Shown here: piece after piece, positions 1-64,000 of the stretch | How the letters are laid out: every line of letters begins with the position of its first letter | Position numbering within the stretch: position 1 is the first letter of the stretch | DNA from: Rhizobium sp. BK196 | GTDB lineage: Bacteria; Pseudomonadota; Alphaproteobacteria; Rhizobiales; Rhizobiaceae | Direction: 5' to 3' | Assembly (NCBI RefSeq): GCF_014193255.1 | Contig: NZ_JACHZB010000001.1 | Coordinates: 1-64,000 of the forward strand | DNA length: 64,000 bases | Program-made: the position numbers and the translations under genes | Notes under the pieces: generated by a model | The model's input: only the letters and a program-made list of their open reading frames with translations | Databases searched by the model: none | What the model was told of the DNA's origin: nothing

Positions 1-156
1 GCCCGGGATGTAGAAGTAGCCGGTGCCGTAAGCGTCGCAGACGCGAACGTACTCAACCGGTTCCGGCTCGGCAGCGACGATTGCGTCTGCTGCGAGTACC
101 GGGGTCGATGCAGCAAATGCTGCTGCCGACGCGAGCAATACCATCTTGATGTTCAT
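1..156 (-). CDS. ropA: Outer membrane porin, RopA type (5' end only)
   Basis: First 52 codons of a minus-strand gene that runs off the left edge of the window. The product starts [18 protein letters not shown], a classic signal peptide, and the mature part should begin near the [11 protein letters not shown] segment. The next stretch, [18 protein letters not shown], is the conserved opening of the rhizobial RopA/Omp2b porin family (PF02530), trimeric beta-barrel channels of the outer membrane. An AAGGAG-type ribosome binding site lies about 12 nt before the ATG. The beta-barrel itself is outside the window, so which porin paralogue this is cannot be decided. Confidence 0.85.
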
Positions 157-384
157 TGTAGAATTCCACTCCTTTGTCGATCGGGGCTTTACCCTGTCTC
201 CGAAGATCCAAAGCCGACCCGTTTGAACAGCCTCACGGCGTGCGGATCGATCGAACCGCCGAACGTTCATCCCACAGACATCAGACTGTAGCAATTCGTG
301 AACGGCCCCCACCCGCAAACGCAGCATTCTTTCTGCGTAAAGCGTGGTTTTTATACAACAATTTCAATGAATTGGATAGGTGAC

Positions 385-427
385 GCACAAAAACCGCCGC
401 GACAAGCAGCGGCTGTCGCAAGCGGTT
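385..427 (-). terminator. Intrinsic terminator (minus strand)
   Basis: Two nested perfect 6-bp arms with a short bulge, then TTTTTG when read on the minus strand. It would stop transcripts coming from the right before they reach the porin gene. Confidence 0.65.
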
Positions 428-502
428 GGATAATCCTCCCAAGGCATCGCGAAAGGGAGCAAGCTCAAACGCTTCGCGAAACAAGGGAACTGTAGCGCTG
501 GC
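385..502 (-). ncRNA. Candidate small RNA between porin gene and lrp
   Basis: On the minus strand a strong bipartite hairpin (AACCGC/GCGGTT outside, GCGACA/TGTCGC inside; 392-427) is followed directly by a run of five T, the signature of an intrinsic terminator. Just upstream in the same transcript is a second stem, TCGCGAA/TTCGCGA (447-453 with 473-479). A TATATA-like -10 element sits at about 511-516, which would put a start near 502 and give an RNA of roughly 115 nt. No ribosome binding site plus open frame fits in this interval. The alternative is that the hairpin is a distant terminator of the lrp mRNA, which ends about 600 nt upstream. Identity with a named rhizobial sRNA family was not established. 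Confidence 0.42.
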
Positions 503-953
503 TAAGGACTATATAAAGATCGGAGATTGGGACATTGTGTCCTGAAATCGAACCTAATGGTGCAGATCGCGACCATTTGATCGACCTGAAGGCCCGCTGG
601 GCGTTGTCTTATCAATCAAGATAGATACGCGCGTTGCCATTGGCCTAACGTTTTGGCCAAGAATCAAAAATAGCGCAGCGCGCGATATTGGGCTGCACGG
701 ACATTATCCAGATATCCCCTGGTCTCTGCCCGAATCAGCACTTGCGCCTCCCCAACGCCCAGGCCAACTCACGACCAGGGTGGCTTCGCACAGTTCCATG
801 ACAGGAAGATTACAATTTGGAAAGGTTTCGCGCTCGACGTCGAGATGTAGGTTCTTCGCGAGCACTCTGAGAAGTCACGGATGAACCCCTGAGTCTCCGC
901 GGCTCGTCTGCGCAGATATGTCTCCAAGAGGAGCTTCTCCCCTCGTTAAAGCG
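503..953. other. Long intergenic stretch without recognisable gene
   Basis: Between the candidate small RNA and the Lrp-family gene no frame has a ribosome binding site and protein-like composition. The porin promoter must lie on the left side of this gap or in the 157-380 part, but I could not identify a convincing -35/-10 pair. Otherwise I see nothing here. Confidence 0.4.
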
Positions 954-972
954 GGCGCGATTCGCTCGCGCC
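954..972 (-). terminator. Possible terminator of the Lrp-family gene
   Basis: Perfect 7-bp arms GGCGCGA/TCGCGCC with a 5-nt loop, 42 nt past the Lrp stop codon. It lacks a good T run (CGCTTTA follows on the minus strand), so the call is tentative. Confidence 0.4.
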
Positions 973-1013
973 TGTCTGAATTATACGCGCTTCATTGAAG
1001 GCGCCTGCCCGCC

Positions 1014-1502
1014 TCAGTCCTCGTTGGACTTGGCGTTTTCGATTAGCATGTAGTCAAGCGGCAGCTGCGTCGAATACTTGATCTGCTCCATCGCGAAGGC
1101 AGAAGACACATCCCGAATTTCGATCTTGGCGATCATGCGCTTGTAGAAGGCATCATAGGCGGCGATATCGGGCACGACGACGCGCAAAAGATAGTCGACA
1201 TCGCCGCTCATGCGATAGAATTCGACCACTTCGGGGAACTCCGCCACGACCTCGGAGAAGCGGCGCAGCCATTCGATGGAATGGGTCGCGGTGCGGATCG
1301 ACACGAAGACCGTGACCTTGGTGTTGACCTTTTCCGGATCGAGAATCGCTACCCGGCGCTTGATGACACCGTCTTCCTCCATTTTCTGGATACGCCGCCA
1401 GCATGGCGTCGTCGAAAGCCCGACCTTTTTGGCGAGGTCGGCGACGGCGAGCGTCGAGTCTTCCTGGAGCAGGCGCAGTATCTTTCGGTCGAGGCGATCC
1501 AT
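1014..1502 (-). CDS. Lrp/AsnC family transcriptional regulator
   Basis: 162 aa, the normal family length. Residues 1-60 are the AsnC-type winged helix (MDRLDRKILRLLQEDSTLAV, then the recognition helix VGLSTTPCWRRIQKME). Residues 65-145 form the RAM/AsnC ligand-binding domain with the typical EFPEVVEFYRMSGDVDYLLR segment. Family members bind DNA as octamers or dimers and respond to amino acids. No metabolic neighbour is transcribed with it: the next gene is 70 nt upstream of its start and encodes a DNA glycosylase. The effector and targets cannot be read from the sequence. Confidence 0.93.
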   Translation of the reverse strand: MDRLDRKILRLLQEDSTLAVADLAKKVGLSTTPCWRRIQKMEEDGVIKRRVAILDPEKVNTKVTVFVSIRTATHSIEWLRRFSEVVAEFPEVVEFYRMSGDVDYLLRVVVPDIAAYDAFYKRMIAKIEIRDVSSAFAMEQIKYSTQLPLDYMLIENAKSNED

Positions 1503-1572
1503 GCGAAATTAAGTCCCTTTCGAATTATTTTCTTTGTATAGCGCGATTCCGGCCGACGAAAAGAATTTTGTT

Positions 1573-2214
1573 TCAGAAGACAAGCATTTTGATTCGCCGA
1601 CGTAGCTCGGGAAGCAGTTCTTCCTCGAACCACGGATTCCGTTTGATCCAGCCGGTATTGCGCCAACTTGGATGCGGCAGCGGAAGAACAGCGGGCTTGC
1701 CTGGAAGAGTGAGGCTGTCGCGCCAGGCCCGCACCGTCTCTGTCATGTTTTCGCGCCGCATCGACCCCATATGCGAGGCCTGCGCATATCCGCCGACGGC
1801 AAGCACCAATTCGATCTGCGGCATGGCCGAAAGCACGCGGCCTCGCCAGACCGGCGCGCATTCCCGTCGCGGCGGCAGGTCGCTGCCCTTGGCGTCGTAA
1901 CCCGGAAAGCAGAAGCCCATCGGTACGATCGCAAAGCGATCCCGGTCGTAGAAGGCCGGTCGGTCCACCTGAAGCCACTGCCGCAGCCGGTCGCCGGAGG
2001 CATCGTCGAACGGCAGCCCGCTTTCATGGACGCGGAGCCCCGGCGCCTGGCCCGCGATCAGGACACGGGCGCGCGTCGAAAGAACGGCAACCGGCCGAGG
2101 CTCATGCGGCAGGCGATCGTCAATGCCGCGGATCGGCGCGTCGCGGCAGATCCGGCAGGCGGCGATGGCCTGCCGTAAGGCCTCCAGCCCGTCATCGGGC
2201 TCACCATCAGTCAT
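1573..2214 (-). CDS. Uracil-DNA glycosylase family protein
   Basis: About 213 aa. Motif GQAPGLRVHESGLPF matches motif A of the UDG superfamily (water-activating and uracil pocket), and the late HPSWRN matches the HPS catalytic/minor-groove motif. A CxxC near residue 20 and two Cys about 17 residues apart around FPGYDAKGSDLPPRRE sit where family-4 enzymes bind a 4Fe-4S cluster. Predicted role is excision of uracil (or a related deaminated base) from DNA. I chose the ATG at 2214 because it overlaps the stop of the upstream nuclease gene as ATGA and has AGGA about 7 nt before it; two in-frame ATGs at 2220 and 2229 are alternatives. Confidence 0.85.
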   Translation of the reverse strand: MTDGEPDDGLEALRQAIAACRICRDAPIRGIDDRLPHEPRPVAVLSTRARVLIAGQAPGLRVHESGLPFDDASGDRLRQWLQVDRPAFYDRDRFAIVPMGFCFPGYDAKGSDLPPRRECAPVWRGRVLSAMPQIELVLAVGGYAQASHMGSMRRENMTETVRAWRDSLTLPGKPAVLPLPHPSWRNTGWIKRNPWFEEELLPELRRRIKMLVF

Positions 2215-2759
2215 TCCCATCCTGTCCATTCGCCGATCAGCCGCCGCAGGCTGGAGCTTTCATGCCGTGCCTGATCCCTGACGTCGCGCGGCATTTCGAA
2301 ACGACCTGCCCAAAGCCCGAGCTTTTGCACCCGCGCCTGCTCTTCCTCGTGCTGGTAGCCGCCATAGGAAACTGCCAAGCCCAAGGCTACCATGCGCGCA
2401 TTGATATCGCCGGCGTTGCTGCGGCAGACGACCAGAAGCCGGTCGTAACGATCCCGCTCGCTTCCGCCGCATTGCGTGCCTTTGTCAGAAACCAGCTGCT
2501 GCAGACTGCGCTGGGCAAGTTTGCCGCAGGGCCAGTCTTGTCCTGCCCGCTCGCATGTCTGCGACAGTTCCGGTGCATCGATGCCCTTCAGCCGCATGCG
2601 CTGGCCCTCAAGAGCGAGGCTGTCGCCATCGACGGCATGGAAGGAACCCTGATGCTGGATGTCGGGCCTGTCGTTGAGCTTGGCCGCGATTAATGCAACG
2701 AAAACAAGAAAAGCCAGAGCGGTTGTACCGTCCCGGGTCAAGACAAGAAGCCGCGCCAC
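2211..2759 (-). CDS. Thermonuclease (SNase-like) family protein, membrane-anchored or secreted
   Basis: 182 aa. A hydrophobic segment at about 14-28 (TALAFLVFVALIAAKL) is a signal anchor or signal peptide, so the nuclease domain is expected in the periplasm. The SNase fold follows: VDGDSL carries the calcium-binding Asp, RLKGIDAPE carries the Arg, Asp and Glu of the active site, and ERDRYDRLLVVC carries the second catalytic Arg. Four Cys could form disulfides. The gene overlaps the downstream glycosylase by 4 nt (ATGA), so both are probably translated from one mRNA, an unexplained pairing of an exported nuclease with a cytosolic repair enzyme. Confidence 0.85.
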   Translation of the reverse strand: MARLLVLTRDGTTALAFLVFVALIAAKLNDRPDIQHQGSFHAVDGDSLALEGQRMRLKGIDAPELSQTCERAGQDWPCGKLAQRSLQQLVSDKGTQCGGSERDRYDRLLVVCRSNAGDINARMVALGLAVSYGGYQHEEEQARVQKLGLWAGRFEMPRDVRDQARHESSSLRRLIGEWTGWE

Positions 2760-2859
2760 GCTTTTGCCTCCTTCAAAAACAAACCCTTGGCAAAGATGGC
2801 AAACATCTTCTTAAGACTTTCCGGTTAAGCTCTTATTCATCTGCGGAACAAATTTCAAC

Positions 2860-4401
2860 GTGCACATGAGTACCGGCGTCAGCACATCGACCGACAAGAT
2901 CATTGTCGACAAATCGCGCGGCCACCGCAACAAGGCGGTCTCCAGGGCCGTACGGCAGACGCGCGAACGCCTGCAGTCCGGTCATACCTCCAGTGCTGCC
3001 TTCGATCGTGATGTGCTGCAGATGTATGTCACTGCCGTGCTGCAGGGCGCGGCGATCATGCCGCTTTTCGTCATCATCGTCGCAGCACTCGGCACCTATT
3101 TCGCCGAGGATGCGAGCCTGCTCTTCTGGGCGTTGCTGACGCTGACCTGCCATACAGCCAATATTCTTCTGGCACGCCACGCCAGGACGAAGGAAATAAC
3201 GGCTGAAGCGGCGCGCCGTTGGCGCAACCTGTTGCTTACGGGCCAGTTCCTGATCGGCTGCTGCTGGGCGGTCTTTGCCCTGCAGGACTGCTCGGCCTGC
3301 GAACCTTCGAGCTTCACGCTCTATAAGGGTGCCACCCTTTTGATCGCACTGTCGGTCACGACCATGTCGAATTTCATGCTGACGCCCGCCGTGCTCGTCG
3401 GCTTTGCGCCCGCTGTCGTGGCGCTCGCCGCAAAAAGCGGCCTGTCGCGCGATATTCTGGAACTCTCCCTGGCCGGTGTCTTCACCGTGACGGTAGTCTT
3501 CTTCAATTATATCAGCGACCGGCTCTTCCAGTTCAGCCTGAAGATCCTTTCCTTCCAGTCGGAAAAGGACGATCTGATTGCCGAGCTGGAAGTGGCCAAA
3601 TCCATGTCGGACGAGGCGCGCCGCCGTGCTGAGGAGGCAAATCTTGCCAAGTCTCGCTTCCTCGCCTCCATGTCGCATGAGCTGCGCACGCCGTTGAATG
3701 CCATACTCGGCTTTTCCGAGGTCATGTCGGCAGAGGTCATGGGTCCGCTCGCAAATCCCACCTATAAGGAATACGCCGGCGATATCCATCGCTCCGGCCA
3801 GCATCTGCTCGATCTCATCAACGAAATCCTGGACCTGTCACGCATCGAAGCCGGCAAATACGAGCTCAGCGAGGAGGCGGTCTCGCTGCTCGACATTACC
3901 GAGGACTGCATCGGCATGGTGCAACTTCGCGCCCGCGCCAAGAACATTACCATCCACGATCAGGTCGAGCGCCAGCTTCCGGCGATCTGGGCGGATGAGA
4001 AATCCATGCGTCAGGTCGTGCTCAACCTACTTTCCAATGCTGTGAAATTCACGCCTCAGGGTGGAGAAATCAACGTCAAGGTCGGCTGGACGGCCGGCGG
4101 CGGCCAGTACATCTCCATCAAGGATAATGGCCCCGGCATTCCCGAAGACGAAATCCCGGTCGTGCTGTCGGCCTTCGGCCAGGGCTCGATCGCCATCAAG
4201 AGCGCCGAACAAGGCACCGGCCTCGGCCTGCCGATCGTTCAGGCGATCCTTGCCAAGCATGACGGCCAGTTCATCCTGAAATCCAGGCTACGCGAAGGCA
4301 CCGAAGTCATCGCCATCCTGCCGGCCAAGCGCGTGCTGCAGAGCATCCCGGCTGTGGAACAGGCTCAGCCGGTTGCCAAGAAACGCCGCAGCTTCGCTTA
4401 G
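2860..4401 (+). CDS. Membrane sensor histidine kinase, PleC/DivJ/PdhS-type
   Basis: 513 aa. Residues about 58-219 hold six hydrophobic segments with no large periplasmic domain. A coiled-coil linker (about 235-265) leads to HisKA with the phospho-acceptor His273 in SRFLASMSHELRTPLNAILG, the signature of the PleC/DivJ/CbrA/PdhS kinases that act on DivK in alphaproteobacterial cell-cycle control. HATPase boxes follow: NLLSNAVKF (N), DNGPGIPED (G1) and GTGLGLPI (G2). There is no receiver domain. The start is GTG at 2860 or ATG at 2866. The gene is isolated, convergent with dgkA. Assignment to the DivK pathway rests on the H-box alone; a stand-alone sensor of another pathway is possible. Confidence 0.85.
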   Translation: MHMSTGVSTSTDKIIVDKSRGHRNKAVSRAVRQTRERLQSGHTSSAAFDRDVLQMYVTAVLQGAAIMPLFVIIVAALGTYFAEDASLLFWALLTLTCHTANILLARHARTKEITAEAARRWRNLLLTGQFLIGCCWAVFALQDCSACEPSSFTLYKGATLLIALSVTTMSNFMLTPAVLVGFAPAVVALAAKSGLSRDILELSLAGVFTVTVVFFNYISDRLFQFSLKILSFQSEKDDLIAELEVAKSMSDEARRRAEEANLAKSRFLASMSHELRTPLNAILGFSEVMSAEVMGPLANPTYKEYAGDIHRSGQHLLDLINEILDLSRIEAGKYELSEEAVSLLDITEDCIGMVQLRARAKNITIHDQVERQLPAIWADEKSMRQVVLNLLSNAVKFTPQGGEINVKVGWTAGGGQYISIKDNGPGIPEDEIPVVLSAFGQGSIAIKSAEQGTGLGLPIVQAILAKHDGQFILKSRLREGTEVIAILPAKRVLQSIPAVEQAQPVAKKRRSFA

Positions 4402-4414
4402 TCCATCCTATAAC

Positions 4415-4795
4415 TTAAAAGAACAGATGCCTGATGATGACGAAGCCGAGATAGAGGCTGCAGGCGGCGATCATGCAGGTCACGGCGAAGGAGCCGAGAT
4501 CCTTGGCATGTTTGCCGACGATCGAAATCTCCGGTGAAATCCGGTCGATTACTTCCTCGACCGCCGTATTCATCGCTTCGATGGAAAAGAGCCCGAGGAA
4601 AAGCACCGTGGTGACGACGAATTCCGTGGCGTCAGCACCGACGAAGAAAAGCACGATCAGCGCCACGGCAAAGAAACCGATCTCCTGCCGGAAGGCCGCT
4701 TCCCTGAAGACCCGCAGGAAGCCGGCCCAGGAATAGCTGGCCGCTGCCACGAAATGGCGAAATCCCGTTTCCTTGATCACGGCAGGTCTCGTCAA
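4415..4795 (-). CDS. dgkA: Diacylglycerol kinase
   Basis: 126 aa, three membrane segments. The segment from FSIEAMNTAVEEVIDR is the conserved active-site region of the prokaryotic DagK family (PF01219); its Glu and Asn residues bind Mg-ATP. The enzyme phosphorylates diacylglycerol to phosphatidic acid at the inner membrane, recycling the diacylglycerol released when phospholipid head groups are used, for example for periplasmic glucans or ornithine-type lipids. The start appears to be TTG at 4795 (GAGG 6 nt before it); an in-frame GTG four codons later is an alternative. Confidence 0.92.
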   Translation of the reverse strand: MTRPAVIKETGFRHFVAAASYSWAGFLRVFREAAFRQEIGFFAVALIVLFFVGADATEFVVTTVLFLGLFSIEAMNTAVEEVIDRISPEISIVGKHAKDLGSFAVTCMIAACSLYLGFVIIRHLFF

Positions 4796-4919
4796 AGGCG
4801 CCTCGTTTCCTCCAAGCCGGTCTTTTTGCCGACGCTTTCATGTATGAGCGAATACGCAGATACCGTTTCCCCGATCTCGGCGCAAGCAATGCGCTGGCAG
4901 GGTTGCGGTTTTGACCGTA

Positions 4920-5936
4920 TCAATGTTTGCCGGAAACGCCGGCCTGGCTGAAGGTCGCCATGCCCGAATGGCAGGCGGCAGCCGCCTTGACGATGCCGGC
5001 AGCAAGCGCTGCCCCCGTGCCTTCGCCAAGCCGCATCCCGAGCGCCAGAAGCGGCGTCTTGCCGAGCTGTTCGATGGCGCGCAGATGTCCCGGTTCAGCC
5101 GAGACATGGCCGATCAGGCAGTGGTCGAGCGCAGACGGATTGGCCGCCCTGAGGATAGCGCCTGCGGCAGTTGCCGTATAACCGTCGATCAACACAGGAA
5201 TACGCTCCATGCGCGCCGCAAGAATGGCGCCCGCCATCGCCGCGATCTCGCGACCGCCGAGCCGGCGCATGATTTCCAGGGGATCGTCGAGGTGATCGCT
5301 GTGCAGCTCGACGGCGCGCTCGACGGCATTGATCTTGCGCTCCAGCATCTCGCCTTCCGAACCGGTGCCGGGGCCGACCCAGTCGCGCGCCGTGCCGCCA
5401 TAAAGCGCGTAGTTGATGGCGGCCGCAATCGTCGTGTTGCCGATGCCCATTTCGCCGATGCAGAGCAGGTCCGTGCCGCCGGCAATCGCTTCCATGCCGA
5501 AGGCCATGGTGGCGGCACAATCGCGCTCGGTCAGCGCCGGTTCCTGGGTGATGTCGCCGGTCGGGTACTCGAGCGCCAGATCGAAGACTTTTAGGCCGAG
5601 ATCATAGGCGACGCAGATCTGGTTGATTGCCGCCCCGCCAGCCGCGAAATTCTCGACCATCTGCTGCGTGACTTCAGGCGGGAAAGGCGTGATCCCCTGC
5701 CGCACGACGCCATGATTGCCGGCGAAGATCGCCACCAGCGGCCGATTGACGGCGGGCGGCTTGCCCGTCCAGGCGGCGAGCCAGAAAGCGATCTCTTCCA
5801 GTCGTCCAAGCGCACCCGGCGGCTTCGTCAGCTGCGCGTCGCGTTCGCGGGCGGCGACCAGCGCGCGACCGTCCGGTCCCGGCAGGTCACGAAGAAGGGC
5901 GCGAAAATCGTCGAACGGCAGGCCTGAAACGCTCAT
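4920..5936 (-). CDS. cobT: Nicotinate-nucleotide--dimethylbenzimidazole phosphoribosyltransferase
   Basis: 338 aa, the usual length. It transfers the phosphoribosyl group of nicotinate mononucleotide to 5,6-dimethylbenzimidazole to make alpha-ribazole phosphate, the lower ligand of cobalamin. Recognisable segments are [13 protein letters not shown] near the N-terminus, [17 protein letters not shown], and [10 protein letters not shown] near the C-terminus, whose Glu is the catalytic base. The ATG at 5936 starts [15 protein letters not shown]. The gene is divergent from cobS, which uses the product of this branch. In Pseudomonas denitrificans nomenclature the same enzyme is CobU. Confidence 0.96.
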
Positions 5937-6097
5937 CTGAATGGCTTTCCTTGTATTCTTGTCTTTTCCCGGCAAATCGGGTTCTTTGCGTCGCGACTCT
6001 CTTAAAGCGAGCGGCTCAGGCTCACAACTCAAAAAGCCCGAAGACGGCAGTCGTCCGAGAAGACCAAAACGCCGCAGGGGAGACGGGGGCCGCGAGA
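5937..6097. promoter_or_regulatory. Divergent cobT/cobS promoter region
   Basis: 161-bp gap from which both nucleotide-loop genes must be transcribed. I looked for a cobalamin riboswitch (B12 box GCCACTG plus flanking helices) and did not find one, so regulation here appears not to be by a standard B12 riboswitch. No clear -35/-10 was assigned. Confidence 0.4.
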
Positions 6098-6889
6098 ATG
6101 ATTCCAGGAATGATAAAGGACATTGCAGTCGATGCCGCGCGCGCAGTGGCGTTCTTAAGCCGCATTCCCATGCCGCCATGGCTCTTTATCGGCGATGACG
6201 GCAAGATTGGCCGGCTGGTCCGTGTCTTCCCCGTGGCCGGGCTCGTTATCGGCGCCCTGCCCGCTCTCGTCTTCCTGCTGATGCTGGCATTTCACGCCGA
6301 CCGCCTGATGGCCTCACTCGCAGCGCTCGCTGTGCAGACGATCCTGACCGGCGCACTGCACGAGGACGGGCTTGCAGATACCGCCGACGGTATCGGCGGC
6401 GGCAAATCCCGCGAGCAGAGCCTTGTTATCATGAAGGACAGCCGCATCGGCAGTTACGGCGCGATCGCCCTCATCCTTTCTTTCGCCCTGCGGGCCTCGG
6501 CACTTACCGCCATTGCACGTGAAGCATCGCCTTTTGCCGCAGCACTCGCCATTCCCTCCGTCGCCGCACTCAGCCGCGGGGCCATTGCCTGGCACTGGCA
6601 GCGCCTTCCCGCGGCAAAGCCGGATGGGCTCGCGGCCTCGACCGGCAGTCCCGCCGAGGTAGCCATGCAGATCGCCCTCGTCACCGCGGGTTTTATCACC
6701 GCCATCCTCGTCTGGCCGGCACTCGGTCTGCTGCCGTTGGTTTCGGCCCTTCTTGGCGCCGGTCTCTCGACGCTGGCCTTCACCTGGTTCATCCGCCGCA
6801 GGCTCGGCGGGCACACCGGCGACACGCTCGGCGCCACCCAGCAGATTTGCGAGGTCGCAGCCTTCTGCGCTCTTGCCATGGCGCTGTGA
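6098..6889 (+). CDS. cobS: Adenosylcobinamide-GDP ribazoletransferase (cobalamin synthase)
   Basis: 263 aa polytopic membrane protein of the CobS family (PF02654; CobV in the aerobic nomenclature). It joins adenosylcobinamide-GDP and alpha-ribazole (phosphate) to give cobalamin (phosphate) in the inner membrane. The acidic signature [15 protein letters not shown], which binds Mg, and the C-terminal [10 protein letters not shown] motif are both present, with five or more hydrophobic helices. The ATG at 6098 is preceded by a purine-rich GGGGAGACGGGGG; a second in-frame ATG at 6110 is possible. Confidence 0.95.
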
Positions 6890-6907
6890 AATTACGATAT
6901 ATCGCCC

Positions 6908-7105
6908 ATGCGAACACCATGCATCCGCGTATGCTCCTTGGATCCTCTCACCGGTCTTTGCGCCGGATGCGGCCGCACAACGGATGAAATTGCCGGATGG
7001 ATGCGCTTCTCCGACAAGGAGCGCGAGACCATCATGGAAAACCTGCCCACCCGCCTCGCGGCACTCGCTGCCGAATCGACGAAAACCCTGGAGGCCATCG
7101 GTTGA
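6908..7105 (+). CDS. DUF1289 family small zinc-ribbon-like protein
   Basis: 65 aa. Four cysteines in the arrangement TPCIRVCSLDPLTGLCAGC are the hallmark of DUF1289 (PF06945) and look like a metal site; a short helix with FSDKERETIMENLP follows. Function is unknown for the family. The stop overlaps the start of the next gene (TGATG), so the two are translationally coupled, and it begins only 18 nt after cobS. Confidence 0.9.
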   Translation: MRTPCIRVCSLDPLTGLCAGCGRTTDEIAGWMRFSDKERETIMENLPTRLAALAAESTKTLEAIG

Positions 7106-7803
7106 TGCGCCTCATTCTCCTGCTTGCCGTCATTGTCATCGGCCTTGCCGTCCTGCTCCTCAACAATGATCAGAGTCCCATCATGGGCCTTGAAAGCGAT
7201 GATTTCGGCCGCTTCGTCTACCTGTTGCCAATCGCTCTGATGCTGACAGCCGGAATCTGGGGCAGCCGCCAGAATATCGGTCAGACCCTGCGCCAACTGA
7301 TGATCTGGGTCGTCATCATCCTGGCGCTCGCCACTGCCTATCTCTACAGGCAGGACGCGATGGCCGTCGGCAACCGCCTGCTTGCCGGCCTCGTGCCCGG
7401 CCGCGCCGTGGTGGTTACGACCAGCGAAGGCGGACAGGAAGTCATCGTCCACAAGATGCTGAACGGCCATTTCGAGGCCGAGGTGTCGGTCAACGGCCAG
7501 TCCGTGCCGATGCTGGTCGATACCGGCGCCAGCATGGTGGCGCTCTCGCACGCCGACGCGCTGCGCATCGGCATAGACCCGAAGCAGCTCACCTATTCCA
7601 TGACAGTGATGACCGCCAACGGTCGCGCACGCGCCGCCCCTGTTACCCTCGATCAGGTTGCGATCGGCCCGATCGTGCGCAGCAATGTCGCGGCATCCGT
7701 CGCCGAAGACGGCAGGCTCGACCAGAGCCTGCTCGGCATGAGTTTTCTTGAGACACTCGGCTCCTTGCAGATGCAGACGGATGAGTTAAGGATGCGGGAC
7801 TAA
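7105..7803 (+). CDS. Retropepsin-like clan AA aspartic protease, membrane-anchored
   Basis: 232 aa. Two or three N-terminal hydrophobic helices (about 2-20, 35-50, 62-80) are followed by a retropepsin fold with the catalytic motif MLVDTGASMVALS, the single DTGA-type active site of the TIGR02281 family; such enzymes work as dimers. The catalytic domain should face the periplasm. Substrates are unknown. It is coupled to the DUF1289 gene by a TGATG overlap, and this DUF1289-protease order is what I expect in rhizobia. Confidence 0.88.
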   Translation: MRLILLLAVIVIGLAVLLLNNDQSPIMGLESDDFGRFVYLLPIALMLTAGIWGSRQNIGQTLRQLMIWVVIILALATAYLYRQDAMAVGNRLLAGLVPGRAVVVTTSEGGQEVIVHKMLNGHFEAEVSVNGQSVPMLVDTGASMVALSHADALRIGIDPKQLTYSMTVMTANGRARAAPVTLDQVAIGPIVRSNVAASVAEDGRLDQSLLGMSFLETLGSLQMQTDELRMRD

Positions 7804-7881
7804 CAGCCGCATCCGCCTTGCGGCACGGATCCTCTAGCCCTAGTCTCTCCGCATCCCCGCCATAGAGGGTCACATCCACCA

Positions 7882-8721
7882 ATGTCCATTACCATTGCAT
7901 TGTTCGGCGCCGGGGCCATGGGCAGCGCCGTTGGCCGCCGCCTCGCCGAGTCCGGCGCCAAGGTCATCACTTTTCTCGACGGGCGCAGTGAAGCGACGAT
8001 CGAACGCGCCCGCGCCGCGGGCCTCATCGCCACTCCGCTTTCGGCATTCGCCGAGGCCGATATCATTCTCTCCATCGTCCCGCCTGCCGAAGCGCAGAAG
8101 GTTGCGGATCTCATCGCTCCGGTGCTGCGCGACAGCGGCAAGAAACCGCCCTTCGTCGACCTCAATGCCATCAGCCCGAAGACCATGGAAAAGCTTGTGG
8201 CAGGCCTTGCTCCATCAGGCGTCAAGGTCCTCGACGGCTCGATCATCGGTGGCCCGCCGGTATCGGGCAAGGCCGGTCCGGTCGTCTGCCTCAGCGGCGA
8301 TCTCGCCTGCGAGCCGGATTTGCTTTCCCGCTTCGGCCTGAAGATCCGCCCCATAAAAGGCCCGGTCGGAGCCGCCTCGGCTTTGAAGATGTGTTACGCC
8401 GGCATCAACAAGGGCATTACCGGCCTCTCTGCCGCCATGCTGCTTGCCGCCGCCCGCAACGGCGCCAGTGAGGCGCTGAAGGTGGAACTGGCCGAAAGCC
8501 AGGCCGAACATCTGAAGCGGCTGCGCCAGTCCATTCCGGACATGTTTCCGAAGGCCTATCGCTGGGTGGCGGAAATGGAGGAAATCTCCGAGTTTCTCGG
8601 AGCCGACGATCCCGCCGCCCTCGTCTTCAAGGGCATGGCAGGCGTCTTCCGGACCATTGCCGATGATCGCAGCCGGGAGTTGATCACCACGCTCGATGCG
8701 ATGCTGGACGACGGGTATTAA
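7882..8721 (+). CDS. NAD(P)-dependent oxidoreductase, 6-phosphogluconate dehydrogenase-like with DUF1932
   Basis: 279 aa. An N-terminal Rossmann fold opens with ALFGAGAMGSAVGRRLAESG (GxGxxG class). The segment DGSIIGGPPVSGKAG corresponds to the substrate-binding GG motif of beta-hydroxyacid dehydrogenases, and LKMCYAGINKG carries the catalytic Lys. The C-terminal half matches DUF1932 (PF09130). The substrate is not evident. It ends 5 nt before the convergent hydrolase gene. Confidence 0.85.
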   Translation: MSITIALFGAGAMGSAVGRRLAESGAKVITFLDGRSEATIERARAAGLIATPLSAFAEADIILSIVPPAEAQKVADLIAPVLRDSGKKPPFVDLNAISPKTMEKLVAGLAPSGVKVLDGSIIGGPPVSGKAGPVVCLSGDLACEPDLLSRFGLKIRPIKGPVGAASALKMCYAGINKGITGLSAAMLLAAARNGASEALKVELAESQAEHLKRLRQSIPDMFPKAYRWVAEMEEISEFLGADDPAALVFKGMAGVFRTIADDRSRELITTLDAMLDDGY

Positions 8722-8726
8722 ACCGG

Positions 8727-9698
8727 TCACAGGCCCTGCGCGAAATCGATAATCGCGCGGCTGACGATCTCCGGCCGCTCCTGCGGCAGCCAATGGCCAG
8801 CACCGGGCACGAACTGCGTCGCCCTGAGGCCAGGCGCGAGCCCTGGCATCGCATCGATAATCTCCCGCATACCGGGGATGGTGAGGCCCATGTCGCGTTC
8901 GCCGATCATGAACAGCGAGGGAACCTCCACCTTCAGCCCCGCCAAAGCTTTCTGCAGTTCCCAGTTCCGGTCGAGGTTCCTGTAATAATTCAACCCGCCG
9001 CGAAAGCCTGACGCCTTGAATGCGTCGGCAAAGACGTCGAGCTCGGCTTGCGGCAGCCAATCAGGCAGCCTTTCCCCGTCGGGCAGATCAGCAAGAAGAC
9101 CGGATGCGCGCGAGACCATGCCGAACGGATTGGGCGTTCCGTCGCCTGGCAGTCGCGGACCCGCCTCGCCGCCGGCAGCGCCATAGATCTTGCGCAGTGT
9201 GACATCCACATTCCGCTCGAATTCAGCTTCCGCCAGTCCAGGCTCCTGGAAATAGAGCACATAGAGCAGATGATCCGCTGTCGCCGGAAAGATTTTCGTC
9301 GGCGGCACGGGCGGTTGGCCGATGAGAGGCACGCTCATCGCGACAATGCCCCGGAACCTGTCCGGCCGCATCAGTGCGGCCTGCCAGGCAACCGTTGCAC
9401 CCCAGTCGTTGCCAACGATAACAGCCTTTTCCTCACCAAGCGCATCGACGAGTGCCACCATGTCGGCCACGAGATCAAAGACTGTATAGGCGCCGGTCTC
9501 ATCAGGGCTTTCCGTTCGGCCATAACCGCGCATATCGGGCGCCATGGCATGGAAGCCCGCCCCGGCAAGTGAAGTAATCTGATGGCGCCAGGCATGCGAG
9601 GTCTCTGGAAACCCGTGGCAGAGCAGCACCAGCGGCCCCTCGCCGGCTTCGGCAATGTTCATCCTCAACGTTGCGGTTTCAATCATGCGCTGCTGCAT
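8727..9698 (-). CDS. Alpha/beta hydrolase, epoxide-hydrolase-like
   Basis: 323 aa. The oxyanion motif HGFPETSHAWRHQ and the nucleophile elbow VGNDWGATVA (nucleophile Asp rather than Ser) are the marks of epoxide hydrolases and haloalkane dehalogenases; a late GAGHWLPQERP supplies the catalytic His. A cap-domain stretch lies between. Likely reaction: hydrolysis of an epoxide to a diol, substrate unknown. I start it at ATG 9698 because GAGGAGG lies 6 nt upstream. It is divergent from an Rrf2 regulator and shares with it a control region containing a strong palindrome. Confidence 0.87.
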   Translation of the reverse strand: MQQRMIETATLRMNIAEAGEGPLVLLCHGFPETSHAWRHQITSLAGAGFHAMAPDMRGYGRTESPDETGAYTVFDLVADMVALVDALGEEKAVIVGNDWGATVAWQAALMRPDRFRGIVAMSVPLIGQPPVPPTKIFPATADHLLYVLYFQEPGLAEAEFERNVDVTLRKIYGAAGGEAGPRLPGDGTPNPFGMVSRASGLLADLPDGERLPDWLPQAELDVFADAFKASGFRGGLNYYRNLDRNWELQKALAGLKVEVPSLFMIGERDMGLTIPGMREIIDAMPGLAPGLRATQFVPGAGHWLPQERPEIVSRAIIDFAQGL

Positions 9699-9802
9699 CG
9701 CTGCCTCCTCGACAACAGGCGCGCTCCGGAAAAAATGCACCCGGGCGCCATTGAATCTTTAATTCCGTATCTTTTTACGTTACAGAAAACAGGAGTCAAT
9801 AG

Positions 9803-9825
9803 AGCGTAACACTATTTGTTACGCT
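9803..9825. promoter_or_regulatory. Palindromic operator in the hydrolase/Rrf2 intergenic region
   Basis: Perfect 9-bp arms AGCGTAACA and TGTTACGCT separated by 5 bp, ending 14 nt before the Rrf2 start codon and lying between two divergent genes. Its size and place fit a dimeric repressor site, most simply the autoregulatory operator of the adjacent Rrf2 protein. Confidence 0.65.
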
Positions 9826-9839
9826 ATCGAGAGGCACAG

Positions 9840-10259
9840 ATGCGACAAGACGGAAGACTGGCGCGGATGATCCACGTTCTCGTCCATATGGGATTGCTGG
9901 GCGGCCGGGAAACGAGTGAGCGCATCGCCCAGATGCTCAACACCAATCCTGTGGTCGTCCGCCGCACCATGGCCTCGCTGCGCCAATACGGCATCGTCGA
10001 ATCGGAGGGCGGTCGCGGCGGCGGCTGGTCGCTGACGAGACCGCTTTCCGAGATTACCATTCTGGATGTGCAGCGCGCTCTGCAGGGCGAAACCATTCTG
10101 GATGCGCCGCTCTCAAACGATCACCCTTCCTGCCCGGTCGAGCGCGCCGCCAACGCCAAGCTGCAGCGCGCCTTTGCAAGCGCGGAGCAGACGCTTGAGC
10201 GGGAATTCCAGCAGGTGACGCTGGCCGAAATCGGCGAGATAGCCATGACTTCCGCCTAG
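9840..10259 (+). CDS. Rrf2 family transcriptional regulator
   Basis: 139 aa. The winged helix at 1-65 contains the family pattern RLARMIHVLVHMGL, then ETSERIAQMLNTNPVVVRR and GRGGGWSLTRP. The two or three Cys that hold an Fe-S cluster in IscR or NsrR are absent: only one Cys (SCPVERAANAKL) is seen in the dimerisation helix region, so this is a YwnA-like, probably cluster-free member. It is divergent from the epoxide-hydrolase-like gene and probably represses it through the palindrome just upstream. ATG 9840 has GAGAGG about 6 nt before it. Confidence 0.88.
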   Translation: MRQDGRLARMIHVLVHMGLLGGRETSERIAQMLNTNPVVVRRTMASLRQYGIVESEGGRGGGWSLTRPLSEITILDVQRALQGETILDAPLSNDHPSCPVERAANAKLQRAFASAEQTLEREFQQVTLAEIGEIAMTSA

Positions 10260-10314
10260 GCTGAAAAGCGGGCGTGACTGGTGTCATCCTTGTCAGCAAT
10301 GCCTGACGCCTGCC

Positions 10315-10704
10315 TTACCGACAGCCGTAGCTGCGGGAAACGACGGTCATCACCAGATCGTCGCCCTCGGCACTGCGAACGCCTGGATTCTCCTGCAGGA
10401 AGTGGCAGAGCATTTCGCCGATAATGATCGGTGTCGTGCCCGGCGGCAGGCAGATATTCCACCCGACCGAATGGCCGAGACGGGTTATGCTGACCATCGC
10501 CTGCGGATCCTCGGCCGCATCTGCGAACGCACGCCGCGCAAGAAACTCATCCCGGTTCCATTTGTCGAGCCAGCCGGAAACATAGCCGGTGACGAACTGC
10601 CGCGAACCGCCACAATCCGAAAAGAGAAGATCGCCGCTGGCATATTCCATCGGCGCCTTGGCCGAGACAGTCGCCAACAGGGTTGCAATGAGAATGCCCG
10701 GCAT
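10315..10704 (-). CDS. Secreted Rap1a/Tai-like small protein
   Basis: 129 aa with a signal peptide (MPGILIATLLATVSAKA). The mature part resembles the Rap1a/Tai fold (PF18602): YASGDLLFSDCGG, a TGYVSGWLDKW segment, then ICLPPGTTPIIIGEML and a C-terminal SYGC. Founding members are periplasmic immunity proteins against type VI effectors, but the domain is widespread in alphaproteobacteria as a plain secreted protein. No effector gene is adjacent, so an immunity role is not supported here. ATG 10704 was chosen for its GAGGG about 6 nt upstream and because it gives a clean signal peptide. Confidence 0.6.
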   Translation of the reverse strand: MPGILIATLLATVSAKAPMEYASGDLLFSDCGGSRQFVTGYVSGWLDKWNRDEFLARRAFADAAEDPQAMVSITRLGHSVGWNICLPPGTTPIIIGEMLCHFLQENPGVRSAEGDDLVMTVVSRSYGCR

Positions 10705-10852
10705 CTGATCCCTCGCCCGCATATCGATGCCGGAAACTTCAGCCCGAACATGTCGGAATTAAGCTGGAACTATTGCCGATCCATGACGTCGGAGAAGATG
10801 GTAAATGCCCGAATCGGAACTGAAATTCCTTGTTAATGGGGGTAAATAGCCT

Positions 10853-10996
10853 TCAATGCGACTTGCCTTGCAGCAGCACATCAAAGACCATCTGCTTGAA
10901 TGTCTCGAGCGGCGCTCCGATGCGTTCTGCGCGCATACGTAGAAGCGCCCCTTCCCAGCCGTTGATGGACGAGTTCGAGGCCAGGGCTCTCGGCCT
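10853..10996 (-). pseudogene. C-terminal remnant of a TetR family regulator
   Basis: In one minus-strand frame, ending at the TGA at 10853, 36 codons read NGWEGALLRMRAERIGAPL and on to a typical end. This is the ligand-domain tail of AcuR-like TetR proteins (NxWEGALLRM...ApLxxFxxxvF). An in-frame stop lies at 10997-10999, and neither an HTH domain nor a start codon is present upstream. The rest of the gene has been lost, and the squalene-cyclase-like gene begins its 3' end only 60 nt away, which suggests a deletion joined the two. Confidence 0.6.
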
Positions 10997-11054
10997 TCAG
11001 CACTCCGCCCTAAGCCATTCATTTCCCCTAATAAAGTCGGATGTCGCAGCAGCC

Positions 11055-12044
11055 TCACCCAGCGGCATGTTCAGCCTGCCGGCTATCCCACCATTTCAGC
11101 ACCCTGAGCGCCCTGAGCGTCACCCAGCGGGAGGGTTCACCCTCGCCGTCATCCATTACAAACCAGGTCCGGCCGGAGACGCGCCAGTCGAGGGGCCAGC
11201 GACCATCTTCCAGTCGCCGCGATCGGAGGTATCTGATTGCCTCCTTCAGTCGCACATCAGGCGCAGCCCCGGTCAGCAAGCTTGAGGCGCGAAAATAATC
11301 GAGCCCCCGCAGCACATCGAAGCGCCAGCGGTTCGGGTGCAGGAACTGCATGAACTTCTCGTCGACCGGTTCGCCGGTGCTGAGCCGCCACATCAGGTGC
11401 CGCGCCAGCAGATAATCCTCCCCCGACCGTCTTGCCTCGCGCGATAGCTCCGTGCCGCCGGTTGCCCGCTCATATTCCAGAAGCCCCTCCAGTACATTGA
11501 TCGTCGTGTGGAAGGAGGAGCGCAGCGAGCCATTCGCCCGCTCGCAGTTCCAGCCGCCGTCGGACTGCCGCTCGCCAAGCAATCTTTCGACGATCGGCGA
11601 GACATCGACGCCGAAATAGGCGCCGTCACCAACCGTGCGGCCATTGATGCATTCCTCCACCTCGCCCTCCCAGAAAGGCTGCCCGCCCTCGTCCCAGCGG
11701 CAATTGGCGCCGATGAGCGCGACGGTTCTCTTGGCGCTCTCGGAGTGCGGATCGAGCCCGAATTCGCGAAGCTGCGTCAACGAGAAATTCGTCGCCGTCC
11801 AGGGCTGGCCAGTCGCCTGCCATTCCTCGCGCGTGAAATCGCGGGGAAGGAAGGAACCGCCCGCCCATTGCCCATCGGCATCCTGAAAGGACAATAGCTT
11901 GGCACCCCACCCCTCCCGCTCGACCTTCTGCCGCTCGGCAGACCAGACGGGTTCGGGCGCGTCCAGAAGATCGCGCAGCACCTGCCAGCGGATAGCGGGA
12001 TCGGAGGCGAGCAGCCAGTCGATCACGGATGTCTCAGATGGCAT
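11055..12044 (-). CDS. Squalene-cyclase-like (alpha/alpha toroid) protein
   Basis: 329 aa. QSDGGWNCE and LEDGRWPLDW resemble the QW repeats of terpene cyclases and prenyltransferase-like toroids, and further Trp-rich repeats run through the protein (DADGQWAGGSF, DEGGQPFWEG). The acidic DXDD protonation motif of real squalene-hopene cyclases is not present, and the protein is half their length, so hopanoid synthesis is unlikely. I regard it as a toroid protein of unknown function. RBS GGGAGA lies 9 nt before ATG 12044. It is divergent from a LysR gene. Confidence 0.6.
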   Translation of the reverse strand: MPSETSVIDWLLASDPAIRWQVLRDLLDAPEPVWSAERQKVEREGWGAKLLSFQDADGQWAGGSFLPRDFTREEWQATGQPWTATNFSLTQLREFGLDPHSESAKRTVALIGANCRWDEGGQPFWEGEVEECINGRTVGDGAYFGVDVSPIVERLLGERQSDGGWNCERANGSLRSSFHTTINVLEGLLEYERATGGTELSREARRSGEDYLLARHLMWRLSTGEPVDEKFMQFLHPNRWRFDVLRGLDYFRASSLLTGAAPDVRLKEAIRYLRSRRLEDGRWPLDWRVSGRTWFVMDDGEGEPSRWVTLRALRVLKWWDSRQAEHAAG

Positions 12045-12209
12045 CGGCAGGTCTCCCTTTGTTGCGAAGACGGTTTAAAGTTTGGCCAAGCATGCGTCTG
12101 CCGTCAATATTGCGAGGCTCTACGCGAGGATCCCCCCGGAGACTCCCTCTGCGCATGGCAGCCTGATATAGGAGCGCCCATCCTTGCCATGGAGCGCACG
12201 GAGCTCGAG

Positions 12210-13133
12210 ATGAACCCACGACAATTGAAAACCTTCCTTGCGGTCGCAAGGCATTGCAACTTCACCCGCGCGGCCAGCGAGGCGAACCTCGCCCAGTCGA
12301 GCCTCAGCGACCAGATGCAGGCGCTCGAAGAGGAATTGGGCGTTCAGCTTTTCGAACGCTCCCGGCAGGGCGTGACCCTGACACCGGCCGGTGACACGCT
12401 GAGGGCCTATGCCGAAGAAATCCTTGCCCTGAACGACGACGCAAGGACTGCAACCCGTACAGCAGCCGGTCTTGAGAAACAGGCTCTGACGATCGGTACG
12501 CTCGAAACCATTGCGGTGGAGAAACTCGCGCCCTTTCTGTCGCGATTTCGCAGGGTCCATGCCGATATCGCTCTGACGCTGAAGGTCGCCGGCAGCGGTG
12601 AATTGCAGGGGCGGCTAAGAGATGGCTCGATCGATATCGCCTTCACATTCGATCGCGGAGAACAGGACGAACGTTTCGCGACCCGTCTCGTCTCGCAGGA
12701 ACCGCTGATGCTGATTGGAGGCCGCAATTCCACGGCCACGCCGCCCGAGAGCCTTGCAGATCTGAGCCGCCTGCCCTTCATCGCCACGGAACCCGGTTGC
12801 GTCTATCGCCGCCTGTTCGACACCGCCTTCGCCGAGGTAGGCATTGCCGCACCCGCTATCGTCACGCAAGCCGACAGCATCCAGACGATCATCCGCCTCG
12901 TTGCATCGGGCGCCGGTTACGGTCTTGTCCCGCGTCTAGCCGTCACCCCGGCCGTCGAGCGCGGCGATGTCCTGGAATTGCCCTGGCCGGGCGACACGCC
13001 CACCGCCTCGCTGATCTTGATATGGCGGCGCCGGCGTGTGCAGCCGCCTGCGCTCTCCATGTTGCTTTCCGCAGCAGTAGAGGAACTTCGGCCGGTCAAA
13101 CCAGCCGATGCCCGCCTTCGACGTGCAGGATAG
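12210..13133 (+). CDS. LysR family transcriptional regulator
   Basis: 307 aa. Residues 1-60 are the LysR HTH (MNPRQLKTFLAVARHCNFTR...LAQSSLSDQMQALEEELG), followed by a type-2 periplasmic-binding-protein effector domain. ATG 12210 is preceded by GGAG at 6 nt. It is divergent from the squalene-cyclase-like gene, a common arrangement of regulator and target, though no target is proven. Its last 38 nt overlap, tail to tail, the end of the SDR gene on the other strand. Confidence 0.9.
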   Translation: MNPRQLKTFLAVARHCNFTRAASEANLAQSSLSDQMQALEEELGVQLFERSRQGVTLTPAGDTLRAYAEEILALNDDARTATRTAAGLEKQALTIGTLETIAVEKLAPFLSRFRRVHADIALTLKVAGSGELQGRLRDGSIDIAFTFDRGEQDERFATRLVSQEPLMLIGGRNSTATPPESLADLSRLPFIATEPGCVYRRLFDTAFAEVGIAAPAIVTQADSIQTIIRLVASGAGYGLVPRLAVTPAVERGDVLELPWPGDTPTASLILIWRRRRVQPPALSMLLSAAVEELRPVKPADARLRRAG

Positions 13134-13833
13134 CGCCTGTGGTAAAACCGTTGCCGATCAGGAAGCGGATTGCATCGGCAATATCTTCGGCTCGGCCCAC
13201 GCGGCCGACCGGCAGGCGCTTGGCCATCGCTTCCAGCGTCGCCTGTTTGGCGTCGCCGGCCACGAAACTCCAGATCGGCGTATCCACCCATCCCGGCGAC
13301 ACCGCGTTGACGCGCAGAGGCGCAAGCTCCACCGCAAGCGCCCGCACCAGCCCTTCCAGCGCCGCATTGACGGCCGCAACGACCGAACCGCGAGCCGCCG
13401 GCCGATAGGCCGCGACGCCTGACGTATAGGTGATCGAGCCAGACGGCGGCAGACAGGGCGCGCCGTATTTGGCAAGCAGCAGCGGCCCGTAGAATTTGCT
13501 CTCGACCACCCGCTGCGCCGCTAAAAGCTGCAGATCCGGCAGAAGCTGGTAAGCCCCTTCGATGTCCGCCGCCGTGCTGACGATATGATCGACCGGCCCG
13601 CAATCGCGAAAGAAGGCCGCGATCTCCTCCTCCCGCGCAAGATCGAGGGTGGCGGTCTTAAGATCGGAGGGATCACCGAGTTCCCGCCGCGCCGCTTCAA
13701 GCCTCTCCTCACTGCGCCCGGCAATCGTCACCCGCGCCCCCTCGGCCAGCAGCCGTCGCGCCAGCGCCAACCCCATGCCGGAACTACCGCCCACGATGAT
13801 AATCTCTGCGCCTTCTATTCTGATCTCAGCCAT
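13096..13833 (-). CDS. SDR-fold oxidoreductase lacking the YxxxK catalytic pair
   Basis: 245 aa. Cofactor motif IIVGGSSGMGLALARRLL and the NADP-favouring GRSEERLE are intact, as are SPGWVDTP and the C-terminal GGHRLV. Where active SDRs have Ser, then Tyr-x-x-x-Lys, this protein has SGVAAYRPAARGSVVAAVNA: the Tyr position is Val and the Lys position is Asn. A similar subgroup with AAVN is known to me among annotated SDRs, so this is more likely a divergent subfamily than a decayed gene. RBS AAGGAG lies 6 nt before ATG 13833. Convergent and overlapping with the LysR gene. Confidence 0.82.
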   Translation of the reverse strand: MAEIRIEGAEIIIVGGSSGMGLALARRLLAEGARVTIAGRSEERLEAARRELGDPSDLKTATLDLAREEEIAAFFRDCGPVDHIVSTAADIEGAYQLLPDLQLLAAQRVVESKFYGPLLLAKYGAPCLPPSGSITYTSGVAAYRPAARGSVVAAVNAALEGLVRALAVELAPLRVNAVSPGWVDTPIWSFVAGDAKQATLEAMAKRLPVGRVGRAEDIADAIRFLIGNGFTTGAILHVEGGHRLV

Positions 13834-13895
13834 CTGCATCTCCTTCTTGGCTGGGAGAGCAGATGCCTCGCTACGGACTGCAAGAAAAACGGAAG

Positions 13896-13917
13896 AAACC
13901 GATGACGCCATCGGTTT
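13896..13917 (-). terminator. Terminator of the chromate operon
   Basis: Perfect 9-bp arms AAACCGATG/CATCGGTTT with a 4-nt loop, followed on the minus strand by TTTCTTCC and on the plus strand by TTTTTCC. It sits 31 nt beyond the chrA stop codon. Confidence 0.65.
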
Positions 13918-13948
13918 TTCCGATGATGCTGGCAAGGGCGGCGATGCC

Positions 13949-15346
13949 TCAGGTCGGCCAGAGCATCCCGGCGACGGCGCAGCCGAGCAGCACCGGAATG
14001 ACCGCCAGCTTGAACCGGAAGATCGCGATTGCCGCCGCAAGGCTCAGCAATAGCGACGGCAGCGACAGCGACGTCCAGACGGGCAGCTCGATCGAGATGG
14101 ATCCGATGCTGTAAACCCCGGCGCTCCGGAACAGGAAGTGCAGGCCGAACCAGATCGCGAGATTGAGGATGACGCCGACGACGGCCGCCGTGATGGCCGA
14201 CATCGCGCCTGCCAGCGCGGCGTTGCCGCGCAGCTTCTCCACGAAGGGGGCGCCGAGGAAGATCCAGAGAAAACAGGGAACGAAGGTTACCCATGTCGTC
14301 AGTATGGCGGCGAGCGTGGCTGCCGTCATCGGACCGAGGCTGCCGGGATCGCGATAGGCCCCCATGAAGCCGACGAACTGGAGAACCATGATCAGCGGCC
14401 CGGGCGTCGTTTCCGCCATGCCCAGACCATCGAGCATCTCGGTGGGCGTCAGCCATCCGAAGCGCTGGACGGCTTCCTGCGCGACATAGGCAAGCACGGC
14501 GTAAGCGCCGCCGAATGTCACCATCGCCATCTTGCTGAAGAAAACCCCGATCTGCGTGAAGATATCGCCGGGGCCGAGGAAGAGATAGAGCAGCAGAAGC
14601 GGCAGCAGCCAGAGCACCAGCAGGACCGACGAGATCTTCAGCGACCAGCGGAGGTTCGGTCGCGCGTGATCAGGTATGTCTTCCCCGAGCAGCGCGTCTG
14701 CGTCGGACAGAACCGCGCCGCCGGCTGCCTTATGCCCGCCGCCGACCTGGAACAGGCGCGAGCCCGACTTCGATCCTAAGAAGCCGATGATGGCGGCCGC
14801 CAGGATGATGAGGGGAAAAGGCACATGCAGGACGAAGATCGCCAGGAAAGCGGCTGTCGCGATCCCGATCATCGCCCTGTTCTTCAGCGCACGGCCGCCG
14901 ACCCTGACGACCGCCTGAATGACGACGGCAAGCACCGCCGCCTTCAGACCGAAGAACAGGCCTTCGACGGCATCGACGCTGCCGAGGGTCACGTAGAGAT
15001 AGCTAAGCGCCAGGATGGATAGGAAACCCGGAAGCACGAACAGGATCCCAGCGACCAGGCCGCCGGCGGTCCGGTGCATCAGCCAGCCGATATAGATGGC
15101 CAGCTGCTGCGCCTCCGGCCCCGGAAGCAGCATGCAATAGTTCAGCGCATGCAGGAAGCGGTGCTCGCCAATCCACCTCTTCTCATCGACGACGATGCGG
15201 TGCATGACGGCGATCTGCCCAGCCGGTCCGCCGAAGCTGAGGGCTGCGACGCGCACCCAGACGCGAAAGGCCTCGCCAAAGGCGACGCCATGTGGGTTCG
15301 GCGGCGCCCCGCTATCGGGCGCCGCATGGGTGACGGCACTGTTCAC
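13949..15346 (-). CDS. chrA: Chromate transporter, long-chain (two-domain) type
   Basis: 465 aa with about 10-12 membrane helices. Two homologous CHR halves are visible: each has an FGGP/FGGAY-type motif (LSFGGPAGQIAVMHR; VTFGGAYAVLAYVAQEAV) followed by LPGPEAQQLA or TTPGPLIMVLQ. Such proteins export chromate (or sulfate-like oxyanions) from the cytoplasm using the proton motive force. The start is GTG at 15346, 1 nt after the stop of the upstream gene, with AAGGGGAA before it. Transcription with the rhodanese-ChrB gene gives a chromate-resistance operon. Confidence 0.92.
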   Translation of the reverse strand: MNSAVTHAAPDSGAPPNPHGVAFGEAFRVWVRVAALSFGGPAGQIAVMHRIVVDEKRWIGEHRFLHALNYCMLLPGPEAQQLAIYIGWLMHRTAGGLVAGILFVLPGFLSILALSYLYVTLGSVDAVEGLFFGLKAAVLAVVIQAVVRVGGRALKNRAMIGIATAAFLAIFVLHVPFPLIILAAAIIGFLGSKSGSRLFQVGGGHKAAGGAVLSDADALLGEDIPDHARPNLRWSLKISSVLLVLWLLPLLLLYLFLGPGDIFTQIGVFFSKMAMVTFGGAYAVLAYVAQEAVQRFGWLTPTEMLDGLGMAETTPGPLIMVLQFVGFMGAYRDPGSLGPMTAATLAAILTTWVTFVPCFLWIFLGAPFVEKLRGNAALAGAMSAITAAVVGVILNLAIWFGLHFLFRSAGVYSIGSISIELPVWTSLSLPSLLLSLAAAIAIFRFKLAVIPVLLGCAVAGMLWPT

Positions 15347-15347
15347 G

Positions 15348-16163
15348 TCAGTTCCCCTTCTTCGCGGAAGGCCAGTTGTGGGTTTCGTCCGTGGCATCGC
15401 GGCACCAGCGGTAGAAGGCATCGTAGAGCAGCATGCCGGCATCCAGCTGCTTGAGGTCGTCGACGAACATACGTGACAAGCCGAGCGAGGCCGCCAGCAG
15501 CCCGGCGGCTTCGGGGGCAATATCCGGCCGGGCGGTATCGGCGCCGCGAACGATCGTTGCGAGCCTCGACAGCGGCCCCGACGTAAGGCCGAATTCCGCA
15601 ACCATTACATCGAAGGTGCAGAGCTCGCCGCGATGGCTCCAGAAGACCTCTTCGATATCGAAAGGCACGGCGCCGAAGCGGTCGGCAATCAATAAGACGT
15701 CTGACGTAGGCACGAAAAGAAAAACCGCGGCGGGATCGACGAAGCGCCGGATGAGCCACGGACAGGCGATGCGGTCGATCTTCGGACGCGCACGTGTGAC
15801 CCACACGGTCCGTCCCTGCCGGTCGCGCGGCGGCAGCCTGTCGACGGGCACGGCCACGCCGCCCGAGCCTATCCACGCTTCGAAGCCGCCTTCCAGCACC
15901 TCCGCAGCGCCGCCCGCATGGCGGATATGGGCGGCGACCCCATGGCTGAGCTTGCCGCCTGCCTGGCAGACGACGACCACCGGCCCGGCGAAGCCGGCCG
16001 CCCATTCGTCGATATTGGTATGGGATTTACGGATCGAGCCCGGCACGAGCCTCGGATCACGGGCGAAATCATCGTCGACGCGCACGTCGACGATGACAGG
16101 CGCATTGGGTGTGCCGACCATACGGTTCAATTTGTCTGAAGATATTTCGAGAAATGAAGGCAT
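15348..16163 (-). CDS. Rhodanese domain fused to chromate resistance ChrB-type domain
   Basis: 271 aa. Residues 1-105 are a rhodanese domain with the loop VVVVCQAGGKLSHG, whose Cys would carry a persulfide. Residues about 120-265 match the ChrB C-terminal domain (PF09828) with RPKIDRIACPWLIRRFVDP. ChrB proteins act as chromate-sensing regulators or accessory factors of ChrA, but no DNA-binding N-domain is seen here, so a regulatory role is not obvious. ATG 16163 has a strong GGAGG 7 nt upstream. First gene of the chrA operon. Confidence 0.85.
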   Translation of the reverse strand: MPSFLEISSDKLNRMVGTPNAPVIVDVRVDDDFARDPRLVPGSIRKSHTNIDEWAAGFAGPVVVVCQAGGKLSHGVAAHIRHAGGAAEVLEGGFEAWIGSGGVAVPVDRLPPRDRQGRTVWVTRARPKIDRIACPWLIRRFVDPAAVFLFVPTSDVLLIADRFGAVPFDIEEVFWSHRGELCTFDVMVAEFGLTSGPLSRLATIVRGADTARPDIAPEAAGLLAASLGLSRMFVDDLKQLDAGMLLYDAFYRWCRDATDETHNWPSAKKGN

Positions 16164-16286
16164 GACGCGTCCTCCGGTGTTCGGTTTCATGGACGCGATT
16201 CTTCGGCATGTCGCCTCGTGGGGTGATCGCAACCCCATATGGTTTTTATGCGCGCCGTCGTTTTTCGTGTCAAGCGGCGGAGGAAC

Positions 16287-17024
16287 TCAATTCCGCCCGC
16301 CATTCGCCCTGATCACCTGCCCATTGACCCAGCCGCTTTCCGCACTCGCGAGAAACGAGACGATGCGAGCGATATCCTCCGGCTGCCCAAGCCGGCCGAG
16401 TGGGATTTCGTTCGTCAGGTGCTGGATCAGCTCCAGGGAGCGGCCGGCGAGCAACAGTTCGGTCGCGACAGGCCCGGGCGCCACGGCATTGACGGTGACG
16501 CCGCGGTGGCCGAGTTCCTTGGCGAGGATATGCGTCATCGCTTCCACCGCCGCTTTGGTCGCCGTGTAGACGGCGTTACCCGGCGAATAATGGCCGATGA
16601 TGCTGGTGGAGAGATTGATGATGCGGCCGCCGTCGCGCACCCGTCTTGCACCCTCGCGCATGCCGTTGAAAGTGCCGGTCAGGTTGACGGCGATCAGGCG
16701 CTGATAGTCTTCGTCGCTCACGTCGGAAAGCGGGCCGAAGGTGGCGACGCCGGCATTGTTGACGAGCACGTCGACGGTTCCGAACTCCGCTTCCGTGCGC
16801 TGGAAGAGGTCGGCAACCGCCCCTGAGTCCGAGACATCGGCGCGGAGCGCGAGCGCCCTGCCGCCGCCTGCCGCGATGGCCGCGGCCACCTCTTCGGCCT
16901 GCCCAGCGCTTCCCGCATAATTGACGACCGTCCGGAAGCCATCGGCTGCGAGCCGTCTGGCAATCGCCGCACCGATGCCCCTGGATGCGCCGGTGACGAT
17001 GGCGGTCTTGATCTCGTTCGACAT
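16287..17024 (-). CDS. SDR family oxidoreductase, 3-oxoacyl-reductase-like
   Basis: 245 aa classical SDR: AIVTGASRGIGAAIARRLA (cofactor), LVNNAGVA (NNAG), catalytic Ser in INLSTSIIGHYSPG, and YTATK supplying Tyr and Lys. The C-terminal region is VNGQVIRANGG, as in FabG-like enzymes. The substrate is not predictable. It is divergent from a TetR regulator 196 bp away, which is the likely controller. Confidence 0.92.
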   Translation of the reverse strand: MSNEIKTAIVTGASRGIGAAIARRLAADGFRTVVNYAGSAGQAEEVAAAIAAGGGRALALRADVSDSGAVADLFQRTEAEFGTVDVLVNNAGVATFGPLSDVSDEDYQRLIAVNLTGTFNGMREGARRVRDGGRIINLSTSIIGHYSPGNAVYTATKAAVEAMTHILAKELGHRGVTVNAVAPGPVATELLLAGRSLELIQHLTNEIPLGRLGQPEDIARIVSFLASAESGWVNGQVIRANGGRN

Positions 17025-17170
17025 GTGTCATTCTCCGTTCTGTTCCGGCTCAGGAGATCGCAGGCACGCCAAGGCGTATGCGCCTCACCGGCTCCGGTGA
17101 CGCGTCAAATGAACTCGACCTCGTTGTGCTGCCCGATCGCTTGTGCGCTTGATCCGACGTCGGTAATGTG

Positions 17171-17184
17171 AGCGATAACTCGCT
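17171..17184. promoter_or_regulatory. Short dyad upstream of the TetR gene
   Basis: AGCGA-TAAC-TCGCT lies 36 nt before the TetR start in the SDR/TetR divergent region. It is small and could be chance, but the position suits a TetR operator. Confidence 0.3.
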
Positions 17185-17220
17185 TTCCCGCTACTCGCAT
17201 TTCAAGGCCCGTTTTCAGCG

Positions 17221-17832
17221 ATGTCCGAAAGCCGCTCCGCGCCCAGAAAAGCGCCCAAACAGGCCCGCTCGCTTGCGACGGTCAACGTGATCGTCGAAGC
17301 CGCCGCTCGCATTCTGGAGGAGCGCGGCCATGAGGGTTTCTCTACCAATGCGGTGGCCGAAAGAGCCGGAGTCAGCGTCGGCTCGCTCTATCAGTATTTC
17401 CCGCGCAAGGATGCGCTGATCGGTGCGCTGATCCTGCGCCAGACCATGTCACTGATCAGAGATGCGGAAAGTGCTGCCGATCAATCGACGGGCGAAGCGG
17501 CGCTCTCCGCCCTGATCGCCCCATGCGTTCGCCAGCAGCTTGAACGCCCTGCTCTTGCCCGTCTGCTGGACTATGAAGAAGCGCGCCTGCCGCTCGATGC
17601 GGAGACCGAGCAGGTCAAGCGCCGCTTCTTCGAGCTCACCCGCGAGGCGCTGCTGCGGCCGGACATGCCGGCGCAACCCGATATCGATGTTGCGGCGCGC
17701 GATGTGGTAGCGATCGTCAAGGGCATGATCGATGCCGCCGGCGAGCATGGCGAGGAGGACAGAAACGGGTTGACGCTGCGCGTCAAACGCGCCGTCATCG
17801 GCTATCTCAGAGCTTCACCGGAAGGCGGATAA
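17221..17832 (+). CDS. TetR family transcriptional regulator
   Basis: 203 aa. The TetR HTH lies at about 17-65: IVEAAARILEERG, TNAVAERAGVSVGSLYQYFPRKDAL. The C-terminal ligand domain is unassigned. Divergent from the FabG-like SDR gene, which is its most likely target. A strong hairpin terminator follows its stop. Confidence 0.92.
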   Translation: MSESRSAPRKAPKQARSLATVNVIVEAAARILEERGHEGFSTNAVAERAGVSVGSLYQYFPRKDALIGALILRQTMSLIRDAESAADQSTGEAALSALIAPCVRQQLERPALARLLDYEEARLPLDAETEQVKRRFFELTREALLRPDMPAQPDIDVAARDVVAIVKGMIDAAGEHGEEDRNGLTLRVKRAVIGYLRASPEGG

Positions 17833-17860
17833 TCCCGGAACCAGATTTAGATCCGGATAA

Positions 17861-17897
17861 AAGACCCCTCGGCCCGGGAGCAGGACCGAGGGGTCTT
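17861..17897. terminator. Bidirectional terminator between TetR and P-loop genes
   Basis: Perfect 12-bp arms AAGACCCCTCGG/CCGAGGGGTCTT around a 13-nt loop. On the minus strand TTTT follows, so it terminates the converging P-loop gene best; it also lies 28 nt past the TetR stop. Confidence 0.8.
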
Positions 17898-17969
17898 CAT
17901 TTGCAGGATAAACGCGGCGATCGCTGGGAACGACGAACCTTCGGGAGGGAACAAGGCTGCCGCGTTGCA

Positions 17970-18539
17970 TCAGGAACGACAAGGATCGCGCTTGGTTCCC
18001 AGAAAATTGTCAGCCGCCAGCCTGCGCAGCAGAAAATCCGCGCGGGTTTCAACGTCTGTCTTCGGCAGGATGACGAGTTCATAGCCGATTTCAGGATAGG
18101 CCGCAGTCAGCCGCTCGTATTCGGCAACCGCCTCCTCGAAACCATGCCGCCGCTCGGGATCATTGACATAGATCTCCGGCCACGGCGGCGTCAGAAACAC
18201 CGTCTGGTAGTAACGATGCCGATCCCGGAGGGTCTCCAGCACCGCTTCTCCGGTAGCGGCCTGCAGCGCGGCGGCGGCATCGATCAGACCGCGATCGAAA
18301 AACGTCCAGCCCGCCTGCGTCTCTGCCAGCGCCTGATCATCGAGCGCCATCGCGATCGCGCGTCTGGCAAATGCCACCGGATCGACCCAGGGCAAGGCCG
18401 CGCCCTGCCCGGCCAGCTCCTCTTTCACGATCCGCCGTCCGGGCTCCTCGACGGTGGCGTAGCCGCGCCGGGAAAGCTCTTCGAGCAGAGTGGATTTCCC
18501 GCCGCCGGAGCAGCCGGATATGACGACTAGTTTGATCAT
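17970..18539 (-). CDS. AAA_28-type P-loop ATPase/kinase-like protein
   Basis: 189 aa. Walker A GCSGGGKST lies directly at the N-terminus (LVVISGCSGGGKSTLLEEL). FFDRGLIDAAAA is a Walker-B-like segment, and YERLTAAYPEIGYELVILPK closes the domain as in AAA_28 proteins (PF13521, related to NadR-type nucleoside kinases). A small-molecule kinase activity is possible but not proven. I use ATG 18539 (GGAG 6 nt upstream) rather than the upstream in-frame TTG. Confidence 0.8.
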   Translation of the reverse strand: MIKLVVISGCSGGGKSTLLEELSRRGYATVEEPGRRIVKEELAGQGAALPWVDPVAFARRAIAMALDDQALAETQAGWTFFDRGLIDAAAALQAATGEAVLETLRDRHRYYQTVFLTPPWPEIYVNDPERRHGFEEAVAEYERLTAAYPEIGYELVILPKTDVETRADFLLRRLAADNFLGTKRDPCRS

Positions 18540-18695
18540 GGATATCTCCAATCAGTGACAAGGATGAAATGCCGGGCCGGAGCGCCACGAGTCCGTTACG
18601 CCACCGGCGCTTGAGTGCTGAGAGGGATTGGGATTGCGGGGCCGAACCGCCTCATCGCTGCGCGAAGCATGAGGATACGCCACCCGTTTGGAAAA

Positions 18696-20006
18696 TCAGG
18701 AGCCGATTTCCAGATCGAAGGCGTGGCCCCGCTGGGAGCCGGAGCAGCGCAGTGAACCCCGATGAATCGCGGCGATGCGCTCGACGATCTTGAGGCCGAT
18801 CCCGAGGCCGTCGCTTTGCGTGGCAAAAGTGTTGACGGCGGCGGGATGCTGATCCTCGACTCGAATACGGCCATTGGCAACACGCACGATAATGGCGGTA
18901 CGGATAGGCGTATGGCGCACGGCATTTTCGATCAGGTTGCGCACGGCATCTTTGAGCAGGGCCGGCACACCCTGCACGATGGCGGCATCGACCTGCGCGG
19001 AGAATTCCAGCGAATGGTCGTTTTCGTAGACCCAGGGGGCAAGCTGTTCCACGACGCTGGATGAAAGCTCGACGAGATCGACCTCCTCGAACATGCCGTG
19101 ATCGAAGGTATCCAGCCTTGCGAGGGCGGTGATCTGGCTGACGAAGCGCACGAGATCGTCGAGGTCCGCCTCCGCCTTGCGCGCCCGCGGATGGTCGATA
19201 TGGCCAAGCTCCAGCTTGATCGCCGCAAGCGGCGTGCGCACCTCGTGCGCGATGCCCGATGTCAGGATCTTCTGGGATTTCATCAGTTCGCCGACACGTT
19301 CGAAGGCCCGGTTGACGGCCTCGGCGAGATGGGCGATCTCCCGCGGCATATCCTGGAATTGCAGATGCGAACGGGAATCCATCGGGTCGATCCGTTCGGC
19401 CGCTTCGGCCGCGATCCGCACCGGCTTCAGCGCCTGGCGCACGGAAAGCAGGGTGGCGCCAAGCACGAGCACCAGCAGAATGCTCATCGGCACGATCATA
19501 TGTTCGATCACCTCATTCCAGAGGACATCCGATACGACATCCTGCGGATCTCCCATCGTCGCGACATCGACGAGGAAACGCCGTCCGCCGATCGTGAACG
19601 CGCGCCCGCCCACCAGCGTCAGCGGTTTGCCGGCTTCCAGCGACCGCAGCCAGAAATCCGGAGGGTTCACGTCCGGCGGCAGGAAACGGCTTTCGCAGGC
19701 GGCGTCGCAGGACTGGAAAACAAACCCGCCATCGGCCTCGCGGATGCGGGCCACATAGCCGGTCTGCGCCTGCCCGTAGCGCCCCTGGACGCTCTCAGGA
19801 AGCCAATAGCGGACGGCGCCGTCCTCCACTGCGATGCCGGAGGCCAGCCGTTCGGTCTCCTGCTCTACGAAGAGCCGTGAAAGCTCCCCCACATTCCAGT
19901 AATAGTCGGAGAAGATCACGGCGAGCTGCACCACCATGGCCAGCACCGCGAAGAAGGCGATACGCCGGGCCAGGATCGCGCCCAGTGTCGGCGACCGGCC
20001 GCTCAT
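18696..20006 (-). CDS. Sensor histidine kinase with two periplasmic Cys and a degenerate G1 box
   Basis: 436 aa. TM1 about 16-34, periplasmic domain about 35-170 with Cys100 and Cys104 (FQSCDAACESRF), TM2 about 171-189, HAMP, then HisKA with His254 in SGIAHEVRTPLAAIKLEL. The N box is NLIENAVRHT, and G2 is SDGLGIGLKIV. The G1 box, usually DxGxG, reads EDQHPAA, which is unusual for an ATP-binding kinase domain. The start overlaps the response regulator stop (ATGA). It is last in an operon with PepSY, cytochrome b561 and the regulator, so it probably senses a redox or metal-related envelope signal. Confidence 0.9.
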   Translation of the reverse strand: MSGRSPTLGAILARRIAFFAVLAMVVQLAVIFSDYYWNVGELSRLFVEQETERLASGIAVEDGAVRYWLPESVQGRYGQAQTGYVARIREADGGFVFQSCDAACESRFLPPDVNPPDFWLRSLEAGKPLTLVGGRAFTIGGRRFLVDVATMGDPQDVVSDVLWNEVIEHMIVPMSILLVLVLGATLLSVRQALKPVRIAAEAAERIDPMDSRSHLQFQDMPREIAHLAEAVNRAFERVGELMKSQKILTSGIAHEVRTPLAAIKLELGHIDHPRARKAEADLDDLVRFVSQITALARLDTFDHGMFEEVDLVELSSSVVEQLAPWVYENDHSLEFSAQVDAAIVQGVPALLKDAVRNLIENAVRHTPIRTAIIVRVANGRIRVEDQHPAAVNTFATQSDGLGIGLKIVERIAAIHRGSLRCSGSQRGHAFDLEIGS

Positions 20007-20680
20007 GCGCGCGCCTCCCGCATCATGTATCCGACACCTCTGACTGTCTCGATCAGCACCTTTGTCGGATGTCCTTCGAGTTTCTTGCGCAGCCGGGAAA
20101 CGGCAAGCTCGACGGCATTGCTGCTGCGCTCATCTCCGAATTCCGAGAACGCATGCTCGATCTTCGGCTTGGGCACAACCTGGCCGCCATTGCGCATCAG
20201 AAGTTCGAGCAGCCCTTTTTCGGAGGGCGCAAGCGCAATCTCGGTACCCGCACAGACCACCCGGCGCGAGGCCACATCATATTCAAGTGCGGCGAATTCC
20301 AGGACGGGCATGACGGTAGCCGGCGCGCGCCGCGTCAGGGCGCGGATGCGGGCGATCAGCTCACCGTTGTGAAACGGCTTTACGAGATAATCGTCCGCGC
20401 CGGCATCGAGCCCGGCGATGCGTTCGTCGATCGCGCTGCGCGCGGTCAGCACCAGAACCGGCATCTGAATCCTTGCGGCCCTGAGCGACCTGAGAAACGC
20501 GATCCCGTCCTCATCAGGCAGGCCGAGATCGAGAAGCAGCAGGTCATAGTCCGCTTCCTGCAATGCGAGCCGCCCCTCCTGCGCGAGCGCGAAGGCATCG
20601 ATCTTCCAGCCGACATCGTGGATGGCTTCGCAAAGCAGCTCGCGAAGCCGGGAACTATCCTCGATCAGCAGTATCCTCAT
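20003..20680 (-). CDS. OmpR family response regulator
   Basis: 225 aa. Receiver domain with acidic pocket IED at 6-8, phospho-acceptor Asp51 in LLLLDLGLPDEDG, and VKPF Lys near 100. The C-terminal winged helix (about 130-220) ends in RLRKKLEGHPTKVLIETVRGVGY, typical of PhoB/OmpR regulators. It overlaps the cytochrome b gene upstream and the kinase downstream by 4 nt each, so the three are co-translated. Confidence 0.95.
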   Translation of the reverse strand: MRILLIEDSSRLRELLCEAIHDVGWKIDAFALAQEGRLALQEADYDLLLLDLGLPDEDGIAFLRSLRAARIQMPVLVLTARSAIDERIAGLDAGADDYLVKPFHNGELIARIRALTRRAPATVMPVLEFAALEYDVASRRVVCAGTEIALAPSEKGLLELLMRNGGQVVPKPKIEHAFSEFGDERSSNAVELAVSRLRKKLEGHPTKVLIETVRGVGYMMREARA

Positions 20681-21252
20681 GCCCTCTTTCGACCCGTGAC
20701 CATCGACCAGACGAGGTTTTCCTTGTGTCTCCAGCTTTCGACGATGGCCGCACCCGCATGGATGAGGGCAAGCACCATGATGCCGTTTGCGATGGTGCCA
20801 TGCAGCTTCTCCAGCCACTTCTCGCCCCAGAAGGCATCCAGCGTCGTCATCCAGCCGGTTAGCGCCGTTGCCGCCAGCAATGCCATCAGGGCAAGCATCA
20901 TAACCGATGCCAGCGGGTTGTGACCAAGATAGCGTCTCTCGTTGCCGTCGATCATATCGAGGATCTGCTCCATCACCCTGCGCGGCGTCGGCAGGAAATC
21001 GGAAAAGCGAGCGTGTTTTGTACCGGCGAAACCCCAAATGATGCGAATGACAATTGCCGCAGCCACGATATAACCCGTGATGCGGTGCCAGTATTTGCCC
21101 TCTTCGAGGATGAAGAGATTGAGCGCGCAGGCCGTAACGACAGTCCAGTGAAACAGCCTGACGACCGGGTCCCAGACCCTGATTGTCTCCGTGGCGGCTT
21201 CGGAGGGCTCTTGGCCCTCCTCCTCCTTCTTCTTCAATGAGATGGCGGACAT
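20677..21252 (-). CDS. Cytochrome b561-type membrane protein
   Basis: 191 aa with four hydrophobic helices. Conserved heme-ligand His residues appear as VVRLFHWTVV, EEGKYWHRITGY, and EKLHGTIANGIMVLALIHAG, as in the Ni-hydrogenase/cytochrome b561 family (PF01292). It moves electrons between quinone and a periplasmic acceptor. The adjacent PepSY protein and the two-component pair suggest that this electron-transfer module is controlled by, or informs, the sensor kinase. Confidence 0.9.
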   Translation of the reverse strand: MSAISLKKKEEEGQEPSEAATETIRVWDPVVRLFHWTVVTACALNLFILEEGKYWHRITGYIVAAAIVIRIIWGFAGTKHARFSDFLPTPRRVMEQILDMIDGNERRYLGHNPLASVMMLALMALLAATALTGWMTTLDAFWGEKWLEKLHGTIANGIMVLALIHAGAAIVESWRHKENLVWSMVTGRKRA

Positions 21253-21255
21253 CGC

Positions 21256-21522
21256 TCAATCGCCCTTCTGGACAATCTCGCCGGAAACCGGATTGAAATA
21301 GACTTCGGCGCGCTCGCCGTTCTTGTCCTTGCCGTAGATCTCGTAGCAATTGCCGGTGACCTCGAAGGTTTTGATCTTGTAGCCCATGGCCTCGATCTTC
21401 GCCTTCATGGCCTCCTCGGACATCCACTTGGATTTCGGCTCCTTCGTGCAGCTTGGGCTCGCGAGCGCCAAGGCCGGCGAGAGCGACAGGATTGTAAGAG
21501 CGGCGATCAGTTTCAGCTTCAT
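21256..21522 (-). CDS. Periplasmic PepSY domain protein
   Basis: 88 aa: signal peptide MKLKLIAALTILSLSPALALA, then one PepSY repeat (PF13670 type) with WMSEEAMKAKIEAMGYKIKTF and VYFNPVSGEIV. Cys25 and Cys59 of the precursor are probably a disulfide. PepSY modules inhibit peptidases or tune sensor kinases and heme/metal systems. It is the first gene of the four-gene redox/two-component operon, 3 nt before the cytochrome gene. Confidence 0.88.
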   Translation of the reverse strand: MKLKLIAALTILSLSPALALASPSCTKEPKSKWMSEEAMKAKIEAMGYKIKTFEVTGNCYEIYGKDKNGERAEVYFNPVSGEIVQKGD

Positions 21523-21647
21523 GATTTTACCCTTTTGCTGCGGCCCCTAGCGGGCGACGACAATCGGGTAGCGCGACGAAGCTGTCTGTTTGCTGTCGGG
21601 AATTGCAGACTGATCTCTTTCAGCCGGCGGATACTGAGCTCTCCGCC

Positions 21648-22019
21648 CTATTTGCTACGCGGCAGCGGCCGCAGGAACAGGCGCTCGTAACTCTTGAACG
21701 GCGGATCGGCGCCGAAGCGCGCGTTGGCTGCGATACTGTCGGGATCTGCAGCGACATTGGCGCGGTAGCTGAGATAGGTCTCCTCATCCGGAAAGGTGAA
21801 GAGCGCTATCGCAATATTGCCTGCCCCATCCGCCCCGGCGCCGGGAAAACTCAAGCCTGCACCATCGGGCTTTTCGCGCGGCATGAAATATCCGTGATGT
21901 GTTCCGCCATAGCGCTCGATGAGCTGCATCCAGACTTCGGCATAGGCTTCGAATTCGGCGCGTTTGTTCGGATCGAGGCGGTAGCGCACCTCGCAGGTAA
22001 CAGGCATGGTCGACTTCAA
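21648..22019 (-). CDS. NIPSNAP family protein
   Basis: About 123 aa. A dimeric alpha-beta barrel pattern is seen: CEVRYRLDPNKRAEFEAYAEVWMQLIERYGG, then HHGYFMPRE and the ending FKSYERLFLRPLP. Function in bacteria is unknown. The start is uncertain: TTG at 22019 has a perfect GGGAGG 7 nt upstream, whereas the ATGs at 22034 and 22007 have no good ribosome binding site, so I prefer the TTG. Confidence 0.85.
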   Translation of the reverse strand: MKSTMPVTCEVRYRLDPNKRAEFEAYAEVWMQLIERYGGTHHGYFMPREKPDGAGLSFPGAGADGAGNIAIALFTFPDEETYLSYRANVAADPDSIAANARFGADPPFKSYERLFLRPLPRSK

Positions 22020-22066
22020 GGAAATTCCTCCCATGTCAGCATATAGCTCATAAGAGGACGCCGGCC

Positions 22067-22282
22067 ATGCACACAGTGCCAGATCTGACGGAATTGCAGG
22101 AAACGCGGCTGCGTATGGAGGTCAAATACCTGCCCGCCTCGCCGTTCCGGCGGAGTTATGAGCGGCTCTGCAGGCGCTTCGAGGAGGATCTCGCCGATGA
22201 ACGGGACCGCCTGCTCAGCCAGTGCGCAAGCCTGATGCTGATCAAATTCATTCAGGAGGATATTGCAGGTGTGACGGATTGA
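22067..22282 (+). CDS. Small conserved hypothetical protein
   Basis: 71 aa, charged, mostly helical (LQETRLRMEVKYLP...YERLCRRFEEDLADERDRLL). GAGGA lies 8 nt before the ATG. It contains two Cys and no membrane segment. I do not recognise the family. It precedes the RecA-like ATPase gene by 200 nt in the same direction. Confidence 0.6.
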   Translation: MHTVPDLTELQETRLRMEVKYLPASPFRRSYERLCRRFEEDLADERDRLLSQCASLMLIKFIQEDIAGVTD

Positions 22283-22483
22283 TGCCGGCTCTGAGCCCTA
22301 ACCGGTCCGTCATTCCAGCTTGCCGCGAATCGCGCCGCCCGCTACCTCTTGGGCAAGGCTCGACCCAAGCCTCCTCCCTCCATCCGGGAAAGCATCGTCC
22401 ATGCGGGGCAATCCACCATCGAACCATCTGTTCGAGCACCGCATAAGGAGGGGTTGCGTTTCCGGCTCGCAATGGAGGTTTGA

Positions 22484-23188
22484 ATGAAACTGTCTGCACC
22501 CATCTACCAGCTGAAGCGCCGGGCGAAATTGCTGGCGCGTACCGACACGATCCCGCTCCATCAGGCGCTCGATCGCATCGCGCAGGAGGAAGGCTTTACG
22601 GCCTGGAGCTTGCTTTCTTCCCAGCATGAGTCAACTGCATCTCCCATGCTGTCGCAGCTTGCTGATGGCGATCTGCTGCTGATTGCCGCCCGCCCCGGCC
22701 ACGGCAAAACCCTGCTCGGCCTGCAACTTCTGCTCGATGCCGTCAGGCAGGCCCGAAGGGCGACCTTCTTCACGCTCGAATATACCGAAGCGCAGACCCT
22801 GCAGCGCCTGCATGCCCTGCCCGAAGGCCACGTGCTGGGCGAAAAGATCGAGATCGTCACCTCGGACGAGATCAGCGCCGATTACATCATGCGCCATCTC
22901 GCGGGCGCGCCCAAAGGCACGGTTGCCGTCATCGACTATCTGCAGATCCTCGACCAGCAGCGCATCAAACCGAGCCTTTCTGAACAGGTGACCGCGCTTC
23001 GCAGCTTTGCCCGCGAAACCGGCATCGTGCTGGCCTTCATCTCGCAGATCGACCGGTCCTTCGAGGCCGACGGTAAGAGCCTGCCGCGTCTTCAGGATGT
23101 CCGCCTGCCGAACCAGCTCGATCTCAGGCTGTTCACCAAGGCCTGCTTTCTGCACGATCGCGAAATCCAGCTTCAGCGCGTCGGCTGA
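22484..23188 (+). CDS. RecA/DnaB-like ATPase (helicase-domain protein)
   Basis: 234 aa. Walker A is IAARPGHGKTLLGLQLLLD, Walker B is TVAVIDYLQILDQ, and FISQIDRSFEADGKSLPRLQDVRLPNQLD has the sensor Gln and the RLPNQLD region of the DnaB C-terminal fold. The N-terminal 50 residues are helical (IYQLKRRAKLLARTDTIPLHQALDRIAQEEG). It lacks DnaB's N-terminal domain and is far shorter than replicative helicases, so it is a stand-alone motor of unknown job. GGAGG lies 5 nt before the ATG. Confidence 0.75.
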   Translation: MKLSAPIYQLKRRAKLLARTDTIPLHQALDRIAQEEGFTAWSLLSSQHESTASPMLSQLADGDLLLIAARPGHGKTLLGLQLLLDAVRQARRATFFTLEYTEAQTLQRLHALPEGHVLGEKIEIVTSDEISADYIMRHLAGAPKGTVAVIDYLQILDQQRIKPSLSEQVTALRSFARETGIVLAFISQIDRSFEADGKSLPRLQDVRLPNQLDLRLFTKACFLHDREIQLQRVG

Positions 23189-23625
23189 ACCGGAAATCGG
23201 GGCCGGCGCCCTGCCTGAGCTGTCATGGCGGGCAATGGCAGAGCTCTGCTCGCGTGATCTTAGGCAGAAAGTTGCAGAAATGCCGCAGACGACAGTTCCC
23301 TCTCGTGGACTGCGGTATGACACTCCCGTTCGGCCGGATCATTTGCTATCCCTGCGCTCGAAGAGCATGGGCGCATCGAGGTAGACTTTGCCTAAGTAAG
23401 AACCGGTCTCAATCCAGTTTCACCCGTACGACCTGATGGCGGCAGCTGTCGGCGTATGAATGCGTTCATCGGGTGGCGGCAAGAGACCGGTTTGGCATTG
23501 TTCCGATCGCCAGCGCAGCTCCGCTGTCTCTGCTCTTCAGCCACCCCAAAGCATCGCCACACCGCGCCCTCAAGGCATTTCTCTCGCGCCATCTTGGTGG
23601 ACTTCCGAACGGAAGACCAAGACTT
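23189..23625. other. Intergenic stretch with a widely spaced inverted repeat
   Basis: 437 bp without a convincing gene. The only structure I see is a 10-bp inverted repeat AACCGGTCTC (23401-23410) and GAGACCGGTT (23483-23492) 72 bp apart. It could be an RNA hairpin in the DUF1062 leader or a degenerate mobile palindrome. Confidence 0.35.
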
Positions 23626-24261
23626 ATGTGCGATACTTTACGGGTCCGATGGACCGTTACGCCGAAAACCGCCCCCCAGCCCTGGATCGCCTGTGGCGGA
23701 TGCGGCGGATTGAGAGCCTTTCAATCCAGTGACAAGATCAGGCTGAATGCCAACGGCCGCAAGCTGGATGCCTGGCTCATCTACAAATGCCTCACCTGCG
23801 ACAAGACCTGGAACCGGCCACTCTTCGAGCGCCAGAACGTCCGCGATATCGATCCGGCCACTCTGGAAGCGCTGCAATCCAACGATATCAGATGGATCCG
23901 GACGGAAAGCTTCAACCTCGATGCCTTGAAACGCAAATCGCAGCGCATCGACGAATTCCCGGAATTCGATATTGCGAGAGAGGTGCTGCGAGAGACTGCC
24001 GGCTGGACGCGGCTGGAAATCGAACTGGTGGTACCGTTGCCTGCGGGCATACGCCTCGACCGTCTGCTGGCATCCGAGCTGAGGCTTTCGCGCACGCGGC
24101 TCCAGATGCTCCACGAGAGAGGTCTGCTCGGGACGAGCTCGGATCGCGCCGACATCCTGCGGCGGCGTATCAGGACCGGTATCGAAGTGGTGATCGATCT
24201 TGCGACCGTCGCGGATCGCGAGCTCTCCTGGGGACCTCTGGCAACCGGCAGTCCCAGGTAG
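23626..24261 (+). CDS. DUF1062 family protein
   Basis: 211 aa. The N-terminus MCDTLRVRWTVTPKTAPQPW runs into a zinc-ribbon-like CGGCGGLRAFQSSDKIRLNA and then KLDAWLIYKCLTCDKTWN, the diagnostic segment of DUF1062 (PF06353). Four Cys in two CxxC pairs probably bind zinc. The C-terminal half is helical, with RLDRLLASELRLSRTRLQMLHERGLL resembling an S4-type RNA-binding turn, which hints at nucleic acid binding. GGAAG lies 10 nt before ATG 23626. Confidence 0.85.
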   Translation: MCDTLRVRWTVTPKTAPQPWIACGGCGGLRAFQSSDKIRLNANGRKLDAWLIYKCLTCDKTWNRPLFERQNVRDIDPATLEALQSNDIRWIRTESFNLDALKRKSQRIDEFPEFDIAREVLRETAGWTRLEIELVVPLPAGIRLDRLLASELRLSRTRLQMLHERGLLGTSSDRADILRRRIRTGIEVVIDLATVADRELSWGPLATGSPR

Positions 24262-24269
24262 CCTATTGC

Positions 24270-24296
24270 GCGAAGGCCCGTATGCCGGGCCTTCGC
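24270..24296. terminator. Terminator between convergent DUF1062 and NUDIX genes
   Basis: Perfect 11-bp arms GCGAAGGCCCG/CGGGCCTTCGC with a 5-nt loop in the 69-bp convergent gap. There is no T run on either side, so efficiency is uncertain. Confidence 0.5.
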
Positions 24297-24330
24297 CACT
24301 CCATGGGGCATTCCACAGAAATGGGGGCAG

Positions 24331-24891
24331 TCAGTGTGAGGCCGGCGACGTGGCGAGCGACACCGCCGGCTCATGCACCGGTCGCCGACCGGTGATCCGC
24401 CGCGGCTTCAGCCGGTCCTGCGATGTCAGGGGATTGTCCGCGTCGATGGAGCGGAAGAGCGCCTGCAGCTCAGGCTCCTCGACAAGCAGCGCTGCCTCTG
24501 CCGGCGAAATCCAGATCTTCTGCCTCTGGGCATATTCGCGGAAATGCGCCGCCTCGCTCGCCAGCCGCAACAGATGGATCGAAACCGTCAACGGCGTCTC
24601 ATGATCTTTCAGGTAGGTGTAATAGCCGAGCGGCTTCTTCCTCACCTTGCCGATGATCCCGGCTTCTTCGAAAGCCTCGCGCTGAGCACACCGATAGGGC
24701 TTTTCCCTCCGCTCCGGATAACCCTTGGGGATCACCCATCGTCCGGTATCTCGGCTGCTGATCAGCAGCACGCTCAGCCTTCCGCCCCTCTCGACGCGGC
24801 AGCAGATGGCACCGCTCTGGTCAACCCAGCGGCCGCCCGCCTTTGCCGGGATTTTCTTGTTCAATTCAGATAAATGCCTGGATGGATGCAT
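24331..24891 (-). CDS. NUDIX hydrolase, DIPP-like
   Basis: 186 aa. The NUDIX box is an exact match to GX5EX7REUXEEXGU (GYPERREKPYRCAQREAFEEAGI). The RWVIPKGYPERR entry and KKPLGYYTYLKD after the box resemble the diphosphoinositol-polyphosphate/Ap6A hydrolase branch. It probably cleaves pyrophosphate bonds in a polyphosphorylated small molecule. It lies downstream of pit and is a paralogue of the NUDIX gene on the other side of DUF47-pit. The start is ATG 24891 or 24921; ribosome binding site spacing is poor for both. Confidence 0.88.
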   Translation of the reverse strand: MHPSRHLSELNKKIPAKAGGRWVDQSGAICCRVERGGRLSVLLISSRDTGRWVIPKGYPERREKPYRCAQREAFEEAGIIGKVRKKPLGYYTYLKDHETPLTVSIHLLRLASEAAHFREYAQRQKIWISPAEAALLVEEPELQALFRSIDADNPLTSQDRLKPRRITGRRPVHEPAVSLATSPASH

Positions 24892-25000
24892 AGTCCGCTC
24901 GTTGTCTCCTTCTCCTTGCATGAAGAATAGAGCACAACGCCGAATCGAAAATAGCGACCCCTAAAATTAGGGTATCCGATGCATGAGCAAACCCTTGCCC

Positions 25001-26005
25001 TCAGGCAAACAGGTTTGCAATCCCATAGCAGGCGGCGGCGATAGCGGCGGCAGCCGGCATGGTGATGATCCAGGCAATGACGATATTGCCGGCAATACCC
25101 CAGCGCACGGCCGAAAGACGCCGCGCCGCGCCGACGCCGATGATCGCGCCGGTGATCGTATGCGTCGTCGAGACGGGGATGCCGAGCCACGTCGCACCGA
25201 ACAGCGTCAGCGCCCCGCCGGTTTCGGCGCAAAATCCCTGCATCGGGTTGAGCCTCGTGATCTTCGAGCCCATCGTGTGAACGATCCGCCAGCCGCCGAA
25301 GAGCGTGCCGAGCGCCATGGCCGACTGGCAGGAGATGACGACCCAGAGCGGCACATGAAAGCTCCCGCCGAGATGACCCTGGCTGAAGAGAAGAACGGCG
25401 ATGATGCCCATCGTCTTCTGCGCATCGTTGCCGCCATGACCGAGCGAATAGAGCGATGCCGAGACGAACTGCATGAAACGGAAGGTGCGGTCGACGGCGA
25501 ACGGCGTCTGGCGCACGAACATCCATGAGACGACGAGCACGAAAAACAGCGCCAGCAGGAAACCGATTGCCGGCGACATGACGATCGCACCGACTGTCTT
25601 CAAGAGGCCACTCCAGACGATGGAACTGAAGCCGACCTTCGCAAGTCCGGCCCCGACCAGTCCGCCGACCAGCGCATGCGACGAAGACGAGGGAATGCCG
25701 AACAGCCAGGTGACGATGTTCCAGACGATCGCCCCCATCAGCGCCGCAAAGATCACCTGCGGCGAGACGATTGAGGGATCGATGATGCCGGTGCCGAGGG
25801 TTTCGGCGACATGCAGGCCGAAAAACAGAAATGCGATGAAGTTGAAGAAGGCCGCCCAGGCGACGGCATATTGCGGCCTCAGAACCCGGGTGGAAACGAT
25901 CGTCGCAATCGAATTCGCCGCGTCATGCAGTCCGTTCAGGAAATCGAAGAACAGGGCCACACCGATCAGGCCGATCAGCAGCGGAAGGGAGAGAGTGGCT
26001 TCCAT
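25001..26005 (-). CDS. pit: Low-affinity inorganic phosphate transporter Pit
   Basis: 334 aa, about ten membrane helices. Two inverted PiT signatures are clear: FDFLNGLHDAANSIATIVST near the N-terminus and SLGHGGNDAQKTMGI in the middle, with GIPSSSSHALVGG and GIPVSTTHTITGA. It imports metal-phosphate with protons. The start codon overlaps the DUF47 stop by 1 nt (TGATG), making the orfA-pit operon known from Sinorhizobium meliloti, where PhoB represses it when phosphate is scarce. Confidence 0.95.
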   Translation of the reverse strand: MEATLSLPLLIGLIGVALFFDFLNGLHDAANSIATIVSTRVLRPQYAVAWAAFFNFIAFLFFGLHVAETLGTGIIDPSIVSPQVIFAALMGAIVWNIVTWLFGIPSSSSHALVGGLVGAGLAKVGFSSIVWSGLLKTVGAIVMSPAIGFLLALFFVLVVSWMFVRQTPFAVDRTFRFMQFVSASLYSLGHGGNDAQKTMGIIAVLLFSQGHLGGSFHVPLWVVISCQSAMALGTLFGGWRIVHTMGSKITRLNPMQGFCAETGGALTLFGATWLGIPVSTTHTITGAIIGVGAARRLSAVRWGIAGNIVIAWIITMPAAAAIAAACYGIANLFA

Positions 26006-26649
26006 CAGACGTTCTCGATGACGACGCCGCTGATTTCATTGGCCACGTCCTCGAACCGATCGACGATCTTTTCCAGGTTGGAGTAGATCTCGCTGCCGAT
26101 CATGTAGGCCATGGCATTGCCGCTGGCACCATGCCTGCGATAGAGGTCCTTCAGCCCCTCGTCATGCAGTTCGTCAGAACGGCCCTCGACCCGCGTGATC
26201 TCCTCGGCGATCGCCGACAGCTGATGGGCATTGGCGCCGATCCTGTCGAGCAGCCCGATCGCCTGCTGCATCAGGCCGGCAGCCTTGACGATCTCGCCGC
26301 CCAGTTCCCGCATCAGCGGATCGAAGCTCGATTGCTCGAAAAGCCGTATGATCTTCACCGTCTTGTGCATCATGTCGATCGCATCGTCCATGGACTGGAT
26401 CAGATCCTTGATGTCGCCACGATCGAAGGGCGTGATGAAGCTGCGGCGGATGGCGAGCATTACTTCGCGAGTGATTTCGTCGGCCTCGTCCTCCAGGGCG
26501 ATAATGCGGTCGCAATTCTCCTGAACCGCCTCGCCTTTCAGGAGCTTCTCCATTGCCTCGGCTGCCGCCACGACGGTTTTCGCATGCCTGCAGAACATCT
26601 CGAAGAAGCGGTCCTCCCGCGGCATCATCTTACGAAACACGCTCATCAT
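26005..26649 (-). CDS. DUF47 (PhoU-like) Pit accessory protein
   Basis: 214 aa, all-helical PhoU-like fold (PF01865): MMSVFRKMMPREDRFFEMF, DEADEITREVMLAIRRSFITPFDRGDIKDLIQSMDDAIDMM and related helices carry the acidic metal-binding repeats. It partners the Pit transporter and is the OrfA of rhizobial orfA-pit operons. ATG 26649 has AGGA 9 nt upstream; a second ATG follows immediately. The Pho box 42 nt upstream of the start implies PhoB control. Confidence 0.9.
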   Translation of the reverse strand: MMSVFRKMMPREDRFFEMFCRHAKTVVAAAEAMEKLLKGEAVQENCDRIIALEDEADEITREVMLAIRRSFITPFDRGDIKDLIQSMDDAIDMMHKTVKIIRLFEQSSFDPLMRELGGEIVKAAGLMQQAIGLLDRIGANAHQLSAIAEEITRVEGRSDELHDEGLKDLYRRHGASGNAMAYMIGSEIYSNLEKIVDRFEDVANEISGVVIENV

Positions 26650-26690
26650 ATCAGGCGATCCTTCCCTGTGCGGGCGACGGTCATCGGAGA

Positions 26691-26708
26691 CTGTCATAAA
26701 TGTGTCAT
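26691..26708 (+). promoter_or_regulatory. Pho box (PhoB binding site)
   Basis: CTGTCATAAATGTGTCAT: two direct 7-mers TGTCATA/TGTCATA spaced 11 bp apart, one base away from the consensus CTGTCATAAATCTGTCAT. It lies between the DUF47-pit operon on the left and the second NUDIX gene on the right, and can serve either. In S. meliloti PhoB represses orfA-pit from such a site. Confidence 0.85.
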
Positions 26709-26749
26709 AAAGCGTCGCAGGCAATTGATCGAAAAAGTAAAAGTTGACA

Positions 26750-27316
26750 ATGCTTGATGTCATGAAATCCAGCAAAAAAGGTGCAAAATCTCGCACCGGT
26801 CCATCGAGACCCCTGTTGAAGCAGCTTGCAGGACGGCCGGAGAAGCTATTCTCCGGCGCCTTTCGCCAGCAATATGGCGCGCTCTGCTTCCGCTATACGA
26901 ACCCCGGTGCCGAGACCGACCACCCCGAGATCGAAGTCCTCGTCGTCACCACGCGTGACAGCCGCCGCTGGATCATTCCCAAGGGCTGGCCGATGAAAAA
27001 GAAGAAGCCGCATGAGGCGGCCGCTACCGAGGCCTGGGAGGAAGCCGGCGTGCGCGGAGCCGTCAGCAAGCAGCCGGTCGGCCGCTATACCTATCTCAAG
27101 GAGCTCGATGACGGCGACGTCGTTCCCTGCATCGTCGATATCTTTCAGATCGAGGTGGCGCACACCCAAGAGCAATTCCGGGAAGTCGGCCAGCGCGTGC
27201 TGGACTGGGTGAGCCCGGACGAAGCAGCCCGGCGCGTACGCGAACTCGAACTGAAATCCCTGCTCGTCGATTTTCGCCCCCGGTCTGGCAAGGGGCAGCG
27301 CAAGAAGAAGGGCTGA
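26750..27316 (+). CDS. NUDIX hydrolase, DIPP-like (second copy)
   Basis: 188 aa. RRWIIPKGWPMKKKKPHEAAATEAWEEAGVRG is a NUDIX box with the metal-binding EExG intact, but the first Glu is Lys and the Arg of REU is Thr, as in some diphosphoinositol-phosphate phosphohydrolase (DIPP) homologues. QPVGRYTYLKELDDGD continues the DIPP pattern, and the ends are Lys-rich (KSSKKGAKSRTG, RSGKGQRKKKG), suitable for polyanionic ligands. The start is ambiguous (TTG 26744, ATG 26750 or 26762, none with a good ribosome binding site). It begins 42 nt after the Pho box, which is oriented toward it. Confidence 0.87.
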   Translation: MLDVMKSSKKGAKSRTGPSRPLLKQLAGRPEKLFSGAFRQQYGALCFRYTNPGAETDHPEIEVLVVTTRDSRRWIIPKGWPMKKKKPHEAAATEAWEEAGVRGAVSKQPVGRYTYLKELDDGDVVPCIVDIFQIEVAHTQEQFREVGQRVLDWVSPDEAARRVRELELKSLLVDFRPRSGKGQRKKKG

Positions 27317-27330
27317 GACGTAGAGCAGCC

Positions 27331-28173
27331 CTACTCCCGGTCGCCCCGCTTCTCCTGCGACATAAGCTGGCTGAGCGTTGCCGCCAGGATCGCATCGGCG
27401 GCATAAGTGAAGGTGCCCGATGATTTCACCTCCTCGGCCGCCCGCAGCAGTGCACCCAGTGCGGCGCGCGCAAAGGACCCGCCCACACTCACACGGCGCA
27501 CCCCGGCAGCCGAGAGTTCGGTAACGCGATAGCGCGGCCCCTTCAGCCCCATCACGACATTGACGGGCTTGTCGACGGCGGCGCAGACCGTTCTGATCGC
27601 TTCGATATCAGGCAGGCCGGGCGCATAGAGCACATCGGCGCCGGCTGCCGAGAAAGCCTGCAGCCGCCTGATCGTGTCATCGAGATCGGGACGCTCCCAC
27701 AGAAAATTCTCCGCCCTTGCCGTCAGCAGGAAAGGCAGTGTCCGCGCCGCTTCCGCCGCGGCCTGCACACGCTCGACGGCCTGTGAGAGATCATAGATCG
27801 GCCTTGCCGGATCGCCGGTTGCGTCTTCGATCGATCCGCCGACCAGCCCGGCAGCAGAGGCCAGCCGGATCGTTTCGGCGCAGATCTCGGGCGCGGCACC
27901 GAACCCGTCTTCGAGATCGGCGGATACGGGAAGATCGGTCGCTCCGACGATCTCCGCGGCATTGTCGAGGATCTCGCCGCGCGTCAGGCTGGCAAATGAA
28001 TCCCGCTTGCCCTTGGAAAAGGCATAGCCGGCGCTGGTCGTTGCCAGGGCTTCGAAACCAAGGCCTGTCAGGATCCGCGCCGAGCCAGCATCCCATGGGT
28101 TCGGAATGACGAATGCCTCATCCCGCTGATGCAGCGCCTTGAACCGCTCGAACTTCGTCTGTTGCTCCGCCAC
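27331..28173 (-). CDS. Isocitrate lyase/PEP mutase family protein
   Basis: 280 aa. FVIPNPWDAGSARIL, LATTSAGYAFSKGKRDS and VSADLEDGFG are the strand and metal-site segments of the ICL/PEPM superfamily; RAENFLWERPDLDD and AGADVLYAPGLPD follow. These barrels make or break C-C or C-P bonds next to carboxylates; without the KKCGH-type loop the substrate cannot be named. GTG 28173 has GGAGGAG 5 nt upstream and is a better start than the ATG six codons earlier. Convergent with the NUDIX gene, 14 nt apart. Confidence 0.87.
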   Translation of the reverse strand: MAEQQTKFERFKALHQRDEAFVIPNPWDAGSARILTGLGFEALATTSAGYAFSKGKRDSFASLTRGEILDNAAEIVGATDLPVSADLEDGFGAAPEICAETIRLASAAGLVGGSIEDATGDPARPIYDLSQAVERVQAAAEAARTLPFLLTARAENFLWERPDLDDTIRRLQAFSAAGADVLYAPGLPDIEAIRTVCAAVDKPVNVVMGLKGPRYRVTELSAAGVRRVSVGGSFARAALGALLRAAEEVKSSGTFTYAADAILAATLSQLMSQEKRGDRE

Positions 28174-28279
28174 GACTCTCCTCCTCCGCATATGACAGCT
28201 AGGTCAGACTAGCATCCGCGAACAAAATGTGAACGACTTTGTACTGTCTATACAGTTTTTGCCGATGGCGGTCCGCCGA

Positions 28280-29037
28280 TCAGTTGCGTAGCCGATAGCC
28301 CGTCTTGAAGATCCAGCCGAGCGTGCTGAGACAAATCACCAGAAACAGCGAAATCATGCCGAGGCTGACCAGCGGGTTGACGTCAGCGATCCCGTAGAAA
28401 CTCCAGCGGAAGCCGCTGACGAGGTAGAGCACCGGGTTGAAATGGCTGACGGCCTGCCAGAAGGGCGGCAGCATGTTGATCGAGTAGAAGCTGCCGCCGA
28501 GGAAGGTGAGCGGCGGTACGACGAGCATCGGGATCAAGTTCAGCTGTTCGAAATTCGTCGCCCAGATGCCGATCATGAAGCCGAACAGACTGAAGCTGAT
28601 TGCCGTCAGCAGGAAGAACAGCACCATCATGAAGGGGTGCTCGATGCGGACATCGACGAAGAGATTGGCAGTCAGGAGGATGATGGTGCCGATGATCAGC
28701 CCCTTGGTGGCCGCCGCCCCGACATAGCCGATCAGGATTTCCGTCATGGCGACGGGGGCCGACAGGATCTCGTAGATCGTGCCGGTGAATTTCGGAAAAT
28801 AGATGCCGAAGGAGCCGTTGCCGATGCACTGGCCGAGCAGCGTCAGCATGATCAGGCCGGGCGTGATGAAAGCACCGTAGGAGACGCCCTCCACCTGCTG
28901 GATGCGCGAGCCGACGGCAGCACCGAAGACGATGAAATAGAGCGAGGTGGAAATGACGGGGGAAACCACGCTCTGCAGCAGCGTGCGGCGCGTGCGCGCC
29001 ATCTCGAAATAGTAGATCGACTTGATCGCCTCGAAGT

Positions 29038-29041
<4 letters not shown>
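28280..29041 (-). CDS. ABC-2 type transporter permease
   Basis: 253 aa with six membrane helices, ABC2_membrane type (PF01061): [34 protein letters not shown] at the start, and [21 protein letters not shown] before the last helices. It overlaps the ATPase stop by 4 nt. With the ATPase it forms a YadG/YadH-like exporter; the substrate is unknown. Confidence 0.92.
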
Positions 29042-29964
<923 letters not shown>

Positions 29965-30109
29965 AGGGGCTCTTTGCGGATATCAGTCGAATTTGGCCCG
30001 CTATATAGTCCCATTATGAAGCTTTGACATCCCGGCGGGTCTGAACACTGAATTCACACCATTGTCCCATCCGCCGATCCTATCAGGCATCGGACGCTAT
30101 CGCGGGTCA

Positions 30110-30378
30110 TCTGCCGGGTGAAAGAAAATCACCTCCCGGCTTCCCATGTCATCAATCGGTGATGTTCATCCCCCATAAACACACGCGAGGACAGCATCGG
30201 CTCCCGCCCGCCGCCACCCCTTTGCGGAGCCGCCCCTTCGGCGATCTCGTTACGCCTCTCTGCTGACCTCGGCATTGTAATGAAATTTATTGTCAGTCAC
30301 GAAATGCAAGGAACCGGCCCAGTATCCCCTGTTCAGCCGTGTTCGTCTAAGCCGGCCCCTGGCCGGCTTCTTTTTTGT
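30110..30378 (+). ncRNA. Candidate structured RNA ended by a strong terminator
   Basis: Between the exporter operon and the CDF gene (both minus strand) there is a plus-strand intrinsic terminator but no plus-strand gene. Upstream of it the plus strand has further possible stems: GCCGGG/CCCGGC with TGA/TCA inside near 30113-30140, CATCA/TGATG near 30150, and CGGCTCC/GGAGCCG (30198-30204 with 30226-30232). This fits a small RNA; its 5' end is a guess and no promoter was assigned. I do not match it to a known family. Confidence 0.35.
30349..30377 (+). terminator. Strong intrinsic terminator (plus strand)
   Basis: Perfect 9-bp arms AAGCCGGCC/GGCCGGCTT with a 3-nt loop, followed by CTTTTTTG. Direction is unambiguous, since the minus side has no T run. 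Confidence 0.85.
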
Positions 30379-30389
30379 CGAAGCACAGC

Positions 30390-30971
30390 CTACGGCACGG
30401 CTTCATGCTCCTCCCGCGCCGCTTCCCAAACTTCCTTCGCCGCATCGAGGTTGATAAGCGCGATGGCAAGCCCGACGACGAGATCGGGCCAGATCGAATG
30501 CCAGAGATAGGCCGTCACCAGACCGGCGGCGATGATGGCGATATTGGCGGCTGCATCGTTGCGGGCCGACAAAAACGCAGCCCGCGTCAGCGAGCCGCCG
30601 GCATGGCGGTGGGCGGCAAGGATATAGGCGCAGAAGAGATTGACGGCGAGCGCCCCGAGACCCGCAAGCGACAGCTGCACGGGCAGCGGCGGCACCGGAT
30701 GGACGATCTTGCCCCACGCCGTCACCAGGAAGGCGAGCGCCGGCACGAGCAGGATGCCTGCCATGCCCATGCCGACCCGCGCCCGGCTTTTCGCCGACCA
30801 TGCCATGGCAAAGAAGATCAGCAGATTGACCGAGGCATCTTCGAGAAAATCCACGCTGTCGGCGAGCAGCGAGACGGAACCGATCGCCAGTGCTACCGCA
30901 AATTCCACGCCGAAATAGCCGAGATTGAGAAGCGCGACCGTCATGACGGTGCGCCGAAGAGCCTGTTCCAT
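30390..30971 (-). CDS. Cation transporter, short CDF-like
   Basis: 193 aa, about six membrane helices and no C-terminal cytosolic domain, so about two thirds of a usual cation diffusion facilitator. LLADSVDFLEDASVN corresponds to TM2 of the CDF family and retains its Asp residues; ARNDAAANIAIIAAG corresponds to TM5, but the His of the usual HxxxD metal site is missing. It may transport a cation with altered specificity. Single gene. Confidence 0.8.
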   Translation of the reverse strand: MEQALRRTVMTVALLNLGYFGVEFAVALAIGSVSLLADSVDFLEDASVNLLIFFAMAWSAKSRARVGMGMAGILLVPALAFLVTAWGKIVHPVPPLPVQLSLAGLGALAVNLFCAYILAAHRHAGGSLTRAAFLSARNDAAANIAIIAAGLVTAYLWHSIWPDLVVGLAIALINLDAAKEVWEAAREEHEAVP

Positions 30972-31085
30972 GCTGCTGTTCCCTATCCGATGGCGTCTCG
31001 TCCGAAGCCCCTCGCCTTAACCCGACCAAGGTCGAGGGACGTGCATACGACGCCTTGGAGAGTGCGGAGACGTTTACGACATACC

Positions 31086-31108
31086 TCTTCTCCCCGCCGG
31101 GGAGAAGA
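31086..31108. repeat. RIME-like intergenic palindrome
   Basis: TCTTCTCCCC-GCC-GGGGAGAAGA: 10-bp arms in the gap before the small stress genes. Palindromes built on CTCCCC/GGGGAG followed by GCCGGCAGGCAGATGAGG are common intergenic mosaic elements in rhizobia. Copy number in the genome was not checked. Confidence 0.5.
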
Positions 31109-31245
31109 TGCCGGCAGGCAGATGAGGAGGCTCCGGGCGCAAACGGACCTTTTCAAAACCCTCCCCCTATGACACTCGTTGCTCGATCTTGGAGAGGTTT
31201 GAAACAGGGTCTTTAAGCTGAACAGGAGAAGCGAAGAGAGCCGCT

Positions 31246-31536
31246 TCAGTCGTTGACGCTCTCGAGGATATCGTCGAAAAGCCGCTCGGCATAGCGCATC
31301 GTTTCGATCTGCTCTTCCGGCGAAAGCTTGTGTGCAACGCATTCCGCCCGTATCGCGGTCCTGAGCTTTGCCAGCAGGGCTGCCTGTTCATAGGGCGTGA
31401 AGGCACCATCGCGAACGGTGATCTTTGCGATCGTTTCCAGGATGGCGATACGGCCTTCCACCTGTCTTGCCGAGCCGACATAGAACGGCCGCGGCGGGCG
31501 GAGGTTACGGCGCGGAAATGCTACGATGTTGCTCAT
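31246..31536 (-). CDS. Small hypothetical protein, second gene of an EcfG-type stress operon
   Basis: 96 aa. It opens MSNIVAFPRRNLRPPRPFYVG and continues as a helical protein (ARQVEGRIAILETIAKITV, YEQAALLAKLRTAIRAECVAHKLSPEEQ). I do not recognise the family. It starts 7 nt after the stop of the upstream small gene and should share its promoter. Confidence 0.65.
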   Translation of the reverse strand: MSNIVAFPRRNLRPPRPFYVGSARQVEGRIAILETIAKITVRDGAFTPYEQAALLAKLRTAIRAECVAHKLSPEEQIETMRYAERLFDDILESVND

Positions 31537-31543
31537 AGCCCGC

Positions 31544-31780
31544 TCACAGGGCTGGTGTCTTGAAATCGGAGCCTGACAACATGGTGTGCAGCTTGTATTC
31601 GCTGTCGGCACCCTGCCGGTAAAGGTCGATTGTCACACGAGCGAGTTCACGCGCCTCAGTGCAGTCGCGTGACCAGCCGCGCTCCGCGCAAAGCCGGTCG
31701 AAGGCCTTCTGCACGATCGCAAGTTCCACAGCGCCGATCCAGCGGTCCGCAGGTGCATCCGTTCTGATCTTCGGTTGCAT
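31544..31780 (-). CDS. Small hypothetical protein under an EcfG-type promoter
   Basis: 78 aa: MQPKIRTDAPADRWIGAVEL, then VQKAFDRLCAERGWSRDC and RVTIDLYRQGADSEYKLHTML. Function unknown. ATG 31780 has GGGAGGAG 3-6 nt upstream; a longer reading from 31846 would start upstream of the predicted promoter and is rejected. First gene of a two-gene unit. Confidence 0.7.
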   Translation of the reverse strand: MQPKIRTDAPADRWIGAVELAIVQKAFDRLCAERGWSRDCTEARELARVTIDLYRQGADSEYKLHTMLSGSDFKTPAL

Positions 31781-31815
31781 GATCTCCTCCCGATCGCTCC
31801 ATAAAGATGCTGCCA

Positions 31816-31840
31816 AACGCATGAATGTGGAGAGAGTTCC
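31816..31840 (-). promoter_or_regulatory. EcfG-type promoter (GGAAC-N16-CGTT)
   Basis: Minus strand: GGAAC at 31840-31836, 16-nt spacer, CGTT at 31819-31816, 35 nt before the start of the 78-aa gene. Perfect match to the alphaproteobacterial general stress (EcfG/RpoE2) consensus. Confidence 0.8.
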
Positions 31841-32010
31841 ACACAAAATGCGGAACGCAAAAATCTTCCTTCAGCTCCCTCGCACGCCTTGGTTTACCGC
31901 CTGAAAGCGTCCCCGCCTGCCGCCGGAAAAGAAAAATTGTGCGTTAAAACTCTTAGGAATCGTCCAACCCGCGCTTGTAGATCGGTCTCCCGCCTGACGG
32001 CCCGCGCCTC

Positions 32011-32376
32011 CTACGGCCCGGCCCCGAAGAACGCGAGCCGGGTCAGGATCGTATAGTCCGCTTCCGATACCATCAGGGCCACAAAAACCAGCACCAGGAG
32101 CGGCGGCAGCAGGATCGCGTAGACCAGCGCCAGCCGTTCCCAGGCCATGTGCATGAAGACGGCGACGATCAGGCCTGCCTTCAGCATCATGAACACCAGG
32201 ATCAGCGTCCACCTGAGATAGCCCTGGATGCCGAGATAATCGACCATGTAGGAACCGGCGCTGAGCACGAAGAGCAGGCCCCAGACGAGGAGATAGAGCC
32301 GGATCGGGTGCTGCTGCCCGCTATGTGTTTGAGCAGGCGCCGTCTGGCTTTGTGCATGCGCCGTTGTCTCGCTCAT
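32011..32376 (-). CDS. Cytochrome c oxidase subunit IV family protein
   Basis: 121 aa. A 30-residue polar, Gln/Thr-rich N-terminus is followed by three helices: IRLYLLVWGLLFVLSAGSYM, LRWTLILVFMMLKAGLIVAVFMHM and LVYAILLPPLLVLVFVALMV. This is the COX4_pro/CyoD-like small subunit. GAGG lies 5 nt before ATG 32376. Last gene of the oxidase operon. Confidence 0.88.
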   Translation of the reverse strand: MSETTAHAQSQTAPAQTHSGQQHPIRLYLLVWGLLFVLSAGSYMVDYLGIQGYLRWTLILVFMMLKAGLIVAVFMHMAWERLALVYAILLPPLLVLVFVALMVSEADYTILTRLAFFGAGP

Positions 32377-32383
32377 GACGACC

Positions 32384-33103
32384 TCACCACAGATAGAAAA
32401 ACGCGAAGATGAAGACCCAGACCAGGTCAACGAAGTGCCAGTAGAGGCCCATGATCTCGACGGCCTCGTAGCGGCCCTTTCGGCTGGTGAAGAAGCCGCG
32501 GCGTTCCAGATCGAAATCGCCACGCCGGACCTTGCGGGCAATGATCAGCAGGAAGATGACGCCGATGGTCACATGCGTGCCGTGAAAGCCCGTGATCATG
32601 AAGAAGGTCGATCCGAACTGCGCCGCCCCCCACGGATTTTCCCAGGGACGCACGCCTTCGGTGATCAGCTTCGTCCATTCGAAGGCCTGCATGCCGACGA
32701 AGGTTGCCCCGAGAAATGCGGTCAGCAGCATCAGGGCCGCGGTCCTTCCGCGTTCGTGGCGATAGCCGAAATTGACCGCCATCGCCATGGTGCCGCTGCT
32801 CGAGATCAGCACGAAGGTCATGATCGCGATCAGGATCAGCGGAACGTCCTGGCCGCCGATATGGAGCGCGAAGACCTCACTCGGATTGGGCCAGGGGACC
32901 GGCGTCGACATGCGGGCGGTCATATAAGCGATCAGAAAACAGCCGAAGACGAAAGTGTCGCTGAGCAGAAAGATCCACATCATCGCCTTGCCCCAGGAGG
33001 CGGTCTTGAAGGCGCGCTGATCCGAGCTGAAATCGGCCGCGACACCACGCAGGCCTGGTAGCCCGACGCCGGGCTCGCCATGTGTCTGGACGGGATGTGC
33101 CAT
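32384..33103 (-). CDS. coxP: Heme-copper oxidase subunit III
   Basis: 239 aa, seven-helix COX3 fold. GMQAFEWTKLITEG and GFHGTHVTIGVIFLLI with the final YWHFVDLVWVFIFAFFYLW are subunit III signatures. ATG 33103 is preceded by AGGAG at 8 nt. Second of two subunit-III-type proteins, as in the Bradyrhizobium coxMNOP operon; the symbol is by position in that operon and should be read as likely, not proven. Confidence 0.88.
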   Translation of the reverse strand: MAHPVQTHGEPGVGLPGLRGVAADFSSDQRAFKTASWGKAMMWIFLLSDTFVFGCFLIAYMTARMSTPVPWPNPSEVFALHIGGQDVPLILIAIMTFVLISSSGTMAMAVNFGYRHERGRTAALMLLTAFLGATFVGMQAFEWTKLITEGVRPWENPWGAAQFGSTFFMITGFHGTHVTIGVIFLLIIARKVRRGDFDLERRGFFTSRKGRYEAVEIMGLYWHFVDLVWVFIFAFFYLW

Positions 33104-33114
33104 CTGCAAATCTC

Positions 33115-33834
33115 CTAGTTCAGTAGCGTACGGCAGAGATCGACGAAATCATTCGCCCAGCCGGCAAAGAGCGCGAAGAGCAGAAGCCAGACGGCGAGCA
33201 TGAAATGCGAATAGATGGCCGAGAGATCGACGCTGAGCCGCAGCCTTTCGGGCTGGACATCGGCTGAAAATGCCCTCACCGTCGTATGCGAGAGAACGGC
33301 AAGCCCGCCCAGAATATGCAGGCCGTGCAGGCCGGTGAGCATATAGAAGAAGCTGTTGGCGGGGTTGTCGGCAAGCACGTAGCCGGCCGCGTCAAGCTCC
33401 CGCCAGGCCTGGATCTGGCCGACGAGGAAGAAGACGGCAAGAGCAAGCCCTGTCACGAGCGCCAGCCGCAGGCTTTCCATGCGGCCGTGCCGGGCTTCGC
33501 GTCTGGCCCATTGCAGCGCAACGCTGCTCAAAGCGAGTGCTGCGGTATTCACCCAAAGCAGGCGCGGAATCGGCATCCCCCACCAGTCGGCGGAGGCCAT
33601 GCGCATGAAATAGGCGCTGACGGCAAGGCTGAACAGCGCGCCGACGACGCCGAGAAACACGAAGAGGCCGAGTTTGACCGCCGGCACCGGTGACAGCTGC
33701 CGGCCGGTATCGTCATGCGCCGGCACCTGCACAGACCCTGTTTCAAGCCAGGGCTTCGAGGTCAGCCGCTGCCCGGAGAGCCACCAGATGATGATGACGG
33801 CCACCGCGGCAAGGAAGATCAGCATGACGTTCAT
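33115..33834 (-). CDS. coxO: Heme-copper oxidase subunit III-like protein
   Basis: 239 aa. FFYMLTGLHGLHILGGLAVL and the earlier helices match subunit III, but the N-terminal part begins with an extra hydrophobic helix and the usual ExxE-type residues are reduced. It overlaps coxN by 4 nt. Paired with a second subunit III gene, it forms the characteristic M-N-O-P layout. Confidence 0.85.
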   Translation of the reverse strand: MNVMLIFLAAVAVIIIWWLSGQRLTSKPWLETGSVQVPAHDDTGRQLSPVPAVKLGLFVFLGVVGALFSLAVSAYFMRMASADWWGMPIPRLLWVNTAALALSSVALQWARREARHGRMESLRLALVTGLALAVFFLVGQIQAWRELDAAGYVLADNPANSFFYMLTGLHGLHILGGLAVLSHTTVRAFSADVQPERLRLSVDLSAIYSHFMLAVWLLLFALFAGWANDFVDLCRTLLN

Positions 33835-35600
33835 GCCGGAACCTCCCGTGTGACGCCGCCGCTTGCCGGCACATTCTGCGGAATGAAATCCTCCGCCGCT
33901 CCCGGCACGCTGTAATCATAGGCCCAGCGGTAGACGACAGGCAGTTCCCTGCCCCAGTTGCCGTGCGCCGGCGGCGTCTGGGGCGTCTGCCATTCGAGCG
34001 TCGTTGCCCGCCAAGGATTGCCGCCTGCCTCCCTGCCCCGGAAAAGGCTCCAGACCAGATTGAACAGGAAGACGATTTGGGCAGCCCCGACAATCAGCGC
34101 CATGATGGTGATGAAAATGTTCAGCGTATGGGCCGAAGGCGGAACGAAGGCTGTCTCCCCCATCTCGAAATAGCGGCGCGGCACGCCGAGCAGGCCGAGA
34201 TAATGCATCGGGAAGAAGATGGCATAGGTGCCGAGGAAGGTGATCCAGAAATGGATCCGTCCGAGCGTCTCGTCCAGCATGCGTCCCGTCACCTTCGGAT
34301 ACCAGTGATAGATCGCCCCGAAGATGACGAGGATCGGCGCGACCCCCATGACCATGTGGAAATGCGCGACGACGAACATCGTATCCGACAACGGCACATC
34401 GACGACGACATTGCCGAGGAACAGACCGGTGAGCCCGCCATTGACGAAGGTGACGATGAAGGCGAGCGCAAAGAGCATCGGCAGCGTCAGGTGGATGTCG
34501 CCGCGCCACAGCGTCAGCACCCAGTTATAGACCTTGATCGCTGTCGGCACGGCGATGATCAGCGTCGTGGTGGCGAAGAAGAAGCCGAAAGCCGGATTCA
34601 TGCCGCTGACATACATATGGTGCGCCCAGACGACAAAGCTCAAGGCTCCGATGATGACGATCGCCCAGACCATCATCCGATAGCCGAAGATGTTCTTGCG
34701 CGCATGCGTGCTGATCAGGTCCGAAACGATGCCGAAGGCAGGCAGTGCCACGATATAGACCTCCGGATGGCCGAAGAACCAGAACAGGTGCTGGAACAGG
34801 ATCGGGCTTCCGCCGCCGTGCTGCAGCTGCGTGCCCATCTCGACGATGGCAGGCATGAAGAAGCTGGTGCCGAGCAGGCGGTCGAACAGCATCATGACGC
34901 AGGCGACGAAGAGGGCCGGAAAGGCCAAGAGCGCCATCACGGTCGCGGTGAAGATGCCCCAGACGGTGAGCGGCATGCGCATCAGCGTCATGCCGCGTGC
35001 CCGCCCCTGCAGCACCGTCACCACGTAGTTCAGGCCACCCATGGTGAAGCCGATAATGAAGACGATCAGCGAGGTGAGCATCAGGAGGATGCCCCAGTCC
35101 TTGCCGCCGGGCGTGCCTGACAGGACGGATTGCGGCGGATAGAGCGTCCAGCCGGCTCCTGTCGGGCCGCCGGGCGCAAAGAAGCCGGCGACCAGGATCA
35201 GCACCGCAAGCAGATAGATCCAGTAGCTCAGCATGTTCGCGTAAGGAAATACCATGTCGCGCGCGCCGACCATCAGCGGGATGAGGTAATTGCCGAAGCC
35301 GCCGAGGAAGAGCGCGGTGAGCAGATAGATCACCATGATCATGCCGTGCATGGTGATGAACTGGTAATAGTGGTCGGCATCGATGAAGGAGAGAGCGCCG
35401 GGAAAGGCAAGCTGGATCCGCATCAGCCAGGAGAGCACCAGTGCCACCATACCGATCGAGATGGCGGTAATCGAATATTGCACGGCGATAATCTTCGCAT
35501 CCTGGCTGAACACGTATTTCGTCCACCAGCTGTGCGGATGATAAAGCTCGACATCCTCGACTTCGGCGGATGGGATGCTGCCGGATGGAATCTCGACCAT
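33831..35600 (-). CDS. coxN: Cytochrome c oxidase subunit I (alternative aa3-type)
   Basis: 589 aa, twelve helices. Heme and CuB ligands are visible: TMHGMIMVIYL, FGHPEVYIVALPAFG (CuB His plus the cross-linked Tyr, with the Glu that marks A1-type oxidases), WAHHMYVSG (two CuB His), and VAHFHMVMG (heme a and a3 His). The D-channel Asp is in GARDMVFPYAN. It reduces oxygen to water at the inner membrane with electrons from cytochrome c via subunit II. The long C-terminal tail after helix XII is cytosolic or periplasmic and unusual. Confidence 0.94.
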   Translation of the reverse strand: MVEIPSGSIPSAEVEDVELYHPHSWWTKYVFSQDAKIIAVQYSITAISIGMVALVLSWLMRIQLAFPGALSFIDADHYYQFITMHGMIMVIYLLTALFLGGFGNYLIPLMVGARDMVFPYANMLSYWIYLLAVLILVAGFFAPGGPTGAGWTLYPPQSVLSGTPGGKDWGILLMLTSLIVFIIGFTMGGLNYVVTVLQGRARGMTLMRMPLTVWGIFTATVMALLAFPALFVACVMMLFDRLLGTSFFMPAIVEMGTQLQHGGGSPILFQHLFWFFGHPEVYIVALPAFGIVSDLISTHARKNIFGYRMMVWAIVIIGALSFVVWAHHMYVSGMNPAFGFFFATTTLIIAVPTAIKVYNWVLTLWRGDIHLTLPMLFALAFIVTFVNGGLTGLFLGNVVVDVPLSDTMFVVAHFHMVMGVAPILVIFGAIYHWYPKVTGRMLDETLGRIHFWITFLGTYAIFFPMHYLGLLGVPRRYFEMGETAFVPPSAHTLNIFITIMALIVGAAQIVFLFNLVWSLFRGREAGGNPWRATTLEWQTPQTPPAHGNWGRELPVVYRWAYDYSVPGAAEDFIPQNVPASGGVTREVPA

Positions 35601-35656
35601 GATCTCTCTTCCCTTCCTTCCCGATGCGGCCTCCGGCTGTCATCTGCCGGTTGCCA

Positions 35657-35689
35657 GCCGGCAAGTGGCCTTTGGCCACTTTCGCCGGC
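35657..35689 (-). promoter_or_regulatory. Intercistronic hairpin between coxM and coxN
   Basis: AAGTGGCC-TTT-GGCCACTT extended by GCCGGC/GCCGGC, just after the coxM stop codon in a 90-bp gap inside the operon. With no T run it is more likely an mRNA processing or stabilising element than a terminator. Confidence 0.55.
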
Positions 35690-35690
35690 T

Positions 35691-36509
35691 TCAGTTTACC
35701 GGCGGCGGCTCTCCCGATGACGCCGTAAGCTGGGTGAATGTCTGCTGCTGATCGAGCCAGGCCTGATAGTCCGCCGTTTCGTCGACCACGACGGTCCCGC
35801 GCATCTGCGGATGACCGACACCGCAGAGTTCGGCACAGAGGATCTCGAAGGTTCCCGTTCGCGTCGGCGTGAGCCAGAAATAGGTGACCATGCCGGGGAT
35901 CATGTCCATCTTGGCACGGAATTCCGGCACGTAGAAATCGTGGAGCACATCCACGGAGCGAAGCAATATGTGGACCGGCTTACCGACAGGCAGATGCAGC
36001 TCGCCGCCCTCGACGATGAGGTCGTCGAGGCCGTTCGCGTCGTTCTTGTCGAGGCCGAGTGGGTTCTCAGGGGTAACGTCGCGCGTCTGCGCACGGCCGA
36101 GCTTTCCGTCCGCGCCCGGCAGGCGGAAGCTCCATAGCCATTGCTGGCTGACGACCTCCACCGATGCGGCATCGGCAGGCACCGTGATGAATTGGTTCCA
36201 CACGAAGAGCCCCGGCGCCAGCATGGCCGCGACGCCGACCGCCGTTCCCCCTGCCAGCAGCAGCTCCAGCCTGCGGTTCTCGGGCTCGTAATGCGCCCGG
36301 TTGCCCGGCTTGTGCCGGAAGCGGAACACGCTATAGGCCATGAAGGAAATCACCGCCACGAAGACGATGCCGGTGATCCAGAAGGTGATGACGAGCGTGC
36401 TGTCGATATAGCTCCAGTTGGATGCGATCGGCGTCCACCACCACGGGCTCAGCACATGGAACAGCACGGAGCCGACGACAACAAGGACGAGAACGAGTAC
36501 AACAGCCAT
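35691..36509 (-). CDS. coxM: Cytochrome c oxidase subunit II
   Basis: 272 aa. N-terminal helices at about 1-20 and 38-62, another hydrophobic stretch at 84-105, then the cupredoxin domain. The CuA site is complete: His in RSVDVLHDFYVPEF and CAELCGVGHPQM (two Cys, His, Met). It takes electrons from cytochrome c in the periplasm. No heme c fusion. GGAGG lies 7 nt before ATG 36509. First gene of the coxM-N-O-P-IV operon, preceded by a recognisable promoter. Confidence 0.92.
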   Translation of the reverse strand: MAVVLVLVLVVVGSVLFHVLSPWWWTPIASNWSYIDSTLVITFWITGIVFVAVISFMAYSVFRFRHKPGNRAHYEPENRRLELLLAGGTAVGVAAMLAPGLFVWNQFITVPADAASVEVVSQQWLWSFRLPGADGKLGRAQTRDVTPENPLGLDKNDANGLDDLIVEGGELHLPVGKPVHILLRSVDVLHDFYVPEFRAKMDMIPGMVTYFWLTPTRTGTFEILCAELCGVGHPQMRGTVVVDETADYQAWLDQQQTFTQLTASSGEPPPVN

Positions 36510-36566
36510 TTCCGCCCCTCCCTGGGCCGACCGACCGTAAAACTGCACTCCGCAAATCTGCTGTTT

Positions 36567-36594
36567 ATTATCGCACAGATAGAAAATATGGCAA
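36567..36594 (-). promoter_or_regulatory. Probable promoter of the cox operon
   Basis: Minus strand TTGCCA (36594-36589), 16-nt spacer, GATAAT (36572-36567), about 58 nt before the coxM start. Resembles a housekeeping sigma promoter. No FNR box (TTGAT-N4-ATCAA) was seen next to it. Confidence 0.45.
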
Positions 36595-36908
36595 TTACGG
36601 CGTTTCAGGGCGCATTTGGGGACGCGTCCTGCGCTTTTGGTTGAAAGTGTGTGGCAACCTGAGGGCTTGGCGCCACGCACGCTCGACCGCTTGCCTGGCA
36701 AGGAAGAGCACCTAATTCGCCTGATCACGAAGTGCCGGCTGTGAGGACGCGGCCTCCCAAGGATGCCGCGGTATCCTCTTTATCACGAAAGTTTGGCATG
36801 CCTTTCGCCGGTCCATTGTTGCCGATGCTTGCCGGAGCATGTATCCGGTCGCCGAAAACCTAGTCCCAACACGGTCCGAGGCCATACTGTACCTCGCAGC
36901 CAACAAGC
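36595..36908. other. Intergenic stretch upstream of cox and the ArsB-like gene
   Basis: About 310 bp between divergent units. Apart from the cox promoter at its left end I see no gene, strong palindrome or terminator. Confidence 0.4.
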
Positions 36909-38174
36909 ATGAGCCGAATGACTGAAAATGCCATCGTATGGGGTATCGCCGGGCTTACCGCGGCTGGCGTGGTCGCCCGGCCGTTCCGCTGGCCGGAGGC
37001 GATCTGGGCTGTCCTTGGTGCCCTTGTCCTGGTTGCCTTCCAGCTGATCGGACCTGTCGATGCCGCGGCAGGCATCGCTAGGGGCATCGACGTGTACCTT
37101 TTCCTGATCGGCATGATGCTTTTGTCCGAACTCGCCAGGAGAGAGGGCCTGTTCGACTGGATTGCCGCCATTGCGACCTCGTATGCCAAAGGGTCCCCCA
37201 GGCGCCTTTTCGTGCTCGTCTATCTCGTCGGCCTCGTTGTGACGGTTTTTCTTTCGAACGACGCGACCGCCGTCGTGCTCACCCCTGCTGTCTATGCAGC
37301 TTGCCGAGCGGCCCGGGTTCGGGACCCGATGCCCTATCTGCTCGTATGCGCCTTCATTGCTAATGCCGCGAGCTTCCTGCTGCCGATCTCGAACCCAGCC
37401 AATCTCGTGATCTTCGCCGGCGGTGAAATGCCGCCTTTGTCACGCTGGCTGTCGACATTCCTCCTGCCGTCGATCGCTTCCATCGTCGCGACCTTCATTT
37501 GCCTCTACTGGACGCAGCGGCGCACCCTCTTGGAAGAAAACCTTGCCGCCAAAGCGGAACGACCGGCCCTCACCCGCAGTGCAAGCCTTGCAGGCTGGGG
37601 AATCCTGGTGACCGCCGTCATCCTTGTGGCAGCGTCAGCGATGCATGTGGATCTTGGTGTTCCAACATTTCTTGCAGGAACGATCACCACGGCACTGGTT
37701 CTCACGCTGACGCGGCAGAGCCCGGTCGAGACGATAAAGGGCATAAGCTGGAGCGTCTTGCCCTTGGTGGCCGGCCTGTTCGTGATCGTGGAAGCGCTCG
37801 ATCGGACAGGTGTGACGGGCCTTCTCTCCGGCCAGTTGGCCTCCCTAGCTTCGGCATCAGAGGCGCAGGCCGTCGGGGTGGCCGGGGTGTTCGTCGCCGT
37901 GATCTGCAATCTCGTCAACAATCTTCCAGCCGGATTGGTTGCCGGCAGTGCAGTCCAGGCGGCACACGTCTCGGATAAGGTTGCGGGTGCCGTCCTAATC
38001 GGCGTCGATCTCGGACCCAATCTCTCTGTGACGGGATCGTTGGCGACGATTTTGTGGTTGTCGGCATTACGCCGCGAAGGTCTCGATCTTGGCAGCTGGA
38101 GATTTTTAAAGCTTGGGGCGGTGGTGATGTTTCCCGCGCTGATCCTGTCTTTGGCTTCCCTTATCTTGCTCTGA
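36909..38174 (+). CDS. ArsB-like permease (ion transporter superfamily)
   Basis: 421 aa, about eleven membrane helices. FLSNDATAVVLTPAVYA and the C-terminal CNLVNNLPAGLVAGSAVQAA with GVDLGPNLSVTGSLATILWL are the two pore motifs of the ArsB family (PF02040). ArsB exports arsenite or antimonite. No arsR, arsC or arsH gene is adjacent, so the physiological substrate is uncertain. Start ATG 36909 or 36918. Confidence 0.88.
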   Translation: MSRMTENAIVWGIAGLTAAGVVARPFRWPEAIWAVLGALVLVAFQLIGPVDAAAGIARGIDVYLFLIGMMLLSELARREGLFDWIAAIATSYAKGSPRRLFVLVYLVGLVVTVFLSNDATAVVLTPAVYAACRAARVRDPMPYLLVCAFIANAASFLLPISNPANLVIFAGGEMPPLSRWLSTFLLPSIASIVATFICLYWTQRRTLLEENLAAKAERPALTRSASLAGWGILVTAVILVAASAMHVDLGVPTFLAGTITTALVLTLTRQSPVETIKGISWSVLPLVAGLFVIVEALDRTGVTGLLSGQLASLASASEAQAVGVAGVFVAVICNLVNNLPAGLVAGSAVQAAHVSDKVAGAVLIGVDLGPNLSVTGSLATILWLSALRREGLDLGSWRFLKLGAVVMFPALILSLASLILL

Positions 38175-38219
38175 CGAACCGCCTGCGCTAGGTCTGCCAA
38201 GCCATCTGTCTTTATAAGA

Positions 38220-38252
38220 TCAGGGGTCGGGCCTTATCGGCTCGACCCCTGA
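38220..38252. terminator. Bidirectional terminator between ArsB-like and chemoreceptor genes
   Basis: TCAGGGGTCG and CGACCCCTGA arms with inner GCC/GGC and a TTATC loop, in the 125-bp gap of two convergent genes. Confidence 0.7.
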
Positions 38253-38299
38253 GAAAACTCGCCATTGTAGCAGGACCGGACGAAGTTCCCGGTACCCGA

Positions 38300-40081
38300 T
38301 CAGAACTCTTCCCAACTGTCCGCCGGACGGGCACCGCCACCCGCTGCGACCTTGAGCTTGGGAGCCGCGTGCTCGGATGAGGCGCGCGAGGACGGCAGCG
38401 CCATTGCCCGCCCCACTTGCCGCAGCGCCGAAGTCTGGACCGTGCCGACGCTGAATTGCGCAATCAGCGTACGCAGACGGCCCGCTTCTTCAGCAAGCGC
38501 ATTGGAGGCCGCATTCGATTGCTCGACCATGGCGGCATTCTGCTGGGTCGTCTGGTCCATGGAGTTCACGGCGGAATTGACTTCAGCGAGACCCGTCGAC
38601 TGCTCCTTGGCAGAGGTAGCAATCGCCTCCATGTGATTGTTGATCTCGATGATGAAGCTTCCGATTGTCTTCAGTGCCTCTCCGGCATCGCGCACGAGCT
38701 TCACGCCGCTTTCGACCTCGGAGGTGGAATTCTGGATGAGCCCCTTGATTTCCTTGGCGGCCTGCGCCGAGCGTTGCGCCAGCTCCCTCACCTCCTGCGC
38801 GACGACCGCAAAGCCCTTGCCCGCCTCCCCGGCGCGCGCAGCTTCCACACCGGCATTCAGCGCCAGCAGGTTCGTCTGGAAGGCGATTTCATCGATTACG
38901 CCGATGATGTTGGAGATCTGCTGCGAGCTCTCCTCGATCTTTCGCATCGCCTCTTCCGCATGTGAAACCACTTCGGCAGACTTTGCCGCAGATTGATTGG
39001 CCTGGCTTGCGACACCGCGGGCCTCTTCGGTTCGCTTCGTCGAACTGTTGACGTTGGCGGTGATTTCGTCGAGAGCGGCCGCCGTCTCCTCGAGGGACGC
39101 TGCCTGTTGCTCTGTCCGCTTCGACAGATCGTTGGCGCCCGCGGCAATCTCCCGGGTGCCGGAATCGATCCGTGCCGTCGTGTCGGCCACGGACCCGAGG
39201 GCCGTGCCGAGTTTGCCGACAGCTTCGTTAAAATTGCTCCTGAGGCTTTCGAAGTCGGTTGCGAAGGGCTGTTCGAGGCGAAAGTCGAGTCTGCCCTCGG
39301 CAAGCTTGTTCAGCGACGAACCGATTTCGGTGACGGCAAAAACCCGGTCCGTGACGTCGGTGGCGTATTTCACCACTTTGGTGACCTTTCCGTGCTCGTC
39401 GGGGATCGGGTTGTATGAGGCATTCAGCACGACCTTCTTGCCGTTCCTACCGACGCGCGTGAACTCCTGCGCCTGAAACCGGCCGCTTCTGAGCTCGCTC
39501 CAAAACTCCGCATAGTCGGGACTGGCGGCATAGGACCGGTCGACGAACATGCTGTGATGCTTGCCCCGGATCTCGTCCAGCGAGTAACCCATCGTCTTGC
39601 AGAAATTCTCGTTGGCTGTGACGATCTCTCCGTCCAGGGTAAACTCGATAATGGCCTGCACGCGGCCGATCGCAGCCAGCTGGTTCTGATAGTCGAGATT
39701 GAGAAGACGCTCCTTTGCGTCAGCCCACTCCACCACGAATGCTCTGGGCTTTCCGCCCTCCATGACCGGAGTAACGTGAAGGTCGAAGCTATGGCTGCCC
39801 ACACGGATGGTTGCACTGTGGGGCTTGGTCAGCCGCGCGAGCATGTCGCGCTGGTGCGACGGATTCTTGTGAAAGATGTCGATATTGCTTCCGATCAAAG
39901 TATCGACGGCAAAGCGCGGCAGTTCCTTCTTGAGGTCCTGTTCGGCCGCCGTCAGTAGCTTGCGGACAGCGCCGTTCATATAGATGATGTTCAGCTTGCT
40001 GTCGGCAATCATGACATTTGCCTTCAGGCTTGCCAGTGCTGCCAATTGAGCCTTGGTATTGCCGCCGATCATTCCAATCAT
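38300..40081 (-). CDS. Soluble PAS-PAS methyl-accepting chemotaxis protein
   Basis: 593 aa without a membrane segment. Two PAS domains (about 15-125 and 140-250: [48 protein letters not shown]), a HAMP-like link, then the signalling hairpin with the invariant tip [20 protein letters not shown]. It ends in SWEEF, an aromatic-acidic pentapeptide of the type that tethers CheR/CheB. It should sense a cytosolic signal such as redox state or a bound cofactor. Upstream lies a 24-bp palindrome and a CtrA-like site. Confidence 0.93.
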
Positions 40082-40154
40082 TTCGCTCCTTTCGAAGCCG
40101 TAGCTTCAAGTTGAAATTTCGAGCGATCGACGGTTCAGCTGAACTCCATTTCTC

Positions 40155-40178
40155 GCATGTGCAAATATTTGCACATGC
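40155..40178. promoter_or_regulatory. 24-bp perfect palindrome upstream of the chemoreceptor gene
   Basis: GCATGTGCAAAT followed immediately by its reverse complement, 74 nt before the chemoreceptor start. Perfect symmetry with no spacer fits a dimeric regulator operator. The regulator is unknown. Confidence 0.65.
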
Positions 40179-40181
40179 CGA

Positions 40182-40196
40182 TTAATCGTCGTTTAA
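40182..40196. promoter_or_regulatory. CtrA-like site TTAA-N7-TTAA
   Basis: TTAA-TCGTCGT-TTAA, matching the spacing of the CtrA full site, next to the palindrome in the chemoreceptor promoter region. CtrA controls motility genes in many alphaproteobacteria. Confidence 0.4.
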
Positions 40197-40258
40197 CGTT
40201 AATTTCGCGGATATCCACGCACGAGAAAGGCTTCAGGCAGCCTCGTGAAGTATTTCCG

Positions 40259-40660
40259 TTATTTGGAATACTGTTTGAGATAGGCGATGAGATCCGTGAT
40301 TTCCTGATCGTCCTTCAGGCCGACGAAGGCCATCTTCGTGCCCTTCACCTTGACTTTCGGATTGTGCAGATAATCGCGCAGCGTCGCCTCGTCCCAGACG
40401 AGCCCGCCATCACCGGCCGCCTTCATCGAAGCCGAATAGGCGAAATCGGGGTGCGTTCCGGCCTTCCTGCCGAGCACCCCATTCAGCGACGGACCGACCT
40501 TGTTCGTATCGGATTCGACGATATGACAGGTCGCGCATTTCTTGAAAACAACGGCACCCGCTGTCGGATCGCCCTCCTGCGCCCCTGACCTGCCAGGGGA
40601 AAGAGCAATCACAGATGCACCGATCAGCAGAACGACACGATAATCCACGGCAAACCTCAT
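40259..40660 (-). CDS. Class I c-type cytochrome
   Basis: 133 aa: signal peptide (YRVVLLIGASVIALSPGRSGA), heme motif CATCH in FKKCATCHIVESDTNKVGPSLNG, distal Met ligand in GTKMAFVGL, and the C-terminal helix ITDLIAYLKQYSK. This is the cytochrome c2/c550 fold of a soluble periplasmic electron carrier. AGGAGG touches the ATG at 40660 with no spacing, so initiation at the GTG four codons later is possible. Might deliver electrons to the nearby alternative oxidase. Confidence 0.92.
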   Translation of the reverse strand: MRFAVDYRVVLLIGASVIALSPGRSGAQEGDPTAGAVVFKKCATCHIVESDTNKVGPSLNGVLGRKAGTHPDFAYSASMKAAGDGGLVWDEATLRDYLHNPKVKVKGTKMAFVGLKDDQEITDLIAYLKQYSK

Positions 40661-40964
40661 CCTCCTAAAGGTCGCCCAGCCACTCCCGCCCTCCGCTGGC
40701 ATTCGCGCGGATCGTGGTTGCGATGGCCAAAAGCTTAATCTTTCGCGCGAGCAAGTCAATCGGCTCCACAATTCGGCACCGGGGTGACGATCGCCACGAA
40801 GTCGAAACCGGGCATTCGCGCTTAACAGCGGCGGGGGGGCGCCTGCCTTCGCCCGATTGTTCCTGCGCGTGGGAACTGTAGCCGCCGCCGGATGTTCGTC
40901 GCCGCAGCGCTCGTCATGCGGCAGAGCAGCCGCCAAAACTGACATATGATGCATGGCGGCGACA
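40661..40964. other. Intergenic stretch between cytochrome c and DUF982 genes
   Basis: 304 bp. No gene or strong hairpin. A GGAAC-N16-TGTT sequence on the plus strand near 40870 has no plus-strand gene after it and is not called as a promoter. Confidence 0.35.
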
Positions 40965-41219
40965 TCAGGCTTCGTCGTTGCTCGACCAGCGGACGCCGGC
41001 GTCGTCCGCCGCTTCGATGAAGGCTTCCCGCGCCTCGTCGGGAAGAAGCTGGCCTTCCAAGACAGCCGCAAAGCAGGCCAGCGCATGCTCAAAGGCCAGA
41101 CCATGGGTGACAGGCCATTTTTCGGCAAGAAGCACCGCCGCATGGCCCGTTCCACGCACGATAATGGGGATCTCCTGGCCCGGAAGCCGGATATGCAAGG
41201 GTATGGTCCAATCTGGCAT
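40965..41219 (-). CDS. DUF982 family protein
   Basis: 84 aa. EKWPVTHGLAFEHALACFAAVLEGQLLPDEAREAFIEAADDAGV is the diagnostic core of DUF982 (PF06169), a small family abundant in rhizobia and of unknown function. A perfect EcfG-type promoter 43 nt upstream shows stress control, and the gene follows the ECF sigma factor. Confidence 0.85.
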   Translation of the reverse strand: MPDWTIPLHIRLPGQEIPIIVRGTGHAAVLLAEKWPVTHGLAFEHALACFAAVLEGQLLPDEAREAFIEAADDAGVRWSSNDEA

Positions 41220-41262
41220 GATGAATAGCGCCGCCGCCCAGGATCGATCGTTTCCGCGCCCA

Positions 41263-41287
41263 AACGCGGCGACCGGGAGAAAGTTCC
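41263..41287 (-). promoter_or_regulatory. EcfG-type promoter (GGAAC-N16-CGTT) for the DUF982 gene
   Basis: Minus strand: GGAAC at 41287-41283, 16-nt spacer, CGTT at 41266-41263. It lies in the 92-bp gap just after the sigma factor stop, giving the DUF982 gene its own start. Confidence 0.8.
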
Positions 41288-41311
41288 CGCACGATAATTC
41301 CGGCCAATGCG

Positions 41312-41806
41312 TTAGTGATGGTAGCCAATTTCGTGTGCGATGCGCTGGCGGGCACGGTTCACCCGGCTCTTGATGGTGCCGATCGGGCAATGGAAATGGT
41401 TTGCCGCTTCCTCATAGGAGCGCCCGTCCACCAGGATGAAGGCAAAGGCGGCACGATAAGGCTCCGGCAGGTGGCCGCAGGCAGCTTCAAGTTCATGGCC
41501 GCGCAGATGCCATTCCTGATCCGCAGGCACACTGCCCTGCGACGAAGCGCAATCCTCCAAACCGAACGTCTCGCGCTGCCTAAGTCGGAAGCGCGTGCAG
41601 AAGGAATTGCGCATGATCGTAAACAGCCAGGATTTCATCCTCGTGCCCTGTTTGAACTGCTCTATATTGGCGAGCGCCCTGACTAGCGTTTCCTGCACGA
41701 GATCATCAGCATCCGCTGGCGTCCGGTAAAAGGTGCGGGCAAATGCCCTCAGCGCTGGAATGTGCGCGACTATTTCCTGTTGAAGAATTTCGGGGGAATA
41801 TTTCAC
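41312..41806 (-). CDS. ECF RNA polymerase sigma factor, EcfG-like
   Basis: 164 aa. Sigma2 region: FARTFYRTPADADDLVQETLVRALANIEQF, KSWLFTIMRNSFCTRFRLRQRE; sigma4 region: LPEPYRAAFAFILVDGRSYEEAANHFHCPIGTIKSRVNRARQRI. The DDLVQETL and KSWLFTIMRN wording resembles EcfG (ECF15), the general stress sigma released from NepR by PhyR. No nepR or phyR is adjacent, so this is probably a paralogue outside the main locus. A GGAAC-N16-CCTT sequence lies upstream. Confidence 0.9.
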   Translation of the reverse strand: MKYSPEILQQEIVAHIPALRAFARTFYRTPADADDLVQETLVRALANIEQFKQGTRMKSWLFTIMRNSFCTRFRLRQRETFGLEDCASSQGSVPADQEWHLRGHELEAACGHLPEPYRAAFAFILVDGRSYEEAANHFHCPIGTIKSRVNRARQRIAHEIGYHH

Positions 41807-41882
41807 GTCCCAGCTCCCTGGCCTTGATATGGATGGCCGTCGAGATGACCCACACTATCGCGGGCCTTCGATATAGAGGGGA

Positions 41883-41907
41883 AAGGGTACAGACCTCTAT
41901 TCGTTCC
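41883..41907 (-). promoter_or_regulatory. Possible EcfG-type promoter of the sigma factor gene
   Basis: Minus strand GGAAC, 16-nt spacer, CCTT: one mismatch from CGTT, 76 nt before the sigma factor start. Would allow autoregulation or cross-control. Confidence 0.4.
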
Positions 41908-41974
41908 ACGACCGAACATATTTGAGAGGAGCCGCGCGGCGGGAAGACTGACGGCATCCGGAGCGCCCCTGACG

Positions 41975-42079
41975 TCAGCTGCCGTTTTCGCTTGATGCAA
42001 AGATTGCCTTGGCGATCTCGGCAAGTGCGACCGGGCTCCCCGATGAGCCTGTAGCCGCCGTATCTTGCGGCACATTCAC
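41975..42079 (-). CDS. Possible small protein or gene remnant
   Basis: In the minus-strand frame ending at 41975 about 60 codons read like protein (PTILPEGPAGNLDRV ... SSGSPVALAEIAKAIFASS), bounded by a stop before the P-loop gene's end. The only start codons are GTGs at 42079 and 42073, without a good ribosome binding site. It could be a 34-aa protein or the tail of a lost gene. Confidence 0.22.
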   Translation of the reverse strand: MNVPQDTAATGSSGSPVALAEIAKAIFASSENGS

Positions 42080-42160
42080 GTCGACCCGTGTCAGAACTCG
42101 ATCCAGGTTTCCAGCCGGGCCTTCCGGAAGGATTGTTGGGCACTTGCCGGCGCCGCGCTG

Positions 42161-42742
42161 TTAGCCGCTCAGTAGGCTCAAGAGATGCTGCACATGCCGA
42201 TGAACGGCATCCGCACTCTCCTCTGCCGATAGCGAGGTAACATTGAGGTTGAGTTTATTGACATGCTCGGGATTGAGCACCTGCAGCGTCCGGCTGCGTT
42301 CCCGCGAGGCTTCGGCATCGACCGATTTTAACCGCTTGCGTCGCTCCGCTATGGCAACCCGCCGCGCCAGTTCCTCCACCTCGCAAAGCAATCGCACCGG
42401 CACCAGCAGCGATCGTCGCTGCTCGGCAGCGTCGGCAATCTGGTGGAAGGTTCGATGACTGCGCTCGTCGTCCTGAATGCCGGCATGGGTGAAGATGAAA
42501 TTGACTGAAGGCGTGCTGAAGGCGACGATCGTATCCAGAACCGCCTGCCGCACCCTGCCCGTCTGCTCCCAGATCTCCTTGGGCAACGGCGTTGTCAGAT
42601 CATGATCGAGAACGCCGAGCACCGGGTTGTTGACCCAGTGATTGTCGATGATTTTTGCCGAAAGAAGCGGGCTCAACTGCTTGGCGATGGTGAGCTTGCC
42701 GCTGCCCGGAAAGCCGATGAGCAGGAGGAAGATGCCGTTCAT
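42161..42742 (-). CDS. P-loop kinase-like protein
   Basis: 193 aa. Walker A LIGFPGSGKLTIAKQL at the N-terminus (Leu instead of the usual Ser/Thr after the Lys, then Thr), then SVNFIFTHAGIQDD and a long charged helix ELARRVAIAERRKRLKSVDAEASRER, as in AAA_18/shikimate-kinase-like proteins. Substrate unknown. GGAG lies 10 nt before ATG 42742. Confidence 0.75.
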   Translation of the reverse strand: MNGIFLLLIGFPGSGKLTIAKQLSPLLSAKIIDNHWVNNPVLGVLDHDLTTPLPKEIWEQTGRVRQAVLDTIVAFSTPSVNFIFTHAGIQDDERSHRTFHQIADAAEQRRSLLVPVRLLCEVEELARRVAIAERRKRLKSVDAEASRERSRTLQVLNPEHVNKLNLNVTSLSAEESADAVHRHVQHLLSLLSG

Positions 42743-42905
42743 GGGGGCGCAACTCCGTGAACAGGCCGACGACAACAGGTTTGTGCGAATGAGCGCATGA
42801 CACCTCTCAAGCTTCAACAAATATTGTTAGATATTGATAGGGCGAAACTGTCGCTGTCACAGTCGGCACCAGCGACGCTGACTCAGACCTCTCCGTAATG
42901 TCAGC

Positions 42906-44264
42906 CTATTTGCAGACGGCTCGTCCGCCCCTGCGCGACATCAGATCGAAGTGGAAATGGTTCCAGTGCTCCGGATTATAGCCGGGGCCGAGCACGGTCG
43001 TGAAGTAATTGCAGCTGTCGCTGCGCACGGCCTTCAGCAGGCGCCCTTCGCGGAAGGAGAACAGTCCCTTCTTGCGCACATCGATTTCATGGCCGTCTTT
43101 CAGCACGAACTTGCCGACATCGATGGCGTTGCCTTTCGCGTGTTCCGATATCGGATTGTATCTCTGGCGGCTGTTGTTCATGCGCCGGCAGGAATAGCCG
43201 CCGAGCGGCTCGATGGTGCGAATGCCGGTCCAGTAGCGGAATCGGGCCGACGGTGCGAGTTCGTTCTTCACCCATTTGGCGAAGGCGAGTGTTACCTGGC
43301 AATTCAGAACCACCGCCGGCTTGACGCCGATATTACCCGAAAGGCCCTTCAGCGACACCGGATATGGCACTTGGCATGACGGCCCGTTGGAGATCGGCGG
43401 GCGGTCCTCGAAGATCACGCCCATACGCTTCAGTTCGCGCCGACAGGAAAGCTCCGAGGCCGGCATGGCACCGGGATCGACGGGAGTTGCCGGCTCGCTC
43501 ATCATGGGGTTGTTCGGCCGCAGCATGGCGACCTCTTCCGGCTCATCCTCTTCCGGTACGCGCGTCGGCGCAAGAACCGGGCTGCCGTCGCTCCAGGTCT
43601 GCGCGCGGTTGCCTGCGGCGCGCATCGGCGCACGGCTCATCTGGCTGGCTGCGACCGGCTGCGGCATGGTCCGCTGGTTGAGTTGTCTCGGATTATCGGT
43701 GCCGATACCGTCGACGACTGGCTGGGTGGCATTGCCCTCGGCAATCTGCTGCTGCTCGTCCTGCGCCAGCCCCACCACCGGCTCGTTATCAGATCCGGCG
43801 CCGAGTTCCTCATCCATATTGACGCCCCCTTCGGGAACGGCGAGCGGCTTCACGCCGCCCCAGTTGCCGCCGGATGCCTCTTGCTGCTGGCCCTGTTGCT
43901 GGGCGAGCGCCTCGTCGCTGTCGATCATCGGCAAGCGCCGCCGCCCTTGCTGGGGCGTGCCCATGGGCGCCGATGGCTGTGCCGGGGCGCGCATCTGCTG
44001 GCCCGTTCCGGCAAGGTTTGGCGTATCGAGATAATCGATCTGGCCCTGCGTATTGCCGACGGGAGCGCTGGCGGCAGGATAGGGTTGCTGGCTCTCGACC
44101 GTCGCCATGCGCGCGGCCCCGCGCGCCGGCGTGATGGAGCTAACCCTGGTGCCATGATCGACATTCTCAGGCGGCACCAGGCCGTCGCTGATCGAACAGG
44201 TCGTCAATGCCGCAGAAAGCAGGACTGGCAAGGCGGTACGCCGGAGAAGGGAAAGGAACGCCAT
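42906..44264 (-). CDS. Extensin-like family exported protein
   Basis: 452 aa. The N-terminal signal LLRRTALPVLLSAALTTC may be a lipobox (TTC). About 230 residues of Gln/Pro-rich low-complexity linker follow (QQQGQQQEASGG). The C-terminal 190 residues are the extensin-like C domain (PF06904): LSCRRELKRMGV, SEHAKGNAIDVGKFVL and GYNPEHWNHFHFDL, where the His/Asp residues look like a LAS-type (peptidase M15-like) zinc site. A peptidoglycan-active envelope role is plausible. Confidence 0.9.
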   Translation of the reverse strand: MAFLSLLRRTALPVLLSAALTTCSISDGLVPPENVDHGTRVSSITPARGAARMATVESQQPYPAASAPVGNTQGQIDYLDTPNLAGTGQQMRAPAQPSAPMGTPQQGRRRLPMIDSDEALAQQQGQQQEASGGNWGGVKPLAVPEGGVNMDEELGAGSDNEPVVGLAQDEQQQIAEGNATQPVVDGIGTDNPRQLNQRTMPQPVAASQMSRAPMRAAGNRAQTWSDGSPVLAPTRVPEEDEPEEVAMLRPNNPMMSEPATPVDPGAMPASELSCRRELKRMGVIFEDRPPISNGPSCQVPYPVSLKGLSGNIGVKPAVVLNCQVTLAFAKWVKNELAPSARFRYWTGIRTIEPLGGYSCRRMNNSRQRYNPISEHAKGNAIDVGKFVLKDGHEIDVRKKGLFSFREGRLLKAVRSDSCNYFTTVLGPGYNPEHWNHFHFDLMSRRGGRAVCK

Positions 44265-44485
44265 ACTATCGCTTCCGCATGCGGCCTGTGATCGGAAAAC
44301 CTCGATTCAAATTTAATTAAAAACGGTGAATGAAAGCTTTACGTGTGGAGAATGGTTTATCGTGAGGGTCAACACTCGCTGGAGAGGTATCTCCACACCG
44401 CGGGATTAGAGGATGCCCTTGAAAGCCGTTTGGTGAGCCGGTCCGCTCAAGCTTTCCACCGCACATCGCGAAAGGCGCAAACGAA

Positions 44486-44867
44486 ATGAACACACTTGAA
44501 ATCCGCATCGAAGAAATCCGTGCACGCGAGGAGGCCTTGCATCGGCCGGAGATACGCCGCTCCCGCCAGGCCTTGGAAGACCTGCTGGCGGAGAGCTTTT
44601 GCGAATTCGGCGCATCGGTGACAGTTTATCGGCGCGCCGACATGATCGAACTTCTGCTGCGGGAAACCGACAGCGCCGGTAACGGCGAACTTTATTCCGG
44701 CGACTATGCCTTAAGACCGATCTCGGCCGATGCTGCTCTGCTGACCTACCGCACATGGCGCAAGCAGGCGGAGATCAGAGCGGCATGTGCTGCGCAGCTC
44801 AATCTGGAAATACGACGGACGGCGCTGGCAGATGCTCTTCCACCAGGGCACGCCGACACGGCACTAG
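44486..44867 (+). pseudogene. DUF4440/NTF2-like gene broken by a +1 frameshift
   Basis: The frame opened at ATG 44486 gives LEIRIEEIRAREEALHRPE through LLTYRTWRKQ, an NTF2-like DUF4440 protein. After about 44760 the expected continuation (SERHVLRSSIWKYDGRRWQM, then LFHQGTPTRH and TAG at 44867) is found in the next frame, so one extra base lies near 44758-44775. Corrected length is 126 aa, normal for the family. Without correction the frame runs on and fuses in frame to the following gene. Either a sequencing error or a real mutation. Confidence 0.8.
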
Positions 44868-44995
44868 CGCCACAAGCGGATCGTCGATCCGGCGCCGGCG
44901 CCTCCGCGAAGGCCGGTCATTGCTTTGGGCCTATTGGCATCCCCAGCCGGCACCATACCTACTGCACCATGAGCCCGTACTCAGGAAAACAACCG

Positions 44996-45427
44996 ATGGA
45001 AGCGGCAGTAGAAAAATTACTCGAGCGCTACCAACGCCTTTTCCGGCAGGCACTCGCCGGCAAAGCCGATATGGATGAGGTCGCCACCCTCTATGCCTCC
45101 GATGTCATCGCCGCCTCGCCTGCCGGAGTCAGGTCCAGCAAGAATGACGATGGACTCAAGCGGATGATGGCGCAGGGTTATGAGCGCTATCGCTCCATTG
45201 GCACCAAGGAGATGACGCTTCGGCATATTCGCCTTTCGACGGTCGATGAGAGCCACTGTGTTGCCCGTGTCGCCTGGAGGGCAACTTATGCCCACAAGGA
45301 CCAACCGGACACCGACATTGACTTCGAGGTCCATTACCTCGTGCAGGTTCTGGATGGAGATGCGAAAGTCTTCGGCTGGGTCTCCGGCGACGAGCAGGCG
45401 CTCTTGAAGCAGCATGGTATCGGCTGA
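44996..45427 (+). CDS. NTF2-like (SnoaL-type) protein
   Basis: 143 aa: MEAAVEKLLERYQRLFRQAL, YASDVIAASPAG, and alternating strands to FEVHYLVQVLDGDAKVFGWVSGDEQ, a cone-shaped NTF2-like fold. Function unknown. AGGA lies 9 nt before ATG 44996. Its frame is open back into the frameshifted DUF4440 gene, so an automated caller may merge the two. Confidence 0.75.
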   Translation: MEAAVEKLLERYQRLFRQALAGKADMDEVATLYASDVIAASPAGVRSSKNDDGLKRMMAQGYERYRSIGTKEMTLRHIRLSTVDESHCVARVAWRATYAHKDQPDTDIDFEVHYLVQVLDGDAKVFGWVSGDEQALLKQHGIG

Positions 45428-45466
45428 CGCGCTGCCAGACCTGACCTGTCTTCGGAGGAAAAACAT

Positions 45467-45495
45467 AGGGCCGCGGCAACCAACGCCGCGGCCCT
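45467..45495. terminator. Bidirectional terminator
   Basis: Perfect 11-bp arms AGGGCCGCGGC/GCCGCGGCCCT with a 7-nt loop between two convergent genes. The minus side continues TATGTTTTT. Confidence 0.75.
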
Positions 45496-45517
45496 TTGTC
45501 GTCACATCAGCAGCCTG

Positions 45518-47338
45518 TCAAGCCGCCCGGCCGTACTGGGCACCCTGCCCGGCCTGACCGCGCAGCCGGAACTTCGACAGCAGCGCCCGCAGTTGCTGGC
45601 TTTCCTCCGCAAGGGTCTGGCTGGCGGCCGTGGTCTCCTCGACCATCGCCGCATTCTGCTGGGTCATCTGGTCCATATGATTGACCGAGGTGTTGATCTC
45701 GTGCAGCCCGGTCGCCTGTTCGCGGGCGGCGGTGGCGATGGTGTCGACATGGGCGTTGACGCGGTTCACCAGGGCCTCGATTTCGACCAGCGCATCGCCG
45801 GTGGAGCGCACCAGCGCCACGCCGCCTTCGACTTCGGCTGCCGAGCTCGAAATCAGCGTCTTGATCTCCTTGGCCGCATTGGCCGAGCGCTGCGCCAGCT
45901 CGCGTACTTCCTGCGCCACAACGGCAAAACCGCGGCCCGCCTCGCCCGCACGGGCCGCTTCCACGCCGGCGTTCAGCGCCAGGAGGTTGGTCTGGAAGGC
46001 GATCTCGTCGATGACGCCGATGATCTGGCTGATGCGGCTTGAACTATTCTCGATGCGGCTCATGGCCGAGACGGCATTGCGGACGATCTCGCCGGATTTG
46101 CCGGCACTCGTCTTCGTCTCCGCCACCATGTTGCGTGCCTCATTGGCACGCTCGGAGGCAGTGCGCACCGTGGCGGTGATCTCGTCCAGCGCGGCTGCCG
46201 TCTCTTCGAGCGCTGCGGCCTGCTGCTCGGTGCGCTTGGAGAGGTTGTTGGTCGCCTCGCTGATATCTCGGGCGCTGTCATTGACGACATGGCTCGATTC
46301 CGCGATCGCATTGATGACGCTGTTCAACGCATCGACGGCGGCGTTGAAGTCGGACCTGAGCTTGGCGTAATCCTGGCCGAGATCATCGATTGCAACCGTC
46401 AGGTCACCCGCTGCAAGCCGTTCCAGCCCGGCGCCGAGCGCGCGCATCGCCGCCGTCTGGCGTTCGGAGGACGAGCGCAGGCTCGCCTCGTTGCCGCGCC
46501 GCTCGCTTTCGATCTCCTGCCGGCGCTCGTCTTCGCGAACGCGCAGTTCCGCCCGCTCGGCAACGGAGTCGCGCAGCACGATCAGCGATTTCGCCATCTG
46601 GCCGATCTCGTCGCGCCGGTCGGCGTCTGATATCTCCACGGAAGCGTCTTCGTCGGCAATCGCATTCATAGCGGCCTTCAGACGTGCAACCGGCGTCGTC
46701 ACGCTGCGCACGATGGCATAGGCGATGGCGAGGGTGGCGATGGCGCCGATCAGGCAGAGAGCCGCGGCCCAGATCGCATTCTGGCGATAGAGCGCAGCAA
46801 GGTCATCCGCATAGACGCCGGTGCCGACGACCCAGCCCCAGGGCTGAAAACCTGCCACGTGCGAATATTTCAGCACCGGCTGGTCGGCGCCGGGTTTCGG
46901 CCAATAGTAATCTACGAAGCCCTGCCCGTTCGCCTTCACCGTATTGACGAATTCAACGAACAGGAACTTGCCGTTCGGGTCCTTGTTCTGTGTGAGATCC
47001 TTGCCGTTGAGTTCGGGCTTGACCGGATGCATCACCATGACAGGATGCATGTCGTTGATCCAGAAATAGCCGGTACCGCCGCCGTAGCGCATCGAGGCGA
47101 TTACTTCCTTGGCGGCCTCCTGCGCCTGCTCGCGGGTCATCGTGCCCGCTTGCTCCAGCTTGTAATATTTATCGAAGATGGCAAGCGCCGTGGCGTCCAT
47201 CTGCGCCAGACCGGCTTTGCGCTCGGCCTCCAGCTCCTGATAGGAATAGTTGAGAAAGAAGATCATCGTCGCGGCCAGCACGACAAGCGCGAAGGCGACG
47301 AGGCTGTAGAGGCGGGTTGAAATCCTGATGTTGCGCAT
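45518..47338 (-). CDS. Methyl-accepting chemotaxis protein with Cache sensor
   Basis: 606 aa. TM1 about 10-30, periplasmic sCache_2-type domain about 35-185 ([47 protein letters not shown]), TM2 about 190-210, HAMP, then the signalling domain with [20 protein letters not shown] and [20 protein letters not shown]. No CheR-tether pentapeptide at the C-terminus (ends YGRAA). Cache domains of this type bind small carboxylates. Confidence 0.94.
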
Positions 47339-47634
47339 GGGGTTCCGGCGGCTCTCATATGTGACAATGAACAGATACTGATGGAGGTCGCTTACCGGAC
47401 GGTAAAACTTGATTAGAATATTTTGAAAAAACGCTGCGTGAGGCGATCAGGCGGCCACGCTGCAACATCAAGCAATTGAATTCAAACCGCATTTAAACGG
47501 CTGACGATTTTGCGCAACCAGCCGATATCTTTCGGGCACACGGCCCGAACAGTCGGTTTTGCGGGCCTTCGCACCGCCTGGCCTTTGCATTAGGGTGACT
47601 CTACATGAATCACCGGCCAGATAAGGAGCCCTTG

Positions 47635-48021
47635 ATGACCGATGCCGCCAAGCCGACAGGCGAACTCACCTTGCGTACGCTCGCCATGCCTGGAGACGCC
47701 AATCCGGCCGGCGATATTTTCGGCGGCTGGGTCATGGCGCAGATGGACCTGGCGAGCGGCATCCGCGCCGCCGAGCGCGCAAGGGGCCGCGTCGTCACCG
47801 CCGCGGTCAAGGAAATGGCCTTCGAACTGCCGGTCAAGATCGGCGATACGCTGTCGATCTATACCCATGTGGAGCGCGTCGGGCGCACTTCGATCACGCT
47901 GCGAGTGGAAGCCTGGGCGCACCGCTCACGCTACAACCAGCAGGAAAAGGTCACCGCAGGCACCTTCATCATGGTGGCGCTGGACGAGGACGGCAAACCC
48001 AAGGTCGTCCCCCAGGAGTGA
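47635..48021 (+). CDS. Acyl-CoA thioesterase, YciA-type hotdog
   Basis: 128 aa. LTLRTLAMPGDANPAGDIFGGWVMAQMD carries the catalytic Asp-loop of YciA thioesterases; YTHVERVGRTSITLRVEAW follows. It hydrolyses acyl-CoA, probably with broad chain length. AAGGAG lies 6 nt before ATG 47635. Confidence 0.92.
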   Translation: MTDAAKPTGELTLRTLAMPGDANPAGDIFGGWVMAQMDLASGIRAAERARGRVVTAAVKEMAFELPVKIGDTLSIYTHVERVGRTSITLRVEAWAHRSRYNQQEKVTAGTFIMVALDEDGKPKVVPQE

Positions 48022-48022
48022 G

Positions 48023-48610
48023 ATGATGCAGGCGGCCGCGACACCGGAAGTCTACGTCTACATCCGCACCGTGATGTCGATGGTGATCGGCCTCTCGCTC
48101 GCCCGCTTGCTGACCGGCCTCGGCGGCATCGTGCAATCGCCCGGCAAGTTCAGGGTCTATTGGGTGCATCTCGGCTGGGTCGCCTCGATGTTCCTGTTCA
48201 TCATCCATTTCTGGTGGTGGGAGTATCGCCTGCAGTCGCTCGCCGTCATCTCCTTCGGCGTCTACCTCTTCCTCATCAGTTTCTGCTGCCTGTTCTTCTT
48301 CCTTTGCGTGCTGATCTTCCCGACGACGATCGAGGATTACGGCGGCTACGAGGAATATTTCATCTCCCGGCGGCGCTGGTTCTTCGGCATGCTGGCTGTG
48401 ACCTATGTGGTGGATTTTCTCGACACGCTGCTGAAGGGGAAAGCATATCTCGCGGCGCTCGGATGGGAATACCCGGTGAGGAATGCCGTCTATATCGTTC
48501 TGTGTATCGTAGCCGCGTGGACGGCGAACCGCCGGTTTCATGCGGTGTTCGTGAGCATTGGCCTCATCTACCAGATTACGTGGATCTTCCGGCTGTATGA
48601 TTTCATTTGA
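48023..48610 (+). CDS. Integral membrane protein of unknown function
   Basis: 195 aa with five or six membrane helices (VYIRTVMSMVIGLSLARLLTG; VHLGWVASMFLFIIHFWWWEY; LISFCCLFFFLCVLIFP). No family recognised. It starts 1 nt after the thioesterase stop, with GGAG 4 nt upstream, so it is co-transcribed. Confidence 0.75.
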   Translation: MMQAAATPEVYVYIRTVMSMVIGLSLARLLTGLGGIVQSPGKFRVYWVHLGWVASMFLFIIHFWWWEYRLQSLAVISFGVYLFLISFCCLFFFLCVLIFPTTIEDYGGYEEYFISRRRWFFGMLAVTYVVDFLDTLLKGKAYLAALGWEYPVRNAVYIVLCIVAAWTANRRFHAVFVSIGLIYQITWIFRLYDFI

Positions 48611-48623
48611 GGCCTCGCTTCTT

Positions 48624-48653
48624 CCTCATTGCTGTGTTTGTCACAGAATGAGG
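48624..48653. terminator. Hairpin terminator between convergent genes
   Basis: CCTCATT/AATGAGG with an inner CTGTG/CACAG stem and TTTGT loop, in the 57-bp gap between the membrane protein and DUF1501 genes. Confidence 0.55.
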
Positions 48654-48667
48654 GAGGTGAGGATGCC

Positions 48668-49840
48668 TCAAGCCCGCAAAAACTGCGACCCCTTGTCGAA
48701 ACTCAGCCCCGGGAAAATGTTCCCAGTCAGGTCCCCGGCCGACACATCGAATTGCCGATAAAGCATCGCCGCCGCCAGTTCCCGCACGTCGGCGGTCGGC
48801 ATCAGGTCGCGATCGTCGAGCAGGCTGCCATCGGCAATCCCCGGCCATTTACCGAGAATGCGCCCGCCATCGATTGCTCCGCCCGCCAGCACCGCGCAGC
48901 CGCCCGTGCCATGGTCCGTGCCGCCGGAACCGTTCTCGCGCACCGTCCGGCCGAATTCGGTCATGGCGAGCACCACCGTCTTCGACCAGAGACCGGCCCC
49001 CATCGTCGCCTTCAATGTCGTGATCGCCTGTGCCAGATCCTGCACCGGCCGCTTGAACTGGTTAAGCTGGCCGACATGCGTATCCCAGCCGGTGATTGAG
49101 AAGCTGGCAATGCGGTAATCGCCCTTCAGCATGTTGCCGGCAAGAGCCGCCACATCGGTGATCTTCTCGCCGCGCTGGCTGAAAGGTTCAGCCATCATGG
49201 AAGCGCTGTTGGCCCGCATCGCCTCGTCCATCGCCTTGGCAAAGGCCGGATCGCCGGCATAGAGGCGCATCAGGAACTGCATCTCGTCCTTGGCAGGTCC
49301 GAGATTGGAATCGGAAGCCCAGACATCGACATTGTTGGGGCCCGTCAGGATCAGCTCCGTGGAGGTGTTGACGTCGATCGCCTTTCGCGCCTCCGACCGC
49401 GGGATGACGGCAAGCGCCCGATTGAGCCAGCCGGTCCTCTCCTCGGCCACATGCTCGCCGCCGGATTCCAGCATGTCCTGCCCGTCGAAGTGGCTGCGCT
49501 GGTCGCGATAGGGCGTCGAAACGGCATGGACGAAAGAAAGCTCCTTCGCCTTCCAGAGCGGCATCAGATCGGCGGCCGCCGGGTTCAGGCCGAAATGCCC
49601 GTCGAGATCGATGAGCCCCTTGTCCGGCGTCAGCGCCAAGGTCGGCCGAAAAGCCGCAAAACCGGCATCGCCGTAAGGCTGTACGAGATCGAGCCCGTCC
49701 ATCGCGCCACGCAGCACGATCGTCACGAACCTGTTTTCGCCTGGCATCGCCGCGAAAGTGACGGGCGTGACGATGGGTGCTGCGGCAAGACAGCAGGCGG
49801 AGGCAAGGAAACCGCGCCGGGAAAGCGTAAACTCTGTCAT
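48668..49840 (-). CDS. DUF1501 family protein with Tat signal
   Basis: 390 aa. Twin-arginine signal LSRRGFLASACCLAAAP, then the DUF1501 (PF07394) core: LRGAMDGLDLVQPYGD, RDQRSHFDGQDML, TEFGRTVRENGSGGTDHGTGG, with conserved His/Asp like the alkaline phosphatase superfamily. Exported folded. The gene pair DUF1800-DUF1501 recurs in many bacteria; function is undefined. Confidence 0.9.
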   Translation of the reverse strand: MTEFTLSRRGFLASACCLAAAPIVTPVTFAAMPGENRFVTIVLRGAMDGLDLVQPYGDAGFAAFRPTLALTPDKGLIDLDGHFGLNPAAADLMPLWKAKELSFVHAVSTPYRDQRSHFDGQDMLESGGEHVAEERTGWLNRALAVIPRSEARKAIDVNTSTELILTGPNNVDVWASDSNLGPAKDEMQFLMRLYAGDPAFAKAMDEAMRANSASMMAEPFSQRGEKITDVAALAGNMLKGDYRIASFSITGWDTHVGQLNQFKRPVQDLAQAITTLKATMGAGLWSKTVVLAMTEFGRTVRENGSGGTDHGTGGCAVLAGGAIDGGRILGKWPGIADGSLLDDRDLMPTADVRELAAAMLYRQFDVSAGDLTGNIFPGLSFDKGSQFLRA

Positions 49841-49849
49841 GACAGGCTC

Positions 49850-51418
49850 CTATCGGCGATTGAATTCGGGAGAAGCGAGCACCAGCGTCAAGCCGCTGAT
49901 CTTGTTCGGTGTCTGCGACACGACACGGATCGTCTCGTCACGGGCGGCATCGGCGAGCGTTGCTTTCAGGAATTCGCGCGGATCGGCATCCTTGCCGAAC
50001 TGGGCGTTGGCGCGGCGTGCCCATGACAGGCGCTCCGAAAGCTGGCTTGCGGTAATCCAGGCGGAAAAATTTTCCTCGAAGCCGGCCGGGCTTGGCGGCA
50101 GCCACGTCGGCTGGCCCATGCGGCGAAGAGCGCCCTGCCCGAGCGCGCGCGCCATCTGGAAAGCCTTGCGCCGCTTGATCCTGGCCTCGTCATCGAGGCT
50201 CGGCGGCGCGTTCATTGCCTGAGCATCGGGCGCTTCAGTATCAGGAGCTTGCGCATCCGGCGATCGCCTATCCGATTCGGCATCCTTCGCCCGCGTCATT
50301 GCCATCATGTCGTCGCCATCGCTATCTTCCTGCTGATAGGCCTGCATGAAGGCAGCGACATCGCCCGCGCCCGCGCCGCTGTTCAGCGCCCGAAGCCCGG
50401 TGACGATAAAATCGAAAGGCTGGCGCGCCTTGGCGCCCTCATCCCGCCAAGCGGCCGGATGGTCGAGCATGGCACGGTAGACGGCCGATAGCTCGCCATC
50501 CGTCTTCTTCCATGCTTCACTCATGGCAGCGATCATATCCTGCGGCGGCTGGTCCGAGATGAAATGCACCGCAAGCTTGCGGCTGATATGCTCGGCCGTC
50601 TTCGGATTGGCCGCGAGATCGTCAAGCATCGCGAGATAATCCTCGCGCCTGCGCTTCGCCCCGCCATAGCTCACACCGAGCACTTCATGTCTGCCGGGCT
50701 CGGATATCTGCGGGCGGAAGTCCGTCTCCATCTCCTTCTGGTCGACGGTGAGCCCGGTCAGCACCATGGCCGCCGAGCGCACGTCGGCCTGCGTATAGCC
50801 GCTGCCGGCGCCGAGTGTGTGCAATTCCAGAAGCTCGCGGCCGAGATTTTCGTTCAGTCCCTTATTGCGCCGCATGCCGCCTTGGGAATCCGGCCCGAGC
50901 GACTGGGCCTGATCGAGATAGATCAGCATGGAGGGATGCTCCGTGGCGCGGCGCAGCAGCGTTGCGAATTTCCCGCCCATGTAAGGCCGGATTGCCACTG
51001 CCTCGTAAAGCGGCACGATCAGCCGCATTGGCAGGCTCTTGGCGGCACTCGTGGAAAAATGATTGGTCCAGAAGGTCGCGAGCCGCTCGTTGAAACCATC
51101 GGGCGAAAGCACCGCCTGCATCAGCCGCGCATTGGCATCCATCTGGAAGAGCATCTGCGCGTGGCGCTGCAGAAGCCGCCGCTGCTGCCGGCGATCGAGA
51201 TCGTCGCCATCGGTCTGCCGGATCTGTTTCAGCCGGTCCTGCAGGTCGAGCAGCGCAGCACGCCGCGCCTCGATGCCGCCGACCGGAAAGCGCGGCACGC
51301 TGCCGGCACCGCGCGTTACCTGCGCGATCAGATCATCCTTGGTTTGCGGCAAGGCCTCGCCCGGCCGCAACCCATAGCCGAAACGGATCGCCGCCATCGT
51401 CGGAAAAGACAGGCTCAT
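49850..51418 (-). CDS. DUF1800 family protein
   Basis: 522 aa. AAIRFGYGLRPGEALPQ, TFWTNHFSTSAAKS and LGRELLELHTLGAGSGYTQADV match DUF1800 (PF08811). A low-complexity Asp/Ala segment (PDAQAPDTEAPDAQA) interrupts it near residue 390. ATG 51418 has GGAGG 9 nt upstream. It precedes the DUF1501 gene by 9 nt and is co-transcribed with it. Confidence 0.9.
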   Translation of the reverse strand: MSLSFPTMAAIRFGYGLRPGEALPQTKDDLIAQVTRGAGSVPRFPVGGIEARRAALLDLQDRLKQIRQTDGDDLDRRQQRRLLQRHAQMLFQMDANARLMQAVLSPDGFNERLATFWTNHFSTSAAKSLPMRLIVPLYEAVAIRPYMGGKFATLLRRATEHPSMLIYLDQAQSLGPDSQGGMRRNKGLNENLGRELLELHTLGAGSGYTQADVRSAAMVLTGLTVDQKEMETDFRPQISEPGRHEVLGVSYGGAKRRREDYLAMLDDLAANPKTAEHISRKLAVHFISDQPPQDMIAAMSEAWKKTDGELSAVYRAMLDHPAAWRDEGAKARQPFDFIVTGLRALNSGAGAGDVAAFMQAYQQEDSDGDDMMAMTRAKDAESDRRSPDAQAPDTEAPDAQAMNAPPSLDDEARIKRRKAFQMARALGQGALRRMGQPTWLPPSPAGFEENFSAWITASQLSERLSWARRANAQFGKDADPREFLKATLADAARDETIRVVSQTPNKISGLTLVLASPEFNRR

Positions 51419-51696
51419 GACCACTCACCTCCTCATCACCAGACGGTGACAGGGTCTCAGCCAATTGCGACGGCAGTCTGTAGGAAATGCGGCGATTTTC
51501 CGACATGGACGATTTGTAATCTATTGAAATCGTTAGGATAGACAGGTTGCATCGCCGCATTTGCCACGCTGCCTGCCCTTGCGTCGTCGACTTTGTCAAA
51601 GCCTGCGAAGCGGCGGACACACAGGTCGAACCTGTCGTCATCGTCTGGTAGTGGCGGCCGGCGACAGAGTCTCCAGCCTCCCGGGCAGATATCCCG

Positions 51697-52050
51697 TCAA
51701 CCCCGGAAGATGAAGGACGCGCCGATAGCAATCAGCGCAAAGCCGATGGCATGGTTCCAGGTCAGGTCCTCGCCAAGCCAGAAAATCGAGAAGCCGGCAA
51801 AGACGATCAGCGTAATGACCTCTTGCATCGTCTTCAGCTGCGCCGTCGAATAGACGGCCGAGCCGATGCGGTTGGCGGGAACCGCCAGGCAATATTCGAA
51901 GAAGGCGATGCCCCAGCTGGCGAGAATGGCGAGGAAGATCGCGCTGCCCTTGTGCTTCAGATGCCCATACCAGGCAAAGGTCATGAAGATGTTGGAGGCA
52001 AAGAGCATGATCACCGGCCAGAAGGCGGCCGGGTTGAGCGAAAACGGCAT
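51697..52050 (-). CDS. DMT-like DUF486 membrane protein
   Basis: 117 aa, four helices: PVIMLFASNIFMTFAWYGHL, FEYCLAVPANRIGSAVYSTAQLKTMQEV and the end GFALIAIGASFIFRG match DUF486 (PF04342), related to small multidrug-resistance-type proteins. Function unknown. Single gene. Confidence 0.9.
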   Translation of the reverse strand: MPFSLNPAAFWPVIMLFASNIFMTFAWYGHLKHKGSAIFLAILASWGIAFFEYCLAVPANRIGSAVYSTAQLKTMQEVITLIVFAGFSIFWLGEDLTWNHAIGFALIAIGASFIFRG

Positions 52051-52137
52051 GGGCTGATCCTGTAGGTGAAGCCGAAAGTGGACCGCACGGTTAGCAGCGG
52101 TTTTCAGGCAATCAAGCCTTGATCGACTAATATTGCC

Positions 52138-53340
52138 TCAGCCGCCGTGCTTTTCCGATGCGCGATAAAGACGCGGGCTCGACATGTCGCTGGGCGGCTC
52201 GCCCTCGACCATCACCTTGTTTCGCCCTGCGTCCTTTGCGGCGTACAGCGCCTTGTCGGCCCGCGCGATCTGCTCATAGAGAGAATGATCGGCAGAATTG
52301 GCGGCGGCGACACCGAAGCTTGCGGTGATCCCGCCGTCGAAACCGATCGGCCCGCCGTCGAAGCCGTTCGGCTTGCGGTTAGCGCTGGCAAAGGCAAGAC
52401 GCAGCCGGTTGGCGAAATCGGCAGCCGAAGCCAGCGGCGTTGCCGGCAGGAAGATCACGAATTCCTCGCCACCGAACCGCGCCGCAAAGCAGCCCTCCGG
52501 CAGCCGCGCCTGCAGCATCTCGGCAAAGGCGCGGATCACCTCGTCGCCGGGTCCGTGGCCAAACGTGTCGTTCACCCATTTGAAATTGTCGATGTCGCAG
52601 ATGATGACGGCGCCTTGCGCCCCTTTCCTCTCCTCGACCATGCGATCGAAGCCACGCCGGTTCAGCATGCCGGTCATCGGATCGCGCTCCGCGGCGTCGC
52701 GATGCGCGGCGATCGTATCGAGCGTCGTTGCCGCAAGCGCCGAAAGCGCAAACATCAGCGCCAGGATGGAAGCCGTCGCCTGCATCGTGAAGGCATATTG
52801 CGACGAGATGAAATCCTCGTGGCCGCCATAAGATGGCACGATGAAGACGAAGACCACATTGCGGATGATGATATCGGCAACGACGAGGCCGGAGACGGCA
52901 AGCAGCAGCTTGTCAGCCGCATGGCGCATGTGCCGCAGACTGACAGCGACAGCAAAGCCGAGCAGCGCCACGCAGGCAAGATCGTTCAGCAGGAACTCTG
53001 CTGGAATGCTGACGGCCACCAGCGCCGCATAGAGCATGCCCGCATACATCAACCCGGCAAAGGCAAGACGCAGCCGGAAATAGGAAGGCCGTTTGAAACG
53101 GGCGAGCACTGCGCCGGAATAGAAAATGAACGCGAGAAGGAACAACGCATCGGCAATGGCAGAGGCGGTGCGCTCTTCAAGCAGGCTATCGAAAAGCGGA
53201 ACGGAAAACGCGGCCGCAGAGAAAAGATAGCCCGGCCCCCACAATTTCGCTTCCCGCGACCCGAACCGGCCGACGAGCAGGAAGGTGCAGCCGAAAATCA
53301 GCATCATGACCGGCAGCAGGAAGGCGAAATTACTATCCAT
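52138..53340 (-). CDS. Diguanylate cyclase (GGDEF), membrane-bound
   Basis: 400 aa. Six to eight helices at about 5-220 form an unassigned membrane sensor. The GGDEF domain follows: DPMTGMLNRRGFD, ICDIDNFKWVNDTFGHGPGD and RFGGEEFVIFLP with an intact catalytic loop GGEEF. The RxxD product-inhibition site five residues before it is absent. It should make cyclic di-GMP. No EAL domain. GAGGGG lies just before ATG 53340. Confidence 0.93.
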   Translation of the reverse strand: MDSNFAFLLPVMMLIFGCTFLLVGRFGSREAKLWGPGYLFSAAAFSVPLFDSLLEERTASAIADALFLLAFIFYSGAVLARFKRPSYFRLRLAFAGLMYAGMLYAALVAVSIPAEFLLNDLACVALLGFAVAVSLRHMRHAADKLLLAVSGLVVADIIIRNVVFVFIVPSYGGHEDFISSQYAFTMQATASILALMFALSALAATTLDTIAAHRDAAERDPMTGMLNRRGFDRMVEERKGAQGAVIICDIDNFKWVNDTFGHGPGDEVIRAFAEMLQARLPEGCFAARFGGEEFVIFLPATPLASAADFANRLRLAFASANRKPNGFDGGPIGFDGGITASFGVAAANSADHSLYEQIARADKALYAAKDAGRNKVMVEGEPPSDMSSPRLYRASEKHGG

Positions 53341-53584
53341 GACCCCTCGCGGCGGACGCAATACAGAACCGGCGCTTCAGAGACGGTAGGACAATGATCT
53401 TAAAAAAGGAGAAACCGGCCGGGATCAGAAATTCGGACCAGAACTAGGCATTACGCAGCGGTCGGATGCCCGCAAGGCGAAGACGGACACGATGACCATC
53501 GCTGTCCGGGAGCGATTGCATCGGCGCCCCTCCTCGGCGGCGGCCCAGCAGGAGAGAGGCGCGTGCCCAGCACAGCCCCGCCTT

Positions 53585-53878
53585 TCAGGTCTTGGGAGCG
53601 CAGGGGGCTTCGTGTCTCTCGCCGCCCATCCACCGTAACCACGGCCCGACATGGAACAGGCTCATCAGCCCATACATGGCCGCCATGCCGCTGAAGGCCG
53701 ATGCGCCATGCATCGGCATTCCGCCCATCGAGCAGATCATGTCTACCGCCTGATCGCTTGCCGAGAGCGCAGCCATCACGGCAAAGGTGGGCGCTGCCGC
53801 AAGCGATAGCCCGCGCGCGATACCGGGCAGAAGCGGGCCGGCGCTGAGGCCGGCCCCCATCTTCGAAGGCGTGCTCAT
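53585..53878 (-). CDS. Small membrane protein linked to DUF899
   Basis: 97 aa, hydrophobic, Met-rich (LSAGPLLPGIARGLSLAAAP; MICSMGGMPMHGASAFSGMAAMYGLMSLFHVGPWLRW). The Met/His clusters hint at copper or another soft metal, which is inference only. It overlaps the DUF899 stop by 4 nt (ATGA). Confidence 0.7.
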   Translation of the reverse strand: MSTPSKMGAGLSAGPLLPGIARGLSLAAAPTFAVMAALSASDQAVDMICSMGGMPMHGASAFSGMAAMYGLMSLFHVGPWLRWMGGERHEAPCAPKT

Positions 53879-54675
53879 ACCCCTGCCTCGTAACGGTCGT
53901 GGTGACGCCACCACACACCCGTTTCGTTGCGCCCCAGCGGTGCGCGGTCGAGCAGCTGGTACATGCCCCAGATCCCGTCCAGCCCGCGGGCATAGGAGGA
54001 GTAGCTGTGGTAGATCTCGCCGTCCTGCAGGACGAAGGCGCTGAGGCCGGGGCGGTCGCGGGTGTAGGTGGAGATATCGGTGCCCGTCGTTGCGGCCATC
54101 TGCGCCACCGGGCCTTCGCCGCCGCGCAGCTCCCATTCCTGTACCCTCTTGCCGGCCTGCGCATCCGGGTTCGGCGGTTCGCGGCGATAGTTATATTCGA
54201 TGCTGCCGTCGCGCTGTTCCTGCAGCGTGAACACCACATTGAAATCACGGTTGAAATCGCTGCTGGCCGACGAGGCCCAGTCGAAGGTCCAGCCCATACG
54301 GCGCTTGAATTCCAGGAGTTTGGCCAGCGGCGCGCGGGAGATGGCGGTAAAGGCGACATCGTGATTTTCCAGATGCACGGTGACGCCGTTGAAGCCATCG
54401 GCGATCGCCGAGCAGGATGGGCAGCCGGCCGTATAGTCCGGCCCGAACATGAAGTGATAGACGAGCAGCTGCGAGCGGCCCTTGAAGAGTGCCGAAAACG
54501 GCACGATGCCGGCTTCGGTCTCGAACCGATAATCCTTGTCGATCTTCACCCAGGGCAGCTCCTGGCGGCGCTCGGCCAGTGCATCGCTGCGGCGCGTCAG
54601 ATCCTTCTCCTCGTCGAGCAGCGCCAGCCGCGCCTGCAGCCATTCCGCCCGTGTTCCGGTCTTGTGCATCACCAT
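53875..54675 (-). CDS. DUF899 thioredoxin-fold protein
   Basis: 266 aa. LPWVKIDKDYRFETEAG, FMFGPDYTAGCPSCSAIADGF (a CxxC in thioredoxin position) and TYTRDRPGLSAFVLQDGEIYHSYSSYARGLD are the hallmarks of DUF899 (PF05988). Probably a peroxiredoxin- or thioredoxin-like redox protein of unknown substrate. GGAG lies 7 nt before ATG 54675. Divergent from an HTH regulator. Confidence 0.9.
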   Translation of the reverse strand: MVMHKTGTRAEWLQARLALLDEEKDLTRRSDALAERRQELPWVKIDKDYRFETEAGIVPFSALFKGRSQLLVYHFMFGPDYTAGCPSCSAIADGFNGVTVHLENHDVAFTAISRAPLAKLLEFKRRMGWTFDWASSASSDFNRDFNVVFTLQEQRDGSIEYNYRREPPNPDAQAGKRVQEWELRGGEGPVAQMAATTGTDISTYTRDRPGLSAFVLQDGEIYHSYSSYARGLDGIWGMYQLLDRAPLGRNETGVWWRHHDRYEAGV

Positions 54676-54792
54676 GGATCTTCTCCTCACTTTACGTTGA
54701 AAGGTCAAAGCCGGCGGGCCGTTGCCTGCCGATGGGGAATAAACTAGGTCTGATATCGCAAGGGTGGGAGTTACAAGTGTGACGGGATTCCG

Positions 54793-56013
54793 ATGGACTC
54801 GCTGATCCTGGCTGCCGCACAGGCGCTGGCCGTGGGCGATGCGCTGGGCGCCATGAAGCGCGTAGCGCTGCGCGACGACCCACCGGCGCTGGCGCTCCGC
54901 GGCATTGCCATGGCCCAACTCGGCGACCTCCCCCGCGCCAAGGCGCTTTTGAAGAGCGCTGCCCGGGCATTCGGTCCGCGCGAGGCTGTGGCCCGCGCCC
55001 GCTGCATCGTCGCGGAAGCCGAAATCGCCCTCGTCTCGCGCGATCTCACCTGGCCGGAAAAGGCGCTGGAAGGCGCGCGCGTGACGCTCGAAAGGCGCGG
55101 CGACCGCGTCAACGCCGCCCATGCCCGCCACCTGCAGATCCGCCGCCTGCTCCTGATCGGCCACCTCGATGCCGCCGAAAAGCTCCTCGCCGGTCTCGAC
55201 CCCTCGCCGCTGCCGCCGGCCGCCCGCGCCGGCCATGAGCTCGCCCTTGCCGGCGTCGCGATCCGCAGGCTGCGCACGGAGCCGGCGCGCCAGGCCCTGG
55301 CGAGGGCGGCAGAGGCAGCATTGAAGGCCGATATACCATCCCTCGCCATAGAGGTACGCGATGCGGCAAAGGTTCTGGAAGCACCCGCCGCCCGGCTGAT
55401 CGATGGCGGCACGGAACGGCTGCTGCAGCTTCAGGAGGTCGAGGCGCTGCTTGCCTCCGATACGCTCGTCATCGATGCCTGCCGCAACGTCGTGCGCGCG
55501 GGCGGCGAGATCGTGCCGCTCGCAAGCCGGCCGGTACTGTTTGCGCTCGCCCGCGCGCTCGCCGAGGCCGCGCCATCCGATGTCTCCCGCTCAACCCTGC
55601 TTGCCCGCGCCTTCCGCGCCCGCCACGCCGATGAATCCCACCGGGCGCGGCTGCGCGTCGAGATCGGCCGGCTGCGTGCGGCCCTTGCCGATCTTGCTGA
55701 CGTAAAGGCGACGAGCCACGGCTTTGCGCTGATCCCGCATGATGGACGCCCCGTTACGGTGCTCGCGCCACCAATCGAGGAGGAGCATGCCTTCCTGCTG
55801 GCACTTCTCGCCGATGGCGAATCCTGGTCCAGCACGGCGCTAGCGATTGCGCTGAACTTGAGCCCGCGCACGGTGCAGCGGGCGCTCGACGCGCTTGAAG
55901 CGGCCGGCAAGGTGCAGTTTTTCGGCAACGGGAGAGCACGCCGCTGGATGATGCCGCCTGTCGTCGGCTTCCCGACGACATTGTTACTCCCCGGCCCGCT
56001 GCCGAGCGACTAA
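54793..56013 (+). CDS. TPR-like regulator with C-terminal HTH
   Basis: 406 aa. Residues 1-200 are Ala/Leu-rich TPR-like helices; about 230-330 resembles the winged-helix DNA-binding part of SARP-like proteins (LLASDTLVIDACRNVV, RLRVEIGRLRAALADL); about 350-390 is a second HTH (WSSTALAIALNLSPRTVQRALDALEAAGKV). It is divergent from DUF899 and probably controls that operon. Confidence 0.75.
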   Translation: MDSLILAAAQALAVGDALGAMKRVALRDDPPALALRGIAMAQLGDLPRAKALLKSAARAFGPREAVARARCIVAEAEIALVSRDLTWPEKALEGARVTLERRGDRVNAAHARHLQIRRLLLIGHLDAAEKLLAGLDPSPLPPAARAGHELALAGVAIRRLRTEPARQALARAAEAALKADIPSLAIEVRDAAKVLEAPAARLIDGGTERLLQLQEVEALLASDTLVIDACRNVVRAGGEIVPLASRPVLFALARALAEAAPSDVSRSTLLARAFRARHADESHRARLRVEIGRLRAALADLADVKATSHGFALIPHDGRPVTVLAPPIEEEHAFLLALLADGESWSSTALAIALNLSPRTVQRALDALEAAGKVQFFGNGRARRWMMPPVVGFPTTLLLPGPLPSD

Positions 56014-56044
56014 CATCTCTCCTGTAACAGAGGACGGAAACACC

Positions 56045-56677
56045 ATGAAAACATCGCAGGCAGAGGTCATCCGCGAATATGGCCCCTTCGAAGGCGCGCG
56101 CAACATCGGCGGCGTCACTTATGACGGCAGCAAGGTCTGGTTTGCCGCCGGTGAAAACCTGCGGGCGCTCGATCCCGACAGCGGCACGGAAATCACCGCC
56201 ATCGACGTCGCCGCTCATGCCGGCACCGCCTTTGACGGGCGCTATCTCTTCCAGATCGCCGAAGACAAGATCCGCAAGATCGACCCTGAAACCGGCACCG
56301 TCGTCGCCACCATCCCCGCCCCCGGCAAAGGCGCCGATTCCGGCATGGCGTGGTGCGAAGGCAGCCTCTGGGTCGGCCAATATCGCGAAAACTGCATCCA
56401 CCAGATTGATCCGGAGACCGGCAAGATCCTGCGCACCATCGAATCCAAGCGCCATGTCACCGGTGTGACCTGGGTGGATGGCGAGCTTTGGCACGCCACC
56501 TGGCAGGATGACAAAAGCGACCTGCGCCGCATCGATCCCAAGACCGGCGACGTTCTGGAACGGCTGGACATGCCTGATGGCACGGGCATTTCCGGGCTGG
56601 AATCGGATGGCAGCGACGTATTCTATGCCGGCGGCGGAAGCAGCGGCAAGGTGCGGGCGATCCGCCGACCGCGGTGA
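56045..56677 (+). CDS. Cytosolic beta-propeller protein (Vgb/glutamine-cyclotransferase-like)
   Basis: 210 aa, five repeats of about 40 residues each ending in a form of IDPETGxVxxTI (RKIDPETGTVVATI, HQIDPETGKILRTI, RRIDPKTGDVLERL). No signal peptide. Propellers of this kind bind small molecules or proteins; no catalytic residues can be named. It follows the HTH regulator by 31 nt in the same direction. Confidence 0.8.
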   Translation: MKTSQAEVIREYGPFEGARNIGGVTYDGSKVWFAAGENLRALDPDSGTEITAIDVAAHAGTAFDGRYLFQIAEDKIRKIDPETGTVVATIPAPGKGADSGMAWCEGSLWVGQYRENCIHQIDPETGKILRTIESKRHVTGVTWVDGELWHATWQDDKSDLRRIDPKTGDVLERLDMPDGTGISGLESDGSDVFYAGGGSSGKVRAIRRPR

Positions 56678-56721
56678 GGAAGCGCGGGGCAACGAAACCT
56701 TAACCATAGGAGAACCGCTTC

Positions 56722-56746
56722 GGAACCGTCTCTCCTGCCGGAAGTT
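56722..56746 (+). promoter_or_regulatory. Possible EcfG-type promoter (GGAAC-N16-AGTT)
   Basis: GGAAC, 16-nt spacer, AGTT (one mismatch to CGTT), 30 nt before the 79-aa gene. Confidence 0.5.
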
Positions 56747-56776
56747 TTCCTTCTGCAATCGAGCAGGTGAAGTGCC

Positions 56777-57016
56777 ATGGTTCAGTCGTTTCGGGAGCGG
56801 TATATCACGCGCGAAGAGCATCAGCGGATCGTCGATTATTACCGGAAGCTGGTGGCGCGGCTCTATGGCGATGTCCGGGACCTGCGAGCGCAGGCTGAGG
56901 TGCCGGTGAAGGAGGCTCAACCGGCTACCGAACGCGCGGGCAAAGCGCCGCACGACCTTGGGCCGAATGTCGTCAGCCTCGGTTCTTACCGCAACCGCCG
57001 GAAATCCCGTATCTGA
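56777..57016 (+). CDS. Small hypothetical protein
   Basis: 79 aa: MVQSFRERYITREEHQRIVD, YYRKLVARLYGDVRDLRAQA, with a basic C-terminus NRRKSRI. No family recognised. AGGTGAAG lies 5 nt before the ATG, and a probable stress promoter precedes it. Confidence 0.65.
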   Translation: MVQSFRERYITREEHQRIVDYYRKLVARLYGDVRDLRAQAEVPVKEAQPATERAGKAPHDLGPNVVSLGSYRNRRKSRI

Positions 57017-57062
57017 CAACCGATATGCTTCAGGGCTGACACGCTCTGCTGCCCGCCGGAGT

Positions 57063-57087
57063 GGAACCTTCCGGAATCGCACCCGTT
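57063..57087 (+). promoter_or_regulatory. EcfG-type promoter (GGAAC-N16-CGTT)
   Basis: Perfect GGAAC at 57063-57067, 16-nt spacer, CGTT at 57084-57087, 85 nt before the general stress protein start. Confidence 0.8.
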
Positions 57088-57172
57088 GTCATCATAAGGC
57101 GCCGAAACCGGCTGCGAGAGCAGAGGCGGCATCCGGCGCATCGATGATGATCGAATGCAAGGGAGTGATCAC

Positions 57173-57937
57173 ATGGCAAATCTTCACAACGAGAACACCC
57201 CGACCTTTGCGACGGACACGGCCACGAGCAGCCTGACCGCCTTCTTCGACAGCCGCGACAACGCCGAACGCAGCGTCGAGCGCCTCAAGGATGCGGGCAT
57301 TCCGGCGGATTCGATCCGCCTGTTGCCAGGCTACGAGGCTGACGGCGACCGCGCCAATGTCGCAAGCGACGACCGCTCCGGCTTCTGGGCGATGCTGGCG
57401 GGCTGGCTCTTTCCCGATGAGGATCGCGCCGTCTATGCCGAAGGCCTGCGCCGTGGCGGCTTCCTCGTTTCCCTGCAGGTCGACGATGCAAACTATGAGA
57501 CCGCGCATGATATCCTTGACGACGAAGGCTCGATCGACATGGACGAACGCGCCGACCACTGGCGGCGCGAAGGCTGGGAAGCCCAGCGCTCCACCGAAGC
57601 CCATGACGTCTCGAGCTACGAACGCAACGGTGCGGCGGAAGGCGACATCACCGTATCGGAAGACGCGTTCGCGCCGGATCAGTCTGCAACGGAACGCGCG
57701 ATGGCATCGTCGACCGTATCGGATGATGCCGCACCGGCCGCCGACGAACCCGCCGTCTCCAATGACGCTCAGGTTGGCGAGGAAACTGGCGTGCCGAAGA
57801 TGGCATCCGGCAGCAGCGAGACGCTCGAGGAAAGCGCGAAGAAGATGGAAGCGAAACCTCGTAACGATCAGGCAGGCCAATCGCAATCGCAGAGCAGCAG
57901 TGGACTGAGCCAGTCGCAGGGTTTTCGGCGGGAATAG
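57173..57937 (+). CDS. General stress protein (YflT/17M-like domain)
   Basis: 254 aa. Residues 15-105 resemble the general stress protein 17M domain: LTAFFDSRDNAERSVERLKDAGIPADSIRLLPG and GFLVSLQVDDANYETAHDIL. The remainder is acidic, Ser/Gln-rich and probably disordered (QSQSQSSSGLSQSQGF). GGGAG lies 7 nt before ATG 57173. The perfect EcfG promoter upstream agrees with a stress role. Confidence 0.87.
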   Translation: MANLHNENTPTFATDTATSSLTAFFDSRDNAERSVERLKDAGIPADSIRLLPGYEADGDRANVASDDRSGFWAMLAGWLFPDEDRAVYAEGLRRGGFLVSLQVDDANYETAHDILDDEGSIDMDERADHWRREGWEAQRSTEAHDVSSYERNGAAEGDITVSEDAFAPDQSATERAMASSTVSDDAAPAADEPAVSNDAQVGEETGVPKMASGSSETLEESAKKMEAKPRNDQAGQSQSQSSSGLSQSQGFRRE

Positions 57938-57958
57938 ACCACGGCAGCTAGCGCCGGC

Positions 57959-58762
57959 TCACCCCGGCACCCTGCCCCGGCAGGCCCAGGCCACCGACGC
58001 AAACGACCGCGGTCCATCAGGCTCTCCGGCCTCATATGCATCCCTGACCGCAGCATCGACCCTCCTGCGCATTTCCGCATCCAGCCCTGCCACATATTTG
58101 CCGAGCGGGCCTTCGCCGGCAGCGATCGGCGCCCAGTAGTCGGCAAACGAGCCGTAATCCATGCGGATAGTCAGCGAGGTTTCCTCGACATCGACAAGGC
58201 CGTTGCCGACAAAGCTCGCCTTCATCTCTCCCGGCTGTGTCATCGGCTGGAAAGAATAGCGGTGGCGCATGGCTCGCGCATTGGCGTCGATCATCACCAC
58301 GGTATCCCACATCATGCGCATGCCGGACATGCCGCCATAATGATCCCAGACGGCAGCGGCAACGACACCATCAGGACGCACGACCCGCCGCATCTCGGCC
58401 ACCGCCTTGCCGGCCTCGGGTACGAAATGCAGCACGAGCAGCGAGAGCGCCCGGTCGAAGCTGTTATCCTCGAAGGGCAGCGCGCAGGCATCCGCCTGCT
58501 GGATCGTGACGCGCCGGTCCGTGTTGCGCCGGTTTGCGGCCTCGACGAAGACAGGCGAAAAATCGATGGCCGAGATCGCGCCGAGACGGGGATTTTCCGC
58601 CAGCGTGAAGGCGAGGCTTCCCGTGCCGCAGCCTACATCGAGAACGCTTTCCCCATCCGCAAGTCCGGCGAAATCGATGAGCTGGGGCGCGAGCTTTTTG
58701 CTCCAGCGTCCCATCAGCTGCTCGTAACCATCGGCACTTTCGACATTGAAACTCGACGGCAT
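57959..58762 (-). CDS. Class I SAM-dependent methyltransferase
   Basis: 267 aa. Motif I is VLDVGCGTGSLAFTLAE, acidic strand AISAIDFSPVFVEAA, then QQADACALPFEDNSFDRALSLLVLHF (motif II) and VRPDGVVAAAVWDHYGGM. UbiE/type-11 fold; the substrate is unknown. GGGGAG lies 8 nt before ATG 58762. It is paralogous to the gene at 62.4 kb. Confidence 0.9.
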   Translation of the reverse strand: MPSSFNVESADGYEQLMGRWSKKLAPQLIDFAGLADGESVLDVGCGTGSLAFTLAENPRLGAISAIDFSPVFVEAANRRNTDRRVTIQQADACALPFEDNSFDRALSLLVLHFVPEAGKAVAEMRRVVRPDGVVAAAVWDHYGGMSGMRMMWDTVVMIDANARAMRHRYSFQPMTQPGEMKASFVGNGLVDVEETSLTIRMDYGSFADYWAPIAAGEGPLGKYVAGLDAEMRRRVDAAVRDAYEAGEPDGPRSFASVAWACRGRVPG

Positions 58763-58842
58763 AGCAGTCTCCCCTCGAAAACGGCACAATGTCCGCCCCA
58801 TTTTTACGACTGCGTACCAATCGCCGCAAGCAGAACCAAGCC

Positions 58843-59295
58843 CTAATTCATCGAGACGATCGCCGCATTGAGCGCAGTCGCATACCCGACCCACAGGCCG
58901 TAGGGAATGAACAGCGCCGATGATATCAGGTCCCGCCGCCATGAAAGGCCGATGAAGGCAAGGATCGAGAGCAGCAGGGCGATGATGATCGCCAGGCCGA
59001 GTGCGGGAAGCTGCAGGCCGAAAAAGGCCGGCGACCAGGCGAAATTCAGGACAAGCTGGGCGATCCAGGCGATCATCGCAGGCGAAGTCCTGCTCTGCTC
59101 GAAAGTCCGCGCGCCTGCTATGCCGATCAGGATATAGAGGATCGTCCAGGCAGGACCGAACAGCCAGTTCGGCGGCGTGAACCAGGGCTTGGCAAGCGCG
59201 TCATACCATTCGCCCGGCATATTGATGAGGCCGATCAGAAGCCCGCCGCCCAGGCTCAGCAGAATGAAAACCAGATAATGATCGAACCGGTGCAC
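58843..59295 (-). CDS. tspO: TspO/MBR family protein
   Basis: 150 aa, five helices. WYDALAKPWFTPPNWLFGPAWTILYILIGI is the TspO signature, and NFAWSPAFFGLQLP and IPYGLWVGYATALNAAI complete it. It binds tetrapyrroles and affects porphyrin-linked stress responses. The start is GTG at 59295 with GGGGG upstream; no ATG fits. Confidence 0.93.
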   Translation of the reverse strand: MHRFDHYLVFILLSLGGGLLIGLINMPGEWYDALAKPWFTPPNWLFGPAWTILYILIGIAGARTFEQSRTSPAMIAWIAQLVLNFAWSPAFFGLQLPALGLAIIIALLLSILAFIGLSWRRDLISSALFIPYGLWVGYATALNAAIVSMN

Positions 59296-59455
59296 CGGAA
59301 CCCCCGCTTTAAGTGACGGTTGAAGTGGCGTCCGGCTGCCGGTCGTCAAGAGCGGTCTCTTCTTCGCCCTCCGTTTCGCAATCACCCAGGTGCCTCCCGA
59401 GAACGCAGGGGTGAGAAGAACGTTGCCACGTGACCACAGGCCCGGCCCCACCTCC

Positions 59456-59540
59456 GTCATGCTGGGGCTTGTCCCAGCATCTGCAACGCCTCTACGAATA
59501 GGACCAGGAATAGATCCTCGGGACAAGCCCGAGGATGACG
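59456..59540. repeat. RIME-like mosaic palindromic repeat
   Basis: Two hairpins in tandem, ATGCTGGG/CCCAGCAT (59459-59480) and ATCCTCGGG/CCCGAGGAT (59514-59536), with outer ends CGTCAT and ATGACG inverted. This composition, with GGCTTGTCCC and GGACAAGCCC, is typical of dispersed intergenic elements in rhizobia. Confidence 0.7.
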
Positions 59541-59576
59541 GAAGCTGCGGTTGTCACACCTATAAACCTACGCCCC

Positions 59577-60452
59577 TCACGCCTTGTCGAGCACGCTCCA
59601 GTCGTACCCCTTCGCCCAGTCGGCATAGCTGTGCCAGGCGACATCGGGAAAATCGCGGCGCAGCGCAGCGATATCGGCGGAATAGCCCGTGCGGTCGAAC
59701 CATTCATACATCAGCGCCGCATCCTCGCTTTGCTGGCGCATGGCCGCAATCGGCAGCTCCTGGAAACGGATCGGCCGGCCGATTGCTTCGGCGAGAATCC
59801 TCGCCTGCTCCTCGCCGGAGAGTTCGTCGCCGGCAATATCGAAACGCTTGCCGAAGACCTGTTCGCGGCGCTCGGCAAGCGCGGCGACGAAATGGCCGAT
59901 ATCGTCGATGGCAATCTGCTGCAGCTTGCGGGCCGGCGGCAGGGCTGCGGCATAGACGCCCTGCTTCAGGCCGCCGATCGCCCAGGGAGCGACGGTGTTT
60001 TCCATGAAGGCGACCGGGGCGCTGATCGTACAGGGAATGCCGAGCCCGGCGACATGCTGTTCGACCAGATATTTGCTGTCGAAATGCGGAATGCCGGTCT
60101 TCCTGTCGGCATCGGCGACCGAGCCATAGATGAGATGGCCGATCCCGGCCTCCTTGGCCGCATCGGCAGCCGCGATCCCCTGGCGTGTCTCCGCTTCGAC
60201 GCCGGCCTCGTAGCTGTTGCCCATCAGGTACATCGTGTCGACGCCCCTGGCGGCCTTGACGACCGACGCCTTGTCGTCGAGATCGCCGACGACGACCTCG
60301 ATACCGTCAGCGGCAAGCCGCTTGGCGTTATCGCTGTCCGGCCGCCGTGTCAGCCCCTTGACGCGGTGGCCGCGTGCGGCGAGCGCGCGGGCGACGGCGC
60401 CGCCCTGCTGGCCGGTTGCGCCCGATACGAGAATGGTTCTGCTATTGCTCAT
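59577..60452 (-). CDS. NmrA-like NAD(P)-binding protein
   Basis: 291 aa. TILVSGATGQQGGAVARALAARGHRVKGLTR is the atypical-SDR NmrA cofactor motif; DKASVVKAARGVDTMYLMGN and STYxxxK-like residues are lacking, which is usual for this group (redox sensor or reductase). GGAG lies 7 nt before ATG 60452. Divergent from a LysR gene. Confidence 0.9.
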   Translation of the reverse strand: MSNSRTILVSGATGQQGGAVARALAARGHRVKGLTRRPDSDNAKRLAADGIEVVVGDLDDKASVVKAARGVDTMYLMGNSYEAGVEAETRQGIAAADAAKEAGIGHLIYGSVADADRKTGIPHFDSKYLVEQHVAGLGIPCTISAPVAFMENTVAPWAIGGLKQGVYAAALPPARKLQQIAIDDIGHFVAALAERREQVFGKRFDIAGDELSGEEQARILAEAIGRPIRFQELPIAAMRQQSEDAALMYEWFDRTGYSADIAALRRDFPDVAWHSYADWAKGYDWSVLDKA

Positions 60453-60563
60453 GTCTCTGCTCCTTCTATTGCCGATGACAATTGCTGATGATGCAGATTT
60501 AGGATTGTTGCATTGGGTCATAATGGCCTAAAAATGCCAAACATCGTCCCATTGAGAGCAACA

Positions 60564-61481
60564 ATGATCGATCTCAACGATATCGTGATCTTCTCCCGCG
60601 TCGTCGAAACCGGCAGCTTCACCGCCGCTGCCCGGCTGCTTTCCATGCCCAAGACGACGGTCAGCCGCCGGGTTGCGGCCCTCGAACGCGACCTCGGCGT
60701 GCGCCTCCTGCAGCGCACGACCCGCAGCCTCGGCATGACGGAGGCCGGGAGGCTCTACTATGCGGAGGCGAGCGCGGCGCTCAGGAAGATCGAGGCCGCC
60801 AACATCAGGCTCGCCGAAGCGCAGGCCGAGCCCTCCGGCACGATTCGCATATCGGCTCCCGTCGGCTTCAGTGGCCACTTCCTGCAGGAGGCGATTTTCG
60901 AATTCATGGCGACCTATCCGAAAGCCAAGGTTGAGCTGCGGCTGACCGACGAGCGGCTGAACCTCGTCGACAATGGCATAGACCTCGCATTCCGCACAGG
61001 ACTGCTGGAGGGTTCCACCCTGATTGCCCGCCGCCTCGGCCCCACCTATCGCCTGCTCTGCGCCAGCCCCGCCTATCTCGCCCGCGCCGGCCGGCCTTCC
61101 GCACCTGATGATCTCGCGGGCCATGACTGCGTCATCGCCGGGCCATCTGCCGCCCATGCGCAATGGGTGTTGGACGGCCCACAGGGGCCGGAAACGGTGT
61201 CGGTATCAGGACGCTTCGCCGCCAATGAAATGCAGGCGGTCATGGAGGCGGCGATCGCCGGCTACGGCATCGCACAGCTGCCTTACGGGGTCGCTTTCGC
61301 CTGCATCGCAGATGGGCGGCTGCTGCGCGTGCTCGAGGATTATACGACGGCCTCGGGTGGCCTGCATGTGGTCTATCCCAGCAGCAAGCACCTCTCGCCG
61401 CTGGTGCGCGCCTTCATCGCGCTCGCTGAAAAGCGGCTGCGTGCGGCAGACGCGCGAAATGTCCTGCCGGACAGCGCATAG
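60564..61481 (+). CDS. LysR family regulator (divergent from NmrA gene)
   Basis: 305 aa. HTH: MIDLNDIVIFSRVVETGSFT, SMPKTTVSRRVAALERDLG; effector domain: PSGTIRISAPVGFSGHFLQ and YGIAQLPYGVAF, the pattern of the AaeR/DmlR-like CrgA group. It probably controls the NmrA-like gene 111 bp away; no single convincing T-N11-A site was selected. Confidence 0.93.
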   Translation: MIDLNDIVIFSRVVETGSFTAAARLLSMPKTTVSRRVAALERDLGVRLLQRTTRSLGMTEAGRLYYAEASAALRKIEAANIRLAEAQAEPSGTIRISAPVGFSGHFLQEAIFEFMATYPKAKVELRLTDERLNLVDNGIDLAFRTGLLEGSTLIARRLGPTYRLLCASPAYLARAGRPSAPDDLAGHDCVIAGPSAAHAQWVLDGPQGPETVSVSGRFAANEMQAVMEAAIAGYGIAQLPYGVAFACIADGRLLRVLEDYTTASGGLHVVYPSSKHLSPLVRAFIALAEKRLRAADARNVLPDSA

Positions 61482-61560
61482 GCACCCTGCCTCAGCTGAA
61501 CAGTTGCCAAAACCGCCCGATAGGCAGAAGCTCCTTTTCTGTCATCAGGAGAATGCGGCA

Positions 61561-62319
61561 ATGGCGATATCAGCGATATCAGGACAGCCGGCACGATCCG
61601 GCAGCGCAGGCATCTGCCGCGGCTGCTGGGACCAGATGCATATGCCGATCCCCATACGCGGCCCGCTCTCGCTGCCGTTGCGCGCCTTCGGCATTACGCG
61701 CAGCAAGATGAACCCCGACATCTGCACGATCTGCGAGCGCTCCTTCCAATATGTGAAGAAGCAGCGCCACATCACCGCAGGCGCCACCATCCTCTTTGCC
61801 GATATCCGCGGCTATACCGGCCTGTCGGAACGGATCGGCGCAATCGAGCTCAGCCAGATCGTCAGCCTGTTTCAGGATCGCGCGGCACAGGCGATCTGGG
61901 CCAATGACGGCATCGTCAACAAGCAGATGGGCGACGGGCTGATGGCGATCTTCAATTTCCCGATCAAGCGCGCGGACCATGCCGCAGCCGCGATCATGGC
62001 GGGCAAGGACATCCAGCGCTTATGCGAAGAGGCGCTGGCCGCCCTCGATATCGGCCAGCCGCTCGGCGTCGGCGTCGGCATCCATACCGGCGATGTGCAG
62101 ATCGGCGAATTCTCCAGCTTCCGCAGCGATTTCACCGCGATCGGCGGCGTGGTGAACCAGGCGGCTCGGCTGGAGTCGCAGGCAGCCCCCGGCGAAATCC
62201 TCGTCTCGCTGGAAACCGCCCTCCAGGCCCCCGAACTGATGGGCGGCACCGAAGCACGATCGCTGTCGCTGAAGGGGATCGAGCAGCCGGTAGAGGCGCG
62301 GGTTCTGCGGGTCGTCTGA
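61561..62319 (+). CDS. Class III adenylate/guanylate cyclase with N-terminal Cys motifs
   Basis: 252 aa. Residues about 18-62 carry CRGCW and CTICERSF, a possible metal or Fe-S site. The cyclase domain follows: ILFADIRGYTGLSER (first metal Asp), NKQMGDGLMAIFNFP (second Asp) and GVGVGIHTGDVQIGEF. It makes a cyclic nucleotide, most likely cAMP. No membrane segment. GGAG lies 9 nt before ATG 61561. Confidence 0.88.
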   Translation: MAISAISGQPARSGSAGICRGCWDQMHMPIPIRGPLSLPLRAFGITRSKMNPDICTICERSFQYVKKQRHITAGATILFADIRGYTGLSERIGAIELSQIVSLFQDRAAQAIWANDGIVNKQMGDGLMAIFNFPIKRADHAAAAIMAGKDIQRLCEEALAALDIGQPLGVGVGIHTGDVQIGEFSSFRSDFTAIGGVVNQAARLESQAAPGEILVSLETALQAPELMGGTEARSLSLKGIEQPVEARVLRVV

Positions 62320-62425
62320 AGCGAGGGCGTGCCACGTGGCACCCCCCGATCGACGCCTCGACCATCCGTGCTATATCTGCCGTCAACCTCTCGCCGCCGA
62401 AAACCACAGCAACCGGGGAAGCCCA

Positions 62426-63223
62426 ATGCCATCCACCTTCATCGCCAAGGGCGCCGACGCCTATGAAGCCAGCATGGGGCGCTGGAGCCGCCGCCTCGCA
62501 GACCCTTTCCTCGCCTTCGCCGGCATACCGCCCCACGGCCGCGTGCTGGACGCCGGCTGCGGCACCGGCAGCCTGACATTGGCACTATCAACCCACCCCG
62601 AACTTACCGCCATCGAAGCCCTGGATTTCGAGGAAAACTTCGTCGCAGCACTCCGCGCCCGCACAGACGACCCGAGGGTAACCGCCCGCCAGGGCGACGT
62701 CTGCGCCCTGCCCTATGAAGACAAGAGCTTCGACGCCGCCTATTCCCTGCTCGTCCTGCACTTCGTCTCGAATGCCGAAGAGGCCATCTCCGAAATGCGC
62801 CGCGTCCTGAAGCCTCGCGCCATCGCAGCCGCCGCCGTCTGGTCCCATGACGGCATGCCGAGCTGGCGCCTCTTCTGGAACACGATCCGCGCCATCGAAC
62901 CCGAAGCCGAAGGCAACGGCATACCATCAGGCCCGCGGCCGATGACGGCCGAAGGTGAATTGCGGGCGCTGTTTGAAGGCGCGGGCTTCGCCGATGTCGC
63001 GGAGGCGAGGCTGACGATCATGATGGACTACGCCGATTTCGATGATTTCTACCTGCCGAAGGTCTATGGGCAGGGACGGTTTTCGGCGTTCTTCGAGGCA
63101 TTGCCGGAGGCGCGGCGGGAGCGGCTGCGGGAGGCGCTGAAGGTAGCTTATCTCGATGGCAGGCCGGAGGATGGACCGCGCGGGTTTGAGAGTGTGGCCT
63201 GGGCGGTGCGAGGCAGCGCGTAA
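62426..63223 (+). CDS. Class I SAM-dependent methyltransferase (paralogue)
   Basis: 265 aa. VLDAGCGTGSLTLALST, ALDFEENFVAALRART, ARQGDVCALPYEDKSFDAAYSLLVLHFVS and LKPRAIAAAAVWSHDGMPSW follow the same plan as the protein encoded at 58.0-58.8 kb, including the SxxxGYEQLMGRWS/ADAYEASMGRWS opening. GGGGAAG lies 5 nt before ATG 62426. Substrate unknown. Confidence 0.9.
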   Translation: MPSTFIAKGADAYEASMGRWSRRLADPFLAFAGIPPHGRVLDAGCGTGSLTLALSTHPELTAIEALDFEENFVAALRARTDDPRVTARQGDVCALPYEDKSFDAAYSLLVLHFVSNAEEAISEMRRVLKPRAIAAAAVWSHDGMPSWRLFWNTIRAIEPEAEGNGIPSGPRPMTAEGELRALFEGAGFADVAEARLTIMMDYADFDDFYLPKVYGQGRFSAFFEALPEARRERLREALKVAYLDGRPEDGPRGFESVAWAVRGSA

Positions 63224-63270
63224 GACGGTTTAGCGCCGCCTGCCCGTATTGGTGGCCGAACCCGGCTCTG

Positions 63271-63651
63271 TCAGTACTTCATGTTCCGCAGCTCAGGAAA
63301 ATCGTAGTAACGCAGCCGCTCATCGCGGCAGCGGTAGTCATTCTTTGAGACGCCCATGATCATGTTCTGCTTTAAGGTAAGGTCGATATAGGACCAGTTC
63401 GGGTTGGCACGCTCCGTCGTCCGCGTGCAATAAGCGTAGACCTGCTTTTCAGGATCGAGCAGCACAACGCTCGAAATCTCAGCCTTCACGAAATATCCCG
63501 GTTTGATGGTCCCGCGCAGGGCATCCACATTCTCGCGTTTAACCGAGCTGGACGGAGGACGCTGCGAATCCAAGACAGATTGTGGTGCTGGCGTCTGGCA
63601 GCCAGCCAGTGTCATCGCGGCGGCACAGAGAAGTACAGTCGTCCTTATCAA
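63271..63651 (-). CDS. Predicted small lipoprotein
   Basis: 126 aa. Signal peptide with lipobox LLCAAAMTLAGC, then a short Pro/Ser linker and a small domain with VKAEISSVVLLDPEKQVYAYC and NDYRCRDERLRYYDFPEL. Two Cys may pair. The start is TTG at 63651, with GGGAGA 7 nt upstream; no ATG gives a proper signal peptide. Family not recognised. Confidence 0.7.
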   Translation of the reverse strand: MIRTTVLLCAAAMTLAGCQTPAPQSVLDSQRPPSSSVKRENVDALRGTIKPGYFVKAEISSVVLLDPEKQVYAYCTRTTERANPNWSYIDLTLKQNMIMGVSKNDYRCRDERLRYYDFPELRNMKY

Positions 63652-63797
63652 GTTCAATCTCCCAAAACGCAAAGCACAAGGCACACAATATTTCCTACAA
63701 ATATTACGAGAATAATATCCGCAATACACGGTCATCCACAGCCGATGCCGCGAAGCGACACCGGCTTTATGCAAAGGTCAAGAATGCGCCCGACCAA

Positions 63798-64000
63798 TCA
63801 CCAAGCCTGCTGCGTCGGCATCACAAACACCTCGGCAATATCCATATGCCTGGGCGACTGCAGCGCAAACAGAACCGTCTCGGCAATATCCTCGGCCTTC
63901 AGAAACTCCATCTGCGTCTTCAGGTCTTCCATCTGCTGGCGCACGGCCGGATCTGAGATCTGGTCGTAGAGTTCGGTCTCGACAGCGCCCGGCTGCACGC
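63798..64000 (-). CDS. SDR family oxidoreductase (3' end only)
   Basis: C-terminal 66 residues of a gene whose start is beyond the right edge. QPGAVETELYDQISD is the post-catalytic PG segment of classical SDRs of the YdfG type, and SPRHMDIAEVFVMPTQQAW is their usual tail. Confidence 0.8.
   Translation of the reverse strand, partial: VQPGAVETELYDQISDPAVRQQMEDLKTQMEFLKAEDIAETVLFALQSPRHMDIAEVFVMPTQQAW

Follow-up and report, generated by a model that had tools for sequence, protein, structure and literature searches.

The open reading frame (ORF) of 313 codons at the centre of this analysis is an ordinary locus, a recently frameshifted accessory gene (gene 1) beside an intact one (gene 2), in the 64,000-nucleotide stretch of Rhizobium sp. 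BK196 DNA analysed here, which we call the window. As judged from sequence comparison, a recent inactivating deletion in a dispensable accessory gene 1 explains it with a probability of roughly 80%. Gene 1 would be a small accessory gene encoding an NTF2-like (DUF4440) protein, located at a chromosomal site that gains and loses genes, and gene 2 beside it would be another NTF2-like gene, either unrelated in function or paralogous. A recent small deletion, with a net loss of two bases, would have put gene 1 out of frame at residue 96–97, just before its last two β-strands. By chance, the shifted frame would then stay free of stop codons across the former 3′ end and the spacer, joining the frame of gene 2. 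The locus would then really consist of a pseudogene and, behind it, an intact gene 2 that has its own start; 44486–45427 should be annotated as two genes, the first of them frameshifted, and not as a single 313-aa fusion. The positions of all features are collected in Table 1.

Table 1. Features of the gene 1–gene 2 locus and its flanks, in window coordinates
Feature	Position	Strand	Description and evidence
Extensin-like gene (left flank)	42906..44264	-	Extensin-like_C, E 4.9e-51; aligned in 9/9 relatives compared
Fortuitous 313-aa ORF	44486..45427	+	Joins truncated gene 1 to gene 2 through the spacer
Gene 1, 5′ part in frame	44486..44772	+	N-terminal part of DUF4440/NTF2-like protein; Pfam DUF4440, E 3.3e-7
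Frame break	44771..44774	+	Alignment; two-piece orthologue match; ORFs of G171, G157 and G161
Gene 1, 3′ part in +1 frame	44775..44867	+	Last two β-strands of orthologue; native stop TAG at 44865–44867
Intergenic spacer	44868..44995	+	Read through only by the fused ORF; alignment, closed frame in three relatives
Gene 2	44996..45427	+	Separate 143-aa SnoaL/NTF2-like protein; own ATG, AGGAAAA stretch just upstream
Terminator-like stem-loop	45467..45495	-	Between convergent gene 2 and chemoreceptor gene; consensus match only
Methyl-accepting chemotaxis protein gene (right flank)	45518..47338	-	MCPsignal, E 4.1e-51; aligned in 9/9 relatives compared

Break point and fold of gene 1

The ORF was confirmed in the window, with an ATG start and a length of 313 aa. 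Aligned with the syntenic orthologues of G171, G157 and G161, to which its N-terminal piece is 76–77% identical, the window has two bases fewer, and the exact break position is ambiguous within the four bases 44771–44774. The ORFs of each of these three relatives indicate the same split. Taking a full-length, 127-aa orthologue (L046:6001-6381) as reference, residues 3–96 matched window positions 44492–44773 (74% identity, E 1.4e-38) and residues 97–126 matched 44772–44861 in the next frame (93% identity, E 7.9e-14), a two-piece match in adjacent frames that, by these alignment scores, is far above chance. From 44775, the +1 frame reads SERHVLRSSIWKYDGRRWQMLFHQGTPTRH and then reaches the native TAG. 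The earlier note had placed the C-terminus of the first protein in the +1 frame with a stop at 44867, and the frameshift within 44758–44775; the tail and its stop were found there, and the break falls inside that interval. Across 11 aligned natural orthologues, the glycine at the break site is invariant, and the preceding aspartate and following serine are nearly invariant.

The intact orthologue covers the whole DUF4440 profile (PF14534; positions 1–107 of 107, 54.8 bits, E 1.5e-14), and its predicted structure resembles solved members of the NTF2-like superfamily. The window copy differs in being broken at residue 96–97: its residues 1–90, in a single frame, match profile positions 1–76 of 107 only (31.1 bits against a cut-off of 25.2), and no single reading frame of the window holds a complete DUF4440 domain, the C-terminal 30 residues lying in the +1 frame. 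The model of the G157 orthologue (mean pLDDT 88.8) has the helices on a curved, mixed β-sheet that define the NTF2-like fold. Foldseek searches with this model returned NTF2-like entries (E about 1e-6) and CaMKII association domains, 2r4i (TM 0.69–0.71) being one example, and a sequence search of the PDB with the orthologue gave no match at E values up to 1.

In the predicted model, the last two strands of the orthologue comprise residues 99–110 and 115–125, exactly the part removed by the break. Because these two strands are lost, the truncated gene 1 product is expected to be non-functional, and a 313-aa product, if made, would be without a working first-domain fold. PMC3924330 describes DUF4440 as co-occurring with alpha/beta hydrolases. 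Our literature searches for DUF4440 and gene 1 found no function for gene 1, and the NCBIfam profiles contained no family for its orthologue.

Orthologues across the genus and the origin of the break

The N-terminal piece of gene 1 finds matches in 92 of the 148 congeneric genomes, a count that includes the genome of the window, and the full-length orthologue gave 118 matches across 94 of the 148. By a count made by eye from the match table, whose match column also sums to 118, 107 of these matches are unbroken to residue 123 or further and 11 are not. The 11 interrupted rows comprise the two pieces of the window and seven loci that are broken or incomplete elsewhere: G153 is split between two frames near residue 80; G063 changes frame after residue 117; G140 matches in two pieces, one on each strand; the match in G107:C5 extends no further than residue 76; G164 and G152 each have a second, incomplete copy; and G117 contains a single in-frame TGA. 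In G153 and G063 the gene 1 tail is still present, in another frame. Among the 118 matches, no other genome has a break at the window's position. In a separate genome scan, 11 of 12 loci stayed open as far as the HQ[GA]T end, and only L051 of Rhizobium altiplani did not; the scan and the 148-genome set share genomes, so the two counts are not independent. A plasmid collection held 12 records with partial gene 1 matches, none of them covering 80% of the query and none from the same species.

In the G152 fragment (G152:C70:39800-41800, L132), the 33 C-terminal residues of a gene 1 relative directly follow an HTH-type N-terminal reading frame, and the fragment is apparently a recombination remnant. 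We take the N-terminus ahead of it to be TetR-like.

The substitution pattern bears on the age of the break. Compared with G171, G157 and G161, dN/dS before the break is 0.22, 0.16 and 0.18, respectively. After the break it is 0.21, 0.10 and 0.08 in the native frame (30 codons, with 8–10 changes in each comparison). In contrast, the tail read in the fused frame gives 0.95, 2.77 and 3.15, again from 8–10 changes each. Post-break substitutions thus fit the native frame and not the fused one; with so few changes this is a weak test of constraint, and it points to a recent break, although the pattern would equally accompany a sequence error and does not choose between the two.

Such an error, in assembly or sequencing, would mean that the real gene 1 of the strain is intact and that two bases are missing from the deposited sequence only. 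The apparent constraint on the native frame would be expected in that case as well, and among the 118 orthologue matches the break is seen in a single assembly. Several observations argue against it, however. The break site is not a homopolymer, and the usual sequencing error is a single-base change in a homopolymer rather than a two-base loss. The assembly, in 16 contigs, has a completeness of 99.71% and a contamination of 0.02%. As a rough control, no second break in the window was flagged by G098 and G134 at a shared position, and the gene 1 family breaks independently in other genomes, which makes real decay plausible. Besides gene 1, this rough comparison gave 10 rows with window-side frame splits from 63 ORFs of G098 and 4 rows from 52 ORFs of G134; the only region flagged by both lies near 23.5 kb, at different points. 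Gene 1 was the sole window split flagged by G157 (12 ORFs), G171 (9) and G161 (9), and none was flagged by G027 or G148 (7 ORFs each), both of which are without gene 1. We consider an error unlikely, though with a real share of the probability. Because the loss spans two bases outside a homopolymer, the assembly statistics are good, no second break is shared and gene 1 decays independently elsewhere, we lean towards a real deletion, present in the organism and not just in the assembly.

A programmed ribosomal frameshift (+1 or −2) would yield a full-length DUF4440 protein from two frames, and the +1 tail is indeed intact to its native stop. However, the syntenic orthologues are continuous, no other genome breaks at this position, and a simple heptamer scan of gene 1 found its sole slippery-like heptamer at 44661, more than 100 bases upstream and out of register, leaving none at the site. 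On these grounds the programmed shift was rejected as scarcely credible. A structured RNA at the break site was likewise rejected, as an Rfam search of 44200–45600 gave no match at E values up to 1. Of the three readings offered by the earlier note (error, recent mutation or programmed shift), recent mutation is therefore the best supported; the programmed shift falls away, while error keeps a minor place.

The read-through frame and gene 2

In G171, G157 and G161, the frame followed by the window's ORF past the break closes after 38 codons (3/3), and the spacers of the relatives differ in the alignment by indels whose lengths are not divisible by three. For 74 codons of such base composition, the probability of containing no stop is about 0.14, and landing in the frame of gene 2 would add a further factor of about 1/3; given these odds, the fusion itself requires no special cause. 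On this comparison, the 313-aa ORF is fortuitous and not a conserved fusion, and the earlier note's view of the 313-aa protein as artificial is borne out by the closed frame. Orthologues that are all 313-aa fusions with the same middle sequence, an outcome the earlier note had raised, were looked for; what was found instead were the uninterrupted matches and closed frames described above, and a conserved fusion was rejected.

A selected, working fusion of two NTF2-like domains would account for an ORF open over 313 codons, and DUF4440 can fuse to other domains. Within the genus, G105, G142 and G094 (L127, L128:959-1921 on the minus strand, and L129) carry a continuous fusion of DUF4440 to a GNAT acetyltransferase, the Pfam run having been made on the G142 protein only. 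These proteins share with the window's ORF a DUF4440 domain followed by a second domain in frame. However, their DUF4440 domain is complete up to HQGT, they are read in one continuous frame and they are near-identical in three genomes, whereas the fusion in the window is unique and its first domain is cut short. Furthermore, the first domain of the window's ORF is without its last two strands, the linking frame is closed in relatives, the linker derives from out-of-frame and intergenic DNA, and G134, G027 and G148 have an intact gene 2 with no gene 1 at the site. A selected fusion is therefore highly improbable. Very improbable, too, is a newborn chimera, in which a real deletion has become fixed and the 313-aa product is made, with the truncated NTF2-like domain and an intergenic-derived linker ahead of an intact NTF2-like protein. 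Were it made, the level, oligomer or localisation of the gene 2 protein would be altered.

The recent inactivating deletion resembles an ordinary case of bacterial decay, a frameshift pseudogene with a read-through ORF. As in such cases, the orthologues are intact, the frame is broken once, the tail survives intact in the adjacent frame, and the genus contains further broken copies. The difference is that the broken frame of the window joins that of gene 2, so that an ORF caller gives a 313-aa protein and not a truncated one.

Gene 2 itself matched Pfam SnoaL_2 with an E value of 6e-5 and 24 bits, under the Pfam cut-off of 27, and had one sub-cut-off match among the NCBIfam profiles. It has matches in 22 of 148 congeneric genomes, the window counted. 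In G134, G027 and G148, all without gene 1 at the site, it is intact over all 143 residues; gene 2 thus needs neither gene 1 nor its start. At the same site, alignment revealed an internal deletion of gene 2 in G098 (L078) and a truncation in G161 (L081), so this neighbour of gene 1 decays too. In G092, G078 and G093, gene 2 is broken by stops or split matches.

Turnover at the site

We compared the site in nine relatives and aligned the interval from the extensin-like to the chemoreceptor gene for the window and seven relatives. By these alignments, the two flanking genes are the fixed neighbours of a variable site, a small chromosomal location that shows recurrent loss or breakage of two NTF2-like genes among related species. 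Gene 1 is present there in five of the nine (G171, G157, G161, G143 and G153, the copy of G153 being broken) and absent in four (G134, G098, G027 and G148). Since it is absent at the site in 4/9 relatives and broken in one of five carriers, gene 1 appears dispensable. The flank-to-flank distance is 1.26 kb in the window, 2.7 kb in G143 and 3.8 kb in G153. Extra DNA lies to the left of gene 1 in G143 (L084) and G153 (L086), and in G153 also to the right.

G027 and G148 keep a stretch matching the 3′ end of gene 1 (score 30, reached by 0 of 300 shuffles in each), and no recognisable remnant was found in G134 or G098, where 94 and 19 of 300 shuffles, respectively, reach the score. Based on the remnants of G027 and G148, gene 1 was probably ancestral to at least part of the group and lost more than once.

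Three further features of the interval were observed. Terminator-consensus sites numbered three in the region, against 0.9 expected. A block of about 85 bases immediately upstream of the extensin-like gene (44267–44351) hardly varies between the window and seven relatives, although the surrounding DNA differs by about 10%; the block is probably the 5′ UTR or promoter of that gene. At the left edge of the variable segment, in a conserved block, a 16-base inverted repeat (TGGAGA-GGTA-TCTCCA, 44380–44395) has arms that are only partly kept in the aligned relatives.
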